From Clostridiales bacterium (GTDB lineage Bacteria > Bacillota > Clostridia > Christensenellales > Pumilibacteraceae): a DNA stretch of 58,049 nucleotides. Made by a program: the position numbers and the translations under genes. Under the pieces are notes generated by a model that ran no database searches, was not told where the DNA came from, and saw only the letters and a list, made by a program, of their open reading frames with translations. Location: NCBI GenBank assembly GCA_022508465.1, contig JAFLVB010000004.1:1-58049 (forward strand), read 5' to 3'. This document shows, one piece after another, positions 1-58,049 of the stretch (positions are counted from its first letter, which is position 1; each line of letters opens with the position of its first letter).

Positions 1-9640: not shown

Positions 9641-9671
9641 AAAAGCCCACCGAATAATTCGATGGGCTTTT
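9641..9671 (-). terminator. Terminator of the thioredoxin lipoprotein gene
   Basis: AAAAGCCCATCGAAT pairs with ATTCGGTGGGCTTTT, a near-perfect stem ending in a T tract, about 20 nt after the stop at 9691. Confidence 0.85.
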
Positions 9672-9690
9672 GATGAGTAAGTTTTATTAA

Positions 9691-10632
9691 TTAAACTCCT
9701 AACCAGCTTACAAAGGCACTATAGTCATTGCTTGCACCTACACGGTTCTTAACCAATTTTCCGTTTTGGAACAGCAATTGGAAAGGAATACCGCCGCTTA
9801 CGTTACACTCGTTTACATACTTAGAGAAAATCTCATATTCCGGATAAGGTTTTCTGTTTATGTCGCTTACTTCTATCTTAATAATTTTTAATTTTCCCTC
9901 CGGAACAAACCTATCAATCTGAGGTCCGAGAACTTCCATACAAGGACCGCACCAAAGTGCATAAAAGTCTACAAGAACTTTACCCTCAACATCAATTTGC
10001 TCATAGAAATCATCTTTGGTCGCATGCCAAATTTTTGTCCAATCTTCGTTGAATTTTACGTCCACCTCGGTATCATCGGAAACAGTCAAAGTGTATTTGC
10101 CATCAACAATCTCGTCGGTTAAATCTACACCGTTAATAGCAAAAGATTTTAAAGTACAATTCTCTTTTGCAGCCACGGAAATGGTTATTTCATCACCATC
10201 ATTGTAGCCTTCTTTTTCGTTTAAGATGCTAACATCGCCTTGATAAGACTTAAATCCGTCTAAATCCACATAATATGCATACTCAAGCTCATCCTCATTT
10301 ACAAAGTTAATCCTTACAGTTCTGCCACGAGTTGCCCTAAACTTGTACTCGCCTTTGCCTTTACGCAAAGCGCTTGTTATATTATTGTTGTCAAGATATG
10401 CAGATTGGATAGCATAACCCTCATAAGCCTCTGCCCTTACTATAACCTCTTCACCCGATTCAAATATCGATTTTTTTGGTGAAATCGAAACTGTACCCAT
10501 ATCGGAATTGTAATTTGCGATTTTAATTTCGTAAGTCTTTGTCGCCTCAGGCTTGGTTTGACAGCCGACAAGAGCAAACATCATAAGTCCGATAGCTAAT
10601 AACACTATAAATAGACTTTTGAATTTTTTCAT
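9691..10632 (-). CDS. Thioredoxin-domain lipoprotein with an N-terminal InlB-B-repeat-like region
   Basis: A 313-residue lipoprotein. Residues 1-24 are a signal peptide with a VGC lipobox. Residues 35-195 hold two beta-rich repeats of the bacterial repeat type (GTVSISPKKSIFESGEEV and a related second copy with YNDGDEITISVAA), as in divergent InlB B-repeats. Residues 205-313 are a thioredoxin fold with the redox motif ALWCGPC and the cis-Pro region GGIPFQLLF. It would act as a thiol-disulfide protein outside the membrane and may accept electrons from the TlpA-type system at 6446; that link is inferred. AAGGAG precedes the ATG. Confidence 0.87.
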   Translation of the reverse strand: MKKFKSLFIVLLAIGLMMFALVGCQTKPEATKTYEIKIANYNSDMGTVSISPKKSIFESGEEVIVRAEAYEGYAIQSAYLDNNNITSALRKGKGEYKFRATRGRTVRINFVNEDELEYAYYVDLDGFKSYQGDVSILNEKEGYNDGDEITISVAAKENCTLKSFAINGVDLTDEIVDGKYTLTVSDDTEVDVKFNEDWTKIWHATKDDFYEQIDVEGKVLVDFYALWCGPCMEVLGPQIDRFVPEGKLKIIKIEVSDINRKPYPEYEIFSKYVNECNVSGGIPFQLLFQNGKLVKNRVGASNDYSAFVSWLGV

Positions 10633-10736
10633 AACTCTACTCCTTATTTAATTTTTTGTATCTTTATTTGCTATTTTGGTAGCTTTTGCAACAGCAAAAA
10701 CTCACATTTTACAATTTTGATACTATTGTTATTATT

Positions 10737-10765
10737 ATAATACTATATTGAATCCCATTTGTCAA
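10737..10765 (-). promoter_or_regulatory. Promoter of the thioredoxin lipoprotein gene
   Basis: TTGACA (10765-10760), 17 nt, TATTAT (10742-10737) on the minus strand. Confidence 0.75.
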
Positions 10766-10838
10766 GAGCTTTAAACTAAAAAGTTTTATGAAATTAATAT
10801 GTTGCTTATTTCTTTTAACCTAATATACGCTACATAAT

Positions 10839-10867
10839 AAAAGCGGCTCTATATGCAAGCCGCTTTG
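10839..10867 (-). terminator. Terminator of the cyclophilin gene
   Basis: AAAGCGGCTTGC and its partner AGCCGCTTT form a stem followed by a short T-rich stretch, 18 nt after the stop codon at 10885. Confidence 0.75.
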
Positions 10868-10884
10868 ATTTGTTTTTTGACTAT

Positions 10885-11391
10885 TTATTCTATAACGATA
10901 TTGTCTATTACTACAGGATCGGAAGGAACATCGTCGTAATACATCCATCTGCCCGTTTTAACCTTGCTGATTGCAATTGCGTTATCCAGCGACTCTTTGT
11001 CCCTCGTCTTACCAAATGCCGCATACTGTCCGTCGAGGAATGTGCAGTCGGCAACACAAATAAAGAACTGACTGGACGCGCTGTCCATAACATTTGTGCG
11101 CGCCATAGAAATTACGCCGGGGTCGTGATGCAAATCGTTTTTGACACCGTTTGCCGCAAACTCACCTTTTATGGACGGAGCCTCGGTAGGAACAAGTCCG
11201 TTTTTGTACTCAAAACCGCCGCCTTGAATCATAAAGTTTTGTATAACTCTATGAAAGCACAGCCCGTTATAAAAGCCCTTGGATGCAAGCTTAACAAAGT
11301 TGTCGACCGTAATGGGCGCAACTTCGGGATAAAGCTCCAAGCGAATAATCTTTCCGTCTTTAAAATTTATTGTTGCATTAATTGTCTTCAT
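10885..11391 (-). CDS. Peptidyl-prolyl cis-trans isomerase, cyclophilin type
   Basis: A 168-residue single-domain cyclophilin that catalyses cis-trans isomerisation of prolyl bonds. The active-site block FHRVIQNFMIQGGGF (with the catalytic Arg), SMARTN, SASSQFFIC and FLDGQYAAFGK are all present. No signal peptide, so it is cytosolic. The ATG at 11391 with AGGAG upstream was chosen; the longer open frame would run through the promoter. Single-gene unit with its own promoter (11444-11472) and terminator, divergent from tRNA-Arg. Confidence 0.93.
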   Translation of the reverse strand: MKTINATINFKDGKIIRLELYPEVAPITVDNFVKLASKGFYNGLCFHRVIQNFMIQGGGFEYKNGLVPTEAPSIKGEFAANGVKNDLHHDPGVISMARTNVMDSASSQFFICVADCTFLDGQYAAFGKTRDKESLDNAIAISKVKTGRWMYYDDVPSDPVVIDNIVIE

Positions 11392-11443
11392 ATTAGTTCT
11401 CCTTATGACTGCGTCCCACACTAAATGCGGTCCGTATAAATCA

Positions 11444-11472
11444 AGTGTAGCATTAAATAAAAACATTGTCAA
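11444..11472 (-). promoter_or_regulatory. Promoter of the cyclophilin gene
   Basis: TTGACA (11472-11467), 17 nt, TACACT (11449-11444) on the minus strand. Confidence 0.75.
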
Positions 11473-11502
11473 ATGCTTAACTTAGCTAATAGTCTTTTTT
11501 AT

Positions 11503-11531
11503 TTGACATCTCAGCGGTTTTACTGTATAAT
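11503..11531 (+). promoter_or_regulatory. Promoter of tRNA-Arg
   Basis: A consensus TTGACA-N17-TATAAT. The transcribed start (AATTGCAAAG then a GCAAAG/CTTTGC hairpin) resembles the tandem leader units at 49542 and 49677. Confidence 0.85.
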
Positions 11532-11596
11532 ACAATTGCAAAGTCGCTTTGCGCCTTTAAGCTCTAACGAGATTGATCTTGTTGCAAGCTTTGCAA

Positions 11597-11671
11597 GCGC
11601 CCATAGTTTAATGGATAGAGCATAGGTCTTCGGAACCTATTGTGAGGGTTCGAATCCTTCTGGGCGCGCCA
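11597..11671 (+). tRNA. tRNA-Arg (anticodon TCG)
   Basis: A full cloverleaf can be drawn. The acceptor stem GCGCCCA pairs with TGGGCGC. The anticodon stem TAGGT/ACCTA closes the loop CTTCGGA, giving anticodon TCG. The T arm is AGGGTTCGAATCCTT. CCA is encoded. A 16-nt copy of its 3' end recurs at 11911-11926. Confidence 0.93.
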
Positions 11672-11674
11672 TAG

Positions 11675-11710
11675 CAAAGCACCGCCATTTTATGGGCGGT
11701 GCTTTGCTAT
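11675..11710 (+). terminator. Terminator after tRNA-Arg
   Basis: CAAAGCACCGCC and GGGCGGTGCTTTG form a 12-bp stem immediately after the tRNA. Confidence 0.75.
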
Positions 11711-11926
11711 ATCCCCCGTAAGGACGAGGACAAAGGACTTCCAAAAATGCTTGCATTTTTGGAAAGAGGAGTAACCGACCAAAAACGGAAAGTCTTTAGC
11801 GTCAGCTATAAGACTTTCCGCAAAGGGAGAGTTACGACGAGGTTCGCGGTCGCCGCAGGTAAAGCGCTCAAATAAACGTATAATGTAGCTCGGCGACCAA
11901 GCGAAGCGCTATCCTTCTGGGCGCGC
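11711..11926 (+). repeat. Element bounded by a copy of the tRNA-Arg 3' end
   Basis: ATCCTTCTGGGCGCGC occurs as the tRNA 3' end (11654-11669) and again at 11911-11926. The DNA between holds several hairpins (11747-11762; a stem of CGGAAAGTCTT and AAGACTTTCCG near 11796-11822) and a GGTCGCCG...CGGCGACC pairing just before the copy. The middle part matches 8525-8615. Possible attachment-site duplication; no recombinase gene is present. Confidence 0.6.
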
Positions 11927-11944
11927 TTTTACCACTTTCAGAAT

Positions 11945-12085
11945 ATATAACCACTCCACACCATCACCACCGCATGCTCGTACTTCGTGGCGTTCGCGCC
12001 AAAGGCGCTCGGCTGAGCACAATATTTCTCGCTTTGCGGAGCCTCCCCCTCGATGCCTTCGGCAGGTGGAGGGTCATATAAGGAT
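11945..12085. repeat. GC-rich intergenic repeat fragments
   Basis: The stretch carries the complement of the recurring CGAACGCCACGAAGTACGAG module (11969-11988) and GCGGAGCCTCCCCCT, which is shared with 39614-39628. No gene is seen. Confidence 0.55.
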
Positions 12086-12123
12086 ATGAGCGTTCGTTAA
12101 CATTGTTTGCTTGGTTAAAAAGG

Positions 12124-12681
12124 TTAGTTAAAAGTTTTTTGCTTACTTTTTTTCAAAAAAGTAAGCGCTTTAATCAATCTCGGTCTATTATATCGCTGAA
12201 TAATTACAAAAAACAAATCCACAAGTCCAGAGGCAGCGCCCGTTACGGCAAACACGACTATATCCGACACATCGGCGCGCATAATAAACGCAACGATAAG
12301 CGGCAAAAAACCAAGCGGAATAATTATCTCATGTACGATTTCGGCGACACAGGTAGCCTGGATTACGCTTTTTAGTCCCTTACTTAAATCAAAATTATCC
12401 GGCGCATAAGTCGGGAATTTATCCTTCCAGCCATGGACGTGTAAAGCTGAATACACCTTGCTCTCCCACTTCTTTTGCCTGAACCAAAAATTGTTGTAGT
12501 CAATATCCTTTTTTATGGTGCCGTCAACAATTCCGCCAACAACCAGCCTCATGGCAAAATGATAAAATGTAGTCGAGGCAACTATGGCAAGCGTAAAACA
12601 CCACGGTATCGTATAAAAGTAATACATAACCGCCGCGACCAAAAACGAAACACATGTTATAATCAGCATTTTTGTCTTCAT
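12124..12681 (-). CDS. Membrane protein related to CrtO-type acyltransferases
   Basis: A 185-residue protein with about four membrane helices. It shares the layout and key blocks of the glycosyl-diaponeurosporenoate acyltransferase (CrtO) family of Staphylococcus: a KKWESKVY segment, GWKDKFP, AEIVHEIIIPL (Glu and His in a helix) and the closing IIQRYNRPRL. No carotenoid genes are nearby, so the substrate is unknown. GGAGG precedes the ATG. Oddly, the last residues (FLKKSKQKTFN) are encoded by the palindromic repeat that follows stop codons of four other genes in the window, so the repeat is translated here. Confidence 0.65.
   Translation of the reverse strand: MKTKMLIITCVSFLVAAVMYYFYTIPWCFTLAIVASTTFYHFAMRLVVGGIVDGTIKKDIDYNNFWFRQKKWESKVYSALHVHGWKDKFPTYAPDNFDLSKGLKSVIQATCVAEIVHEIIIPLGFLPLIVAFIMRADVSDIVVFAVTGAASGLVDLFFVIIQRYNRPRLIKALTFLKKSKQKTFN
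12127..12165. repeat. Stop-codon palindrome, copy 1 (inside the CDS end)
   Basis: GCTTACTTTTTTT and AAAAAAGTAAGC form a hairpin preceded on the plus strand by GTTAAAAGTTTTTT. Same unit as at 17800, 23591, 40835 and 56121. In this copy it lies in frame within the 3' end of the gene. Confidence 0.8.
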
Positions 12682-12770
12682 AGCGCCTCCCGAACAAACA
12701 TATGCTCACATATAGATATATGGCTAAAATAGTTTCCCCTTTTAAACAAGCTTTTACTCTTATTACTATA

Positions 12771-12798
12771 CAAAAACCGCCCTATATAGCGGTTTTAA
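12771..12798 (-). terminator. Terminator of the MATE gene
   Basis: AAAACCGC and GCGGTTTT pair around a TATATAGG loop, directly before the stop at 12802 in genome order; a T-rich stretch follows on the minus strand. Confidence 0.75.
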
Positions 12799-12801
12799 TT
12801 T

Positions 12802-14172
12802 TTAATCTGCTTTGAGTAACCGTGTTGTCTTCTTCATAGTCGGGAAGTACAGCGCAAGGAATATTCCCACGGTGAGCACCCAGCTTATGGGATAAACTAT
12901 GTAAAGCATTATTCTTGACGGATTTAAGAGGAAGAAAGTGTGTAACCACAATATTCTAAAGAGGCAGCTGCCCGACAGACTGACTATCATGGCTGTGGTT
13001 GACTTGCCCAGCCCACGCATGGTGTTGCTGAGTACGTCCATCATTCCGCATATACAGTACGTGGTAACAACTATAAGCAATCTTTCTCGCGCGAATCCGA
13101 TAACCTCAGGGTTGTCGTTAAATATACTTGCAAGCGGCCTCGCCAATAGCAGCATTACTCCGCCAAGTACAAGTCCAAGCACAAAGACAACGGCAAGCGT
13201 TTCCTTGACAACAAGCCTGATACGCTCGGGCTTTTTTGCGCCGTAGTTCTGACTGACAAACGCCAATGCGGTAAGCGACACAGAATAGCACGCGTTGTAA
13301 ACAAAGCCCTCTAACTGACTGGCAACCGTGTTGCCTGCCATTACCGTCTTGCCAAATCCGTTGATCGTCGACTGAATCATAACATTAGAGATCGAGAACA
13401 CACAGCCTTGAAGTCCTGCCGGCAAACCTATCTTGATCATGTCGATAAGCTCGCGCTTATAGAAGCGTATGTACTTTACATCGAGGTGGCAATAGCCTTT
13501 GCTCCTAAGCAGCGTGATAATGCACAGTACAGCCGAAATCGCCTGCGAAGTTACGGTCGCAATAGCAACGCCCTCGACGTCCTTTTTGAATACGAGCACA
13601 AACAAGATATTAAGTCCCAAGTTGATAACGCCGCCAATGATAAGGAAGATAAGCGGACGCAAGGTGTCCCCCACCGCCCTCAGTATCGACGCCGAAAAGT
13701 TATACAGCATCATAATGGGCATACCGATAAAGAATATCCTCATATACTTAGCCGCCATATCAATAACTTCTTCGGGGCAGTCCATCCAGTTCAAAAAAGT
13801 TCGCGCGCCAAAATATCCGATAACGAGCAAAACAACGCCCAAAATGACGCTGACAAGCATTGACATACCAACGACCTTTTTGGCAGATTCTTCGTCCGCC
13901 TTGCCCGCGTATCGCGCGATAAGCACGTTAGCACCTACCGACAATCCGACAAACAGACCTATAATAAGATTGATAAGCGCACCGGTAGACCCTACTGCTG
14001 CAACCGCGGCATCCGCCATGCTTTTGTCATGAATAAACTTGCCGAGTACCGCCACGTCGGCAGCGTTAAATAACAGCTGCAAAACGTTGGTCGCAACAAG
14101 AGGCAGCGCGTAAATAATGATTTTTTTGAGCAGAGAGCCCTCGCTCATATTCATTTCAAAACTTTTCGCCAT
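12802..14172 (-). CDS. MATE family efflux transporter
   Basis: A 456-residue protein with twelve predicted membrane helices in two homologous halves, as in MATE multidrug/cation antiporters (NorM/DinF type). Diagnostic segments include PLVATNVLQLLFNAADVAVLGKF in helix 1 and GLPAGLQGCVFSISNVMIQ at the start of the second half. It would export drugs or metabolites in exchange for Na+ or H+; the substrate cannot be told. It stands alone with its own promoter at 14191-14219. Confidence 0.92.
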   Translation of the reverse strand: MAKSFEMNMSEGSLLKKIIIYALPLVATNVLQLLFNAADVAVLGKFIHDKSMADAAVAAVGSTGALINLIIGLFVGLSVGANVLIARYAGKADEESAKKVVGMSMLVSVILGVVLLVIGYFGARTFLNWMDCPEEVIDMAAKYMRIFFIGMPIMMLYNFSASILRAVGDTLRPLIFLIIGGVINLGLNILFVLVFKKDVEGVAIATVTSQAISAVLCIITLLRSKGYCHLDVKYIRFYKRELIDMIKIGLPAGLQGCVFSISNVMIQSTINGFGKTVMAGNTVASQLEGFVYNACYSVSLTALAFVSQNYGAKKPERIRLVVKETLAVVFVLGLVLGGVMLLLARPLASIFNDNPEVIGFARERLLIVVTTYCICGMMDVLSNTMRGLGKSTTAMIVSLSGSCLFRILWLHTFFLLNPSRIMLYIVYPISWVLTVGIFLALYFPTMKKTTRLLKAD

Positions 14173-14190
14173 AATTCAACTTCCGACTGT

Positions 14191-14219
14191 AGTATAACAC
14201 TATAAAATCCCACTGTCAA
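14191..14219 (-). promoter_or_regulatory. Promoter of the MATE gene
   Basis: TTGACA (14219-14214), 17 nt, TATACT (14196-14191) on the minus strand. Confidence 0.75.
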
Positions 14220-14254
14220 TCACGCCATAGCAACAAGTATGTGAATTTATAATC

Positions 14255-14286
14255 ACAAAGAGGCAGAGTGACCTCCGCCCCTTTTG
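14255..14286 (-). terminator. Terminator after the C39-like gene
   Basis: An imperfect stem of AAAGGGGCGGAGG against CTCTGCCTCTTT, overlapping the end of the gene at 14288. Confidence 0.55.
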
Positions 14287-14287
14287 T

Positions 14288-14671
14288 CTATCCCAAAGTA
14301 AAATAGTTGGATATGCACTTGCCTCGACAGTCCCAGCTGTCTATAAGCGTGCCGTCAAGCACAACCGTAAGGTGATGTGCGCAGCTTATAACAATAACCT
14401 TGTCGCGGCATAGCTTATCTATCTCGCCGATAAGATACTTTTTTCCGCTCGGCTTTTTGGGCTGCTTGTGCTTGACAAAACCGTGTTTAGCTAAAAACTT
14501 CTCTTCTACCCGCTTGTCGTTTATTATGTAACCTGTAAGTAGCGAAATGTCAAACAGCTCTCTGTAAACGTCGACATAGTCGCGCCCCATCGCAAGCGAG
14601 AGCGCACGCACTACGCAGTCGCCGGTCTTTTTCCCTTTGGGATTAATGTTTTTATTCTCGTAACCTATCAT
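14288..14671 (-). CDS. Small C39/papain-like fold protein, function unknown
   Basis: A 127-residue soluble protein. The sequence has the order expected for a papain-like cysteine peptidase: GDCVVRALSLAMG near the N-terminus (Cys at residue 19 at the start of a helix), AHHLTVVLDG (second His about residue 100) and DSWD (Asp about residue 111). Similar short proteins occur in Clostridia and in phages. I infer a C39-like fold; activity is not shown. There is no clear Shine-Dalgarno sequence, so the exact start is less certain. Confidence 0.6.
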   Translation of the reverse strand: MIGYENKNINPKGKKTGDCVVRALSLAMGRDYVDVYRELFDISLLTGYIINDKRVEEKFLAKHGFVKHKQPKKPSGKKYLIGEIDKLCRDKVIVISCAHHLTVVLDGTLIDSWDCRGKCISNYFTLG

Positions 14672-14726
14672 ATTTTATCGTAAGTAATAGTTGCTCACAA
14701 AGATAATGCAGTAGTCAGCCCATAAC

Positions 14727-14753
14727 TAAAAGCTCAGCATAAGCTGAGCCTTA
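14727..14753 (-). terminator. Terminator of the acidic zinc-ribbon gene
   Basis: AAGGCTCAGC and GCTGAGCTT form a stem with a TTAT loop, 4 nt past the stop codon, followed by a short T-rich run. Confidence 0.75.
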
Positions 14754-14756
14754 TTG

Positions 14757-15260
14757 TTAGATGTCATCATCCTCATCATCATCTTCGTCGTCTTCATCTT
14801 CCTCTTCGTCGTAATCCTCGAAATCGCTCGGATCGACGTCGTAATTAAAGTCGTCGACTTCCCTATACGCATTCTCGTCGTAGGTGTCGTCCTCTTCTTC
14901 CTCCTCTTCTTCCTCTGCGGTAAGCTCGAGCGAGATCTCCATCTCTTCGGGCGGAAGTTCTTCTTCCTCTTCTACATAAGTCCAATCGTCTTCCGACTCT
15001 GCTTCCTCTGCATGATCTTTTGCGTCCTTTTCTTTTTGACACATAAAGCAGATCTCTTCGTCCTCGCCGATATAGTTAGCGTGACAAATGGGGCAAAGCT
15101 TTCCGCTTTCCGCTTCGAGGTCATCCTCCTGAATAAGAAAGTTCTTCTCGAGTAGTCCCATTTCGACTTTGCAAACGTCGCAATATTCTTCGGTCGACTT
15201 GATATAGTTAAGTTCACATCTCGGGCATAAGGTATAAACAGGTTTCTTCTCGTTGCTCAT
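14757..15260 (-). CDS. Double zinc-ribbon protein with a long acidic tail
   Basis: A 167-residue protein. Two copies of a zinc-ribbon unit lie at about residues 12-32 (CPRC...CDVC) and 56-76 (CPIC...CFMC), sharing the spacing C-x2-C-x4-YI-x5-E-x-C-x2-C. The last 90 residues are almost entirely Glu, Asp and aromatic residues. The pattern suggests a nucleic-acid or protein-binding adaptor whose tail resembles the acidic C-terminus of RNA polymerase delta; this is analogy, not homology. The ATG at 15260 was chosen because GGAG lies 9 nt upstream. No operon partner. Confidence 0.7.
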   Translation of the reverse strand: MSNEKKPVYTLCPRCELNYIKSTEEYCDVCKVEMGLLEKNFLIQEDDLEAESGKLCPICHANYIGEDEEICFMCQKEKDAKDHAEEAESEDDWTYVEEEEELPPEEMEISLELTAEEEEEEEEDDTYDENAYREVDDFNYDVDPSDFEDYDEEEDEDDEDDDEDDDI

Positions 15261-15411
15261 AAAAATCTCCATGACTAATGGTGTGTCCATATTATATTCA
15301 TTTTATGCCGTCTTGTAAACTGTTTTAACAGCAAAAACAAATATTTTTATCAATTATTTTGCCTTTTTTAATTTGTGATTGCGCAATTTATGTCATACAT
15401 TATTATATTAG

Positions 15412-15443
15412 ATAAAGGGCCAAGTTGCCTCGACCCTTTTACC
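15412..15443 (-). terminator. Terminator of the BspA-like gene
   Basis: AAAAGGG and CCCTTT flank a partly paired loop, about 12 nt past the stop at 15455. Confidence 0.55.
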
Positions 15444-15454
15444 ACTTTTAAAAA

Positions 15455-17410
15455 TTAATCTTCCTTTACCCAAACAGTAGGCTTGCCGTTATCGTAGTAC
15501 CAGTAGTTACCATCATAGTTTCCGTCTGTTCCTACACTCGGCTCACTCTCGGAATAGTAATATCTTGTAGCGTCAATTAAATAAACATTGTCTGCTGATA
15601 TTTCGATATTATCCCACTCCTCGGCAGTACCGGTGTAATACACATATTTTAAATTTTTGCAATTCCCGAATGCTCCTTGTATGCTCGTTATGTTTGCAGG
15701 AATAACCACACTCTCCAAATTTGTACAATCCCAAAATGCACTCACTAATATGTCATTTACACTTTCGGGAAGAATTATGCTCTTTAAACTCGTACATTGA
15801 AAAAACGCTCCGGCCCCAATTTGCGTTACACTTTCGGGTATGGTTACGCTCTCTAAACTTTCGCATTGTAAAAATAAAAGGACAGGAATGCTTGTTAAAT
15901 TGTTGGGAAGAGTTATGTTCTTTAAACTTCTACATTCTCCAAAAGCAACAAATCCCAATTCGGTAACACTATCAAAAATTATTACTTTTTCGAGTTTAGT
16001 ACAATCATAAAACGCATAATTTCCTATGGCAGTTATATTGTCAGGTATAATTATTTGGGTTAAGCTATCACAACCATAAAATGCGTAATCGCTTATAATC
16101 TCTACACTATCATCGGTAGGTATTATACTTGCCTTACACCCCATAACCAAAGTTTTAGTAGCCGTTTCGATTATGCAGTTGCCTGCACTATGATAAACAG
16201 GGTTACCTTCTGCAATCGTCAAACTTCCCAAATTACTACAATAAGTAAATGCATTACGTCCTATATCTGTTACACTATTGGGCAAAACAACGCTTTTTAT
16301 ATTAGAGCACTTCCTAAATGCAGCTTCACCTATATATACAAGACTATCGTGGAATTCTATATCTTCCAAATTCGAGCAACCGTCAAATGCTCTATACTCT
16401 ATGGTCGTTATGGCATTGCCGATTGTTACACTATTTAAATTAGAGCAATTCTCAAAGGCATGCTCACCTATAACAGTTACAGACTTATCTAAATATGTAT
16501 TGGGAATTGTAACTTCGGTTGCCGTATAATCGGTAAAGGCTATAACGGTATATGATTGCCCGTCGTCATTTAATTGGTATTTTAGCCCTTTTTCATAACC
16601 GCATTCGGCACAAATATTACCGTTAAAGGTATGCTCCAAAAATTCTTCAATTGTGCCGGGATGACAGGTCGCCTCGTGCCAATGATATACATCGTCACTC
16701 GTCCACTGATCACTAAAAATATGAACGTGTTCTTTGTCGTAGCCACACTCGGTGCAAATATCTCCGTCAAAGGTATGCTCTGCCTTATCTTCCACTAAGT
16801 CGTAATGTCCACAAGTTGCCGCATGCCAATGGTATGTGTCATTAGTAGACCAGCTTTTGCTAAATGTATGAACATGGCTTTTGTAGCCGCATTCTTTACA
16901 TACATTATTAATAAAGTTGTGCAGCTCTTTGCCCGATATTACATTATGGCCGCAAGTAGCGACGTGCCAATGTGTAAAATTGTCACTCTCCCAGCTTTTG
17001 CTAAATGTATGGGTATGGTCTGGAGTTGGCTCGACCTCAACATCCTGCTCGTAGTCACAATTAACACATCTATTGTGGTAGATATAATGCAATTTTTTAT
17101 CTGCCACTACGTCGGTGTGGCCACACGTCGTGGCGTGCCAATGATATATGTCGTCATAAGTCCACTCCTCGTCAAAGGTATGCGTATGACCGGGATATTT
17201 TTCGTACCCACATGTAGTGCAAACGTCATCGACTAAATCATGTGCGCCGATATTAGTTTTATCACCACACTCGCATTCTTGCCAATGTGCTGTTTCATTT
17301 TGACGCCACTCATAGTCATGAACATGACCATTGTCAGCAAACTGACACGAGATTAGTGCCAGACAAGCAATCATTAGCAGCGCCGATAGAATTGTAATTT
17401 TCTTTTTCAT
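15455..17410 (-). CDS. BspA-type leucine-rich repeat lipoprotein with His/Cys-rich repeats
   Basis: A 650-residue surface lipoprotein starting at the ATG at 17410 (AAGGAG upstream). Residues 1-22 are a signal peptide with an ISC lipobox. Residues 28-260 hold five repeats of about 45 residues with the pattern HxHxF..W..D..YHWHxATCGH followed by C-x2-CGY; the regular His and Cys suggest metal binding. Residues about 270-610 are LRR_5 repeats of the form SLKSIILPESV..I...AF..C. The closing YYYSESEPS...NYWYYDNGKPTVW block is common at the end of this family in gut Firmicutes. Likely adhesion or ligand binding at the cell surface. A long structured leader lies upstream. Confidence 0.88.
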   Translation of the reverse strand: MKKKITILSALLMIACLALISCQFADNGHVHDYEWRQNETAHWQECECGDKTNIGAHDLVDDVCTTCGYEKYPGHTHTFDEEWTYDDIYHWHATTCGHTDVVADKKLHYIYHNRCVNCDYEQDVEVEPTPDHTHTFSKSWESDNFTHWHVATCGHNVISGKELHNFINNVCKECGYKSHVHTFSKSWSTNDTYHWHAATCGHYDLVEDKAEHTFDGDICTECGYDKEHVHIFSDQWTSDDVYHWHEATCHPGTIEEFLEHTFNGNICAECGYEKGLKYQLNDDGQSYTVIAFTDYTATEVTIPNTYLDKSVTVIGEHAFENCSNLNSVTIGNAITTIEYRAFDGCSNLEDIEFHDSLVYIGEAAFRKCSNIKSVVLPNSVTDIGRNAFTYCSNLGSLTIAEGNPVYHSAGNCIIETATKTLVMGCKASIIPTDDSVEIISDYAFYGCDSLTQIIIPDNITAIGNYAFYDCTKLEKVIIFDSVTELGFVAFGECRSLKNITLPNNLTSIPVLLFLQCESLESVTIPESVTQIGAGAFFQCTSLKSIILPESVNDILVSAFWDCTNLESVVIPANITSIQGAFGNCKNLKYVYYTGTAEEWDNIEISADNVYLIDATRYYYSESEPSVGTDGNYDGNYWYYDNGKPTVWVKED

Positions 17411-17450
17411 TAGCTTTCTCCTTATAAAGATATTTTGCTCTATATATAAC

Positions 17451-17607
17451 AAAAATGCCGCCCCTAAGCGGAACGACATTGTAAAAATACTCTATTCCGC
17501 TTTGTTGCGACACATTTACAATAACTATATTTTCACGTTTATGTAATGCGAAAAAGATGCATCCCTACCAAGAGAGTATGCGTGAAAATATAATTATTAT
17601 GTATCGC
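17451..17607 (-). promoter_or_regulatory. Structured 5' leader with possible attenuator
   Basis: The predicted transcript starts near 17607. Arms at 17601-17581 and 17537-17515 form a long stem (CGTGAAAATATA pairs with TATATTTTCACG, plus flanks). Downstream GCGGAA (17500-17495) can pair with TTCCGC (17473-17468), but part of the latter can instead pair with GCGG (17461-17458) next to a T5 tract (17455-17451), which looks like a terminator. Mutually exclusive pairings fit a riboswitch or attenuator. No known class recognised. Confidence 0.5.
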
Positions 17608-17613
17608 ACTTAT

Positions 17614-17642
17614 ATTGTAAAGCATTTCGCATAATTTGTCAA
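17614..17642 (-). promoter_or_regulatory. Promoter of the BspA-like gene
   Basis: TTGACA (17642-17637), 17 nt, TACAAT (17619-17614) on the minus strand, giving a leader of about 200 nt. Confidence 0.75.
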
Positions 17643-17688
17643 GGGGGTTTAAAAAAATATTTCACCTTTTTATCGCTGCATTTGGGAA

Positions 17689-17734
17689 CCCCCATCACCT
17701 CGTTGCAAAGCACAAACTCGAGGTGATGGGTCAC
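17689..17734. repeat. Inverted repeat, 12-bp arms
   Basis: CCCATCACCTCG and CGAGGTGATGGG enclose about 17 nt. It lies between the BspA promoter and the next terminator. Its role is unclear. Confidence 0.6.
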
Positions 17735-17739
17735 ATTAA

Positions 17740-17777
17740 ACAAAAGCCCCTTGCGTTATGCAAAAGGCTTTTTATTT
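17740..17777 (-). terminator. Terminator of the GGGtGRT operon
   Basis: AAAAAGCCTTTTGCAT and ATGCAAGGGGCTTTT-like arms form a stem followed by T on the minus strand. It lies about 25 nt beyond the palindrome at 17800. Confidence 0.65.
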
Positions 17778-17799
17778 AAGTTATTATTATATAGGTTTA

Positions 17800-17840
17800 G
17801 TTTAAAAGTTTTTTGCCTACTTTTTTTCAAAAAAGTAGGT
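17800..17840. repeat. Stop-codon palindrome, copy 2
   Basis: CCTACTTTTTTT and AAAAAAGTAGG arms. The stop codon of the 17840-18841 gene touches the edge of the unit. Confidence 0.85.
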
Positions 17841-18841
17841 TATTTTGCAAGGGCTTCCTCTACTGCGACAGCAACGGCAACGGTAGCGCCTACCATCGGG
17901 TTGTTACCCATGCCGATAAGTCCCATCATCTCAACGTGAGCGGGCACAGACGACGAGCCTGCGAACTGAGCGTCCGAATGCATACGTCCCATAGTATCGG
18001 TCATACCGTACGAAGCCGGACCTGCCGCCATATTGTCGGGGTGAAGAGTTCTACCCGTACCGCCGCCCGACGCAACCGAGAAGTATTTTTTGCCGGTGTC
18101 GTAGCAAAGCTTTTTGTAAGTGCCTGCAACGGGGTGCTGGAATCTGGTCGGGTTGGTGGAGTTACCCGTAATGGACACGTCAACCTTTTCCATTTCCATA
18201 ATGGCAACGCCCTCGCGAACATCGTCGGCGCCATAGCAACGCACCTTAGCACGTTCGCCGTCCGAATAAGCGTACTCCTTTACAACGTTAAGCTTGCCTG
18301 TAAAGTAGTCGTACTCGGTCTGAACATAGGTAAAGCCGTTTATTCTGCTTATAATCATAGCAGCGTCCTTACCAAGTCCGTTGAGGATAACCTTTAAGGG
18401 ATTTTTGCGCACCTTGTTAGCTGTACGAGCAATACCTATTGCACCCTCTGCTGCAGCGAAGCTCTCGTGTCCTGCCAAAAAGCAGAAGCACGATGTCTTT
18501 TCGTCGAGAAGCATGGAAGCAAGATTGCCGTGGCCGAGACCAACCTGACGCTGCTCTGCAACAGAGCCGGGAACGCAGAATGCTTGTAAGCCCTCGCCTA
18601 TTGCAACTGCGGCGTCTGCTGCTCTATTGCAATTCTTTTTGATAGCGATAGCGCAACCTACCGTATAAGCCCAGCTTGCATTGTCGAACGCAATGGGCTG
18701 AGTTCCCTTTACAATGCTGTCCACGTTAATGCCGTGGTCCAAGCAAATCTGCCTTGCATCCTCAAGATCCTTTATGCCATTAGCCTTAAGGGCTTTATTT
18801 ATACCGTTTATTCTCTTTTCGTAACCTTCAAAAGTAACCAT
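17840..18841 (-). CDS. GGGtGRT protein
   Basis: A 333-residue protein of the family named for its GGGTGRT motif (here SGGGTGRTLHPDNMAAG at about residue 260). Other conserved stretches are GHESFAAAEGAIGIARTANK and the C-terminal MMGLIGMGNNPMVGATVAVAVAVEEALAK-like tail. The family is found in anaerobes, nearly always beside the NifU-like scaffold encoded just upstream, as here with a 10-nt gap. Its biochemical role is unknown; an Fe-S or cofactor-related function is inferred from that pairing. AGGAGG precedes the ATG. Confidence 0.87.
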   Translation of the reverse strand: MVTFEGYEKRINGINKALKANGIKDLEDARQICLDHGINVDSIVKGTQPIAFDNASWAYTVGCAIAIKKNCNRAADAAVAIGEGLQAFCVPGSVAEQRQVGLGHGNLASMLLDEKTSCFCFLAGHESFAAAEGAIGIARTANKVRKNPLKVILNGLGKDAAMIISRINGFTYVQTEYDYFTGKLNVVKEYAYSDGERAKVRCYGADDVREGVAIMEMEKVDVSITGNSTNPTRFQHPVAGTYKKLCYDTGKKYFSVASGGGTGRTLHPDNMAAGPASYGMTDTMGRMHSDAQFAGSSSVPAHVEMMGLIGMGNNPMVGATVAVAVAVEEALAK

Positions 18842-18851
18842 AGTTTACCTC

Positions 18852-19544
18852 CTACTGTTTGCGCGGGTCAATATACTTTGCCGCGTTGTCGAATCTGCCG
18901 TAATGACCGGTGGATTCTTTGAGCGCCTGATTAGCGTCCATACCGGCTTTGATCTTATCCATCATTACGCCAAGTCTTACGAACTCGTAACCTACTACCA
19001 AATTGTCCTTGTCAAGAGCGAGCTTGGTTATATAACCCTCTGCAATTTCAAGATATCTAACGCCCTTACTTTCGGTGCTGTAAATTGTGCCCACCTGCGA
19101 GCGGTGTCCCTTGCCGAGGTCTTCGAGTCCGGCACCTATCTCTAAGCCGTCTTCGGAGAACGCCGATTGGCTTCTGCCGTAAACTATCTGCAAAAACAGC
19201 TCGCGCATAGCCGTATTGATGGCGTCGCACACAAGGTCGGTGTTGAGCGCCTCCAAAATCGTCTTGCCGGGCAAAATTTCGCCTGCCATTGCAGCCGAAT
19301 GAGTCATTCCCGAGCAGCCGATTGTTTCAACGAGCGCCTCGCGAATTATTCCTTCTTTTATGTTGAGCGTCATCTTGCACGCGCCCTGCTGAGGTGCGCA
19401 CCAGCCTACGCCGTGAGTGAGTCCGCTTATGTCGCGAATCTCCTTTGCTTTAACCCATTTGCCTTCTTCGGGAATGGGCGCAGGTCCGTGATGAGGACCT
19501 TTGGCAACACATACCATATTTTCCACTTCTTTAGAAAATCGCAT
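18852..19544 (-). CDS. Iron-sulfur cluster assembly scaffold (NifU/IscU-like) protein
   Basis: A 230-residue NifU_N-like protein. The Cys residues expected for cluster binding are in VGWCAPQQGACKM and ETIGCSGMTHSAAMAGE, with the family's GKT motif (PGKTILEAL) after them. It is longer than IscU, with an extra C-terminal part that goes with the GGGtGRT partner. The start at 19544 was chosen because GGAGG lies 6 nt upstream; the longer frame has no ribosome site. First gene of a two-gene operon. Confidence 0.87.
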   Translation of the reverse strand: MRFSKEVENMVCVAKGPHHGPAPIPEEGKWVKAKEIRDISGLTHGVGWCAPQQGACKMTLNIKEGIIREALVETIGCSGMTHSAAMAGEILPGKTILEALNTDLVCDAINTAMRELFLQIVYGRSQSAFSEDGLEIGAGLEDLGKGHRSQVGTIYSTESKGVRYLEIAEGYITKLALDKDNLVVGYEFVRLGVMMDKIKAGMDANQALKESTGHYGRFDNAAKYIDPRKQ

Positions 19545-19805
19545 ATTAGCCTCCATTATTCTTAGTGGAAATATTTTACCACTTTTATGACAATTTAACA
19601 ACAATTTTTAACCGAAAAACTAATGAAAAAATCCTTTTTTTGGATTTTAAGCTTTTTGCTTTACTTTTACGGCATTTAGTGCTAAAATTTTATACAGAAA
19701 TGCAATCTTAAAATTGTAAGGCATTTTAAGTTACGACCGGACAAATTGCAAACAACAAAGCAATTTTAAGTTGTTAAACCAATATAAATTTCGGAGGGTT
19801 TACTA

Positions 19806-20201
19806 ATGGAAGTAGGAATTAAAGGCAAAAAGGAACGCGTCGTTCCGTACGAACAGACCGCAGAATATATCTCGAGTGGACTCTTGCCCGTCTTTGCAAC
19901 ACCTTGCATGATTCAGTTTATGGAGGAGACGGCGCGCGTGTCCGTTGAGCCGTTTTTAAATGAAGGTCAAAGCACGGTGGGTACAAGCGTCAACATAAAG
20001 CACCTTGCCTCCACCTTTGTGGGTTGCAAAGTAACATGCGAGAGCGAGCTTATTGAAATCGACCGTCGTCGCCTCGTGTTCAATGTAAAGGTGTATGACG
20101 ACAAAGAGCTCCTCGGCGAAGGAGTGCATGAGCGATTTATTATAGACAACGCTAAGTTTATCGCCCGCCTCGACGTCAAAAAACAAGAAATGGGGCTTTA
20201 A
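19806..20201 (+). CDS. FlK-like hotdog-fold thioesterase family protein
   Basis: A 131-residue single hotdog domain. It has the FlK-like layout: VFATPCMIQFMEETAR, holding the Thr and Glu expected in the active site, and STVGTSVNIKHLAST, with the His that completes the site. It probably hydrolyses a small acyl-CoA, though the substrate is unknown. GGAGG precedes the ATG by 7 nt. Single gene, convergent with the DUF4097 operon and separated from it by a terminator. Confidence 0.85.
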   Translation: MEVGIKGKKERVVPYEQTAEYISSGLLPVFATPCMIQFMEETARVSVEPFLNEGQSTVGTSVNIKHLASTFVGCKVTCESELIEIDRRRLVFNVKVYDDKELLGEGVHERFIIDNAKFIARLDVKKQEMGL

Positions 20202-20256
20202 ACTTTTCGGCTTTGCCGACCACCTCGATGTTGAGAAATGGTATGTATTTACATTT

Positions 20257-20285
20257 AAAAGGACAGATTGCTCTGTCCTTTTTGT
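20257..20285 (+). terminator. Terminator of the thioesterase gene
   Basis: AAAAGGACAGA and TCTGTCCTTTTT form a perfect stem with a T tract. Confidence 0.85.
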
Positions 20286-20312
20286 TTTACTCTGCAAGTG
20301 TTATATTTTGCT

Positions 20313-21878
20313 TTACTCCGTAAAGGTTAGGTTGATCGAGCCGTTGCTCGTGCGAACTTTAAGCGTTTTTGTTCCATCGGTTTTGCTTGCGAGGTTGCAA
20401 ATACCGTTGCTCGTGTGCGCCTCGATTTTGTAATCGCTTTTGCGGCCATATATCGAGCCGCTAACCGAGCCGTTGTTGGTGTAAAGCTCTATCATGTCAC
20501 CCTTTAAGCGCGACACCGATACCGCCCCGTTACTCGTTTGGCCATATATGCTTGTCGCCGAGCAGTCTTCAAACCTTACAACTCCGTTGGAGGTCTCGCC
20601 TCGAAGCGATTCTGCTTTTGCATTTGATATTTTCGTAGCGCCGTTGCTTGTCTTTGTGGTAATGCTATTAGATGCCTCAACATCATCTACTCTTATAGCC
20701 CCGTTTTTGGTTGTCACTACGAGGTCAATCAAAGTGCAATCCTCAATATTAATCGCGCCATTCTTGGTATCCAGCTTAACAGTCCGAGCCGTCACATCGT
20801 CAAGCGCAATTGCGCCGTTTTTGGTGGTAAATGACAGATCGTTAAAGTGCATATCTTCTATTGCCACCGCACCGTTCTTTATATCTATGCTTAAATCAAA
20901 ATCGAAGTCAGCGGGCAAATACAGCGCGCCTTTGTTATACTTGCCGGAATACGACGAAAAGAATACACCGCGCCTTATTATACGTCGCCAGTAACCCAAT
21001 GTGCTATAATCGGAAGTAAGATTTATATTTCCATTATCGTACGAAAAATTCTTTTCCTCCTCGGCAAAGTCATAATATTCTAACTTTATATTGCCATCGT
21101 TGGAATATTTTATCTCTAAGCCAAGATTATCGGACGCAAGCGATAACTCCTCGCTTGGGCTGTCTATCATTTGTGACTTAAGCACCATATCATCGATAGC
21201 GGCAAGTCTTTCGATACTAAAACCCATTGCGGAAAACGAAAACAAGAACAAAAATACTCCTGCCGCAAATGTCGCGCCCCAAGCAATATAAAGCTTCTTA
21301 GTGCCGTAAAATTTAAGCGGCTCGGGCTTTTGTAAACAAAGCAGTTTTATTAAGTAAGCGTACGCTTTACCGAGGAATGGCATCACAGAACAGATGCCTG
21401 CACCCACCGCCATGAGTATGATTGCATATCCCATTTGCGCAAAAGCCACACCTGTGTGCGAAAATAACAGCGCAAACGACAAAATAAATACGACAAAGCC
21501 ATAAGCCAAAAACGAGAATGCAATAATCGCCAAAGTGCCTATTGCTATCGCTCCAGCAAAGGCAAACACTACGCATACAGCCATAAGCAAGATTTTGACT
21601 ATAAGCGGCGTACTATTATTTCCGCCCACATTATTTACTTTTACACTCTGCGTGTTTGTGGTTTTGTTTTCTTTGTGTACTTCTCCGCCAAGCTCACGGA
21701 TATAATTTTGCGCGACAAGCTCGGGCGGCTCAAGGCTCGATATAAACTCTTCGCCGCCGCCGTTCTCCAGCCCGTCCTCGATCATCTCGCGATAATAATC
21801 GACAAGCCTATCCGCGTCACCATCGTCAACACCTTTAAGCGCGTTTCTTAAACGCGATAAATATTCGTGCTTATACAT
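20313..21878 (-). CDS. HAAS-domain membrane protein with DUF4097 beta-helix
   Basis: A 521-residue protein. Residues 1-75 are a HAAS/DUF1700 domain (YLSRLRNALKGV, YYREMIEDGLENG). Five to six membrane helices follow at about 110-260. The extracytoplasmic C-terminal half (300-520) is a DUF4097 right-handed beta-helix in which a TKNGAI/TSNGAT phrase recurs about every 20 residues. It is paired with a PadR regulator, the usual context for this family, in which such proteins are thought to sense or buffer envelope stress. The PadR stop and this ATG share a base (TAATG), so the two are translationally coupled. Confidence 0.85.
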   Translation of the reverse strand: MYKHEYLSRLRNALKGVDDGDADRLVDYYREMIEDGLENGGGEEFISSLEPPELVAQNYIRELGGEVHKENKTTNTQSVKVNNVGGNNSTPLIVKILLMAVCVVFAFAGAIAIGTLAIIAFSFLAYGFVVFILSFALLFSHTGVAFAQMGYAIILMAVGAGICSVMPFLGKAYAYLIKLLCLQKPEPLKFYGTKKLYIAWGATFAAGVFLFLFSFSAMGFSIERLAAIDDMVLKSQMIDSPSEELSLASDNLGLEIKYSNDGNIKLEYYDFAEEEKNFSYDNGNINLTSDYSTLGYWRRIIRRGVFFSSYSGKYNKGALYLPADFDFDLSIDIKNGAVAIEDMHFNDLSFTTKNGAIALDDVTARTVKLDTKNGAINIEDCTLIDLVVTTKNGAIRVDDVEASNSITTKTSNGATKISNAKAESLRGETSNGVVRFEDCSATSIYGQTSNGAVSVSRLKGDMIELYTNNGSVSGSIYGRKSDYKIEAHTSNGICNLASKTDGTKTLKVRTSNGSINLTFTE

Positions 21879-22186
21879 TACCTCTCTCCTCGAACAAATT
21901 CGTTGATTTTCTGCATTTCCTTCCACTCTTCGTCAAACTCACTTAGCCGCTTTTGACCTTCTTTGGTAATACGATAATATCGCCGCAGCCGACCGTTGTG
22001 CTCGCGCGAGTACGTCACAAGCTGCCCTACTGCTTCCAGCCGCTTTAGTATCGGATAGAGCGTTGACTCCGACACCTCGATAACGTCGGACAACTTATTT
22101 ATAAGTTCATAGCCGTATGAGTCCCCGCGATTAAGTAGCGCAAGAACGCAAACGTCTAATAGCCCCTTTTTCATCTGAATGTCCAT
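21878..22186 (-). CDS. PadR family transcriptional regulator
   Basis: A 102-residue winged-helix protein: MKKGLLDVCVLALLNRGDSYGYELINKL, SESTLYPILKRLE in the recognition helix, and RLRRYYRITKEGQKRLSEF in the wing. This is the short PadR-s2 type that represses its own operon. The start at 22186 has AAGGAAGG upstream. It is the first gene of the operon with the HAAS/DUF4097 protein, so it probably controls its own partner. Confidence 0.92.
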   Translation of the reverse strand: MDIQMKKGLLDVCVLALLNRGDSYGYELINKLSDVIEVSESTLYPILKRLEAVGQLVTYSREHNGRLRRYYRITKEGQKRLSEFDEEWKEMQKINEFVRGER

Positions 22187-22279
22187 CGTTACCTTCCTTA
22201 TGTATAATATTATACATTGCATAGTATTGCTTGTCAAGTATTTTTTGATATTTTATGTTGTTTATTTACAAAAAAGTAA

Positions 22280-22305
22280 GCTGCAACTATTGTTACAGCT
22301 TATCT
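22280..22305 (-). terminator. Terminator of the yitT-like gene
   Basis: On the minus strand AAGCTGTAAC and GTTGCAGCTT form a stem followed by ACTTTTTT. Confidence 0.75.
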
Positions 22306-22325
22306 TATAAATATTTTATATAATT

Positions 22326-23330
22326 TTACAATGCGGTTTCCTTTTCGCCCTCTTTGACTTGCTTGGTAAAGCCTTGACCGTAAACTTCGCTTGCAGGCAC
22401 CATATATGCAAAGGTATCTGGGTAGCGGCTCAAGATTTTCTTAAACCTTGCCATTTGACGCTTACGAATGATACAAATGAGCAGCTGCTTTTCCCCGCCC
22501 GTATATGCACCTCGTGCCTCAATTATTGTTACGCCTCTATTAAGTTCGGTGGTAAGCTCCTTGCCAAGCTCCTGTCCGTGCAGCGTCACGACTTCGAACT
22601 TGATAGCCGACGAGAATCCACGTATAATCGTCTCTGACGTCTTGGATGCGCAGAACATTTTGCAAAGCGACAAAAGCATGGGAGTAAGAATAGCGAGTTT
22701 TCCTCCGCCGTAGATGCTCGGATCCATAAAGAATGCGGATAAGACAATAACCGACGAGTCAAGGCAGAAAATAAACCAGGAAATATTAGTTGCAGGAAAT
22801 CTCTTTTGGAGCATAGTGCCTATAATTTCGGTACCGCCGTTACAGCCGTCGACCTTAAGCAAGAGGGCAAGCGACGCGCCACACACAATTCCGCCTGCAA
22901 TAGCTGCGATAATAAACGCATAACCGCCTTGAGCGGGATCAACTATAAATTGCGGAAAGTTAATAAGCGGCATAAGCGCAAGCAAGCCGGAATCAAGCAC
23001 AATTGTAACAATTGTCTTGAATATAAAGTCTTTGCGGAACTTGAACATTGCCACAATAATAATGGGAATATTAACAAGAAAGAATACATAACCTGCGTTA
23101 AAGCCTGTCAAATATTCAACAAACGTACCGACACCTAAAAATCCGCCCGGAGAAAAATTGTTTGGCTGAACAAACACATAAACACCTATTGCCTGCAAAA
23201 CGGCAGCAAGTAAAACGATTAAATACTCCTTTATGTATTTAACCGTTACATTTTTTTCGGGCAACTTAAAAGACACACCATTGTGTGTCTCGGCCCCTCT
23301 CTCCACATTATTAACTGACTTGTTCTTCAT
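22326..23330 (-). CDS. YitT family membrane protein (DUF161/DUF2179)
   Basis: A 334-residue integral membrane protein. After a polar N-terminus there are five to six helices with the family blocks VFVQPNNFSPGG and VDGCNGGTEIIG. The last 90 residues are a soluble DUF2179 domain (RGVTIIEARGAYTGGEKQLL). YitT proteins are common in Firmicutes; transport or stress roles have been suggested but none is firmly established. It stands alone between a PadR operon and an ABC exporter. Confidence 0.9.
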   Translation of the reverse strand: MKNKSVNNVERGAETHNGVSFKLPEKNVTVKYIKEYLIVLLAAVLQAIGVYVFVQPNNFSPGGFLGVGTFVEYLTGFNAGYVFFLVNIPIIIVAMFKFRKDFIFKTIVTIVLDSGLLALMPLINFPQFIVDPAQGGYAFIIAAIAGGIVCGASLALLLKVDGCNGGTEIIGTMLQKRFPATNISWFIFCLDSSVIVLSAFFMDPSIYGGGKLAILTPMLLSLCKMFCASKTSETIIRGFSSAIKFEVVTLHGQELGKELTTELNRGVTIIEARGAYTGGEKQLLICIIRKRQMARFKKILSRYPDTFAYMVPASEVYGQGFTKQVKEGEKETAL

Positions 23331-23539
23331 ATCTAAAAAAATCCTCGGCTTGAAATTGTATCACTTTGGGCATTACAAGTAAACTGTTTTAAGGCATTAT
23401 AAAGTGAAAGCTAAACGAAATTACTTTTATCATCCCGCAATAATTGAGGGAGTCGGCTTACGCCCCATTGGGATAGGTGCGGTGGCAATATTATCTTTAT
23501 TACAGGCTTATTTCTTTTGCAGCTAATTATATATAAAAA

Positions 23540-23577
23540 TAAGTTGCAATATTGCTATTACAACTTACTTTGTGGTT
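23540..23577 (-). terminator. Terminator of the ABC exporter operon
   Basis: AAGTTGTAATAGC and GCAATATTGCAACTT pair, followed by ATTTTT on the minus strand, about 15 nt past the palindrome at 23591. Confidence 0.75.
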
Positions 23578-23590
23578 ATTTATTAAGTAT

Positions 23591-23630
23591 AAAAGTTTTT
23601 TTGCTTACTTTTTTTACAAAAAAAGTAAGT
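23591..23630. repeat. Stop-codon palindrome, copy 3
   Basis: CTTACTTTTTTT and AAAAAAAGTAAG arms around GTA. The stop codon of the ABC gene at 23630 overlaps the unit. Confidence 0.85.
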
Positions 23631-25516
23631 TATTCGAGCTCAAAGGCGCCGGTATAGAGCTGATAGTACGTTCCTTTTTGTTCGATAAGCTGATCGTGTG
23701 TTCCGCGTTCTATGATATTGCCGTGATCAAGCACCATAATTACATCGGAGTTCATAACGGTGGACAGTCTATGCGCTATTACAAACACGGTGCGACCTTC
23801 CATGAGCTTATCCATACCGCGCTGAACAATAGCCTCGGTGTGAGTGTCGATAGACGACGTCGCCTCGTCCAAAATCATAACGGGAGGATCGGCAACCGCC
23901 GCTCTCGCGATAGCTATAAGCTGACGCTGTCCCTGCGACAGATTGGCTCCGTTATTGGATAATTCTGTATCATAGCCATTTGGCAGTCTTGTAATAAAGC
24001 TATCCGCACCTGCGAGCTTAGCCGCCTTTATGCACTCCTCGTCGGTAGCCGTGAGGTTGCCGTAACGGATGTTTTCCATAACCGTGCCTGTAAACAGGTT
24101 GGTGTCCTGCAAAACTATACCGAGCGAGCGGCGCAAGTCCGACTTCTTTATTTCGCTTACGTTGATTCCGTCGTAAGTTATATTTCCGTTAGATATATCG
24201 TAGTAGCGGTTGATAAGGTTGGTAATAGTCGTCTTGCCGGCACCAGTCGCGCCTACAAAGGCAACCTTTTGTCCCGGCTTAGCATAGAGAGTAATGTCGT
24301 GCAACACTTGCTTATTTGGCTCATAACCAAAGTCCACATTAAGGAATCTTACATCGCCTTTAAGCGGAACAAGCTCTGTCTTGCCCGCCTCGGTTTTCTT
24401 CCAAGCCCAGCGACCCGTATGCTCCTTAGTTTCGGTAAGCGCGCCGTTATTATCCGCCACATTGACGAGCGTAACCGTGCCGTTGTCGTCCTCTGGCTGA
24501 GCGTCCATAAGGCTGAATATACGGCCTGCACCCGCCATAGCCATAACAATTGCGTTTATTTGCTGCGACACCTGATTGACGTTACTCGTAAACTGCCTTG
24601 TCATATTAAGGAATGCCGCCACAATGCTTATCTCAAGCGCCATGCCCGAAATGCTAACGTTGTTAACATCAAGGAGCAAGAATAATCCGCCTACAACAGC
24701 CACTATAACAAACAACACATTACCTATATTCATAATGATAGGTCCGAGCATATTTGCATAAGCGTTAGCCTTTGTGCTGCCGTCGCAAAGATCCTCGTTT
24801 ATCTTGTCAAACTCTTCTTGACACTCCTTTTCGTGGCAGAAGACCTTGACAACCTTTTGACCGTTCATCATCTCTTGCATATAGCCTTCGGCAGCAGCCC
24901 ACAGCTTTTGCTGACGGATAAAGTATTTAGCCGCACCGCCGCCAAACTTCTTGGACACAAACATCATTATTACAACGCCGCCTACGATTATAAGGGTAAG
25001 CCAAACGCTGTACCAAAGCATTATGCCTAAGACTGCAAGTACAATTGTTCCCGATCTGATGAGCGCGGGCAACGCTTGCGAAATAAGCTGGCGGAGCGTG
25101 TCTATATCGTTGGTGTAGTAGCTCATTATATCGCCGTGCTTGTGCGTGTCGAAGTATTTGATGGGCAGATTCTGCATTCCGTCAAACATAGCCCTACGCA
25201 TCTTGCACAAGTATCCTTGCGTGATGTACGCCATAAGCTGAGCGTACAATGTCGTTATAATTATCGCTATAACGTACATTACGATCAGGAAGGTCATTTG
25301 CGACCAAACCTGCCCCTCTACCGCACTCCAGGGAGTGCCGTTCTTTAGTGAATCGGCAACTACTTTTGTTATCTGTTGAATAAAAATATCCGGGATTGCC
25401 GCTGCCGCCGCCGAAAACAATATACATAATATCGTAATAGGCACGAGAGCGGGATAAAATTTAAACAACATTTTTATTATACGCCCAAAGGTATGTGCTT
25501 TTTTGGTCTTATTCAT
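23630..25516 (-). CDS. ABC exporter half-transporter with canonical ATPase site
   Basis: About 628 residues: six membrane helices (1-330), then an ATPase domain. Walker A is GATGAGKTT, the signature is NLSQGQRQL and Walker B is VMILDEATS with the catalytic Glu. It forms a heterodimer with the protein encoded upstream, as in BmrCD, LmrCD and TM287/288. An insertion of about 45 residues before the ATPase domain (around VADNNGALTETKEH) is unusual. Two in-frame ATGs (25522 and 25516) follow one GGAGG; I chose the second because its spacing (8 nt) is normal. The gene overlaps the upstream stop, so the pair is co-translated. Export of drugs or lipids is likely. Confidence 0.9.
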   Translation of the reverse strand: MNKTKKAHTFGRIIKMLFKFYPALVPITILCILFSAAAAAIPDIFIQQITKVVADSLKNGTPWSAVEGQVWSQMTFLIVMYVIAIIITTLYAQLMAYITQGYLCKMRRAMFDGMQNLPIKYFDTHKHGDIMSYYTNDIDTLRQLISQALPALIRSGTIVLAVLGIMLWYSVWLTLIIVGGVVIMMFVSKKFGGGAAKYFIRQQKLWAAAEGYMQEMMNGQKVVKVFCHEKECQEEFDKINEDLCDGSTKANAYANMLGPIIMNIGNVLFVIVAVVGGLFLLLDVNNVSISGMALEISIVAAFLNMTRQFTSNVNQVSQQINAIVMAMAGAGRIFSLMDAQPEDDNGTVTLVNVADNNGALTETKEHTGRWAWKKTEAGKTELVPLKGDVRFLNVDFGYEPNKQVLHDITLYAKPGQKVAFVGATGAGKTTITNLINRYYDISNGNITYDGINVSEIKKSDLRRSLGIVLQDTNLFTGTVMENIRYGNLTATDEECIKAAKLAGADSFITRLPNGYDTELSNNGANLSQGQRQLIAIARAAVADPPVMILDEATSSIDTHTEAIVQRGMDKLMEGRTVFVIAHRLSTVMNSDVIMVLDHGNIIERGTHDQLIEQKGTYYQLYTGAFELE

Positions 25517-27269
25517 TTTCATTACCTCCGCGCGTTTGCTGATTGTAAATTTCGCGATACATAGCGTTTGACTTTATAAGCTCGTCGTGCGTACCCGTTG
25601 CCGCAATCTTTCCGTTTTCCATAACGATTATCATATCGGCGTCCTCAACCGAGGCAACACGTTGCGCTATGATGATCTTAGTCGTTTGAGGGATATACGA
25701 CTTAAAGCCTGCGCGAATAAGCGCATCTGTCTTAGTGTCAACCGCACTTGTAGAGTCGTCGAGTATCAAAATCTTAGGCTTTTTAAGTAGCGCGCGGGCA
25801 ATACAAAGTCTTTGTTTTTGTCCGCCCGAAACGTTAGTACCGCCCTGCTCTATCTTGGTGTCGTATCCGTCGGGGAAAGACCTAACAAATTCGTCTGCCT
25901 GCGCGAGCTTGCACGCCTCTACTATCTCCTCGTCGGTGGCGTTTTCGTTACCCCATCTGAGGTTTTCCTTTATAGTACCCGAAAAGAGTACGTTCTTTTG
26001 CAACACCATTGCGACAGAATCTCTTAGTGTCTGTACCGCGTAGTCCTTTACGTCCACACCGCCCACCTTGACCGTGCCTACCGTTGTGTCGTAAAGCCTC
26101 GGTATTAGCTGAACAAGCGACGATTTACTCGAGCCCGTGCCACCCAAAATACCAACCGTCATTCCTGACTTGATATGCAAATCTATATCTTCGAGCGAAT
26201 ATCTTTCGGCAGCTTCGGAGTACTTAAAGCTAACGCCGTCAAAGTCTATCGAACCGTCTTTTACTTCGGTTACCGGACTATCTGAAATTTTAAGCGCAGG
26301 CTCCTCGTTAAGCACTGCGCAAATACGCTTAGCCGATTCAATGGACATGGTGATCATAACGTAGATCATGGACAGCATCATAAGCGACATAAGTATCTGC
26401 ACGCCGTAAACTATAAGCGATGAAATCTGACCGACGCCCACGCCGCCTAAACCGTTGATTGCCATATACGAGCCGCCGAGCAAAACGACAACCATTACTA
26501 TGTACAAGCTCAAATTCATAAGCGGCTGGTTGAACGCAACTATACGCTCTGCCTTTGTAAAGTCGCCCCTTATATTCTCTGCACGAACTCCGAACTTCTC
26601 CTTCTCGTACTCCTCGCGAGAGAAGCCTTTTACTACGCGCATACCGCGTACGTTTTCCTCAATGGATTCGTTGAGCCTGTCGTACTTTTTAAATACGCGT
26701 CTAAATGCCGGCATTGCCGTTTTACCTATAAGGAGCAGTCCAAATGCCAATATGGGTATAACAATTACGAACGCTACCGCCAAAATTCCGCCCATTACCG
26801 CAGCCATTATCGTAGAGAAGATAAGCATAAGCGGCGCACGGACTGCAACACGAATTAACATCATGTACGACATCTGTACGTTGTTTACGTCGGTGGTCAT
26901 ACGCGTAACGAGCGACGACGATGAGAATTTGTCTATATTGATAAAGCTAAACGTTTGAATTTTAGCAAATATATCGTGTCTTAAATTCTTTGCAAAACCT
27001 GCCGAAGCCTTAGCGCACGTTCTTGCAGCAAATGCTCCGCATGCAAGCGACGCAAATGCCATAACTATAAGAATCGCACCATATATAAGTACCTGCTCTA
27101 TATCTATCTCATGAGCAATTCCGTCTGCGCTTGGGCTTAATAACGTTATAAGCGCAGCCGTTATAAACGGCAATAATGCTTCTATTATCGCCTCTCCTAT
27201 AATTAGGATAAGCGTTATAATAGAGGGTTTTTTATATTCTCTAACACACTTAGCCAATCTTTTAATCAT
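25509..27269 (-). CDS. ABC exporter half-transporter with degenerate ATPase site
   Basis: A 586-residue half-transporter with six helices and one ATPase domain. Walker A is GGTGSSKSS, the signature is NVSGGQKQR, and Walker B is ILILDDSTS with Asp in place of the catalytic Glu. That substitution marks the degenerate site of heterodimeric exporters, so the partner encoded downstream would do most of the hydrolysis. The start at 27269 follows AAAGGAGAAAGGA; an earlier in-frame ATG lacks a ribosome site. First gene of the operon; a short inverted repeat upstream may be an operator. Confidence 0.9.
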   Translation of the reverse strand: MIKRLAKCVREYKKPSIITLILIIGEAIIEALLPFITAALITLLSPSADGIAHEIDIEQVLIYGAILIVMAFASLACGAFAARTCAKASAGFAKNLRHDIFAKIQTFSFINIDKFSSSSLVTRMTTDVNNVQMSYMMLIRVAVRAPLMLIFSTIMAAVMGGILAVAFVIVIPILAFGLLLIGKTAMPAFRRVFKKYDRLNESIEENVRGMRVVKGFSREEYEKEKFGVRAENIRGDFTKAERIVAFNQPLMNLSLYIVMVVVLLGGSYMAINGLGGVGVGQISSLIVYGVQILMSLMMLSMIYVMITMSIESAKRICAVLNEEPALKISDSPVTEVKDGSIDFDGVSFKYSEAAERYSLEDIDLHIKSGMTVGILGGTGSSKSSLVQLIPRLYDTTVGTVKVGGVDVKDYAVQTLRDSVAMVLQKNVLFSGTIKENLRWGNENATDEEIVEACKLAQADEFVRSFPDGYDTKIEQGGTNVSGGQKQRLCIARALLKKPKILILDDSTSAVDTKTDALIRAGFKSYIPQTTKIIIAQRVASVEDADMIIVMENGKIAATGTHDELIKSNAMYREIYNQQTRGGNENE

Positions 27270-27310
27270 TCCTTTCTCCTTTAACCATGCCAAAACCGTA
27301 TACTATCTAT

Positions 27311-27331
27311 TGTACTGTTTTTCAGTATACA
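27311..27331. promoter_or_regulatory. Possible operator upstream of the ABC exporter
   Basis: Arms TGTACTG and CAGTATACA flank TTTTT, about 42 nt before the start codon. The size fits a MarR/PadR-type operator. The regulator is unknown. Confidence 0.35.
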
Positions 27332-27620
27332 CTTTTTTTGTGGCAAAGATAAGTCATAAGAATGAATACTGCGTTAAACGGGCAAAGGGCGGTTATTTAT
27401 GCTTACACTAAAAGCAAACCTCGATATAATCCGGTTACAATTGCTTGAGATATTTACAAATCGGTAATGTGTAACCTATTGACTAAAAAACTTTAAGACG
27501 GTTGGGCAATGTTCCTATATAAAATAAATGAGCACCACAAAGGTGCTCTGTTATATGAATATATTATGAACGAAAAGCCTACTGCACGAGAAGTGTAGTG
27601 GGGACTTTATTCAGGACCCA
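27332..27620. other. Gene-free stretch with one small hairpin
   Basis: I see no gene here. A GAGCACC/GGTGCTC hairpin at 27530-27548 may terminate the VWA operon, although it lies about 70 nt past the stop. Confidence 0.4.
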
Positions 27621-29114
27621 TTAATATATCCTTTTCGCTTTTTTTACTATCTCCAAAAATTCTGCTCTGAACTGGTTGCCGTCTGGCTTGGTGCAGTCAA
27701 GCGCGGAAAGCCGTGTAATTACATTTTCAATATTGGCGCTGCCCTTGTATTGGGACTGCCTTAGCACAAGTCCGTACTCTGCCACACAGGCGATAAACAC
27801 GCTATCCTCGTCAGGCGTTTCGTTGTAGTCATCCGTCATAGCCATATCCAATATCGCAATGTTCTCGTTTGTTTGGGGTGACTTAAACCTAACCTCACAG
27901 ATAGCGACGCTGCCGGATGCGTTCTCCTTTAGCTCAACCTCGTACAGCGCGGTTACGGTGTGTCCGGAACCGATTTCGCCTGCATCATTTTGCTCGTCAT
28001 CAAACTCCTCCTGCGACATCATTTTGCTTTCGTAACCGAGCAATCTGTATTTTTCCACGGTGTCGGCATTAAAGGTGACACCCATTTTAGCGTCCTTAGC
28101 AACCACATTGAACGTGCCACCAAGCTCCTCCACAAGCACCTTGCGCGCCTCTGCCACGCTGTCCAGATATGCATAGTTGCCGTTACCGTTTTCGGCGAGC
28201 GTCTTCATGGTTGTATCGTTGGTGTTATACATGCCCACACCCAAAACCGACAGATATATGCCGCTGTCTCTCTTTTGAGATATCAAGCTTTCAAGCTCTC
28301 GCTTGCTTGACGCGCCCACGTTAAAATCGCCGTCAGTTGCAAGTATTACTCTATTGTTTGCCTCCTCCGAGTAATATCGCTCGGCTAATTCGTACGCCTT
28401 TTGAATGCCGCCTTGGCCGTTTGTGGATCCGTTTGCTACCAAATCCTGCAAGACATTGCAAATTTGTATCTTGTTGCTGCCGATTTCACCGCTTAGCGCA
28501 ACACGGCTATCACCTGCATACGTCACGATAGAAACGGTGTCATCGGCGCTTAAAGATTCGGTCAGCATAGAAAATGATTGCTGTATAAGCCCCAGCCTAT
28601 CGTCGCCGTACATTGAGCCGGACGTATCAATCAAAAACACTATATTGTTGGGCTTTTCGGAAAACGCGACTTCCTCCGCCGCAACGCCTATGCTAAGCAG
28701 CTTATGCGCGTCGTTCCACGGGCAGTCAAACAGCTTGCTCGATATTGCCAAGGCGTCGCCTTCCTCAGGGCGAACATAGTCATACGAAAAATAGTTGATA
28801 TATTCTTCCAGGCGCACCGATCCGGAAGCGACCTTTCTACCTTCGTTGATTATTCTGCGCATGTATGAATACGATGCGGTGTTTCGGTCGAGCGAAAAGT
28901 ATGAATCGGGTGTGATTGCCGGCGACATAAAGTCACGCTCTATAATATCTTCCGTTTGATAGTTCTCAAGCTCGCCTATTTGAGGTATCATATCCCCTAC
29001 TGCACTATTGGGAATGTCGTACATTCCCCCATTCGGTGCTGCGTTACACGCCATAAGCAAGCAGATGCCGAGTGCAAGTGCGCAAATTGCAGAAAGAATT
29101 TTTTTTGCTTTCAT
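27621..29114 (-). CDS. von Willebrand factor A domain lipoprotein (YfbK-like)
   Basis: A 497-residue lipoprotein. The signal peptide ends at MAC (about residue 23). Residues 60-140 match the N-terminal region of YfbK-type proteins (RRIINEGRKVASGSVRLEEYINYFSY-like). A VWA domain follows from about 155 with an intact metal-ion (MIDAS) site: DTSGSM, then a Thr in STNGQGG and ATDGDFN. The C-terminal 150 residues correspond to the DUF3520-type region. It lies downstream of a sigma factor and an anti-sigma-like protein in one operon, which suggests an envelope sensing or surface-binding role; the ligand is unknown. Confidence 0.88.
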   Translation of the reverse strand: MKAKKILSAICALALGICLLMACNAAPNGGMYDIPNSAVGDMIPQIGELENYQTEDIIERDFMSPAITPDSYFSLDRNTASYSYMRRIINEGRKVASGSVRLEEYINYFSYDYVRPEEGDALAISSKLFDCPWNDAHKLLSIGVAAEEVAFSEKPNNIVFLIDTSGSMYGDDRLGLIQQSFSMLTESLSADDTVSIVTYAGDSRVALSGEIGSNKIQICNVLQDLVANGSTNGQGGIQKAYELAERYYSEEANNRVILATDGDFNVGASSKRELESLISQKRDSGIYLSVLGVGMYNTNDTTMKTLAENGNGNYAYLDSVAEARKVLVEELGGTFNVVAKDAKMGVTFNADTVEKYRLLGYESKMMSQEEFDDEQNDAGEIGSGHTVTALYEVELKENASGSVAICEVRFKSPQTNENIAILDMAMTDDYNETPDEDSVFIACVAEYGLVLRQSQYKGSANIENVITRLSALDCTKPDGNQFRAEFLEIVKKAKRIY

Positions 29115-29213
29115 AATTTTTCTCCTTTTTACGGAAAGCCATTCGCCTTTCCACTCTTTTACAAATACAACACCATATATCGGCCTTTTGTCTCATTAAT
29201 TTAAAATTTTTTA

Positions 29214-29891
29214 TTAAGTATTTACAAGATATTGGGCAATATCTTGCGCGCCGTAAACGTTGCCCATAGCAGAAACATAATAATTGTACTCGTCGGTTTT
29301 TCGATATGCCATAGTCACATATTCGCCTTGAATGTAATCGGTGTCATATTTGTACCCCGTGCCGAGCATTAAATGTTTATACTCCGCAGCCAACTCCTTG
29401 CCTGCGTAATCAGATTTTTCAGCAACGACAGACATTTGAATGTTGCCACCGTTGTAACTAATGCCAAGCACCGCCTTTAAATATACAAACTCACCCGATT
29501 CCTTAATGTAGCACGCGTAGTAACTCTGGCTGAATATTTTGGCATCTGACGAAATGTTAATGTTTAAATAGTCGGCAGCAAAACTTGCGTCCACTTTTCT
29601 TGCCCTAACCTCGCTTATGCTGTAGTTCGTAATGCTCGGAACGGCCGGGGGATCGGAAGTATTATTTCCGCCAATAACGCCTAAAATGTTTATGCCTATA
29701 AACGCCGTCACAGCAAAAATAGCCACCAAAAAAACACCGCATGCCGCAGCAAGCCTGCCCCAAATATCCGCCCTGCGTTTTTGTTTAGCACGCATCTGCG
29801 CTATTGCCTTGTCTGCAAGGTGCGTATTCGGTTGGAGCGACGACGCGTAGTCGTCGAACAACTGTTCGATTTGTTTGTCTTTTTCGTTCAT
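29214..29891 (-). CDS. Single-pass membrane protein, probable anti-sigma factor
   Basis: A 225-residue protein. Residues 1-45 are cytosolic and charged (QIEQLFDDYASSLQPNTHLADKAI), one membrane helix lies at about 50-75, and the rest is an extracytoplasmic beta-rich domain. This topology, plus a position 17 nt after an ECF sigma gene, fits an anti-sigma factor. It shows no clear zinc-binding anti-sigma motif (no HxxxCxxC), so it is not of the ZAS type. The ATG at 29891 follows a GTG that could also serve as the start. Confidence 0.65.
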   Translation of the reverse strand: MNEKDKQIEQLFDDYASSLQPNTHLADKAIAQMRAKQKRRADIWGRLAAACGVFLVAIFAVTAFIGINILGVIGGNNTSDPPAVPSITNYSISEVRARKVDASFAADYLNINISSDAKIFSQSYYACYIKESGEFVYLKAVLGISYNGGNIQMSVVAEKSDYAGKELAAEYKHLMLGTGYKYDTDYIQGEYVTMAYRKTDEYNYYVSAMGNVYGAQDIAQYLVNT

Positions 29892-29908
29892 CACTTTTTA
29901 TAACCCTT

Positions 29909-30454
29909 TTAATGTTGCTTCTGTCCCGATTCTGATAAAAATAAGCGCATTTTTTCTTCCGCTTTAATAATTTTGCGCGATATAGTTGATTTATCAATGC
30001 CCGTAGCCTTAGCGCTGTCTCGCACGGTGTAGTCCATAAAGTACTTTTGATATATAAGAAGTTTTTCTTGCTTGTCAAGCACACTCATAGCTAGCTCCAC
30101 AGTCAAGCTTGTCGTCGACTTTTCTGCAACATCAATTGTATCGGACATATCGAAAAGCTCGTCTATATTTGTAGTAGGTTTGATTTTTCGCAAAGTGTTT
30201 AGCGCGGTGTTGTGAACTATCTTGCAAATCCAGGCATAACCGTTGCCGCGTTTAAATCGATGCGCCTTGTTTATAATCTTGATAAAGCTTTCCTGCACGA
30301 CATCTTCGGCAAGAGCCCAATCGCGCATAATGGAGCGTGCTACGGAAAGCATGCGCGACGAAATCAGCCGCGCCAGTTCGTTTAGCGCCGCCTCGTCGCC
30401 GTTTGCAATCCGTGCTATAAGCCTGTTTATACTTTGTATCATTTCTTTCGTCAT
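29909..30454 (-). CDS. ECF-type RNA polymerase sigma factor
   Basis: A 181-residue sigma-70 family protein. Region 2 is at 25-90 (LARSIMRDWALAEDVVQESFIKI is the region 2.3-2.4 type helix, here VARSIMRDWALAEDVVQ) and region 4 is at 115-170 (YFMDYTVRDSAKATGIDKSTIS). It would direct polymerase to a stress regulon and is probably held inactive by the membrane protein encoded next. The -10 element lies only 10 nt before the first ATG, so the mRNA may be nearly leaderless or start at Met5. First gene of the operon. Confidence 0.9.
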   Translation of the reverse strand: MTKEMIQSINRLIARIANGDEAALNELARLISSRMLSVARSIMRDWALAEDVVQESFIKIINKAHRFKRGNGYAWICKIVHNTALNTLRKIKPTTNIDELFDMSDTIDVAEKSTTSLTVELAMSVLDKQEKLLIYQKYFMDYTVRDSAKATGIDKSTISRKIIKAEEKMRLFLSESGQKQH

Positions 30455-30463
30455 GCTAAAGGC

Positions 30464-30490
30464 AGTATATCAGTAAGACAATTTTGTCAA
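30464..30490 (-). promoter_or_regulatory. Possible promoter of the ECF operon
   Basis: TTGACA (30490-30485) and TATACT (30469-30464) are separated by 15 nt, shorter than elsewhere in the window, and lie almost at the start codon. Confidence 0.45.
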
Positions 30491-30650
30491 TATTTGCATA
30501 AATGTATTTTTTATGCCTTTAATTATAACACATATCACCGCCGTTTTGTCCCACTTAATTTAAAAAAGTTGAAATTCTTCGACGTAAAAAACATTCCTCC
30601 GCAGGAATTTCATTCCGATACAGCGGAGTATAACTTGCAGGTAATTATAA

Positions 30651-30687
30651 CTGTGGGGCTTGCGATTCCTTATCGCAAGCCCCACAA
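30651..30687 (-). terminator. Strong hairpin downstream of the purF homologue
   Basis: TGTGGGGCTTGCGAT and ATCGCAAGCCCCACA form a 15-bp perfect stem. No long T tract follows, so it could be a terminator or an mRNA-stabilising hairpin. The rest of 30491-30801 shows nothing I can name. Confidence 0.6.
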
Positions 30688-30801
30688 GAGTGCTCTTATT
30701 TTTTTAATTAACTTATTATTGTTAGCTTCTCACCCTTTGCGCGGAAAACATGTTTGTCCTTCCGCTATGCTGCGACACAACCATGGATGCACGTCTCGTT
30801 G

Positions 30802-32208
30802 CTATTCCTTACCATTCCAGCAATAGGTGCACAGCTTGCAGGGAGAAATGCCCACAGACTCAACCATATCGTCAAGGCGATGGAAACCCAGCGACGTGAA
30901 TTTGAGTTGCTTGGAAATCTCTTCCACCATTTCCGCGTAGTTGCGGCTGTCCGGATTGGCGTAATCATCCAGAATCTTGCGGCTAACGTTCGGTCCTTCG
31001 CGGTCCTGAATTATGCGGCGTGTGATAAGATCAAGCTCTGAATCGGCGCGGGAGAAGTTAAGATACTTGCAGCCAAACAACAGAGGCGGACATGCAGGTC
31101 GGATATGAACCTCTTTTGCCCCACTCTTGTATAAAAGCTCGGTCGTTTCCCTAAGCTGGGTGCCGCGAACTATTGAATCGTCAATCAGCAATAGCCTCTG
31201 ATCATGAATGATATCCGGTACCGGAACGAGTTTCATGCGGGCTATAAGGTTGCGCTGGCTCTGCTTTGTAGGCATGAACGAGCGCGGCCATGTCGGCGTA
31301 TACTTGATAAACGGACGTGCAAACGGAATACCCGATTCGTTTGCATAACCGACGGCGTGCGCAGTACCCGAGTCGGGAACACCTGCTACAATATCGGTTT
31401 TTACGTTATCGCGACGAGCAAGCGCCGCACCACAGCGGTAGCGCATTGCCTCAACGTTGATGCCCTCGTATGTCGATGTCGGATAGCCGTAATAAACCCA
31501 CAGGAAGGAACAAATCTTCATTTCTTCCTTAGGCTCCAAGACGGTTTCTACACCCTCGGGAGTCATAAAGACGATTTCGGCCGGCTTAAGCTCTCGATAA
31601 TCGCTGTAGCCGAGGTTGAAGTATGCAAAACTTTCAAACGATACGCAATAGGCACCCTTCTTTTGTCCTATAGCGAGCGGCGTACGACCACGGTAATCCC
31701 TTGCGGCATAAATGCCATCGGGAGTCATGACGAGCATGGACATCGAGCCATCAATCATTTCCTGCGCAAAGCGAATACCTTCGACAATGTCGTTTTTCTG
31801 ATTGATAAGCGCTGCAACCAACTCGGTGGCATTGATAGTTCCGCCACTTGTTTCGAGGAAGTGAGTTCTTCCTGCCTTAAACGCTTGATCGGTAAGCTCG
31901 TCTAAATTATTTATTCTGCCTACCGTAGTAATGGCAAAGCTACCGAGGTGTGATCTCACGAGCAAAGGCTGAGGCTCGCTGTCAGAGATACAACCGATGC
32001 CGAGGTTGCCTTTAAGCTCCAAAAAGTCCTTTTCAAACTTGGTGCGGAAGGGCGAATTTTCTATATTGTGAATGGCACGGTCAAAACCCTTTTCTCCGTA
32101 AACCGCCATTCCTCCTCGCCGTGTGCCGAGATGAGAATGATAGTCTGTTCCGAAGAACAAGTCAAATACACAATCCGATTTGGAAACTACTCCAAAGATA
32201 CCACTCAT
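30802..32208 (-). CDS. Amidophosphoribosyltransferase-like protein (PurF homologue) with Ser at the nucleophile position
   Basis: A 468-residue protein with an N-terminal glutamine amidotransferase (Ntn) domain and a C-terminal phosphoribosyltransferase domain. The PRPP loop LLIDDSIVRGTQL and the C-terminal CKLCTYCWNG match PurF. Canonical PurF begins MCGI, and Cys becomes residue 1 after Met removal; here the start is MSGIFGVVS, so Ser replaces the catalytic Cys. Related MSG-type homologues are known in some anaerobes. It may use free ammonia, use Ser as an Ntn nucleophile, or act on another substrate. It is expressed from a tandem-promoter leader and is not in a pur operon. AGAGG precedes the ATG. 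Confidence 0.85.
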   Translation of the reverse strand: MSGIFGVVSKSDCVFDLFFGTDYHSHLGTRRGGMAVYGEKGFDRAIHNIENSPFRTKFEKDFLELKGNLGIGCISDSEPQPLLVRSHLGSFAITTVGRINNLDELTDQAFKAGRTHFLETSGGTINATELVAALINQKNDIVEGIRFAQEMIDGSMSMLVMTPDGIYAARDYRGRTPLAIGQKKGAYCVSFESFAYFNLGYSDYRELKPAEIVFMTPEGVETVLEPKEEMKICSFLWVYYGYPTSTYEGINVEAMRYRCGAALARRDNVKTDIVAGVPDSGTAHAVGYANESGIPFARPFIKYTPTWPRSFMPTKQSQRNLIARMKLVPVPDIIHDQRLLLIDDSIVRGTQLRETTELLYKSGAKEVHIRPACPPLLFGCKYLNFSRADSELDLITRRIIQDREGPNVSRKILDDYANPDSRNYAEMVEEISKQLKFTSLGFHRLDDMVESVGISPCKLCTYCWNGKE

Positions 32209-32229
32209 AAATAATTACCTCTTTTGATA

Positions 32230-32420
32230 AATGTAAATCGCTTTTGCGACGGCAAATATATTATACCATAAGCAAAGATATTTTTGCGCAGCCGTCAAGG
32301 CATTTGCCATTCGCAGGACTTTAAGGTCCGAGAATAAAAAACCGTTAGGTTTTTACGTCGCTTTTGCGACGGCAAATATGACGGCAAATATATTATACTA
32401 CCCTCTCACAAAAAAATCAA
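32230..32420 (-). promoter_or_regulatory. Tandem promoter/leader of the purF homologue
   Basis: P1 is TTGATT (32420-32415), 17 nt, TATAAT (32397-32392). Its transcript soon meets a CGTCGC/GCGACG hairpin and an intrinsic terminator (AAAAACC/GGTTTTTT near 32355-32333). A second TATAAT (32265-32260, preceded by TATGG) starts a copy of the same leader without the terminator. The segment CCTTGACGGCTGCGCAAAA between them recurs at 49625. Confidence 0.6.
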
Positions 32421-32603
32421 TAACATAACTAACTTTTTTTGTGAAAAAAATAGTTAATTGCTTTAGTTTTAAGCTGCCCCCTAAGCCTAACCTTTATAAT
32501 TCGTTTTAGGGCTTATTGGCGTAAGGCGGATGTAATTATTCGTAAGATTTTGTAGTTTTTGCCGAGGTCTATACCAAAAAACTAACTATTTTAATAAAAA
32601 GTA

Positions 32604-32632
32604 TTGACAAAATGCCGATTTAGTAGTATAAT
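32604..32632 (+). promoter_or_regulatory. Promoter of tmRNA
   Basis: TTGACA-N17-TATAAT, ending 12 nt before the mature 5' end. Confidence 0.88.
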
Positions 32633-32644
32633 TCTTTCACTTAC

Positions 32645-33009
32645 GGGGGTGTATTGGTTTCGACGGGGTTCTGTAAGGCTGAATATAAGCATGTGGTAGT
32701 GCGGCTACCTTAAAACGCAAATCAAAATAAACGCTAATAATCAAAAAACTGCAAGACCCGCTCTTGCGTTAGCTGCTTAATTTATCTTAGCAGTCGTTAC
32801 ACTGTCTTCCCTGCCGAGGGAGCTGTAATGTCAATCAGGCAGGCTACGGCTGATAAGTAGCGGCCCTCACTTATCAGCGGAATCTTAGGCCATGGGACAT
32901 ATGGATTCGTTTGCTAAAAGTATGTCCTAAGACAATAAGCAAACTAAACATGTAGAAGATTCAGTCAGAGGGATTTCGGAAGGGAGTTCGACTCTCCCCA
33001 CCTCCACCA
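32645..33009 (+). ncRNA. ssrA: Transfer-messenger RNA (tmRNA)
   Basis: The 5' end GGGGGTG pairs with CACCTCC before the 3' ACCA, forming the tRNA-like acceptor stem, and the T arm GGAGTTCGACTCTCC is present. The resume codon is the GCT at 32733. The encoded tag reads ANNQKTARPALALAA and ends at TAA 32778-32780, with the usual ALAA degradation signal. It rescues stalled ribosomes with SmpB. The last 15 nt recur at 33221-33235. Confidence 0.95.
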
Positions 33010-33235
33010 GCAGCGTGACGCTGCACCCATTGTCGCATCACAGCGCAGCGGAAGAGCAAGCTTTATTTCCGCGTAGCAGATGCAGACCATAAATATAAAA
33101 GCTACTCAAAGTAAACCTTTATATTTATTAAACAGGGAACATGCGCAAAAAAGCAGTGGGCGACCCAAGGAGCGCAGTGCTCAGCCGAGCCCAAGGCGAA
33201 CGCCACGAAGTACTGTCCGTTCCCCACCTCCACCA
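33010..33235 (+). repeat. Element bounded by a copy of the tmRNA 3' end
   Basis: TCCCCACCTCCACCA ends tmRNA (32995-33009) and recurs at 33221-33235. Just after tmRNA lies a GCAGCG/CGCTGC hairpin. Just before the copy is the CGAACGCCACGAAGTAC module that is dispersed in the window. Same organisation as behind tRNA-Arg and tRNA-Ser. Confidence 0.65.
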
Positions 33236-33308
33236 CTGAAAATTAATACCCAAAGAGGTGTTATCTTTCGTGTTACAGAGTTCAGCGTTCAAATCACTGT
33301 TCGTGCGC

Positions 33309-33324
33309 GCAAACGTAGTTTGCG
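33309..33324. repeat. Palindromic 16-mer, left copy
   Basis: GCAAACGTAGTTTGCG, identical to 34120-34135. The two copies bracket the 33530 gene. Confidence 0.7.
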
Positions 33325-33529
33325 GTTTACCAAGGTTTCCCCTTGAAAACAGAATATCATCATTATATTTATCTCATATTGAAATGCACATTAATATTTA
33401 TATTATATGAATATAGAATGAACGAATCATTAAAATAGAAGCAGGCAAAGGAATAATCTTGAAAAGTAGGCACAATTTATCCCGAAATACTTTATTAATG
33501 TATAACAATAAATTGGAGCAAATGACAAA

Positions 33530-34117
33530 ATGGACGAACTCAAATTTAAAGGAACAGAAACGCAAGTCTGCAAAAAATTAGTTAAAGCAGGAATTGGCAA
33601 AGACGAAAATGAAGCCAAGCAATTCCTTAACAATTTAATAAGAAATAAACAAATACTTTCTGATAGTGAATCAGCAAATATGGAGTATTATTTTTCATCC
33701 GGTAGCTATAACCCTGGAGTTCACTATTTTATGACACCTTCTTATAATTATTATATTAGTGTTAAATTCACAACAATTTTTATCATTGCTACCATATTTG
33801 ACATTACTTTAACAAAAGGCTTTGTCTCATCAGCAACCAGCTTCCTTGGAATTCAAAAACAAGGCATAGTTAAGCTGGACGAAAATAATGGAGAAAAATG
33901 TATAGCAAAACAGACCGCTCTAACAAAAAATAAAATCGGAACCCAAGATATTTTATCAGAAAATAACGGTCAATGTTGCAATAAAAATTTCAAATGTCAA
34001 TTTAATATTGAAGGTATATGCCATTGCGATAATTCAAATATTATAACAATTTATGAGAACTTAACTCAGAAGGGCGTATTTAAAAAGCACGAAAATAAGT
34101 ATAAATTTAACTTCTAA
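33530..34117 (+). CDS. Small Cys-rich protein of unknown function
   Basis: I do not recognise this 195-residue protein. Residues 1-45 look like a small helical (possibly winged-helix) domain: FKGTETQVCKKLVKAGIGK and EAKQFLNNLIRNKQI. Residues 80-100 are hydrophobic and could be one membrane helix. A Cys-rich segment at about 147-165 (CCNKNFKCQFNIEGICHC) could bind metal. The C-terminus (ENLTQKGVFKKHENKYKF) again looks winged-helix-like. The gene is AT-rich compared with its neighbours and is bracketed by the palindromic 16-mers and by copies of the tmRNA flank, so it is probably mobile cargo. GGAG lies 11 nt before the ATG. Confidence 0.6.
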   Translation: MDELKFKGTETQVCKKLVKAGIGKDENEAKQFLNNLIRNKQILSDSESANMEYYFSSGSYNPGVHYFMTPSYNYYISVKFTTIFIIATIFDITLTKGFVSSATSFLGIQKQGIVKLDENNGEKCIAKQTALTKNKIGTQDILSENNGQCCNKNFKCQFNIEGICHCDNSNIITIYENLTQKGVFKKHENKYKFNF

Positions 34118-34119
34118 TT

Positions 34120-34135
34120 GCAAACGTAGTTTGCG
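34120..34135. repeat. Palindromic 16-mer, right copy
   Basis: Identical to 33309-33324, 3 nt after the stop of the 33530 gene. Confidence 0.7.
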
Positions 34136-34185
34136 TACGCCATTCATTAAATTGATAAAAAATCGATTTAGATTACACTTCTACA

Positions 34186-34275
34186 AGCAGCGTGACGCGG
34201 CCCCCCCAAAATCGCATTTTTACTATGCGGAAACCTAAACATTATTTCCGCGTAGCAAATGCAGATTTGCCACCG
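34186..34275 (+). repeat. Diverged copy of the tmRNA 3' flank
   Basis: AGCAGCGTGACGC, a GCGGAA...TTCCGC stem, TTATTTCCGCGTAGCA and ATGCAGA occur in the same order as at 33008-33092. Confidence 0.65.
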
Positions 34276-34359
34276 ACAAGTCCAATAATTAAACCTAACC
34301 GAACAAATAGGAATGTCTAGGTTACTTTTTAAAATCTTAAATTATATAAGGATACACTA

Positions 34360-35799
34360 ATGAAAAAAAGAAAAAAATTTGGCATGTCATTTCTCATGTT
34401 TGCAATTTTTCTTTTGATTTTATCAGTTTTAATTATTGTTGCAAACATACTTTTACAAGAAAATACCGATTGGAAAGCAATTTTAACCAAATTGCTTAAC
34501 GATATATTATCGGTAGCAATTGTCGGCGTTATTGCAACATTTTTTACTAAAATAATTTCCGATAATTTCTTTAAAATCAAACAAAATAACGATAAATTAT
34601 TATCATTTGGAGTTGAAAAAATCGGCGAAGGAAAATCCACCTCTGAGGATATTATAAACTTATTCGGTGATAAGAAAACAAACACCTATCCATCGGAAGT
34701 TAAAATAATGTTCATAACAGGAAACGGCTTTTTTACTAAATTTAAAAAAGATATTATAGAATGTTTGCAAAATTCGGACTGCACTTTAAAAATCCTTTTA
34801 ATGTCCGCTAAAGATGATAATAAGAATTATGTTGGAAGGTGTGAGGCACTTTGTCCACAAAATACAACGTATTACGATCAGCTAATAGTTACAACATTAC
34901 CTATATTAAATTGTATTGCGGAGCAGTTTCCAAACAGGGTTGAAATCCGCTATTATAAAGACGAATATAGATACAATTTTCGTATAGCAAAGTACAGAAT
35001 TAAAGACGGCACGTTTGACAATATGGCTTGGTTAAATGTTCAACCTTTTAATAAAGATGCTGTTGATTTATCCATAGGTTTAACCGGCAGCTGGAATAGT
35101 TCCGATAAAAATTTGGAAGAAAATATGTTTTACCAATTAGATAAAGGATTTGATTTCATTTGGGATAAATATAAACCCGAAACATTACATGATCAAATAA
35201 AAAATATTTTAATAGAAGAAAGTATCATAACTGAAAATGACGACTGGCAAAAGTTCAACTCAAATCATAATAAGTTACCGAAAAATGTAACAGTAAGAAT
35301 GAATATCTATAATTGCGCTAATAGCAACTTTTACAAATATATTGAGTATACTGAATGGAATACAGCTAATGATTGTTGGGTTGCAATTGGCTTTAACCCT
35401 GCAACTTATGATGTAAATGAAATGGATAAAACTAACTCAAAAATATTTGAAGCGTTACAATCAAATTGTGGTAGCTATATTCTTTTGAATCTTTATCCCC
35501 AAGTTTCAGAAAGTATAAACACTTTTGACGAGTTGGATAATGTAAATAAAAAATTCACCCCCGCTCTTTTGAAAATTTTTAATTTGCTTGAATCGCAAAA
35601 TATCAAAACCGTTATTTTTTGGGGTAGGACGGTTTCATATGATGAAAGTTTCGATAAAATATTGAAGAAGATGCAGAAAAAAGGAATTTTATTTAAAACT
35701 GCAAATAACCAAGGATTATTTTATCATCCTGCAAGAGTAGCTATTAAAATCAAAAAGGTTGACAAATCGGATTTTATGTCTTCTTTTAAACTAAATTAA
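34360..35799 (+). CDS. Two-helix membrane protein with PLD-like middle and C-terminal DUF1643 domain
   Basis: A 479-residue three-part protein. Two membrane helices lie at about 9-30 and 45-66, with a basic N-terminus. The middle (about 110-275) resembles the phospholipase-D-like fold seen in some regulator and effector proteins (LKILLMSAKD, VEIRYYKDEYRYNFRIAK, then FDFIWDKY), but no HxK motif is present, so it may be inactive. Residues 325-475 match DUF1643: WVAIGFNPATYD, YILLNLYPQ, VIFWGR and a final LFYHPAR. DUF1643 has no settled function and is often found in mobile or defence regions. I know of no described protein with this combination. AAGGA precedes the ATG; the gene is AT-rich. Confidence 0.65.
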   Translation: MKKRKKFGMSFLMFAIFLLILSVLIIVANILLQENTDWKAILTKLLNDILSVAIVGVIATFFTKIISDNFFKIKQNNDKLLSFGVEKIGEGKSTSEDIINLFGDKKTNTYPSEVKIMFITGNGFFTKFKKDIIECLQNSDCTLKILLMSAKDDNKNYVGRCEALCPQNTTYYDQLIVTTLPILNCIAEQFPNRVEIRYYKDEYRYNFRIAKYRIKDGTFDNMAWLNVQPFNKDAVDLSIGLTGSWNSSDKNLEENMFYQLDKGFDFIWDKYKPETLHDQIKNILIEESIITENDDWQKFNSNHNKLPKNVTVRMNIYNCANSNFYKYIEYTEWNTANDCWVAIGFNPATYDVNEMDKTNSKIFEALQSNCGSYILLNLYPQVSESINTFDELDNVNKKFTPALLKIFNLLESQNIKTVIFWGRTVSYDESFDKILKKMQKKGILFKTANNQGLFYHPARVAIKIKKVDKSDFMSSFKLN

Positions 35800-35897
35800 T
35801 ATTTCATTAATCTAATTTGATTTACGTTTTAATGCCCTTGCGGACAAAAACTCCACCAATTAACAAGAGGATACCATTACGGTATCCCCTTTTATTA

Positions 35898-36200
35898 TCA
35901 TCGTTTGTTCTTATTCATTGTTTGAAGTAGTTTCAGAATTAAATCACATTCCATTTTATCTAATTTATTCAGTTCTTTTATTATATCTTTGTATTCTACG
36001 GGATATGTCATATCTTCGTCGAAAAATTCTCCGAGCGTTATATTGAAATACTCGCAAAAATTTAATAGGTTTTCAAGTGACGGCATATTGTTTCCATTCT
36101 CGATTTGATTAATGTATTCCGAGCTTTGACCGAGTTCAAAGCTCAATTTTCTTGCGGATATTTTGTGCGCATTTCTAATAGAAAATTCGGGAATTTCCAA
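35898..36200 (-). CDS. Short XRE-family HTH protein, possibly N-terminally truncated
   Basis: A 100-residue protein with an HTH_3 domain: KISARKLSFELGQSSEYINQIENG then MPSLENLLNFCEYFNITLGEFFDE, followed by a short helical tail. The family normally has 10-15 more residues before this point. The only available start is a TTG 4 nt after the upstream stop, with no Shine-Dalgarno sequence. It may be translated by re-initiation after the TIGR04076 gene or may have lost its 5' end at a junction. Confidence 0.65.
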   Translation of the reverse strand: MEIPEFSIRNAHKISARKLSFELGQSSEYINQIENGNNMPSLENLLNFCEYFNITLGEFFDEDMTYPVEYKDIIKELNKLDKMECDLILKLLQTMNKNKR

Positions 36201-36204
36201 TTAT

Positions 36205-36522
36205 TCAATCTGCGTCTTCGCTTAGAGTTTCGAGATAGAAACTTACTGGGCGAAAACCGTCGTTACACGATATCATAGCCGACTTTTTATTCTTCATCCA
36301 GCCGTTATAAAAGTCCTCGCCGCCATAGCTAAGCGTCATAACAAACGGGGAAACACTCTCCCAGGCGCTGTCGCAAAAACCGTTTGGCTTAACCCAGCCG
36401 TTTGCAATAAAGACTTGCCCCACACTCATATCGCAGGCGTGCTCGATAGGGTTCTCGAACTTCTCGATAAGGTCGTCGTATCGCGCCATTCGCATAACGG
36501 TGATTTTTACTTTTTTACTCAA
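36205..36522 (-). CDS. TIGR04076 family protein
   Basis: A 105-residue protein matching the TIGR04076 family: KKVKITVMRM, PIEHACDMSVGQVF, CDSAWESVSPFVMTLSYGG and AMISCNDGFRPVSFYLE. Function unknown; conserved Cys residues suggest redox or metal binding. The start is TTG with GAAGGAG 7 nt upstream. It overlaps nothing and leads into the XRE gene. Confidence 0.85.
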   Translation of the reverse strand: MSKKVKITVMRMARYDDLIEKFENPIEHACDMSVGQVFIANGWVKPNGFCDSAWESVSPFVMTLSYGGEDFYNGWMKNKKSAMISCNDGFRPVSFYLETLSEDAD

Positions 36523-36670
36523 ATCAAAACTCCTTCAAAATAAAAAAATGACCTTTACTCCATACATTATAATATATTCAGCGCTAAATCGCAACTATAT
36601 AATTATATGACTTTTTTGTGCTAACGCTTTTGGTAGATTATTCTAGTCCCGTTAGCTGGAGATAAGATAC

Positions 36671-37729
36671 CTACTTAGTATAAAGTATCGACTTAAATAT
36701 TTCAGGCATATATTTCATTAAAACTTGCTTGTTCTTATCCGTTAGCGCAACAAGCATTATTCCTTCTAACTTCATCAGCTCATTAATATTGTTGGAATTA
36801 AAAATAAGATTCTTAAACCACAGACAAAGATACTCTCCATTATGAATCCATTCAAGATGCTTTACTTCCACCTTTTGTAAATTTGACCATTTTTCTTCAA
36901 TGATATTTTCTCTAAACACCGTAGTTGTACCAATTGAATCCGCATCAACTATAATAACTCTTGAAACATATAATAAAACAAGTAAAAAAATTAACATAAA
37001 AACAAACATAAGACTGCCCCCCGCAATAAATAGCGTATCAAATATCTTATTATTATCAATAGATATCATAATAGCTCCTATTATAAAAGCTATCATGCTT
37101 ATACTAAGAGGAATCGCTGTTATTATTATGGCGCCTTTTCCTACCAAATCTCCATACATAAAGAGCTTAGTTTTTTTCTTTGCCGCCTTTCTTTTTTCCC
37201 TATATAAATCTACTTCCTTCTTATCTAAATCATTTATTTTCACATCTAAATTAGCCTTCATATCATCAGGTAGATATTCTCTCAAAATCTTTCTGTTTTT
37301 CTTGGACGGGACTACCATAACTACACCGGTCGTGGAAGTGACATCTTTAAGGGAAAGGGACATACCCTGATTGTTAAAAAATAAGCATATATAAGCCACG
37401 TTACCGCCTCTTCCTCCGTTTACGCGCCTTATTTCTGTTTTTTGTAAATCAGTCCATCGTTCTTGTTTTAAAGTTACATGGAAAAAAAACGATTTAACAA
37501 TTATTGTTTCAGAATCCAAATAAACAGTTGTTTCATTAATCAATGAAATAACTGCAGAAACAACCAATATTAACGCAATCATGCTAATAATCATACCAGA
37601 TATATAAAGACCATCATTCCCATTGGCAAGACTAAGCAAAATAGCCGCCATTACTCCACATACCAACGAAATTAACATAAACGCGATATAAATACTTTCT
37701 CTAAAACTATGTATTTTAACTTTAGGCAT
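36671..37729 (-). CDS. Membrane protein with two copies of a 2TM plus PH-like domain
   Basis: A 352-residue protein made of two similar halves. Each has two membrane helices (about 12-65 and 200-260) followed by a beta-rich bacterial PH-like domain. Matching positions are VYLDSETIIVKSFFFHVTL / VIIVDADSIGTTTVFRENI, ERWTDLQKTEIRRV / EKWSNLQKVEVKHL, AYICLFFNN / EYLCLWFKN and KNRKILREYLPDDMK / KNKQVLMKYMPEIFK. Internal duplication is therefore clear from the sequence. No function is known; related PH-like membrane proteins may bind peptides or lipids. AGGAGAG precedes the ATG. Single gene. Confidence 0.75.
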   Translation of the reverse strand: MPKVKIHSFRESIYIAFMLISLVCGVMAAILLSLANGNDGLYISGMIISMIALILVVSAVISLINETTVYLDSETIIVKSFFFHVTLKQERWTDLQKTEIRRVNGGRGGNVAYICLFFNNQGMSLSLKDVTSTTGVVMVVPSKKNRKILREYLPDDMKANLDVKINDLDKKEVDLYREKRKAAKKKTKLFMYGDLVGKGAIIITAIPLSISMIAFIIGAIMISIDNNKIFDTLFIAGGSLMFVFMLIFLLVLLYVSRVIIVDADSIGTTTVFRENIIEEKWSNLQKVEVKHLEWIHNGEYLCLWFKNLIFNSNNINELMKLEGIMLVALTDKNKQVLMKYMPEIFKSILYTK

Positions 37730-37867
37730 AGCTAATTTCTCTCCTAATCATATATTGGTCACATTATAATTTTATCTCATTTTACTGATTTTGTCAAGGG
37801 CTGCAAATGAATTTGCACTTAGATACTTCTCTATCATTGATAAGCAGCTAACATTTTATAGAGAGTA

Positions 37868-37912
37868 AAAAGACCCTACTTTGCTCTATTTTACTTGCAA
37901 AATAAGGTCTAA
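37868..37912 (-). terminator. Terminator of guaA
   Basis: AGACCTTATTTTGC and an imperfect partner ending in AGGGTCTTTTT, about 40 nt past the guaA stop. Confidence 0.65.
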
Positions 37913-37950
37913 CCTAATTGTTTTTATTATTTCCTACTACTCTAACCTGT

Positions 37951-39474
37951 TTATTCCCACTCGATGGTTGCTGGCGGCTTGGAGGTTATATCGTACACTA
38001 CGCGATTAACCTGCTTAACCTCGTTGACAATGCGGTTGCTGATTTTTTCCAACACGTCAAAGGGGATACGCGCCCAGTCGGCGGTCATTCCGTCCACGCT
38101 GGTAACGCCGCGGAGAGCTATGGTGTAGTCGTAAGTACGCTCGTCGCCCATTACGCCAACGCTGCGAAGATTGGTAAGCACAGTAAAGTACTGCCAAATT
38201 TCGGTATGCAGGTTAGCTTTTTTGATTTCATCTCTATAAATATAGTCGGTCTCGCGCAAAAGGTCGAGCTTGTCCTTAGTTATGTCACCTATAATACGTA
38301 TAGCAAGACCGGGACCGGGGAATGGCTGACGCATAACGATCTCCTCGCTAAGTCCGAGCTCAAAGCCGAGCCTGCGCACTTCGTCCTTAAACAAGTCCCT
38401 AAGCGGCTCAACTATCTCCTTAAAGTCGATAACATCTGGAAGCGCGCCAACATTGTGGTGCGATTTGATTGTTGCCGAATTGCCCTTTCCGCTCTCGATA
38501 ACGTCGGGATATATAGTGCCTTGTACAAGGTAGTCAACCGTACCAATCTTTTTAGCCTCAGCCTCGAATACTCTTATAAATTCCTCGCCTATAATCTTGC
38601 GCTTGCGTTCGGGTTCGGTAACGCCTTGTAGCTTAGTTAAAAATCTCTCCGAAGCGTCAACCTTAATAAGATTCATGCCCATGCCGTCCTTAAAGACTTT
38701 GACAACCTCGTCTGCCTCGTACTTACGAAGCAAACCGTGATCTACAAATATGCAGATAAGGTCGGGGCAAGCCTTGTATACGAGTGTTGCAGCAACCGCG
38801 CTGTCTACGCCGCCGCTGAGCGCACAAAGCACCTTTTTGCCTGCGAGCTTGACCTTAAGCGATTCAATTGCCTCGGCAGCAAAGTTGCCCATAGTCCAAT
38901 CACCGTTAGCACCGCACACTTTATAAAGGAAGTTTTTAAGCATAACCATACCCTTTTGAGTATGCATAACCTCGGGGTGGAATTGCACGCCGTACAACTT
39001 GCGCTCCTCGTTTTCCATAGCCGCAACCGGGCAAGTAGAAGTCTTTGCCGATACGGTAAATCCTGTCGGTAGCTTTTCGATATAATATGTATGGCTCATC
39101 CAACAAACCGAACCGCTCTCTATTCCGTCAAATATAACGCCCTTTTCCTCACACAGGTTCTGCTTGCCGTACTCACGCGGGCCTATTGCAACAGCACCGC
39201 CGTTAAGGTGCGCCATAAGCTGACAGCCATAGCAAATGCCCAAAATGGGTATTCCGAGCGAGAAAATCTCCTTGTCTACCATGGGTGCGCCGCTCTCGGT
39301 TACGCTGTTAGGTCCTCCGGTAAAAATAATACCTATAGGATTCTTTTCCTTAATCTTATCTATGCTTGTGCTAAACGGCAAAAGCTCACAGTAAACATTC
39401 AGTTCACGCACTCTGCGCGCGATAAGCTGATTGTACTGACCTCCAAAATCCAAAACCAATACGGTTTGTCGCAT
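37951..39474 (-). CDS. guaA: GMP synthase (glutamine-hydrolysing)
   Basis: A 507-residue enzyme converting XMP to GMP with ATP and glutamine. The class I amidotransferase domain has the nucleophile Cys81 (GICYGCQ) and the HPE motif (GVQFHPEV). The ATP pyrophosphatase domain has the P-loop LSGGVDS (about 218), and the C-terminal dimerisation domain ends in the family's PPATIEWE. Full length. GGAGG precedes the ATG. Single-gene unit followed by a terminator; no purine riboswitch is visible upstream. Confidence 0.97.
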
Positions 39475-39564
39475 AATTGCCTCCGAATTCTATTTTTATT
39501 GACATAGTATAGCATTTTGTCAAGTTATATGCAAGTAAATACGAATAATGCAGAAAAATAAATT

Positions 39565-39900
39565 TTTACCCCCACCACCGCGCCGCTCGTCATTATATTC
39601 CTCGCTCTGCGGAGCCTCCCCCTGCCCCTTTGGGCATAATTAGTACTCTTTAATAAGCGTTCCGTTAGGGGGAGGCCTTTCTTTATTGTTCAATCGCATA
39701 GTAATTACTACCATTACACATCGGTCATAATACGTTGTTCATTGCAAATCTACTGAACTTTAAAAAGAGCCTACCCTTTGGAATTGTTGTTCAGCAGATA
39801 TTGCTTATCAAGGGGGAGGCTGTCCTTAGCCGAGCGAACATCGTGAGCGAACGCCACGAAGTACGAGTGTAGCGTAGTGACTGGTGGGGTAAGTTTGTAA
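39565..39900. repeat. GC-rich dispersed repeats, two modules
   Basis: Module one (39570-39690) has GGAGCCTCCCCCT and AGGGGGAGGCC as inverted arms. Module two (39765-39895) has AGCCTACCCTTTGG, CAAGGGGGAGGCT and the AGCGAACGCCACGAAGTACG phrase. Both match copies at 8.3, 12.0 and 56.1 kb. No gene is seen in 39475-39960. Confidence 0.65.
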
Positions 39901-39965
39901 TACAAAAAAATAAAACAAATTTTAAATTTTGATTGTGAAAGAACGATTTAATATGGTTTACTTTA

Positions 39966-39994
39966 TTGATATTTTAAAATAAACGTGCTATAAT
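39966..39994 (+). promoter_or_regulatory. Promoter of the 40262 gene
   Basis: TTGATA-N17-TATAAT; a leader of about 260 nt follows. Confidence 0.8.
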
Positions 39995-40000
39995 AATTGT

Positions 40001-40216
40001 GCGATGTCATAGTGATTTATACCTCTCCCATAATGAGAGGGTGATTTGTTTATTTTCATATGACTTTTTATGCAAACAATCGGAAAGAATACTGGTAGTA
40101 ATACTGATTCCAGCCCGATTGTTTGTAAGATAAGCAACGGTTTACTATGGCATCGCAACCATTAGGAATCGGTATTCTACAGGTGCCGTTCCTTTTGGGA
40201 GCGGCGCCTCTTTTTA
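40001..40216 (+). promoter_or_regulatory. Structured leader RNA, possible riboswitch of unknown class
   Basis: Visible pairings are GTCATA with TATGAC (about 40005 and 40056), CCTCTC with GAGAGG, GCAAACAATCGG with CCGATTGTTTGT (40073-40127), and AATACTGATTCC (about 40097) with GGAATCGGTATT (about 40168). It ends in a terminator-like stem, AGGTGCCGTTCC/GGGAGCGGCGCCT plus TTTTT, before the 40262 gene. It does not match the T-box, purine, SAM or c-di-GMP consensus that I know. Confidence 0.5.
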
Positions 40217-40217
40217 T
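40178..40217 (+). terminator. Terminator within the 40262 leader
   Basis: AGGTGCCGTTCC pairs with GGGAGCGGCGCCT and is followed by CTTTTTA; the coding start is 45 nt further on, as in attenuators. Confidence 0.7.
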
Positions 40218-40261
40218 ATCAGCAACAGAGAATAAGCCGTGTAAAAATAACAAGGAGAAAT

Positions 40262-40747
40262 ATGTTTTACAAAGATAGTAAATTTTACGGCGAGGACTTT
40301 TCTTTCGCCTTCCCCAACGGGTGTCATATTTGGCTCGATTTTGATGAGCCTGATTTGCAAGTTATTGAGTTTACAAAAAAAGAGCCCAATGTACTTTATC
40401 ATATCGAAGTGGTTTTTGATAAAATATCGAAGGCGACTTCACTTGAAAACAGCCTGCTCGAAAAGATTGATGGTATGGATTGTGAACCGGACAGTCAAAT
40501 CGCACCTATTACACGAGGTCGATCTGGCGTTGCCGCTTACTTTCATAATGCAGTTAGCAATTTTTATGAGGAACGTTATCAAGTCAAAGAGAACAATGAG
40601 GAAATTTTATTAAGCTTTACCATATGGACGTCTCTTTTAGACAATCCCGATTTAAAAGATCAGCTACTCAAGATTAATGACGAAAAATATATTGCCGAGC
40701 ACTTTAAAAAAGTGCCGTGCAAGAGGTACTTGACCTCCCCGAAGTAA
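40262..40747 (+). CDS. Conserved-looking soluble protein of unknown function
   Basis: I do not recognise this 161-residue protein. It has no signal peptide or membrane helix. The alternating beta pattern (FSFAFPNGCHIWLDFDEP, then VLYHIEVVFDKI, then EEILLSFTIWTSLLD) suggests a small alpha-beta fold like DcrB/DUF1795 proteins, but this is only a resemblance. AAGGAG lies 6 nt before the ATG. It is the sole gene behind the structured leader at 40001-40216, which suggests it responds to a ligand or to translation status. Confidence 0.65.
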   Translation: MFYKDSKFYGEDFSFAFPNGCHIWLDFDEPDLQVIEFTKKEPNVLYHIEVVFDKISKATSLENSLLEKIDGMDCEPDSQIAPITRGRSGVAAYFHNAVSNFYEERYQVKENNEEILLSFTIWTSLLDNPDLKDQLLKINDEKYIAEHFKKVPCKRYLTSPK

Positions 40748-40788
40748 AAGAGTTTTTTAACTCTATAGTTTTAACGAAATCATTATAA

Positions 40789-40826
40789 AAGGCCTCCCCC
40801 TCGTTGCCTTTGGCAGGGGGAGGCCT
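40789..40826. terminator. Hairpin between convergent genes, also a repeat copy
   Basis: AGGCCTCCCCCT and AGGGGGAGGCCT form a 12-bp stem around TGCCAAAGGCA-like loop pairing. TTTTAT follows on the minus strand, so it can terminate the ABC operon. It is built from the same CCTCCCCCT module as the intergenic repeats. Confidence 0.7.
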
Positions 40827-40834
40827 ATTATAAG

Positions 40835-40874
40835 GTTAAAAGTTTTTTGCCTACTTTTTTACAAAAAAGTAGGT
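40835..40874. repeat. Stop-codon palindrome, copy 4
   Basis: CCTACTTTTTT and AAAAAAGTAGG arms around GTA. It touches the stop codon at 40875. Confidence 0.85.
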
Positions 40875-42149
40875 TCATCTCACTTCTGTGCTTAAAAACT
40901 GCTTTACTGTTTGACCGCGCAGTTTTATTATGGCGTAAATAAAGAATATCGCGGCGGTTGCGACAACCGTAAAAATTCCTATCCCAAACATGCCGATGAG
41001 CCTCACAAAAGACACACCCATATTGATATCTCTCATCATTATAAGTATGGCGTTGATGACTTTATATCCTGCAAATGTAAGTGCAAACGATAGCGGTATC
41101 GAGATAAGGCAAATAAGCATAAGCTGTAAGAATAGCAGTCCGTACAACCTACGCCTCGAAAGTCCAAACGTAAGGAATATACCGCTCGTACGCGAAAATA
41201 CTTTTATATACTTACCCACCATAAGGAAGACGGTAAGCACAAGCGCAATTATAAGTGCCGACCCTATAATGTAATACAGGTTGTTGGCAAGTATCTGTAA
41301 TCTATCCAAATCCTCTATCCAATCGACAAGTGCAGCCCCTGCATATGTCATATTGGCTTTTCGTAAAACGGATGCCGTTTCATAGTCAAGCCAATCATTG
41401 GGCAGATACGAGTAACGATACTCCCCATTTTCAAAAAGAGGATGATCTTCATGAAGTATAATTCCGACCACAAGTATGGTTTGATGTCCGACAAGCTCAA
41501 AATATTCATTGCGCAAGATTCCCGACACCCCACCGACATAAAACGGCTCCTCTTCCCCTCTGACGTAAAGCGAAACCTCTTTATCCATTACATCCTCGAT
41601 GCTCAAACCGAATGCATTTAGTAGCGGCTCGGATAAAATAGCCTGTTCGGGATTTTCGGGCATATCACCTATAATCATCGAGTCAAGCCCAAATCGACGA
41701 TTTAGCTCGGTATAATCGCGCGGCGTAAAAAAATTGCCGCCCATAGTTGTAATTTTTACATCATCTGTATCTGCCGTCAGTAGCTCGCCATCCAACCCGA
41801 TTGCAAGATATTGTGACAAAAAGTAACTGGGCTTTACGCCATATAATTTAAAAATACGCCCTGTAAAGCTACAAGTAAAAAAGTCAAGGCGCGGACAGTC
41901 GCCGAGATATGTATCAATTAGCTCCTGTTGCTCCTCATCGGGATTGCCATACACATATACATAGTTAGCAGAAACCGCACTCTCCAAAGCCTCCTTGCGT
42001 CTTGCCGTGAGCGCCTGATTGTATATCGTAAACAGGCACACCAAAAAGGCAAGGCAGGCAAATGCAAAGCAGATCTTAAAATTTATCCATTTGTACGAGA
42101 ATATATTTTTAAAAGCTAATTTCAAGAGGTTGCTTCTTTTTTTATTCAT
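40875..42149 (-). CDS. ABC transporter permease (FtsX/MacB-like), second subunit
   Basis: A 424-residue permease. One helix near the N-terminus (about 22-42), a large extracytoplasmic domain (about 50-290) and three C-terminal helices form the FtsX-like layout. The start at 42149 was chosen because GGAGG lies 6 nt upstream; the longer frame starts deep inside the upstream gene. It overlaps the upstream permease by 8 nt. With the 42142 permease and the 43286 ATPase it would form a MacB/LolCDE-type mechanotransducing complex rather than a classical pump. Confidence 0.85.
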   Translation of the reverse strand: MNKKRSNLLKLAFKNIFSYKWINFKICFAFACLAFLVCLFTIYNQALTARRKEALESAVSANYVYVYGNPDEEQQELIDTYLGDCPRLDFFTCSFTGRIFKLYGVKPSYFLSQYLAIGLDGELLTADTDDVKITTMGGNFFTPRDYTELNRRFGLDSMIIGDMPENPEQAILSEPLLNAFGLSIEDVMDKEVSLYVRGEEEPFYVGGVSGILRNEYFELVGHQTILVVGIILHEDHPLFENGEYRYSYLPNDWLDYETASVLRKANMTYAGAALVDWIEDLDRLQILANNLYYIIGSALIIALVLTVFLMVGKYIKVFSRTSGIFLTFGLSRRRLYGLLFLQLMLICLISIPLSFALTFAGYKVINAILIMMRDINMGVSFVRLIGMFGIGIFTVVATAAIFFIYAIIKLRGQTVKQFLSTEVR

Positions 42150-43284
42150 GTTTGACCTCCTGTGCGATTTGGGCATTTGCAATCTTATGCTGATATCCAA
42201 GATAAAGCAGAACAATAAACACAATCATTGCCGCAAAAAGCAAAGCCGGTATTCCAAGATAGAAATGCGATGTAAAAGTTCCACCAAAGAGCGACGTACA
42301 AAGATTGGTAAAATACAAATTAAATGCAATAGAGAGCACCGAGCCAATGACAACGGCTAAAACGACAAGCAGTCCAGCCATTAAACAATACAAAGCCGCT
42401 ATCTTTGCATTTGACGCGCCGAGTAGTTTGAGCCTGCAAATCTGCACCTGCCTTTGACGATAGAATGTCGCCATAAGCGAGTACAGTATAAAGAAGACCA
42501 TTATTCCAAGCACGATGGACATTGCCATAAAAAAGGTCTCAGCAAGGTCTATGTTGTTGTAAAATGCAGTAAACGACGTAAACATCTCAAGCGAATAGCC
42601 TTGCTCGGTAAGACTTTCCGCATTCTTGCGCATATTTTGCGAGCCGGCAAAGTCAAAAAACGCCTCGTCAAGAACAGTATTGTCGGCCATTACAAGATAA
42701 AAGCTGACATGGGGCAGCCGCGCACCCTCTTTTATAAGTTCGTAATCGGACGAGTCTACTATACCTGTTACGGTAAAGCTCATTTCTCCCACCATTAGCG
42801 TACTGCCTATAGTTGCATTTGAGTTCTCGTTGCACCATATGCTGATAAGCACTTCGCCCACCTCTGTTGGAAAACGTCCGTCAATAAGGTCTTGCTCTAA
42901 GGTCGAAAAGTCCGACCCTGCCCGCATTATAATTCCGCGTTTTTCGGTCGTAAATGGATGCGTAGATAAAATTTCCGAAGCGACATAGTAAATAGAGTCA
43001 CCCGTTTCGGACGTGACTGTCACGTCTGTCGTAAGGCCCACTATCCCACCGTAGACAAGGTCACTACCAAGCGAAGCCGCCTCCCCGAGAGAAATATCAC
43101 GCATTGTGTACATGACATACTCGTTATTGTCCAACACGTTGTACATTCCCAGCGGAACGTCAATGCATACCGAAATTACCGACAGCAGTGCGCTGGTAAA
43201 TAATGTAAGTATTAAGCCTATAGCAATAATCGACGATTTCAAAAAGCCGATTTCAAGCTTGATTAGTTTGATTATCGACTTCAT
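42142..43284 (-). CDS. ABC transporter permease (FtsX/MacB-like), first subunit
   Basis: A 380-residue permease with the same four-helix layout: one N-terminal helix (IIAIGLILTLFTSALLSVIS), an extracytoplasmic domain with the MacB-like phrase VGEVLISIWCNENS, and three C-terminal helices. The start lies 1 nt after the ATPase stop. The substrate is unknown; related Firmicute systems deal with lantibiotics, lipoproteins or signalling. Confidence 0.85.
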   Translation of the reverse strand: MKSIIKLIKLEIGFLKSSIIAIGLILTLFTSALLSVISVCIDVPLGMYNVLDNNEYVMYTMRDISLGEAASLGSDLVYGGIVGLTTDVTVTSETGDSIYYVASEILSTHPFTTEKRGIIMRAGSDFSTLEQDLIDGRFPTEVGEVLISIWCNENSNATIGSTLMVGEMSFTVTGIVDSSDYELIKEGARLPHVSFYLVMADNTVLDEAFFDFAGSQNMRKNAESLTEQGYSLEMFTSFTAFYNNIDLAETFFMAMSIVLGIMVFFILYSLMATFYRQRQVQICRLKLLGASNAKIAALYCLMAGLLVVLAVVIGSVLSIAFNLYFTNLCTSLFGGTFTSHFYLGIPALLFAAMIVFIVLLYLGYQHKIANAQIAQEVKHE

Positions 43285-43285
43285 A

Positions 43286-43972
43286 CTACCTCATCGAAAT
43301 TTTGTGGTCGTAGTCTACGATTTTGCCGTCCGACATAACCACTATGCGCTCTGCCTTTTTGGCGTCGCTCTCATCGTGCGTGACCATTAGTATGGTCTTG
43401 CCGCTTGCGTGCAAATCCTTAAGGATTCTCATTATGTTTTCGCTGTTAGCCGTGTCGAGATTGCCACACGGCTCGTCGGCAAATATGTACTTGGGGTCGT
43501 TTATTATTGCCCTTGCAATGGCGACACGCTGTTGCTCGCCGCCCGAAAGCGTGCTTGCGCGATTCTTTATTTTGTGAGACAGTTTGACCATTTCGAGTGC
43601 AGCCTCCACCTTTTCGCGGTTACGTCTGCCCGTTTTGCCCGCAAGTATGAGAGGAAGTTCTACATTGTCGTACACCGAATATCCCGGCTCGAGATAGAAG
43701 CTCTGGAATATAAAGCCTATTTGCAAGTTTCTGAACTCGGCTATCTTCCTTTGCGACAGCGACGAAATTTCCACGCCGTCTATGCTTATACTGCCACCCG
43801 TAGCGGTGTCCAACGTCCCTATAATGTTAAGAAGCGTGCTCTTGCCGCTGCCCGACTTACCGCATATCGCGATAAACTCTCCGTCGGCGATTTCCAAGTC
43901 CACGCCGTTAAGCGCCCAAAATGCCTCTTTGCCTGTAACGAATTGCTTTGTAACACCTTTTATGCTGATCAT
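43286..43972 (-). CDS. ABC transporter ATP-binding protein (MacB/LolD type)
   Basis: A 228-residue ATPase. Walker A is GKSGSGKST, the Q-loop region is [10 protein letters not shown], the signature is [14 protein letters not shown], Walker B is [12 protein letters not shown] and the switch is VTHDESDA. The FADEPxGNLD form is typical of the LolD/MacB/FtsE group. GAGGAG precedes the ATG. First gene of the three-gene operon. Confidence 0.95.
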
Positions 43973-44115
43973 TCTTACTCCTCAGTTCGCCGTTAAGGCA
44001 AAACAAAAATAAAGATAATCCCATAATTTTCCCTCTTGCATTACAAACTATCTTTTAATAATAAACAATTTTTCTGCCGCGGCAGCTGTTTATTGCTCTG
44101 AAAATAAAAATCCTC

Positions 44116-44133
44116 AACTGTCATCTGACAGTT
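44116..44133. promoter_or_regulatory. Perfect palindrome downstream of the ABC promoter
   Basis: AACTGTCATCTGACAGTT has two 8-nt arms and a 2-nt centre. It lies about 20-37 nt beyond the predicted transcription start, where a repressor could block transcription. Confidence 0.5.
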
Positions 44134-44159
44134 CGGAAGTCAAATTTAAGTCCAAGCAT

Positions 44160-44188
44160 AGTTTACTACATTCTATCCAAAAAGTCAA
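44160..44188 (-). promoter_or_regulatory. Promoter of the FtsX/MacB-like ABC operon
   Basis: TTGACT (44188-44183), 17 nt, TAAACT (44165-44160) on the minus strand. Confidence 0.7.
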
Positions 44189-44235
44189 TACATTAATGGC
44201 AAATATTGTATGATTTATGTTTGTTTTTTAATGGT

Positions 44236-44901
44236 TTAGTTGCTGAGCAAAAACTTAATTATTTCGCCTGCCATTGTGTAGCCGGCTCCTCCCGGTACAA
44301 ACGATACGCTGCCGGGCGTACGCACCCCCGTCTTTACAGGTTCCTCAATAGAGTAAACCACTTTTAGAGAAGTAATGCCGCGCCTCCTTAGCTCTCTGCG
44401 CATGACTTTAGCGAGCGGGCAATACGATGTTTGAAACACGTCCCCCACTCTGAATGCCGTTGGGTCGATTCGATTGCCCGTCCCCATACAGCTGATTATT
44501 CTTTCGCCCATAATCTCGGCAAGCTCGAGCTTTGCCGTTACCGTATCAACGGCGTCGGCAACAAAGTCAAATTTATCAAAATCAAACTCGTTACGGTTTT
44601 CGGGCAAAAAAAATATATCCTTTGCATGAAGAACAAGATCGGGGTTAATGGAGAGCAACCGCTTAGCCATTACGTCCACTTTTCTTTGCCCCATATTGTC
44701 ATTTTGCGCTATTATCTGTCTGTTGATATTTGACGACGATACCACATCGCCGTCTACTATGGTAAGCTCACCTATGCCGCCACGTACAAGCGCTTCGGCA
44801 GCTATGCCGCCTACTCCGCCTAAGCCGAAAACGGCGACATGAGCATGCTTTAATTTGTCAAGATTGCCTAAAACCCTTTGGGTGCGAGATAGATCAAGCA
44901 T
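44236..44901 (-). CDS. tcdA: tRNA threonylcarbamoyladenosine dehydratase
   Basis: A 221-residue ThiF/MoeB-family enzyme that uses ATP to cyclise t6A to ct6A at position 37 of ANN-decoding tRNAs. The nucleotide-binding loop is FGLGGVGGIAAEALVRGGIG, followed by IVDGDVVSSSNINRQ, the family's MGTGNR block and a C-terminal PGSVSFVPGGAGYTMAG. The start at 44901 has GGAGG upstream, inside the end of the previous gene, so the two are coupled. Confidence 0.92.
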   Translation of the reverse strand: MLDLSRTQRVLGNLDKLKHAHVAVFGLGGVGGIAAEALVRGGIGELTIVDGDVVSSSNINRQIIAQNDNMGQRKVDVMAKRLLSINPDLVLHAKDIFFLPENRNEFDFDKFDFVADAVDTVTAKLELAEIMGERIISCMGTGNRIDPTAFRVGDVFQTSYCPLAKVMRRELRRRGITSLKVVYSIEEPVKTGVRTPGSVSFVPGGAGYTMAGEIIKFLLSN

Positions 44902-45364
44902 TACTTGCCTCCAGTCCGAACAGACTCGGGAACAGCATTGCAAGTATCATTATAACGACAAACACCGCCGCCGCAATCAATATGCAAATGGCAAGGCGTA
45001 ATGCGTAATTTTTGATATACGGCATAATTTTATAGCAAACAAAAAAGCACGCCACACCAAGCACCGCCCCTATTATATTGCCTATGAGGCTAATTAAAAA
45101 CGGAATAATGCCCGCAACATAATCGTACCAATACAGCTTGGTAAGCAAAACCTTCTCGTCACCTCGGCACAAATACACGCCCGAAAACAACGTGCCGGCT
45201 ACCGCGCACTTTTCGCTGCCCAGCATAAAGGTGTTTTTGCCTTCACCCTCCGGGAGCTCCATACCCTCATAACTCAGATTAGCCTTGCCGCTCCAAAAAT
45301 TTATGTCCGCTGTAAAGCGTCCGTTTAATTCGATTTCGTACTTCACGACATAATTATAATACAT
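44894..45364 (-). CDS. Two-helix membrane protein of unknown function
   Basis: About 156 residues: a beta-rich N-terminal half (YEIELNGRFTADINFWSGKANL, with GSEKCAVAGTLFSGVYLCRG) and two hydrophobic helices in the second half (about 85-108 and 125-148). I do not recognise a family. Its 3' end overlaps the tcdA start by 8 nt. The 5' end is uncertain because a TATAAT sequence falls within the first codons; a GTG six codons downstream is an alternative start. Confidence 0.6.
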   Translation of the reverse strand: MYYNYVVKYEIELNGRFTADINFWSGKANLSYEGMELPEGEGKNTFMLGSEKCAVAGTLFSGVYLCRGDEKVLLTKLYWYDYVAGIIPFLISLIGNIIGAVLGVACFFVCYKIMPYIKNYALRLAICILIAAAVFVVIMILAMLFPSLFGLEASNA

Positions 45365-45452
45365 TTGACCGGGTATTGCAATCAAAATACATTGTTGCCT
45401 ACTAAACTATGCACGCAATTTCAAAAAACATTGGAGTGATGCGCCAAAACAG

Positions 45453-45481
45453 TTGACATTCCCTCTTCATTTTGCTAAACT
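45453..45481 (+). promoter_or_regulatory. Promoter of tRNA-Ser
   Basis: TTGACA-N17-TAAACT, ending 16 nt before the tRNA. Confidence 0.8.
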
Positions 45482-45497
45482 TATTGAGTTATCTTTT

Positions 45498-45586
45498 GGA
45501 GCGGTATCGAAGTGGTCATAACGGCCCTGACTCGAAATCAGGTAGCCTGAAAGGGCTCGTGGGTTCGAATCCCACCCGCTCCGCCA
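45498..45586 (+). tRNA. tRNA-Ser (anticodon CGA)
   Basis: Acceptor GGAGCGG pairs with CCGCTCC. The anticodon stem CCTGA/TCAGG closes the loop CTCGAAA, giving CGA. The long variable arm (TAGCCTGAAAGGGCTC region) is typical of tRNA-Ser. CCA is encoded. A 19-nt copy of its 3' end lies at 45742-45760. Confidence 0.93.
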
Positions 45587-45594
45587 AATAAAAA

Positions 45595-45621
45595 ATGACA
45601 CCCTTGTGGTGTCTTTTTTTA
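45595..45621 (+). terminator. Terminator after tRNA-Ser
   Basis: GACACC and GGTGTC stem with T7. Confidence 0.85.
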
Positions 45622-45760
45622 TTTGCTGTAGTGGTGGGACAAGAATCATTGCTTTAGCAATCGGTTCGCGGTGGCGACGACGAAAATCTTATCCAAGCGT
45701 CTTGACGCTACACTCGCCACCAAGTGAACGAAGCGAACGCCATCCCACCCGCTCCGCCAA
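45622..45760 (+). repeat. Element bounded by a copy of the tRNA-Ser 3' end
   Basis: ATCCCACCCGCTCCGCCAA occurs at 45569-45587 and again at 45742-45760. Before the copy lie a GGTGGCGA...TCGCCACC pairing and AACGAAGCGAACGCC, matching the position and shape of the GGTCGCCG...CGGCGACC pairing in the tRNA-Arg element, with compensated bases. Confidence 0.65.
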
Positions 45761-45895
45761 CAATGATGATTAAAAATCCGAAAAGATTATTCTGATATTA
45801 TTATATAATTCTTTATACGATAAACAGCGGATATAAGAAATGCCGCAAATGCCACTTAAAGTAGCAAAAAAGTGTTTAATGTCATCTATATTTTC

Positions 45896-45924
45896 TTGAG
45901 ATGTAAAGTATGATATGCTATACT
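45896..45924 (+). promoter_or_regulatory. Promoter of the XRE-DUF4097 gene
   Basis: TTGAGA-N17-TATACT. Confidence 0.75.
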
Positions 45925-45952
45925 CATCGTATAAAAATAAGGAGAAAGAAAA

Positions 45953-46837
45953 ATGACTTTTGCTAATAAATTGAAAGCACTCCGCAAGCAGTCTAATATG
46001 TCGCAGGAAAAACTTGCGGAGAAACTCTGCGTATCAAGACAGGCAATCACAAAATGGGAAACCGAGGAGGGGATTCCGGATATAGGAAATATTATTGCGA
46101 TTTCTGCTTTGTTTAATGTCTCTATTGACGAGCTTCTATCCGATGAAAAAATTGTAAAGCCAATCGACTATATTTTTGAAAGCGTTACAGAATATGATAT
46201 TGACGCACCAAAGCACTATGATTTGAAATTAGGCGGTGCAAAAAAACTTGTATTATCAGGGTATGATGGTGAAAAAATCCGTGTCCGTTTGGCTTCCAAT
46301 ACATTACAAACTCTCCAAAATGATTTTAAGGTCAAAATCGATGATATAAAAAGGAGAATCGATATAGAGATAATCCGTAAAAATGGGATTACAGAAGCGA
46401 TCGCAAAGGAAGCGATTACAATTTTTGTTCAAATCCCATCACCTTACATTGGGCATATTGAATTAGCTGCTAATGTAGAAACAGTCGAGCTCAACTCTTT
46501 AGAATGCGATAATATCGAACTTGATATAAAAACCTCCAATGTAATATTAGACGGCATACTCGGCAACGTGGAGATCAACTGTAATCTTGATATGAAGATT
46601 GTTTGTCGCACTTTGAACGGCGAAGTTTCAATTAATCAAGTGTCGGCTACTTCAAAAATATTTGTTCCAAAGGGAACAATTTTTACCGCTGTCACAAAAG
46701 GGATTGGCACAAGTATATCTTATGAGAAAGACGAACAACAAGTGAGTGCGTTTTCTACTCAGGCTGTTGAGAACAGAATTGAGCTGAATGGAATTAAGAG
46801 TGAACTTATCATCTGTACTTCTGAAGCGGAAATATAA
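45953..46837 (+). CDS. XRE regulator fused to a DUF4097-like beta-helix
   Basis: A 294-residue protein. Residues 1-62 are a clear HTH_3 domain (NMSQEKLAEKLCVSRQAITKWE). Residues about 80-290 form a beta-rich DUF4097-like region with short repeats (VETVELNSLECDNIELDIKTSNVIL-type strands). No membrane helix is seen, so the beta-helix would be cytosolic, unlike the usual surface DUF4097. AGGAGA precedes the ATG. It is the only gene between tRNA-Ser and a second copy of the tRNA-Ser flank, and so is likely cargo of an inserted segment. Confidence 0.8.
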   Translation: MTFANKLKALRKQSNMSQEKLAEKLCVSRQAITKWETEEGIPDIGNIIAISALFNVSIDELLSDEKIVKPIDYIFESVTEYDIDAPKHYDLKLGGAKKLVLSGYDGEKIRVRLASNTLQTLQNDFKVKIDDIKRRIDIEIIRKNGITEAIAKEAITIFVQIPSPYIGHIELAANVETVELNSLECDNIELDIKTSNVILDGILGNVEINCNLDMKIVCRTLNGEVSINQVSATSKIFVPKGTIFTAVTKGIGTSISYEKDEQQVSAFSTQAVENRIELNGIKSELIICTSEAEI

Positions 46838-46905
46838 CAAACAGATGAAGTCTCTTTAATAATCAAGAAATATAAATCTCAATTCAGCGAAAAAATTCGA
46901 TTTAC

Positions 46906-47020
46906 ATTCTTACCACTCCGCCAAATAAAAAGAGGCATTTGTATGCCTCTTTTTTGTTGCGTCGCTTGGTGGGAGCGACCAATTTTGTATAGTAAAAATC
47001 GGTTCACGGTGGCCGTATAT
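46906..47020 (+). repeat. Diverged copy of the tRNA-Ser 3' end and its terminator region
   Basis: CACTCCGCCAAATAAAAA, then a new hairpin (GAGGCATTTGTATGCCTC plus T6), then GGTGGGA and TCGGTTCACGGTGGC, in the same order as 45573-45690, where the parts are CGCTCCGCCAAATAAAAA, a different hairpin, GGTGGGA and TCGGTTCGCGGTGGC. Confidence 0.65.
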
Positions 47021-47030
47021 GAGGCAAAAA

Positions 47031-48227
47031 CTATAAATCTTTTAGGCTTAACTTTGCGACCCTTGCCGAAAGGCTTTTTCCGTAATTAAACGGCTCGGTT
47101 ATAAATGAGTTATCCTTGACTTGTATCTTTTTGCCGCTATCCAGCCAAGTGGCATCGACTATCTCGGCATCGACTTTTACAAGCGGCAATGCCCCACTCT
47201 TTGCCACATTAGGGTCTGCACTCATCGGCACATCGCTTATTACAGCATAGTAACAGTCTTCGCATTTTAGCATAATCGCATTTTCTGCCGTAATGTCACA
47301 AGCAGTTGCCTCATATATAAAATTCTTGTTGGTCTTTATCCACTTGCCAAACTCGGATAAAAGTCCTCTATCCGTAAGATTAACCGTCCCGTTACCTCTT
47401 AGTCCGGTATTGAGCAGAAAGTTACAGTTATATCTGCGACAGTCTATAAGATTGCCGATTAGCTCTTTTACCGACTTATAATTGCAATCATTCTTGGCGT
47501 ATCCCCAGTGGTCATTGAGTATCTGACACATCTCGCCTGCGCGATACTTATCCGAGTTATCGACAAAACACGGCTTGCCACGCTCGAAAGTGACGCTGTC
47601 GATTTCGGGGTGACCGACCCTTCCTTGTTCGGAGAGGCCTGTATTGTTTATAATCATTGCGTTAGGCTGATGTTTTCTTATAGTTGCGTACAGCCTATCC
47701 TCTTGCCAATCCTCATTAGGTTTATCCCACATACCGTCAAACCAAAAGCCGCCTATCTCTCCGTAGCTTGTACAAAGCAGCTCTATACTGCTGATAAGAT
47801 AGTCGATATATTTAGGGAAGTCCAGCCTATACTCGGGTTTTTGCCAATCGAGCAAGGTATGATAAAAAAACGGAACTAACCCACCGGCATGGCAAGCATC
47901 TACAAATTCTTTAATTAAATCTCTGCCTGCCGCCGAATGAAGTGCATCATAGTCAGAGAGACCCTTAGTATCGTAAAGCGAAAATCCGTCATGGTGGCGC
48001 GTTGTAAGCGTTATGTATTTTGCTCCCGCACCTTTGGCAGTCTTAACAAGATCGATTGCCCAGTTTTTATTGACTTTGAATTTTTTTGTTAAGGCTTCGT
48101 ACTTATCCGTTTTTACTTCAGAGCCGAGCTTTAAAAACCATTCGCCCTCGCCTACAATGCTGTACAGCCCAAAATGTACAAACAACCCCACGCCAAGCCT
48201 TTCAAACTTTTTGATATAATCTTGCAT
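47031..48227 (-). CDS. Alpha-L-fucosidase (GH29)
   Basis: A 398-residue glycoside hydrolase family 29 enzyme. Typical blocks are GLFVHFGLYS, YITLTTRHHDGFSLYDT, AGGLVPFFYHTLLDW, and GGFWFDGMWD with the Asp nucleophile. It would release fucose from host glycans. It has no signal peptide, so it acts on imported oligosaccharides. The start at 48227 was chosen for the GGGAG upstream. It lies 49 nt downstream of an XRE-transmembrane regulator on the same strand. No transporter or fucose catabolic genes are seen nearby. Confidence 0.93.
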   Translation of the reverse strand: MQDYIKKFERLGVGLFVHFGLYSIVGEGEWFLKLGSEVKTDKYEALTKKFKVNKNWAIDLVKTAKGAGAKYITLTTRHHDGFSLYDTKGLSDYDALHSAAGRDLIKEFVDACHAGGLVPFFYHTLLDWQKPEYRLDFPKYIDYLISSIELLCTSYGEIGGFWFDGMWDKPNEDWQEDRLYATIRKHQPNAMIINNTGLSEQGRVGHPEIDSVTFERGKPCFVDNSDKYRAGEMCQILNDHWGYAKNDCNYKSVKELIGNLIDCRRYNCNFLLNTGLRGNGTVNLTDRGLLSEFGKWIKTNKNFIYEATACDITAENAIMLKCEDCYYAVISDVPMSADPNVAKSGALPLVKVDAEIVDATWLDSGKKIQVKDNSFITEPFNYGKSLSARVAKLSLKDL

Positions 48228-48276
48228 ACTTATCGCTCCCATTTAGAACTTTTGTTTTACTACTCTTTGAAGTTTG

Positions 48277-49353
48277 TTATCGCACCTCAATGACGAGCTC
48301 CTCGCTTATAATGTCGTAAAAGAGGGCTCGCGCAACAATATGAATCTTTGCACCGACTGCAAGTTTTTCAGTTGTAATGACCACATATGCATCCTCATCC
48401 TCGGTTATTCCAGTTTCCCATTCAACCGTTTCAATCATTTTAATAACAGCGTATTCCGAAAGGTCACCATCGTAAACGGTACCGTCCCATTGTGTGATTT
48501 TTGTTATTTCAATCACAAAATCGCTTTGATTTGCATTGTCGGGAACGACCTGCACGAAAAGACCCTTTATATCGTTGAGGCCGATTTCCCTTGTTCCGTC
48601 TTCAAGCCACAAATCTATTCTACGTATGGGGATTGCGGGCCTCTCTATCTTTGCCGAGAGTATGAGGTCGCCGTATTGAAGATTCAAATATCCCTCAAAT
48701 GCACCTGTAACAGTACTCAGAGTGATACACAGACTTCCGTCCTCGCAAATTTCCACGGTCATTTCGCCCTTTCTTGCCACAATTACGCCGCTTAATTGCA
48801 CGTCCTCGTAGATAAAACTATCGCCGTCCGTTGTCATAACGAGCAGGCGGGGGAGCTGTATAACAACTTCGTCCTCACTCAAAACAAATGTGCGCAAGCC
48901 CGAAAATTCCTTTTCGGGTGAAAGCTCTTCAAAGCTGTATGATGTTAATTTTTCATAATCAATCCCTTTCTCCGTTTCAAATATGAGCGCGCGCGTAGGA
49001 ATGCGTGGCAGCGTGTACGGGTTGTAGAAATATGCGAAATAGATTGCAAGCACCGCTCCGACCGTAAAAAAGAATGCGAGCAGTATGGAAAGCAGGATAA
49101 TCAGCGTCTTTCTGCGGGAAAGCGCACTGTTCTTTTCTACAATCACAGTCTCTGTTTCAGTATCTGTAAGGAGCTTGTCGGGAGCAATGTGGAAACATTG
49201 CGCAAGCAAGCAGAGTGATTCCTCGTTGGGAAGTCCGAGCCCCGCTTCCCATTTTGCAACGGCGCTACGGCTCACGTACACACGTGCCGCAAGCTCTGAC
49301 TGCGTTAAACCACTTTCAGTGCGCAGTTTTTTGAGTCTTTCATTAAATTGCAT
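48277..49353 (-). CDS. XRE regulator with one membrane helix and an external domain
   Basis: A 358-residue protein: HTH_3 domain at 1-62 (GLTQSELAARVYVSRSAVAKWEAG), one membrane helix at about 83-106, and a 250-residue extracytoplasmic domain of beta type ending in VGAKIHIVARALFYDIISEELVIEVR-like strands. The layout is that of a one-component membrane sensor. It lies just before the fucosidase gene and may control it, though no operator was identified. GAGGTG precedes the ATG. Confidence 0.85.
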   Translation of the reverse strand: MQFNERLKKLRTESGLTQSELAARVYVSRSAVAKWEAGLGLPNEESLCLLAQCFHIAPDKLLTDTETETVIVEKNSALSRRKTLIILLSILLAFFFTVGAVLAIYFAYFYNPYTLPRIPTRALIFETEKGIDYEKLTSYSFEELSPEKEFSGLRTFVLSEDEVVIQLPRLLVMTTDGDSFIYEDVQLSGVIVARKGEMTVEICEDGSLCITLSTVTGAFEGYLNLQYGDLILSAKIERPAIPIRRIDLWLEDGTREIGLNDIKGLFVQVVPDNANQSDFVIEITKITQWDGTVYDGDLSEYAVIKMIETVEWETGITEDEDAYVVITTEKLAVGAKIHIVARALFYDIISEELVIEVR

Positions 49354-49518
49354 GGTTCACCTCGTCTTTTTGATGCTCCCATTATAACACAACGCCCGTA
49401 GATTACAATACTTGCACGTGTTACTTTCATATAATTGTATGTTACTCTACCACCGCATCTTTTATTGAATGTTATTTAATAAACAAATAGCAAAAACTTA
49501 CAATAAAAAAATTGGGTA

Positions 49519-49722
49519 TTGACATAAACATCATATAGTGTTATAATAAAATTGCAAAGCGTTTCACGCTTTAAACCCTATTCGGGTTTTATTGTCCTCG
49601 GATAAATTCTCGGACAATGCAATTGCCTTGACGGCTGCGCAAAATTGCTCTTGCAAGCAAGCATTTTTGCTTATGGTATAATAAATTTGCAAAGCGTTTC
49701 ACGCTTTAAACCCTATCGGGCA
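49519..49722 (+). promoter_or_regulatory. Tandem promoter/leader of the DUF1622 gene
   Basis: P1 is TTGACA (49519-49524), 17 nt, TATAAT (49542-49547). Its transcript carries an AAAGCG/CGCTTT hairpin and then an AACCC/GGGTT stem with TTTATT, a likely terminator at about 49577-49592. A second TATAAT (49677-49682, preceded by TATGG) is followed by the same leader with a weakened terminator. The spacing between units is 135 bp, nearly the same as the 132 bp in the purF leader. Confidence 0.65.
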
Positions 49723-49800
49723 TTTTTCTTATAGCAACATCTTAAAGGAAAATAAATAAAGAGATTATTTTAGACTTATTACAAAAGCATAGGAGGAACT

Positions 49801-50241
49801 ATGGAGAAGGTATATGAGCTTTTAGAACAGTATTTTGATATTTTTATTAAATATATTGTGCTACTGATAGAGTTAATTGGTACAATTGTCCTCATTTACG
49901 CTGTCTTGTCGGCAATTATAGGCTTATTCAAACGCCAAAAGCATGTCAGACTTAAGCTCGCCGAAGGCATAGCGTTAGCGCTGGAATTTAAGATTGGCGG
50001 TGAGCTCTTGCGTACTGTCATCGTGCGAAATTGGGAAGAACTGTTGATACTTGGTGCAGTTATATTACTGCGCGCAGCACTCACCTTCCTTATACAATGG
50101 GAAATCAAAATCGAACGCAAGAGTGGCGTCTTAACAGACGAACAGATCCACGACATCAAAACGCCATTATCGCGGGATTTTAAGCAAGTAAAGTCCTCCC
50201 GCACCAAAAATAAAACCACCGATGAGGGAAATAATACATAA
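49801..50241 (+). CDS. DUF1622 membrane protein
   Basis: A 146-residue protein with three membrane helices. It has the family phrase KLAEGIALALEFKIGGELLRTVI and then NWEELLILGAVILLRAALTFLI. Function unknown. AGGAGG precedes the ATG. It is the only gene behind the tandem leader, so the leader probably sets its expression level. Confidence 0.85.
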   Translation: MEKVYELLEQYFDIFIKYIVLLIELIGTIVLIYAVLSAIIGLFKRQKHVRLKLAEGIALALEFKIGGELLRTVIVRNWEELLILGAVILLRAALTFLIQWEIKIERKSGVLTDEQIHDIKTPLSRDFKQVKSSRTKNKTTDEGNNT

Positions 50242-50383
50242 AGAAAATTTGTATTTTGACCCTCACCCGTCTGCTAATTAGACACCATCCGACTTGCAGC
50301 ACAGCTGCTACGTCGCTTGGGCTAACAAAGCAACACTAAGGCTACTACATAAATAAGCAGTAACCTTTTTGCAAAAAAATAAG

Positions 50384-50411
50384 CGCTCCTACTAAAAGGA
50401 ACGCTTGTTGT
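50384..50411 (-). terminator. Terminator of the zinc-ribbon membrane protein gene
   Basis: AAGCGTTCCT and AGGAGCGCTT form a stem, followed by ATTTTTTT on the minus strand. Confidence 0.75.
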
Positions 50412-50415
50412 ATTT

Positions 50416-50739
<324 letters not shown>

Positions 50740-50819
50740 TTACCTCCTAAATAGTATAGTCGTATTTTATACAATTATGTCTATTTTGTCAAGTATTTGA
50801 TAACATTTATCAATATATT

Positions 50820-50885
50820 TTAGTGCCAAAAATTTGTTTACCCCCACCACCCGCACACGCTGTTCGTGGGAGCATCCTCCTATTA
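50820..50885. repeat. Short GC-rich repeat fragment
   Basis: ACCCCCACCACCCGC and GTGGGAGCATCCTCCT resemble the edges of the modules at 8300 and 39570. Confidence 0.4.
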
Positions 50886-50960
50886 TGATATCTATAAAAA
50901 GCTCATTTGCGTCAATCCCACAAAAAGACATTTAAACAAACAACTTGCGGGTTTAATTGC

Positions 50961-50989
50961 TTGCAAAAATCATACAATTGTGTTAAAAT
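50961..50989 (+). promoter_or_regulatory. Promoter of trkA-trkH
   Basis: TTGCAA-N17-TAAAAT. Confidence 0.7.
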
Positions 50990-51024
50990 ACGTTATCTAA
51001 GACATCCTAATATAAGGAGACGCA

Positions 51025-52383
51025 ATGAATATTGTTATTGTTGGCGCGGGCAAAGTTGGCGAAACGCTTGTCGCCAATTTTATTCGCGAAAAGCACGACC
51101 TTGTTATCGTCGATTCCGATTACGAAACCATAGACGATGTTGTCAACCGCTACGATGTAAAAGGCATTGTAGGCGGCGGTTTGGAGCGCAACGTGCTCAT
51201 AGATGCCGGCGTTGACAAGGCAGATCTTCTCATTGCCTGCACTTCGCGCGACGAAGTCAATATCCTTTGCTGCGTTCTGGCAAAAAAGATAGGCGTAAGC
51301 CGCACTATTGCGCGCGTTCGCGACCCCGAATACTTTAAGGAAATGGAGAATATGCGCGCAGACTTAGGACTGGATTTTGCGTTTAACCCCGAGCTTACCA
51401 CCGCAGTAGAAATCGCGCAGATTCTCAAATTTCCTTCGGCGACAAGCGTCGAAAATTTTGCGGGCGGCAGAGCAAGAATGGCAGAATTTGTAATAACGGC
51501 AGGCAATCCGCTCATAGGCAAGACACTCAAACAGATTGCCAAAGAGTACGGCAACAAGATACTTATTGGCGTGGTTAGGCGCGGCGACAAGGAAATTATC
51601 CCGCACGGTGATTTCGTACTCGAAAACGAGGACCGTATATACATTATTGCCAGCGAGCACGAGATCGTCTCCTTTTGCAAAAAGCTCAAAATATTTAAAC
51701 CGCGTGCTAAATCAGCCTTTATTATAGGCGGCGGCAAGATAGGATATTACCTCGCTCAGGAGCTTATAAGCTCGGGCGTGAGCGTCAAAATCGTGGAAGC
51801 AAACGAGGAACGTGCTACCGAGCTTAGTACGCTACTCCCCGCCGCAACGATAATTGTGGGCAACGGCACAGAGCAGGAACTACTCGACGAGGAAAACCTC
51901 AAAGGCAACGACGCATGTATAACGCTCACCGGCATGGACGAGGAAAACGTAATGATCTCGCTGTATGCCAAGCAGAGCAAAGTGGACAAAATCATTACCA
52001 AAATAGACCGCCCGTCCATACTCAAAATGGTCAAAATGTTAGGTCTTGACACCGTCGTAACGCCGCGCAACGTCATTGCCAACCACATAGTGCGCTTTGT
52101 ACGCGCCTACTCCTCCGCAACCGGCGAGGGTATCGACACGCTGTACAAGATAGGCAACAAAGCCGAAGCGATGGAGTTCACCGTAGGTGAAGGCTTTAAG
52201 GGTGTGGACACTCCTCTCAAAGAGCTTGGCATCAAAAAGAATTTGCTTATAGGCGGCATAGTGCGCGGCAATGAGTTCATTCTGCCGAGCGGTGACAGCC
52301 AAATCAAAGTCTATGACAGGATAATCGTCGTTTCGGAAGAGAAACAGATTACCAAACTATCGCAAATATTGAGAAAATCATGA
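51025..52383 (+). CDS. trkA: Trk potassium uptake system regulator TrkA
   Basis: A 452-residue cytosolic protein with two RCK units, each a Rossmann TrkA_N plus TrkA_C domain. The first nucleotide-binding loop is IVGAGKVGETLV at residue 4; the second is IIGGGKIGYYLA near 233. It binds NAD(H) and nucleotides and gates the TrkH channel. AAGGAGA precedes the ATG. Its stop overlaps the trkH start by 4 nt (ATGA), so the pair is translationally coupled. Confidence 0.95.
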   Translation: MNIVIVGAGKVGETLVANFIREKHDLVIVDSDYETIDDVVNRYDVKGIVGGGLERNVLIDAGVDKADLLIACTSRDEVNILCCVLAKKIGVSRTIARVRDPEYFKEMENMRADLGLDFAFNPELTTAVEIAQILKFPSATSVENFAGGRARMAEFVITAGNPLIGKTLKQIAKEYGNKILIGVVRRGDKEIIPHGDFVLENEDRIYIIASEHEIVSFCKKLKIFKPRAKSAFIIGGGKIGYYLAQELISSGVSVKIVEANEERATELSTLLPAATIIVGNGTEQELLDEENLKGNDACITLTGMDEENVMISLYAKQSKVDKIITKIDRPSILKMVKMLGLDTVVTPRNVIANHIVRFVRAYSSATGEGIDTLYKIGNKAEAMEFTVGEGFKGVDTPLKELGIKKNLLIGGIVRGNEFILPSGDSQIKVYDRIIVVSEEKQITKLSQILRKS

Positions 52384-53822
52384 ACATAAAAATGGTATTC
52401 AGCATTCTGGGCAGAACGCTCCTAATAGAGGCACTCCTTATGTGCTGCCCGCTGCTGGTTGGAATTATATACGGCGAACATTCTTACGCCGACTACCTCA
52501 TACCCATAGGCGCGTTGATAGTAATCGGCTTGCCAATGTCCTTTTTGCGTCCAAAAGACAAGGCGATTTACGCCAAGGAAGGCTTTGTTACCGTCGCCTT
52601 TGTGTGGGTGCTGATGTCGCTCGCGGGCGCCGTCCCCTTCGTACTGTCCGGCGCAATACCTAACTATGCCGACGCTCTGTTTGAGACGGTGTCAGGCTTT
52701 ACCACGACAGGCGCAACGGTGATGGCAGATGTAGAAGGCTTGTCGCACAGCCTTATGTTCTGGCGATTGTTTACGCACTGGATAGGCGGTATGGGAGTAC
52801 TGGTGTTCGTTTTGGCGATATTGCCCGGCTTTAACTCTGGCATTATGCACGTCTTTCGTGCCGAAGCGCCCGGACCGTCTGTCGGCAAGCTGGTGAGCAA
52901 ACTGACGTTTACGGCAAGAATACTGTACGGCATATATATCGTGATGACGATTGTAGAAACAATCTTCCTGCTATGCGGCGGAATGAGCTTTTTTGACAGC
53001 GTACTGCACGCCTTTTCGACGGCAGGTACCGGAGGCTTCGGAATGAAAAACGACAGCATTGCCGGTTATAACAGCGTCTATATCGAAATGGTAATCGCCG
53101 TGTTTATGTTCCTGTTTGGTATCAACTTCAACCTCTTTTATCTGCTGCTTATAGGCAACTTTAAAAAGGCGATAAAGAGCGAGGAGCTGCGTGCTTACTT
53201 TATATTGGTAGTGGGCGCGACGCTCATTATTGCAGTCAATATCTTGTCAATGTGCGCTAACTTCGGTGAGGCTATACGCTACTCCTTCTTCCAAGTGACG
53301 AGTATCAGCTCGACGACTGGATTCTCCACCACCGACTTTAACGAGTGGCCCGCCCTATCCAAGGCTGTGCTTATCGTTCTGATGGTCATAGGCGCTATGG
53401 GCGGCTCAACGGGCGGTGGCGTAAAGGTTGCTCGTGTGATGATACTGTTTAAGTCGGTCGCGGCAGATATAAAAAGGCTTGTCCACCCGCGCGCCGTCGT
53501 GTCCACCAAGTTCGAGGGCGAACTACTCGGTGACGACATCAAGCGCAATGTCAACACGTACTTTATTTTATGGGTGTTTATCGTGGTCGTTTGTACGGTG
53601 CTGCTTTGTATTGACATCAATGACTTTTTGACCAACTTTACCGCGACGCTCGCCTGCATAGGCAACGTCGGACCGGGATTTAACCTCGTCGGACCGCTGT
53701 CCAACTACGGGCTATACTCACCGTATTCCAAGATATTATTGTCCTTTGTAATGCTGGTGGGCAGATTAGAGATCTTCCCCATGATTATTGTTTGCGCACC
53801 CCGCACCTGGAAACGCGGGTAA
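52380..53822 (+). CDS. trkH: Trk potassium uptake channel TrkH
   Basis: A 480-residue membrane protein with the four pore-loop repeats of the TrkH/KtrB family. Filter segments are VSGFTTTGATV, STAGTGGFGM, ISSTTGFSTTDF and CIGNVGPGFNLVG, each with the key Gly. It forms the K+ path gated by TrkA encoded just before it. The end of the gene is followed by a strong terminator. Confidence 0.95.
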   Translation: MNIKMVFSILGRTLLIEALLMCCPLLVGIIYGEHSYADYLIPIGALIVIGLPMSFLRPKDKAIYAKEGFVTVAFVWVLMSLAGAVPFVLSGAIPNYADALFETVSGFTTTGATVMADVEGLSHSLMFWRLFTHWIGGMGVLVFVLAILPGFNSGIMHVFRAEAPGPSVGKLVSKLTFTARILYGIYIVMTIVETIFLLCGGMSFFDSVLHAFSTAGTGGFGMKNDSIAGYNSVYIEMVIAVFMFLFGINFNLFYLLLIGNFKKAIKSEELRAYFILVVGATLIIAVNILSMCANFGEAIRYSFFQVTSISSTTGFSTTDFNEWPALSKAVLIVLMVIGAMGGSTGGGVKVARVMILFKSVAADIKRLVHPRAVVSTKFEGELLGDDIKRNVNTYFILWVFIVVVCTVLLCIDINDFLTNFTATLACIGNVGPGFNLVGPLSNYGLYSPYSKILLSFVMLVGRLEIFPMIIVCAPRTWKRG

Positions 53823-53857
53823 TGGAAAGGAATGTTTTACTGAATCTAATACAAATT

Positions 53858-53886
53858 TAAAAGCGGCTAAAAATAGCCGCTTTTTG
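53858..53886 (+). terminator. Terminator of trkAH
   Basis: AAAAGCGGCTA and TAGCCGCTTTTT form a perfect stem with a T tract. Confidence 0.88.
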
Positions 53887-53912
53887 CTTATCATCTACTC
53901 AATAAAACATCA

Positions 53913-53941
53913 AAGACTCGAGTTCCCTCGGCTCTTTTGTG
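53913..53941 (-). terminator. Terminator of the BspA-like gene at 53950
   Basis: AAAGAGCCGAG and CTCGAGTCTTT pair around GGAA, 9 nt past the stop. Confidence 0.55.
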
Positions 53942-53949
53942 CTATTAAA

Positions 53950-55827
53950 TTACTCATCTTTAAAATCACCGTCGGTGCAATGGATTGTATGTTTATCTAA
54001 ATAGCCGCCTGCGTTCCTATCCCAATCTCTACCCTTTTCAATAGACTGCCATTGAGCAAATGTCCCGTTATAAATAATTTCATATAAGTGCCTGCACCAT
54101 TCGAACGCACTATCTCCTATACTTGTTACACTATCGGGAATTGTTATGCATACTAAGCTACCGCATTCAGCGAACGCATAGTCTCCTATGCTTGTTACGC
54201 CATTACCAATTGTTACACTCTCTAAGCTATAACAATAACGAAACGCGCAGTCTCCTATGCTTGTTACGCCATTACCGATTGTTACACTCTCTAAGCTATT
54301 GCAATAAGCAAACGCATAATCTCCTATGCTTGTTACACTGTCGGGAATTATTATACTTACTAAGCTACTGCATTTAGCGAACGCCCCCCATTCTATGCTC
54401 GTTATGCTATCGGGGATTGTTATGCTCTCTAAACTGTTGCACCATTCGAACGCACTATTCCCTATACTTGTTACACTGTCGGGGATCGTTATACTCTTTA
54501 AGCTGTTGCAATAAGCAAACGTACCAATTCCTATGCTTGTTACACTATCGGGGATCGTTATGCTCTCTAAACTACTGCATCCATCGAACGCACTATTCCC
54601 TATACTTGTTACACTGTCGGGAATTGTTATACTCTTTAAGCTTTTGCACCATTCGAACGCACTATTCCCTATACTTGTTACACTGTCGGGAATTGTTATA
54701 CTCTTTAAGCTTTTGCACCATTCGAACGCACTATCTCCTATACTTGTTACGCTGTCGGGAATTGTTATACTCTCTAAGCTCTCGCACCAATAGAACGCTC
54801 TATCTCCTATGCTTGTTACACTGTCGGGAATTGTTATACTCTCTAAGCTCTCGCACCATTCGAACGCACTATTCCCTATACTTGTTACACTGTCGGGAAT
54901 TGTTATGCTTACTAAGATACTGCATCCAGAGAACGCATAATCCCCGATACTCGTTACACTATCGGAAATTGTTATGCTCTTTAAGCTACTGCGCTCGAAC
55001 GCTCTATCTCCTATGCTATCTCCACTAGTTATTACTACTGTTTTTAGATTGCTATTTTTTATATATTTTGCAGCTATTGCCGGTATTATCGCATTTTGAA
55101 TCGGACATCCAAGGAACGCACCATATCCTATGCTCGTTACACTGTCGGGGATCGTTATACTCCCTAAGCTACTACATTTCTCGAACGCCCAATCTCCTAT
55201 GCTTGTTACATTGTCGGGGATCGTTATGCTCTCTAAGCTACTGCAGCTAACAAACGCACGACCTCCTATGCTTGTTACGCTATCGGGAATCGTTATACTC
55301 TCTAAGCTACTGCACTTACAGAACGCCCCCCATTCTATTCTCGTTACGCTATCGGGAATCGTTATACTCTCTAAGCTACTGCAGCCATAGAACGCCCAAA
55401 TCCCAATGCTTGTTACACTGTCGGGGATCGTTATGCTCTCTAAGCTACTGCAGCCATAGAACGCATAATCTCCTATGCTTGTTACACTGTCGGGAATTGT
55501 TATGCTTACTAAGCTACTACATCTCCCGAACGCACTATCTCCTATACTTGTTACGCTATCGGGGATCATTATACTCTCTAAGCTACTGCACTCATAGAAC
55601 GCCCCCCCTTCTATGCTCGTTACTTTTACTTTGTCAATTTCTGAGGGAATATCTATGGTTGTAGCTGAATTATCAACCAAACCTACTATAGTGCAACTGC
55701 CATTTTCGATGATATAAGCTAAATTACCATAAGTATGAACTTTTGTGGAATTCGATCCACATGCCATAAGGCAAGCACAGAGTGAAGCAAGTATGCATAT
55801 TAGACAGACTACGGTTAATTTCTTCAT
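53950..55827 (-). CDS. BspA-type leucine-rich repeat lipoprotein with near-identical repeats
   Basis: A 625-residue lipoprotein. The signal peptide ends at a MAC lipobox (residue 23). After a short lead-in come about twenty LRR_5 repeats of exactly 23 residues, with consensus SLESITIPDSVTSIGDSAFEWC. One degenerate unit, near residue 245, breaks the array. The C-terminal block (FAQWQSIEKG...HCTDG) is usual for this family. The 69-bp DNA repeats are almost identical; two adjacent copies near 54600-54735 are the same over about 60 bp. Surface adhesion or ligand binding is likely. AAGGAG precedes the ATG. Confidence 0.92.
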   Translation of the reverse strand: MKKLTVVCLICILASLCACLMACGSNSTKVHTYGNLAYIIENGSCTIVGLVDNSATTIDIPSEIDKVKVTSIEGGAFYECSSLESIMIPDSVTSIGDSAFGRCSSLVSITIPDSVTSIGDYAFYGCSSLESITIPDSVTSIGIWAFYGCSSLESITIPDSVTRIEWGAFCKCSSLESITIPDSVTSIGGRAFVSCSSLESITIPDNVTSIGDWAFEKCSSLGSITIPDSVTSIGYGAFLGCPIQNAIIPAIAAKYIKNSNLKTVVITSGDSIGDRAFERSSLKSITISDSVTSIGDYAFSGCSILVSITIPDSVTSIGNSAFEWCESLESITIPDSVTSIGDRAFYWCESLESITIPDSVTSIGDSAFEWCKSLKSITIPDSVTSIGNSAFEWCKSLKSITIPDSVTSIGNSAFDGCSSLESITIPDSVTSIGIGTFAYCNSLKSITIPDSVTSIGNSAFEWCNSLESITIPDSITSIEWGAFAKCSSLVSIIIPDSVTSIGDYAFAYCNSLESVTIGNGVTSIGDCAFRYCYSLESVTIGNGVTSIGDYAFAECGSLVCITIPDSVTSIGDSAFEWCRHLYEIIYNGTFAQWQSIEKGRDWDRNAGGYLDKHTIHCTDGDFKDE

Positions 55828-55893
55828 CTTTTTTCTCCTTTGAAATTTATTTTTGCAGAATGTTTCACATATTATTTACTGTACCATAAATAA

Positions 55894-55922
55894 ATTTTAA
55901 CACATTTCATAAAACTTGTCAA
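55894..55922 (-). promoter_or_regulatory. Promoter of the 53950 BspA-like gene
   Basis: TTGACA (55922-55917), 17 nt, TAAAAT (55899-55894) on the minus strand. Confidence 0.78.
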
Positions 55923-55963
55923 GAGATTAGAGAAAATTTATCTGTACCTAGTTAAATAAAAGA

Positions 55964-56000
55964 AAATAAGTTGCAATAAAGATATTACAACTTATTTTAG
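55964..56000 (-). terminator. Terminator downstream of the aminopeptidase operon
   Basis: AATAAGTTGTAATA and TATTGCAACTTATTTT form a stem similar to that at 23540, about 160 nt past the stop. Confidence 0.65.
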
Positions 56001-56029
56001 TTATTATCCCCTCAGTCAAATAGACGCTA

Positions 56030-56118
56030 CGCTTTGTGTTTTCCTCCCCTTCTAGCCGAGCGAACAACGCGAGTGAACGCCACGAGCCAACGGCGAGTAC
56101 TAAAGGGGCGCCTACATA
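56030..56118. repeat. GC-rich dispersed repeat copy
   Basis: CCTCCCCTT, AGCCGAGCGAACAACGCGAG and GAACGCCACGAGCCAACGG match the modules near 8360 and 39840. Confidence 0.65.
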
Positions 56119-56120
56119 AG

Positions 56121-56162
56121 GTTAAAGTTTTTTTGCTTACTTTTTTTACAAAAAAAGTAAGT
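56121..56162. repeat. Stop-codon palindrome, copy 5
   Basis: CTTACTTTTTTT and AAAAAAAGTAAG arms around GTA, touching the stop codon at 56162. Confidence 0.85.
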
Positions 56163-57388
56163 TAGATAGCCCAGTCGCCATCTTTGAAGATAACGATTTC
56201 CTCGCCCTTTTCGGTGGTAGCAACAATGCTAAGGTCGGGTGTGCCCACCATAAAGTCAACGTGCTCAAGCGAGTCATTGAGTCCTAACTCTACCTGCTGC
56301 TCTCTTGTAAGCTTGTCGCCACCCTTGATGCAGCCGGGGAACGCTCTACCGATAGCAAAGTGGCAGGATGCGTTTTCGTCAAAGAGCGTGTTATAGAACA
56401 ACGTATTGAGGTTTTGAATGGGCGAATTGTAACCAACCAACGCGATTTCGCCGAGGTAATGCGAGCCTTCGTCCGTCTCAATAATGCCCTTAAGCGTATC
56501 ATAGCCCTTCTCTGCCTTGTAGTCTACAATGCGGCCATCCTTAAATGTAAGCGAGAAGTTTTCCATAATTCCGCCGGCACGAACAAGCGGCTTGGACGCT
56601 ACAAGCGTACCGTTAGCTGTAAGGCGATGAGGCGAGCTGAATACTTCCTCTGTCGGCATATTGGCGGTAAATTCTACTCCTCCGCCACCCTTTTCTACTG
56701 CGCCGGTAAAGATATAACCCTTGGGCATACCGATAGTAAAGTCTGTACCTAAGCTGTTTTTGTAGTGAAGGGACACGATCTTAGCGCGGTTGAGGAATCT
56801 GCTGCGTTTAGCAAGCTTAGCAGCGTGCTTTTGCCAAGCACCGAGGCTGTCCGCCTTGTCAAGACGCATTGTCTTGTGGATATACTTCCACTGCTTTTCG
56901 AGCGCTGCCTTGTCGCTGAGCTCGGGAAACATCTTTTTAGCCCACTCAACATTGGGGTAAGCAACTATAAGCCAGCGTGTCTGATTTGAGCCGGTAGACT
57001 CACGGAAACGCTCCAATGCCTTGCTGCTCGCTCTGCCTGCCGCAACAACCTTTTGCGGCGGAATGTTTTTGAGCAGGTCGGGCTGCTCGGATATGATGTT
57101 TATATAAACCGCTTTGGTGTCAACTATGTAGTTGCGGCTGTCTACCACCCATTGCGGAATATTCTTAAGTTCTTCCTCTGTCTGATAATCGTAGTGGAGT
57201 CTGCTTGTCTGGGGATCGCTCCAAAATACCGTTACCCTGGGCGCGCCTGCTCTGTATGCCTGATTTACCACTTCGCGTACTAAATCTGCGGCAAGAATGG
57301 GCGCTGTGATTGCAACAGGCTCTCCACGTTGAAGGTTTACGCCTTGCTTAATGATAAGCTCTGCGTACTTATCTAACTTTTTGTCCAT
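56162..57388 (-). CDS. Aminopeptidase, M29 (AmpS/PepS) family
   Basis: A 408-residue metallo-aminopeptidase that removes N-terminal residues from peptides using a two-metal site. Family blocks include KYAELIIKQGVNLQRGEPV at the N-terminus, FTANMPTEEVFSSPHR (metal-binding Glu and His), the EGSHYLGEIALV-like segment ETDEGSHYLGEIALVGYN and DENASCHFAIGRAFPGC. C-terminal DFMVGTPDLSI carries the last metal ligand. Cytosolic. AAGGAG lies 11 nt before the ATG. It is 20 nt downstream of the radical SAM gene and co-transcribed with it. Confidence 0.93.
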   Translation of the reverse strand: MDKKLDKYAELIIKQGVNLQRGEPVAITAPILAADLVREVVNQAYRAGAPRVTVFWSDPQTSRLHYDYQTEEELKNIPQWVVDSRNYIVDTKAVYINIISEQPDLLKNIPPQKVVAAGRASSKALERFRESTGSNQTRWLIVAYPNVEWAKKMFPELSDKAALEKQWKYIHKTMRLDKADSLGAWQKHAAKLAKRSRFLNRAKIVSLHYKNSLGTDFTIGMPKGYIFTGAVEKGGGGVEFTANMPTEEVFSSPHRLTANGTLVASKPLVRAGGIMENFSLTFKDGRIVDYKAEKGYDTLKGIIETDEGSHYLGEIALVGYNSPIQNLNTLFYNTLFDENASCHFAIGRAFPGCIKGGDKLTREQQVELGLNDSLEHVDFMVGTPDLSIVATTEKGEEIVIFKDGDWAI

Positions 57389-57408
57389 TTGTATTATTCT
57401 CCTTGAAT

Positions 57409-58005
57409 TTATTCTATATAACTACGCACTCTGAACTGTGCGCCAAGTTTCTCTGTTAAAATGCGGCACTTTTCGATGTCCTCTTGCGGGATAACGTCCA
57501 CCACCGTAAGCAACACTTTTATGCCTCCTGCTATGCACTTTTTGGCAAATTCGAGCATTGCGTCAAACGCCTCGGTGCCGTATATGGAACGGCTTACCTC
57601 GTCATATTTGACTGCGTCGGCTTGGTTGAGCGAGATAGACGCAAAATCTATCTTACCTATGAGCTTTGGCACTATGTCGTAGCCGTTTATTAGGCTGCCA
57701 AGGCCATTAGTATCCAGCCTCGTCTGCTTGCCTATGGAGTGCAAATAGTCGGCTATAAACAGCATATCGTCAAGCCTGTATGTGCTTTCTCCATAGCCGC
57801 AAAAGACAGCTTGCTCATAGCTCTTATCCGCCTCGGAGATGAGCTTGACTATCTCCTCCTTGGTGCCCTCCTCACTTAGCCAAAGGCTTTCTTCGCCCAC
57901 GCCGTCCACATTGTTTCTTAGGCAAAAGGTGCAATCGTTGCAGCAGCGATTGGTCAAATTGATATACAATCTGCCCTCAAAGAAGTATATGTATGTGTTT
58001 TTCAT
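57409..58005 (-). CDS. Radical SAM protein, TatD-associated type
   Basis: A 198-residue short radical SAM protein. The Fe-S/SAM site is the CxxxCxxC in NRCCNDCTFCLR, followed by DGVGEESLWLSEE, which resembles the family named for linkage to TatD nucleases (TIGR04038). Conserved FCGYGEST and RLDTNGLG segments complete the barrel core. The reaction is unknown. No tatD gene is visible, but the window ends just upstream. The ATG at 58005 has AGAGG 6 nt upstream. Confidence 0.85.
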   Translation of the reverse strand: MKNTYIYFFEGRLYINLTNRCCNDCTFCLRNNVDGVGEESLWLSEEGTKEEIVKLISEADKSYEQAVFCGYGESTYRLDDMLFIADYLHSIGKQTRLDTNGLGSLINGYDIVPKLIGKIDFASISLNQADAVKYDEVSRSIYGTEAFDAMLEFAKKCIAGGIKVLLTVVDVIPQEDIEKCRILTEKLGAQFRVRSYIE

Positions 58006-58049
58006 AATCAACCTCTCTTAATCTTGGTAAAAATATTATATGTGTTTTG

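Follow-up and report, generated by a model that had tools for sequence, protein, structure and literature searches.

Small non-coding units of DNA that stand beside essential RNA genes in one genus of uncultured Clostridia-like bacteria, and leave these genes unbroken, look like mobile DNA of a new kind. The core of a unit is a palindromic module (A or B) inside an extra partial copy of the host tRNA. Units of this anatomy, with arms matched to the host gene and a covarying module stem, occur beside many isoacceptors in 10 genomes, differ between species and form tandem arrays. We tentatively read them, at somewhat less than an even chance, as palindromic elements targeted to the T-loop, whose insertion goes along with two duplications of the tRNA end, one inverted and one direct. 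When mobile DNA is found at tRNA genes, the usual explanation is an integrase specific for one tRNA. One structural core beside many isoacceptors, each time with the end of the host gene, would mean insertion into essential single-copy RNA genes by target copying, which would alter the reading of tRNA 3' fragments as island boundaries. The units also offer a directly testable system for gain, loss and repair at defined sites.

The window, that is the whole stretch of 58,049 nt that was analyzed, is one contig of an 88-contig, 1.55-Mb genome (93% complete) and contains exactly three stable RNA genes (ARAGORN and Rfam). The initial annotation had noticed exact copies of the 3' end after tRNA-Arg, tmRNA and tRNA-Ser, and all three were found where it had placed them, at 240, 212 and 156 bp from the respective gene ends. 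The features are listed below, R1 being a covariance model of module A and R2 a search model of module B.

11597..11671, + strand: tRNA-Arg(TCG), intact host gene (ARAGORN, Rfam RF00005)
11672..11709, + strand: terminator hairpin 3' of tRNA-Arg, TAGCAAAGCACCGCC/GGCGGTGCTTTGCTA (sequence)
11710..11730, + strand: left arm of the Arg unit, a diverged inverted copy of the tRNA-Arg 3' end (sequence, fold)
11841..11910, + strand: T-loop-like GGTTCG and module A of the Arg unit (R1, 54.3 bits, E 3.4e-12 in the window)
11911..11926, + strand: tRNA-Arg 3'-end copy, 16 nt, starting at tRNA position 59 (exact match)
11982..12017, + strand: module B palindrome, 56 bp past the Arg unit (R2, 30.7 bits)
32645..33009, + strand: tmRNA, intact host gene (RF00023, 162.5 bits; ARAGORN)
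33180..33210, - strand: module B palindrome within the tmRNA unit (R2, 26.6 bits)
33221..33235, + strand: tmRNA 3'-end copy, 15 nt (exact match)
45498..45586, + strand: tRNA-Ser(CGA), intact host gene (ARAGORN, Rfam)
45587..45625, + strand: terminator hairpin with long A/T arms, 3' of tRNA-Ser (sequence)
45626..45639, + strand: left arm of the Ser unit, an inverted copy of the tRNA-Ser acceptor and T-stem (GTAGTGGTGGGA versus GGAGCGGGTGGGA; folds onto the 3' copy)
45648..45661, + strand: small hairpin ATTGCTTTAGCAAT of the Ser unit, with a counterpart in most module A units (sequence)
45663..45741, + strand: GGTTCG and module A of the Ser unit, box CCAAGTGAACGAAGCGAACGCC (R1, 82.3 bits, E 1.4e-19 in the window)
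45742..45760, + strand: tRNA-Ser 3'-end copy, 19 nt, starting at position 59 (exact match)
45953..46837, + strand: HTH_3 protein, possible cargo between two Ser units (Pfam HTH_3, E 4.5e-18)
46912..47014, + strand: second Ser-type unit, decayed: ACCACTCCGCCA, terminator, TGGTGGGA, GGTTCACGGTGGCC (sequence; under the R1 threshold)

The stems with compensated bases that had been described ahead of the copies at tRNA-Arg and tRNA-Ser are both exact: GGTCGCCG (11848-11855) pairs with CGGCGACC (11891-11898), and GGTGGCGA (45670-45677) with TCGCCACC (45714-45721). The left arm of the Arg unit, CCGTAAGGAC, is complementary to GTCCTTACGG, which resembles the 3' copy ATCCTTCTGGG, and is paired in the RNA fold of the unit. 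At the tmRNA, the copy extends to 16 of 18 identical positions over a longer stretch, and the CGAACGCCACGAAG reported ahead of it is present at 33197, as well as at 11983 and 39848 elsewhere in the window. It belongs to module B, a palindrome of the form ACTYCGCTWCGCTCCGTGGCGTTCG-loop-CTCGGCTGAG that is related to module A. The three cases had been taken for one family; this holds for Arg and Ser, which share module A, but the tmRNA carries module B, so that the window contains two related sub-types. Adjoining the tmRNA, at 30802-32208, lies a glutamine amidotransferase/phosphoribosyltransferase-like protein whose relatives in Lachnospiraceae and further gut Clostridia are 70-78% identical, which may reflect recent horizontal transfer. 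A BspA-type leucine-rich repeat protein (LRR_5) is encoded at 53950-55827.

The frequency of such copies was assessed at 86 distinct terminal tRNAs (those with no second tRNA close downstream) from eight genomes of the genus. A copy was counted when it matched the tRNA's own 3' end exactly and lay 20-400 bp downstream, and 7040 swapped tRNA/flank pairs served as control. Own-end copies of at least 10, 12 and 14 nt were found at 27, 21 and 20 of the 86 tRNAs, whereas the mismatched pairs gave 0.17%, 0.01% and 0/7040, respectively. The last comparison (20/86 against 0/7040) rules out chance matching. An assembly artefact is likewise ruled out by recurrence in 10 independent assemblies, with many copies internal to contigs and mutually diverged. 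In five control genomes outside the genus, one of 15 terminal tRNAs had a copy (tRNA-Ile of G041). The check downstream of other tRNAs, which the initial annotation had proposed, revealed copies of at least 12 nt at 7 of the 16 testable terminal tRNAs of the window's own genome. Further copies in this genome belong to Arg(ACG) (23 nt), Glu(CTC) and Gly(CCC) (19 nt each), Leu(CAG) and Ser(GCT) (14 nt each) and, in shorter form, to Leu(CAA) (11 nt) and Ser(TGA) (10 nt). Across the genome, the copies lie 69-240 bp from the gene end; clustered tRNAs and several single tRNAs of the same genome have none. Upstream, 8/86 tRNAs have a copy of their 5' part that is at least 14 nt long; the corresponding rate for mismatched pairs is 0.014%.

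A typical unit runs from the tRNA 3' end through a terminator, an inverted arm, a small hairpin (for example ATTTTTGC-GCAAAAAT), the 5' half of the T-stem with TTCR, and module A to the direct copy of the tRNA 3' end, which extends from position 58/61 to the CCA end. Units measure about 100-250 bp and most are without any gene. The terminators, recognised by eye, often have long A and T arms, and a second one commonly follows the copy. An inverted copy and terminator ahead of the module are found in module A units and in some B units. The inverted tRNA-end copy after the terminator, the terminators themselves, tandem repetition (Gly, Leu, Thr, Ile) and the upstream 5'-part copies are additions to the initial annotation.

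Module A has the consensus CGGTNGC-(0 to 45 nt)-GCNACCAAGGGAGCGWAGCGACCGCC. R1 detected 10 significant copies in the genome, all 10 adjoining tRNA genes, and the module occurs in all eight genomes of the genus (this one and seven others) and in two other genera of the family. Its hosts include Leu(CAG, AAG), Ser(CGA, TGA, GCT), Arg(ACG, TCG), Gly(CCC), Val(GAC, CAC), Ala(CGC, GGC), Glu(CTC), Thr(CGT) and Trp; units stand at no fewer than 14 isoacceptors. With strict filters, no module A was found outside the family in 151 order-level and 391 class-level genomes, the order containing at least 25 sampled families. Over 34 units, 98.5% of the cells of the stem alignment are standard pairs, 45 cells are changed on both sides and six of the eight pairs are compensated, whereas slid controls reach at most 54% pairing. 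The loop is free to vary, and three units have almost none; a GCGWAGCGA box is kept, GAAG being commoner than GTAG. Such a compensated stem with a free loop argues for recognition of the structure, as a DNA single strand or as RNA. Core identity is 0.66 both within the genome and between genomes, and core similarity carries no signal of recent bursts of spread. At Arg(ACG), the T-arm reads GGAGTTCGAA on the other strand and the module points the opposite way to the tRNA, as would be expected if the T-loop sequence determined the insertion site. A phage attP origin was rejected, as the patterns of modules A and B matched only two chance coding sites in IMG/VR.

The inverted arm spans tRNA positions of about 75 to 49, that is the T-arm and the 3' acceptor strand. 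In 13 units, the arms fit their own host tRNA better than other hosts (0/5000 permutations); those of Arg(TCG) of G003, Gly(CCC) and Leu(CAG) of G004 are no better than chance, and three or four units are without a clear arm. The Leu(CAG) arm GTGCGAAGGATGGGG complements the copy exactly, the CC of CCA included, and the arm GGCGGAGGCAGAGGG of Ser(TGA) of G001 reads GAGGG where the tRNA's own T-stem 5' strand reads GGGGG. Both arms are exact reverse complements of the 3' strand, also where the natural 5' strand has a wobble. Because they contain the complement of CC of CCA and the T-stem bases of the 3' strand, the arm is an inverted copy rather than the remnant of a 5' acceptor strand. A 12-bp acceptor/T-stem helix with 3' CCA is retained in many units. 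Whole-unit DNA folding is strong in one unit (z -9.3) and weak in three (z -0.96 to -2.5).

R2 gave 49 matches to module B in the genome, six of them in the window and the majority away from tRNA genes, and matched other genera of the family as well. Units with module B are found at tmRNA, Glu, Leu and Thr. The module mostly follows AAT, GAT, TAT or TGT, without duplication of the target. One full-length copy of Thr(GGT) in G007 is split by it between positions 8 and 9, again with no duplicated target, and the intact gene 190 bp upstream represents the empty site. Elsewhere it lies in the D-loop (Leu(TAA), Leu(CAG)), the anticodon loop (Thr(CGT)) or the T-loop (Glu(CTC)). Over all units, the insertion point in the copy is the T-loop (57|58-59) and, less often, the D-loop, position 8/9 or the anticodon loop.

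Empty sites in relatives, another prediction of the initial annotation, are borne out, since the same tRNA is occupied in some species and bare in others. All comparison genomes are assemblies, one per species. The Trp unit is present in G000 and G004 and absent from G002, G003, G005 and G007; the Leu(CAG) unit is present in G000 and G004 and absent from G002; the Gly(CCC) unit is present in G000 and absent from G006 and G025. Ser(GCT) has differing units in G000 and G002 and none in G004. G002 and G005 share a syntenic Glu(CTC) locus, at which additional units set them apart. Turnover is read from this presence and absence between species, each represented by one assembly; neither a strain-level polymorphism nor an insertion junction was seen, and the units are at most putatively mobile today. 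The earlier picture of tiny elements that restore the RNA end therefore stands in outline (small non-coding units, an intact gene, presence that varies between species), but the tyrosine integrase that had been proposed to move them is so far not supported; the presence of one core at many isoacceptors, each with ends matched to its host, speaks against such a mover, as do the inverted arm and the lack of a Phage_integrase match in G003.

Tandem arrays of units were observed at Gly, Leu, Glu, Thr and Ile, and full-length pseudo-tRNA copies broken up by module B at Thr(GGT), Leu(TAA) and Ile(GAT). At tRNA-Ile of G001 and G006 (L101, L100), downstream of tRNA-Ala, arrays of full-length pseudo-copies flank the intact gene, and hairpins occupy their anticodon loop (CAACATTGCGTTAGCAA) and T-loop. 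Directly upstream of tRNA-Glu of G001 (L118), the first 49 nt of the gene occur twice in tandem, partly mutated and each with a leader. Downstream of tRNA-Ser(TGA) in G001, three genes lie between two units, the second of which has a remnant of the tRNA-Ser 3' end at its head; the genes (L324:1369-4545) encode an HTH protein and two unknown proteins and are possibly cargo or a defence island. A sequence of roughly 60 nt, TTTTACTGGGTTTTCAGCGTTTTCTACC..., is common to two genera (L041 and L049, in G002 and G022). Its G002 copy is fused to the anticodon-to-3' half of tRNA-Ser(TGA), and the stretch looks like the end of an ordinary integrase island.

In our preferred reading of T-loop-targeted palindromic elements, the module would travel either as a single strand in folded form or through short-homology copying from one T-arm to another, for which the near-identical T-arms of different tRNAs (GGTTCR...TCC) would supply the homology. 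Insertion would go together with fold-back template switches at the hairpins of terminator and module. Two such switches, at the terminator and the small hairpin, would yield the order forward, terminator, inverted, hairpin, forward, seen most clearly in Leu(CAG), Glu(CTC) and Ser(TGA). Both the tRNA 3' end and the terminator would be copied once inverted and once direct, which would leave the upstream gene whole and make the insertion tolerable. Because host-matched ends are found at many tRNAs, the ends are probably copied from the target rather than carried in.

A possible though rather unlikely alternative is that a tyrosine recombinase whose crossover lies in the T-loop acts in trans on the units, which would then be non-autonomous integrative elements; the unit would represent attP and the downstream copy the displaced tRNA fragment. 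Integrases are known to use the T-loop as a crossover subsite, and tDNA islands have a downstream 3' fragment as their standard signature (PMC4383910); the units share both. The copies begin at tRNA positions 58-61, units have a terminator and form tandem arrays, two units flank cargo at tRNA-Ser in G001 and perhaps also in the window, and an integrase gene adjoins a tRNA-Thr in the same genome. At L173:6200-6655, the 3' end of a tyrosine integrase gene stands after tRNA-Thr(CGT) where the contig stops, and upstream there are degenerate copies resembling tRNA-Thr. Ordinary integrase elements carry a fragment of a single target, whereas here one core occurs at 14 or more isoacceptors with host-matched ends, and we know of no role for an inverted arm in ordinary att sites. 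Insertions in the D-loop and at position 8/9, the upstream 5' copies, and the geneless state of most units, about 10 times shorter than the 2-kb floor for tDNA islands, argue further against it. Boundaries in the T-loop, 3' copies, arrays and cargo would be accounted for by an integrase, whereas the inverted arm and the host range would not unless a folded site is used; a recombinase acting on a folded single strand, as at integron attC, would explain both arm and hairpin.

The enzyme searches bear on this point. No match to Phage_integrase was found in G003 (88% complete), Y1_Tnp (PF01797) is missing in 7/8 genomes of the genus and interrupted by a stop in its single occurrence, and RVT_1 is missing in 7/8, the window's genome included. 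Together, these results point to no enzyme common to all carriers, each absence being weak alone in incomplete assemblies. Reverse transcription, self-primed at the terminator and halting at the T-loop, would fit the copy starts at 58-61 but was rejected with RVT_1 in only 1/8 genomes. IS200/IS605 or RAYT transposition was set aside on the missing Y1, although an element could outlive its enzyme.

Passive decay appears quite unlikely. Tandem duplication of tRNA loci through ordinary recombination would leave spares that tolerate a genome-wide REP-like palindrome and partial deletion, with no targeting of tRNAs. The full-length pseudo-tRNAs split by module B at Thr(GGT), Leu(TAA) and Ile(GAT), the upstream 5'-part copies and the interspersion of module B (49 matches) are in line with it, but module A stands only at tRNA genes, its inverted host-matched arm and compensated stem would be unexpected, and the frequency is far above that of the control genomes. 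Distinctly improbable, too, is a complete folded-single-strand recombination system targeting tRNAs. There, the pairing of inverted arm and direct copy would rebuild a double-stranded T-arm/acceptor site, the covarying module hairpin would be the recognition structure, and every tRNA gene would be a potential target from which the element takes a fresh copy, while some arrays would hold cargo genes between their units. Least of all do we expect functional RNA genes or cis elements (tRNA-like minihelices processed by tRNA enzymes, decoys or regulators): the acceptor and T-arm with enlarged T-loop, the 12-bp helix with 3' CCA in many units, the compensated hairpin and the terminators on both sides would suit them, but presence at the same tRNA varies between close species, a terminator stands between unit and tRNA, loops and arms vary freely and the D and anticodon parts are usually missing.

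That no named family fits, as the initial annotation had remarked, agrees with literature searches for bacterial tRNA pseudo-copies with palindromes in open-licence papers, which returned none. REP sequences carry a conserved GTAG or CGTC tag at the hairpin foot. Like REP/BIME sequences with their RAYT enzymes, the units have short palindromes in many copies, compensated stems and possibly a short insertion-point preference (PMC3733652). Module B, with its 49 matches, is an interspersed imperfect palindrome as REP sequences with RAYT are, but the Y1/RAYT gene is missing in 7/8 genomes of the genus and module A differs in being limited to tRNA ends and flanked by host-derived arms. Rickettsia palindromic elements are also short palindromes inside essential genes; in the cited study (PMC3767692) they sit within protein genes and not RNA genes, whereas here extra tRNA copies are made and interrupted. 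With tDNA islands of the Islander type, the units share the intact tRNA or tmRNA, the same-orientation 3' fragment downstream, the T-loop subsite and possible tandem arrays (PMC4383910), but they lack an integrase gene, use the same core at many isoacceptors and have a host-matched inverted arm; at 100-250 bp they also fall short of the 2-200 kb length criterion for such islands (PMC4383910). By analogy, integron attC sites resemble the units in their structure-conserved stem, free loop, arrays and possible cargo between sites. No intI-attI platform came to light. The folding and covariation of the units would agree with an attC-like folded site, one whose ends, unlike those of attC, are derived from tRNA.

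Follow-up and report, generated by a model that had tools for sequence, protein, structure and literature searches.

The pseudo-PLD domains of TrmB, TrmBL2 and FAM83B bind a ligand or a partner and do not hydrolyse. The PADLOC profile Mem_04 describes a protein with two transmembrane (TM) helices that belongs to type III operons and possibly contains a diverged CARF domain. DUF1643 (PF07799) is present on 149 phage records and on 1168 plasmid records, of which 909 come from plasmids predicted to be conjugative. The domain, found on well over a thousand such records, has no known function and, judging by titles and abstracts, none of 13 papers that mention DUF1643 is devoted to its function. 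Among cellular genomes, PF07799 occurs in 17 of 391 from the class and 9 of 378 from the phylum (the genome studied here included), where most of the ORFs that carry it are stand-alone and about 160–240 aa long. Brig1 and Brig3, members of the uracil-DNA-glycosylase (UDG) superfamily, are anti-phage DNA glycosylases (PMC13160076).

A single gene that unites two membrane helices, a PLD-fold domain and DUF1643 was found in the window analysed here, a stretch of 58,049 nucleotides from a Clostridiales bacterium of the family Pumilibacteraceae (contig JAFLVB010000004.1, assembly GCA_022508465.1). The features of the locus are collected in Table 1. The original prediction had proposed an undescribed fusion of two membrane helices, a PLD-like middle without the HxK catalytic motif and a DUF1643 end, in an AT-rich segment beside a tmRNA integration site, and this description is borne out in every part. 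Architecture, HxK loss, DUF1643 membership, foreign composition and islet context are secure, as is the PLD fold at the level of structure prediction, and the protein represents a new domain architecture built from known domain families. Sampling of about 770 genomes from the class and the phylum brought up no second fusion of a membrane/PLD module to DUF1643. The ORF starts with ATG, closely preceded by an AAGGAT sequence that resembles a ribosome-binding site. Its frame is not a product of chance, because 200 shuffles of the 4.9-kb region never exceeded a stop-free run of 146 codons, against 479 codons in the fusion. The codon composition is foreign, with a GC content of 0.29 and a GC3 of 0.27 compared to about 0.54 for purF and guaA.

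Table 1. Features of the fusion gene and of the adjoining tmRNA islet, in positions of the window.
Feature	Position	Strand	Basis
tmRNA gene; its 3' end is the integration site	32645–33009	+	
Exact 15-nt copy of the tmRNA 3' end (32995–33009), TCCCCACCTCCACCA	33221–33235	+	
195-aa orphan ORF, carried by the adjacent tandem insert	33530–34117	+	
Degenerate copy of the stretch 32999–33086, two pieces 82–83% alike	34176–34265	+	
Fusion gene, 479 aa: two TM helices, pseudo-PLD domain and DUF1643 domain	34360–35799	+	ORF, Pfam, AlphaFold2 model, hydropathy
TM helix 1, residues 14–32; K/R-rich N-terminus ahead, predicted cytosolic	34399–34455	+	Hydropathy; positive-inside rule (inference)
TM helix 2, residues 49–67	34504–34560	+	Hydropathy
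PLD-fold domain, residues ~78–286, without HxK; 'RYYKDEYR' signature at residues 197–204	34591–35217	+	AlphaFold2, Foldseek, VIA-align, motif scan
DUF1643 domain, residues 331–457; NP 346–347, D356, T358, N377, G422, H456 and P457 kept	35350–35730	+	Pfam PF07799, alignment
Islet right end: CTCCACCA (35849–35856), short spacer, intrinsic terminator (35869–35887)	35849–35887	+	

Both ends of the protein should lie in the cytosol according to the positive-inside rule, because the N-terminus is rich in lysine and arginine, the loop between the helices has no positive excess and lysines follow TM helix 2. Two family assignments for the helical part were rejected: the SLATT two-helix domain, since the fusion ORF is without any NCBIfam match, and Mem_04/CARF membership, since the TM part alone matches.

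The reading of the middle domain as a PLD fold is well supported by modelling. The AlphaFold2 model, built from an alignment of seven sequences, has pLDDT values of 70–90 across most of residues 90–220; Foldseek ranks the SauUSI restriction enzyme and human BJ-TSA-9 first for it. Aligned by VIA-align to the PLD domain of SauUSI, the predicted structure scores Z 13.2 over 152 residues at 2.7 Å, and the rows that follow (Zucchini, TrmBL2, TrmB, human PLD1, FAM83B and many others) are nearly all PLD-fold proteins, with Z of 10.4–11.6 for TrmB/TrmBL2 and 11.1 for FAM83B. A phmmer search against the PDB returned no matches, and TrmB is the top sequence-profile match at a non-significant E of 0.14. 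In a motif scan for the HxK(x4)D catalytic motif, HxK was absent from the PLD part of the fusion and from all seven relatives; a catalytic PLD nuclease or lipase was rejected on this ground. The place of HxK is taken in seven of the eight members by a signature of the type (R/K/H)-x-(Y/F)-x-(D/S)-E-(Y/F)-(R/Q), and the eighth (L068) has a related NTEIRNP stretch at the same position. Because the fold is kept while a new conserved signature replaces the catalytic motif, the domain appears to have been repurposed for binding rather than to have decayed.

Pfam recognises the DUF1643 tail clearly, at E = 9.6e-11 and with 42.3 bits where the cut-off is 22.5, over profile positions 6–133 of 134. D356, N377 and H456, strictly invariant among 27 aligned DUF1643 proteins, are all kept, and the well conserved N346, P347, T358, G422 and P457 are likewise present. 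The tail is nevertheless a divergent member, since it has K326 in place of an otherwise universal arginine, and A348 and Y350 in place of the S and A of NPSxA; the arginine ahead of the core and the S/A of NPSxA form no part of Pfam's definition of the domain. Elsewhere, DUF1643 is fused to an ADP-ribosylglycohydrolase in L111:70-1980 and lies divergently beside a macro-domain gene on plasmid NZ_CP114608.1 (L119), two cases that hint at a link to ADP-ribose or nucleotide chemistry. Two further DUF1643 proteins (L044:570-1463 and L048:1384-2346) have in common a conserved, cysteine-containing C-terminal extension.

By its motifs and, weakly, by its predicted fold, DUF1643 may be related to the UDG superfamily. 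The motif order (GxNP, a strand ending in N, G, then HP) resembles that of the superfamily, and when the DUF1643 and UDG family 4 profiles are aligned, their NP, N, G and HP motifs fall in register. P values from hhalign to UDG families 1 and 4 are mostly 0.008–0.13, compared to 0.11–0.22 for a PLD control, while a sequence-profile search of DUF1643 against the PDB gave chance-like matches only. The DUF1643 model, with a mean pLDDT of 59, has a UDG as its first Foldseek match (E 0.01), and family-4 UDGs fill its first two VIA rows, with Z of 5.9 and 5.8 that hardly exceed the scores of SAVED domains and hydrolases. On the whole these comparisons lean weakly towards the superfamily and are no more than suggestive.

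Relatives of the N-terminal module are rare. The full protein was found in one of 74 family genomes, its own. Searched against 396 genomes of the order, its N-terminal 330 residues have strong relatives in G394 (70% identity), G324 (32%) and G413 (34%) and weaker ones in G187, G089 and G301, with G536 added by a profile; relatives of the N-terminal 290 residues thus number three strong and four weaker, in uncultured Clostridia and their kin. A scan of a genome contig collection recovered the same three strong relatives, from uncultured Clostridia or Clostridiales. Pattern scans of viral contigs, and a first scan of genome contigs, gave no confirmed relatives, and tblastn of the full fusion protein and of the relative L006 against phage and plasmid collections gave no matches. 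Two relatives, L005 (CANQND010000065.1) and L006 (JAFLVM010000001.1), are complete at about 290–303 aa and end past the PLD domain. Their intactness marks the DUF1643 tail as an addition, and implies that the N-terminal module works alone and that DUF1643 adds something to it. The closest relative, L004 (CAMWIL010000022.1; 70% identity), is truncated by the contig end, and a search for its missing tail elsewhere in the same genome gave no match.

The fusion gene lies in the last of several probable insertions behind the tmRNA gene, whose 3' end recurs downstream. The only clear second copy in the genome of the stretch 32999–33086 is the degenerate block at 34176–34265, which is read as the junction of two tandem insertions. 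In most sibling species a terminator-like hairpin stands directly 3' of the tmRNA CCA, the same arrangement as at 35849–35887, so that the native tmRNA terminator has most likely been displaced downstream by tandem insertions spanning 33010–35856, the putative exact ends of the islet. The argument for the right end depends on the terminator behind it, as the 8-nt copy CTCCACCA is not significant by itself. Within these limits lie a 226-bp unit without an evident gene, the unit of the orphan ORF, which has no homologues in the 74 family genomes, and the unit of the fusion gene. The ORFs of 33010–35856 include none of recombinase size and none that matches a recombinase. Adjoining the islet, an AT-rich minus-strand segment (35898–37729) encodes an XRE-type HTH protein, a TIGR04076 protein and a membrane protein of four helices that matches SLATT weakly. 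In sibling species similarity stops exactly at the tmRNA 3' end and the flank varies, which makes it a variable hotspot. It carries a type I restriction R subunit (L073:1-2697) in one case, a CAP12-type TIR protein together with a Bro-N protein (L075:1059-5096) in another, and a reverse transcriptase (L076:2070-3233) in a third; a BspA-type LRR protein also occurs in these sibling flanks.

The relatives occupy comparable sites. The L006 gene is the single gene of an islet of ~1 kb (L070:9319-10392) directly behind a tRNA-Val/Glu/Met cluster; the islet is bounded by a 45-bp direct repeat, 91% alike, that includes the tRNA terminator, and has no recombinase inside. About 1.1 kb separates the L004 gene from the tRNA-Val gene ahead of it, the last 20 nt of which recur exactly within 200 bp. 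Between the duplicated tRNA-Val end and the L004 gene there is an undecaprenyl-diphosphate-synthase-like gene (PF01255; L069:942-1547). The relative in G536 follows a tmRNA gene whose end recurs in part (14/20 and 15/20, where shuffles reach at most 14). Altogether, a tRNA or tmRNA gene whose 3' end or flank is repeated precedes four of the eight loci. This exceeds expectation, with a binomial P of about 0.002–0.013 for a roughly estimated background of 8–13%. The family thus shows repeated placement of single-gene cargo behind tRNA and tmRNA genes without a recombinase of its own. Among the direct neighbours of the relatives are toxin-antitoxin-like genes, a Rep_1/IS91-like protein and an HTH regulator, and the relatives sit outside conserved housekeeping contexts.

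What the protein does can be proposed only tentatively. The explanation held most probable, with confidence short of even, is a membrane-tethered, cytosol-facing conflict protein in which a pseudo-PLD module for sensing or assembly is coupled to a glycosylase-like effector; it may plausibly act against phages or in other conflicts with mobile DNA. The protein would reside in the inner membrane with both ends in the cytosol, as the single-gene cargo of a small islet inserted behind the tmRNA gene. Its two N-terminal helices would act as the tether, and the PLD-fold domain, having lost the catalytic HxK, would sense or assemble by binding a ligand, a nucleic acid or a partner, in the manner of the TrmB effector domain and the FAM83 pseudo-PLDs. 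The effector would be the DUF1643 tail, most likely as an enzyme of UDG type that acts on bases or nucleotides and is stationed at the membrane where foreign DNA enters. Topology, glycosylase-like chemistry and defence role are the inferred components of this scheme. The last is made credible by Brig1 and Brig3, which are precedents within the UDG superfamily for anti-phage glycosylases (PMC13160076). Against the scheme stand the weakness of the UDG link (mean pLDDT 59, Z below 8, tied with SAVED and hydrolase folds), the single instance of the fusion, the loss from its tail of the universal arginine and the S/A of NPSxA, and the neighbourhoods of the relatives, in which no dedicated defence genes were recognised. 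The original prediction had considered a membrane-tethered effector or immunity protein plausible; its interpretation is supported in part, and such a role is still plausible, with the restriction subunit and CAP12-type TIR protein at the sibling tmRNA site on one side and the survey of genes beside the relatives on the other. A narrower version of the conflict scheme is doubtful: a membrane-anchored DNA or nucleotide glycosylase whose pseudo-PLD captures incoming DNA or a signal and whose UDG-descended DUF1643 removes (modified) bases at the point of entry. Such a protein would correspond to Brig-type immunity but be stationed at the membrane, and single-gene islets behind tRNA/tmRNA genes, free of a recombinase, would spread it.

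The chief rival, possible though on the unlikely side, assigns the effector role to the helices themselves. Binding of a ligand to the pseudo-PLD domain would make them form a depolarising pore, as in two-helix effectors controlled by CARF domains or cyclic nucleotides, while DUF1643 would modify or remove the ligand or serve as a second sensor. The layout of two helices followed by a globular domain suits this mechanism, as does the existence of stand-alone 2TM-PLD relatives. Residues N47, D48, S51 and G56, at or near the start of TM helix 2, are invariant in the four closest members, and the helical part scores to Mem_04 at E 1.5e-5 for L004 and 0.0033 for the fusion protein. However, that similarity is confined to residues 12–80, with the globular domain outside it, and no nucleotide cyclase or CRISPR gene was recognised in the neighbours scanned. 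Moreover, by hydropathy some distant members (e.g., L008) appear to have one helix only, so a two-helix pore is not a constant of the family.

It is rather unlikely that the gene serves the mobile element and not the host, through superinfection or entry exclusion, counter-defence or maintenance of the islet. The very small islet on which it sits, and the wide occurrence of DUF1643 on phages and conjugative plasmids, presumably to their own benefit, would agree with such a role, but the islet is without a replication, transfer or recombinase gene. In orphan islets at tRNA genes the cargo is usually selected by the host, which also counts against this alternative.

It is improbable, too, that the fusion arose recently, or the islet is a decaying remnant, and that selection maintains no function in the DUF1643 tail. 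This alternative and the preceding one keep some probability, as a single genome is known to have the complete fusion; several family residues are lost from the divergent tail, and the evidence for selection covers residues 1–253 only. Over that part the comparison with L004 gave a dN of 0.21 with saturated dS, as expected of a constrained protein, and the N-terminal part is judged to be under purifying selection from this alignment. On the other side, the frame is open through all 479 codons, GC3 is alike in the two halves of the gene (0.267 and 0.273), and all strictly invariant DUF1643 residues are kept.

The least probable alternative is a membrane protein that simply senses a metabolite or lipid, akin in use to the sugar-binding pseudo-PLD of TrmB. 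It draws on the place of TrmB/TrmBL2 among the best fold matches and on TrmB as the top, though non-significant, profile match, but such a housekeeping sensor was judged very unlikely given sporadic presence, foreign AT-rich composition, the integration-site context and the absence of conserved metabolic neighbours among those seen.

For DUF1643 at large, fewer hypotheses need to be entertained now that the domain is seen naturally joined to a membrane anchor and an inactive PLD domain. Combined with the UDG-like motifs, the fusion points to glycosylase activity on modified DNA as a possible function, with N377 and H456 as candidate residues.

The systems most similar to the protein include L005, L006 and the truncated L004, with which it shares 31–70% identity over residues 1–285, the TM pattern, the DEY(R/Q) signature and the lack of HxK; L005 and L006 are without a DUF1643 tail, and that of L004 would lie beyond its contig end. 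Its two-helix region is weakly similar to that of Mem_04 from type III CRISPR operons, whereas its globular domain is dissimilar and CRISPR genes were not recognised in the four neighbouring ORFs scanned, which gave no cas-like match. With the pseudo-PLD domains of TrmB/TrmBL2 and FAM83B (DUF1669) it shares the PLD fold at 10–15% identity, but these proteins have neither such a membrane anchor nor DUF1643. Brig1 and Brig3 may share a UDG ancestry and a phage-related setting with it (PMC13160076), although their homology to DUF1643 is putative and neither a membrane anchor nor a PLD domain is reported for them. Finally, the DUF1643 proteins of phages and IncC-type plasmids likewise carry the domain above the curated cut-off and keep D, N, H, NP and HP; most of these are soluble proteins of about 160–240 aa, whereas here the domain forms the C-terminus of a membrane-anchored pseudo-PLD protein.
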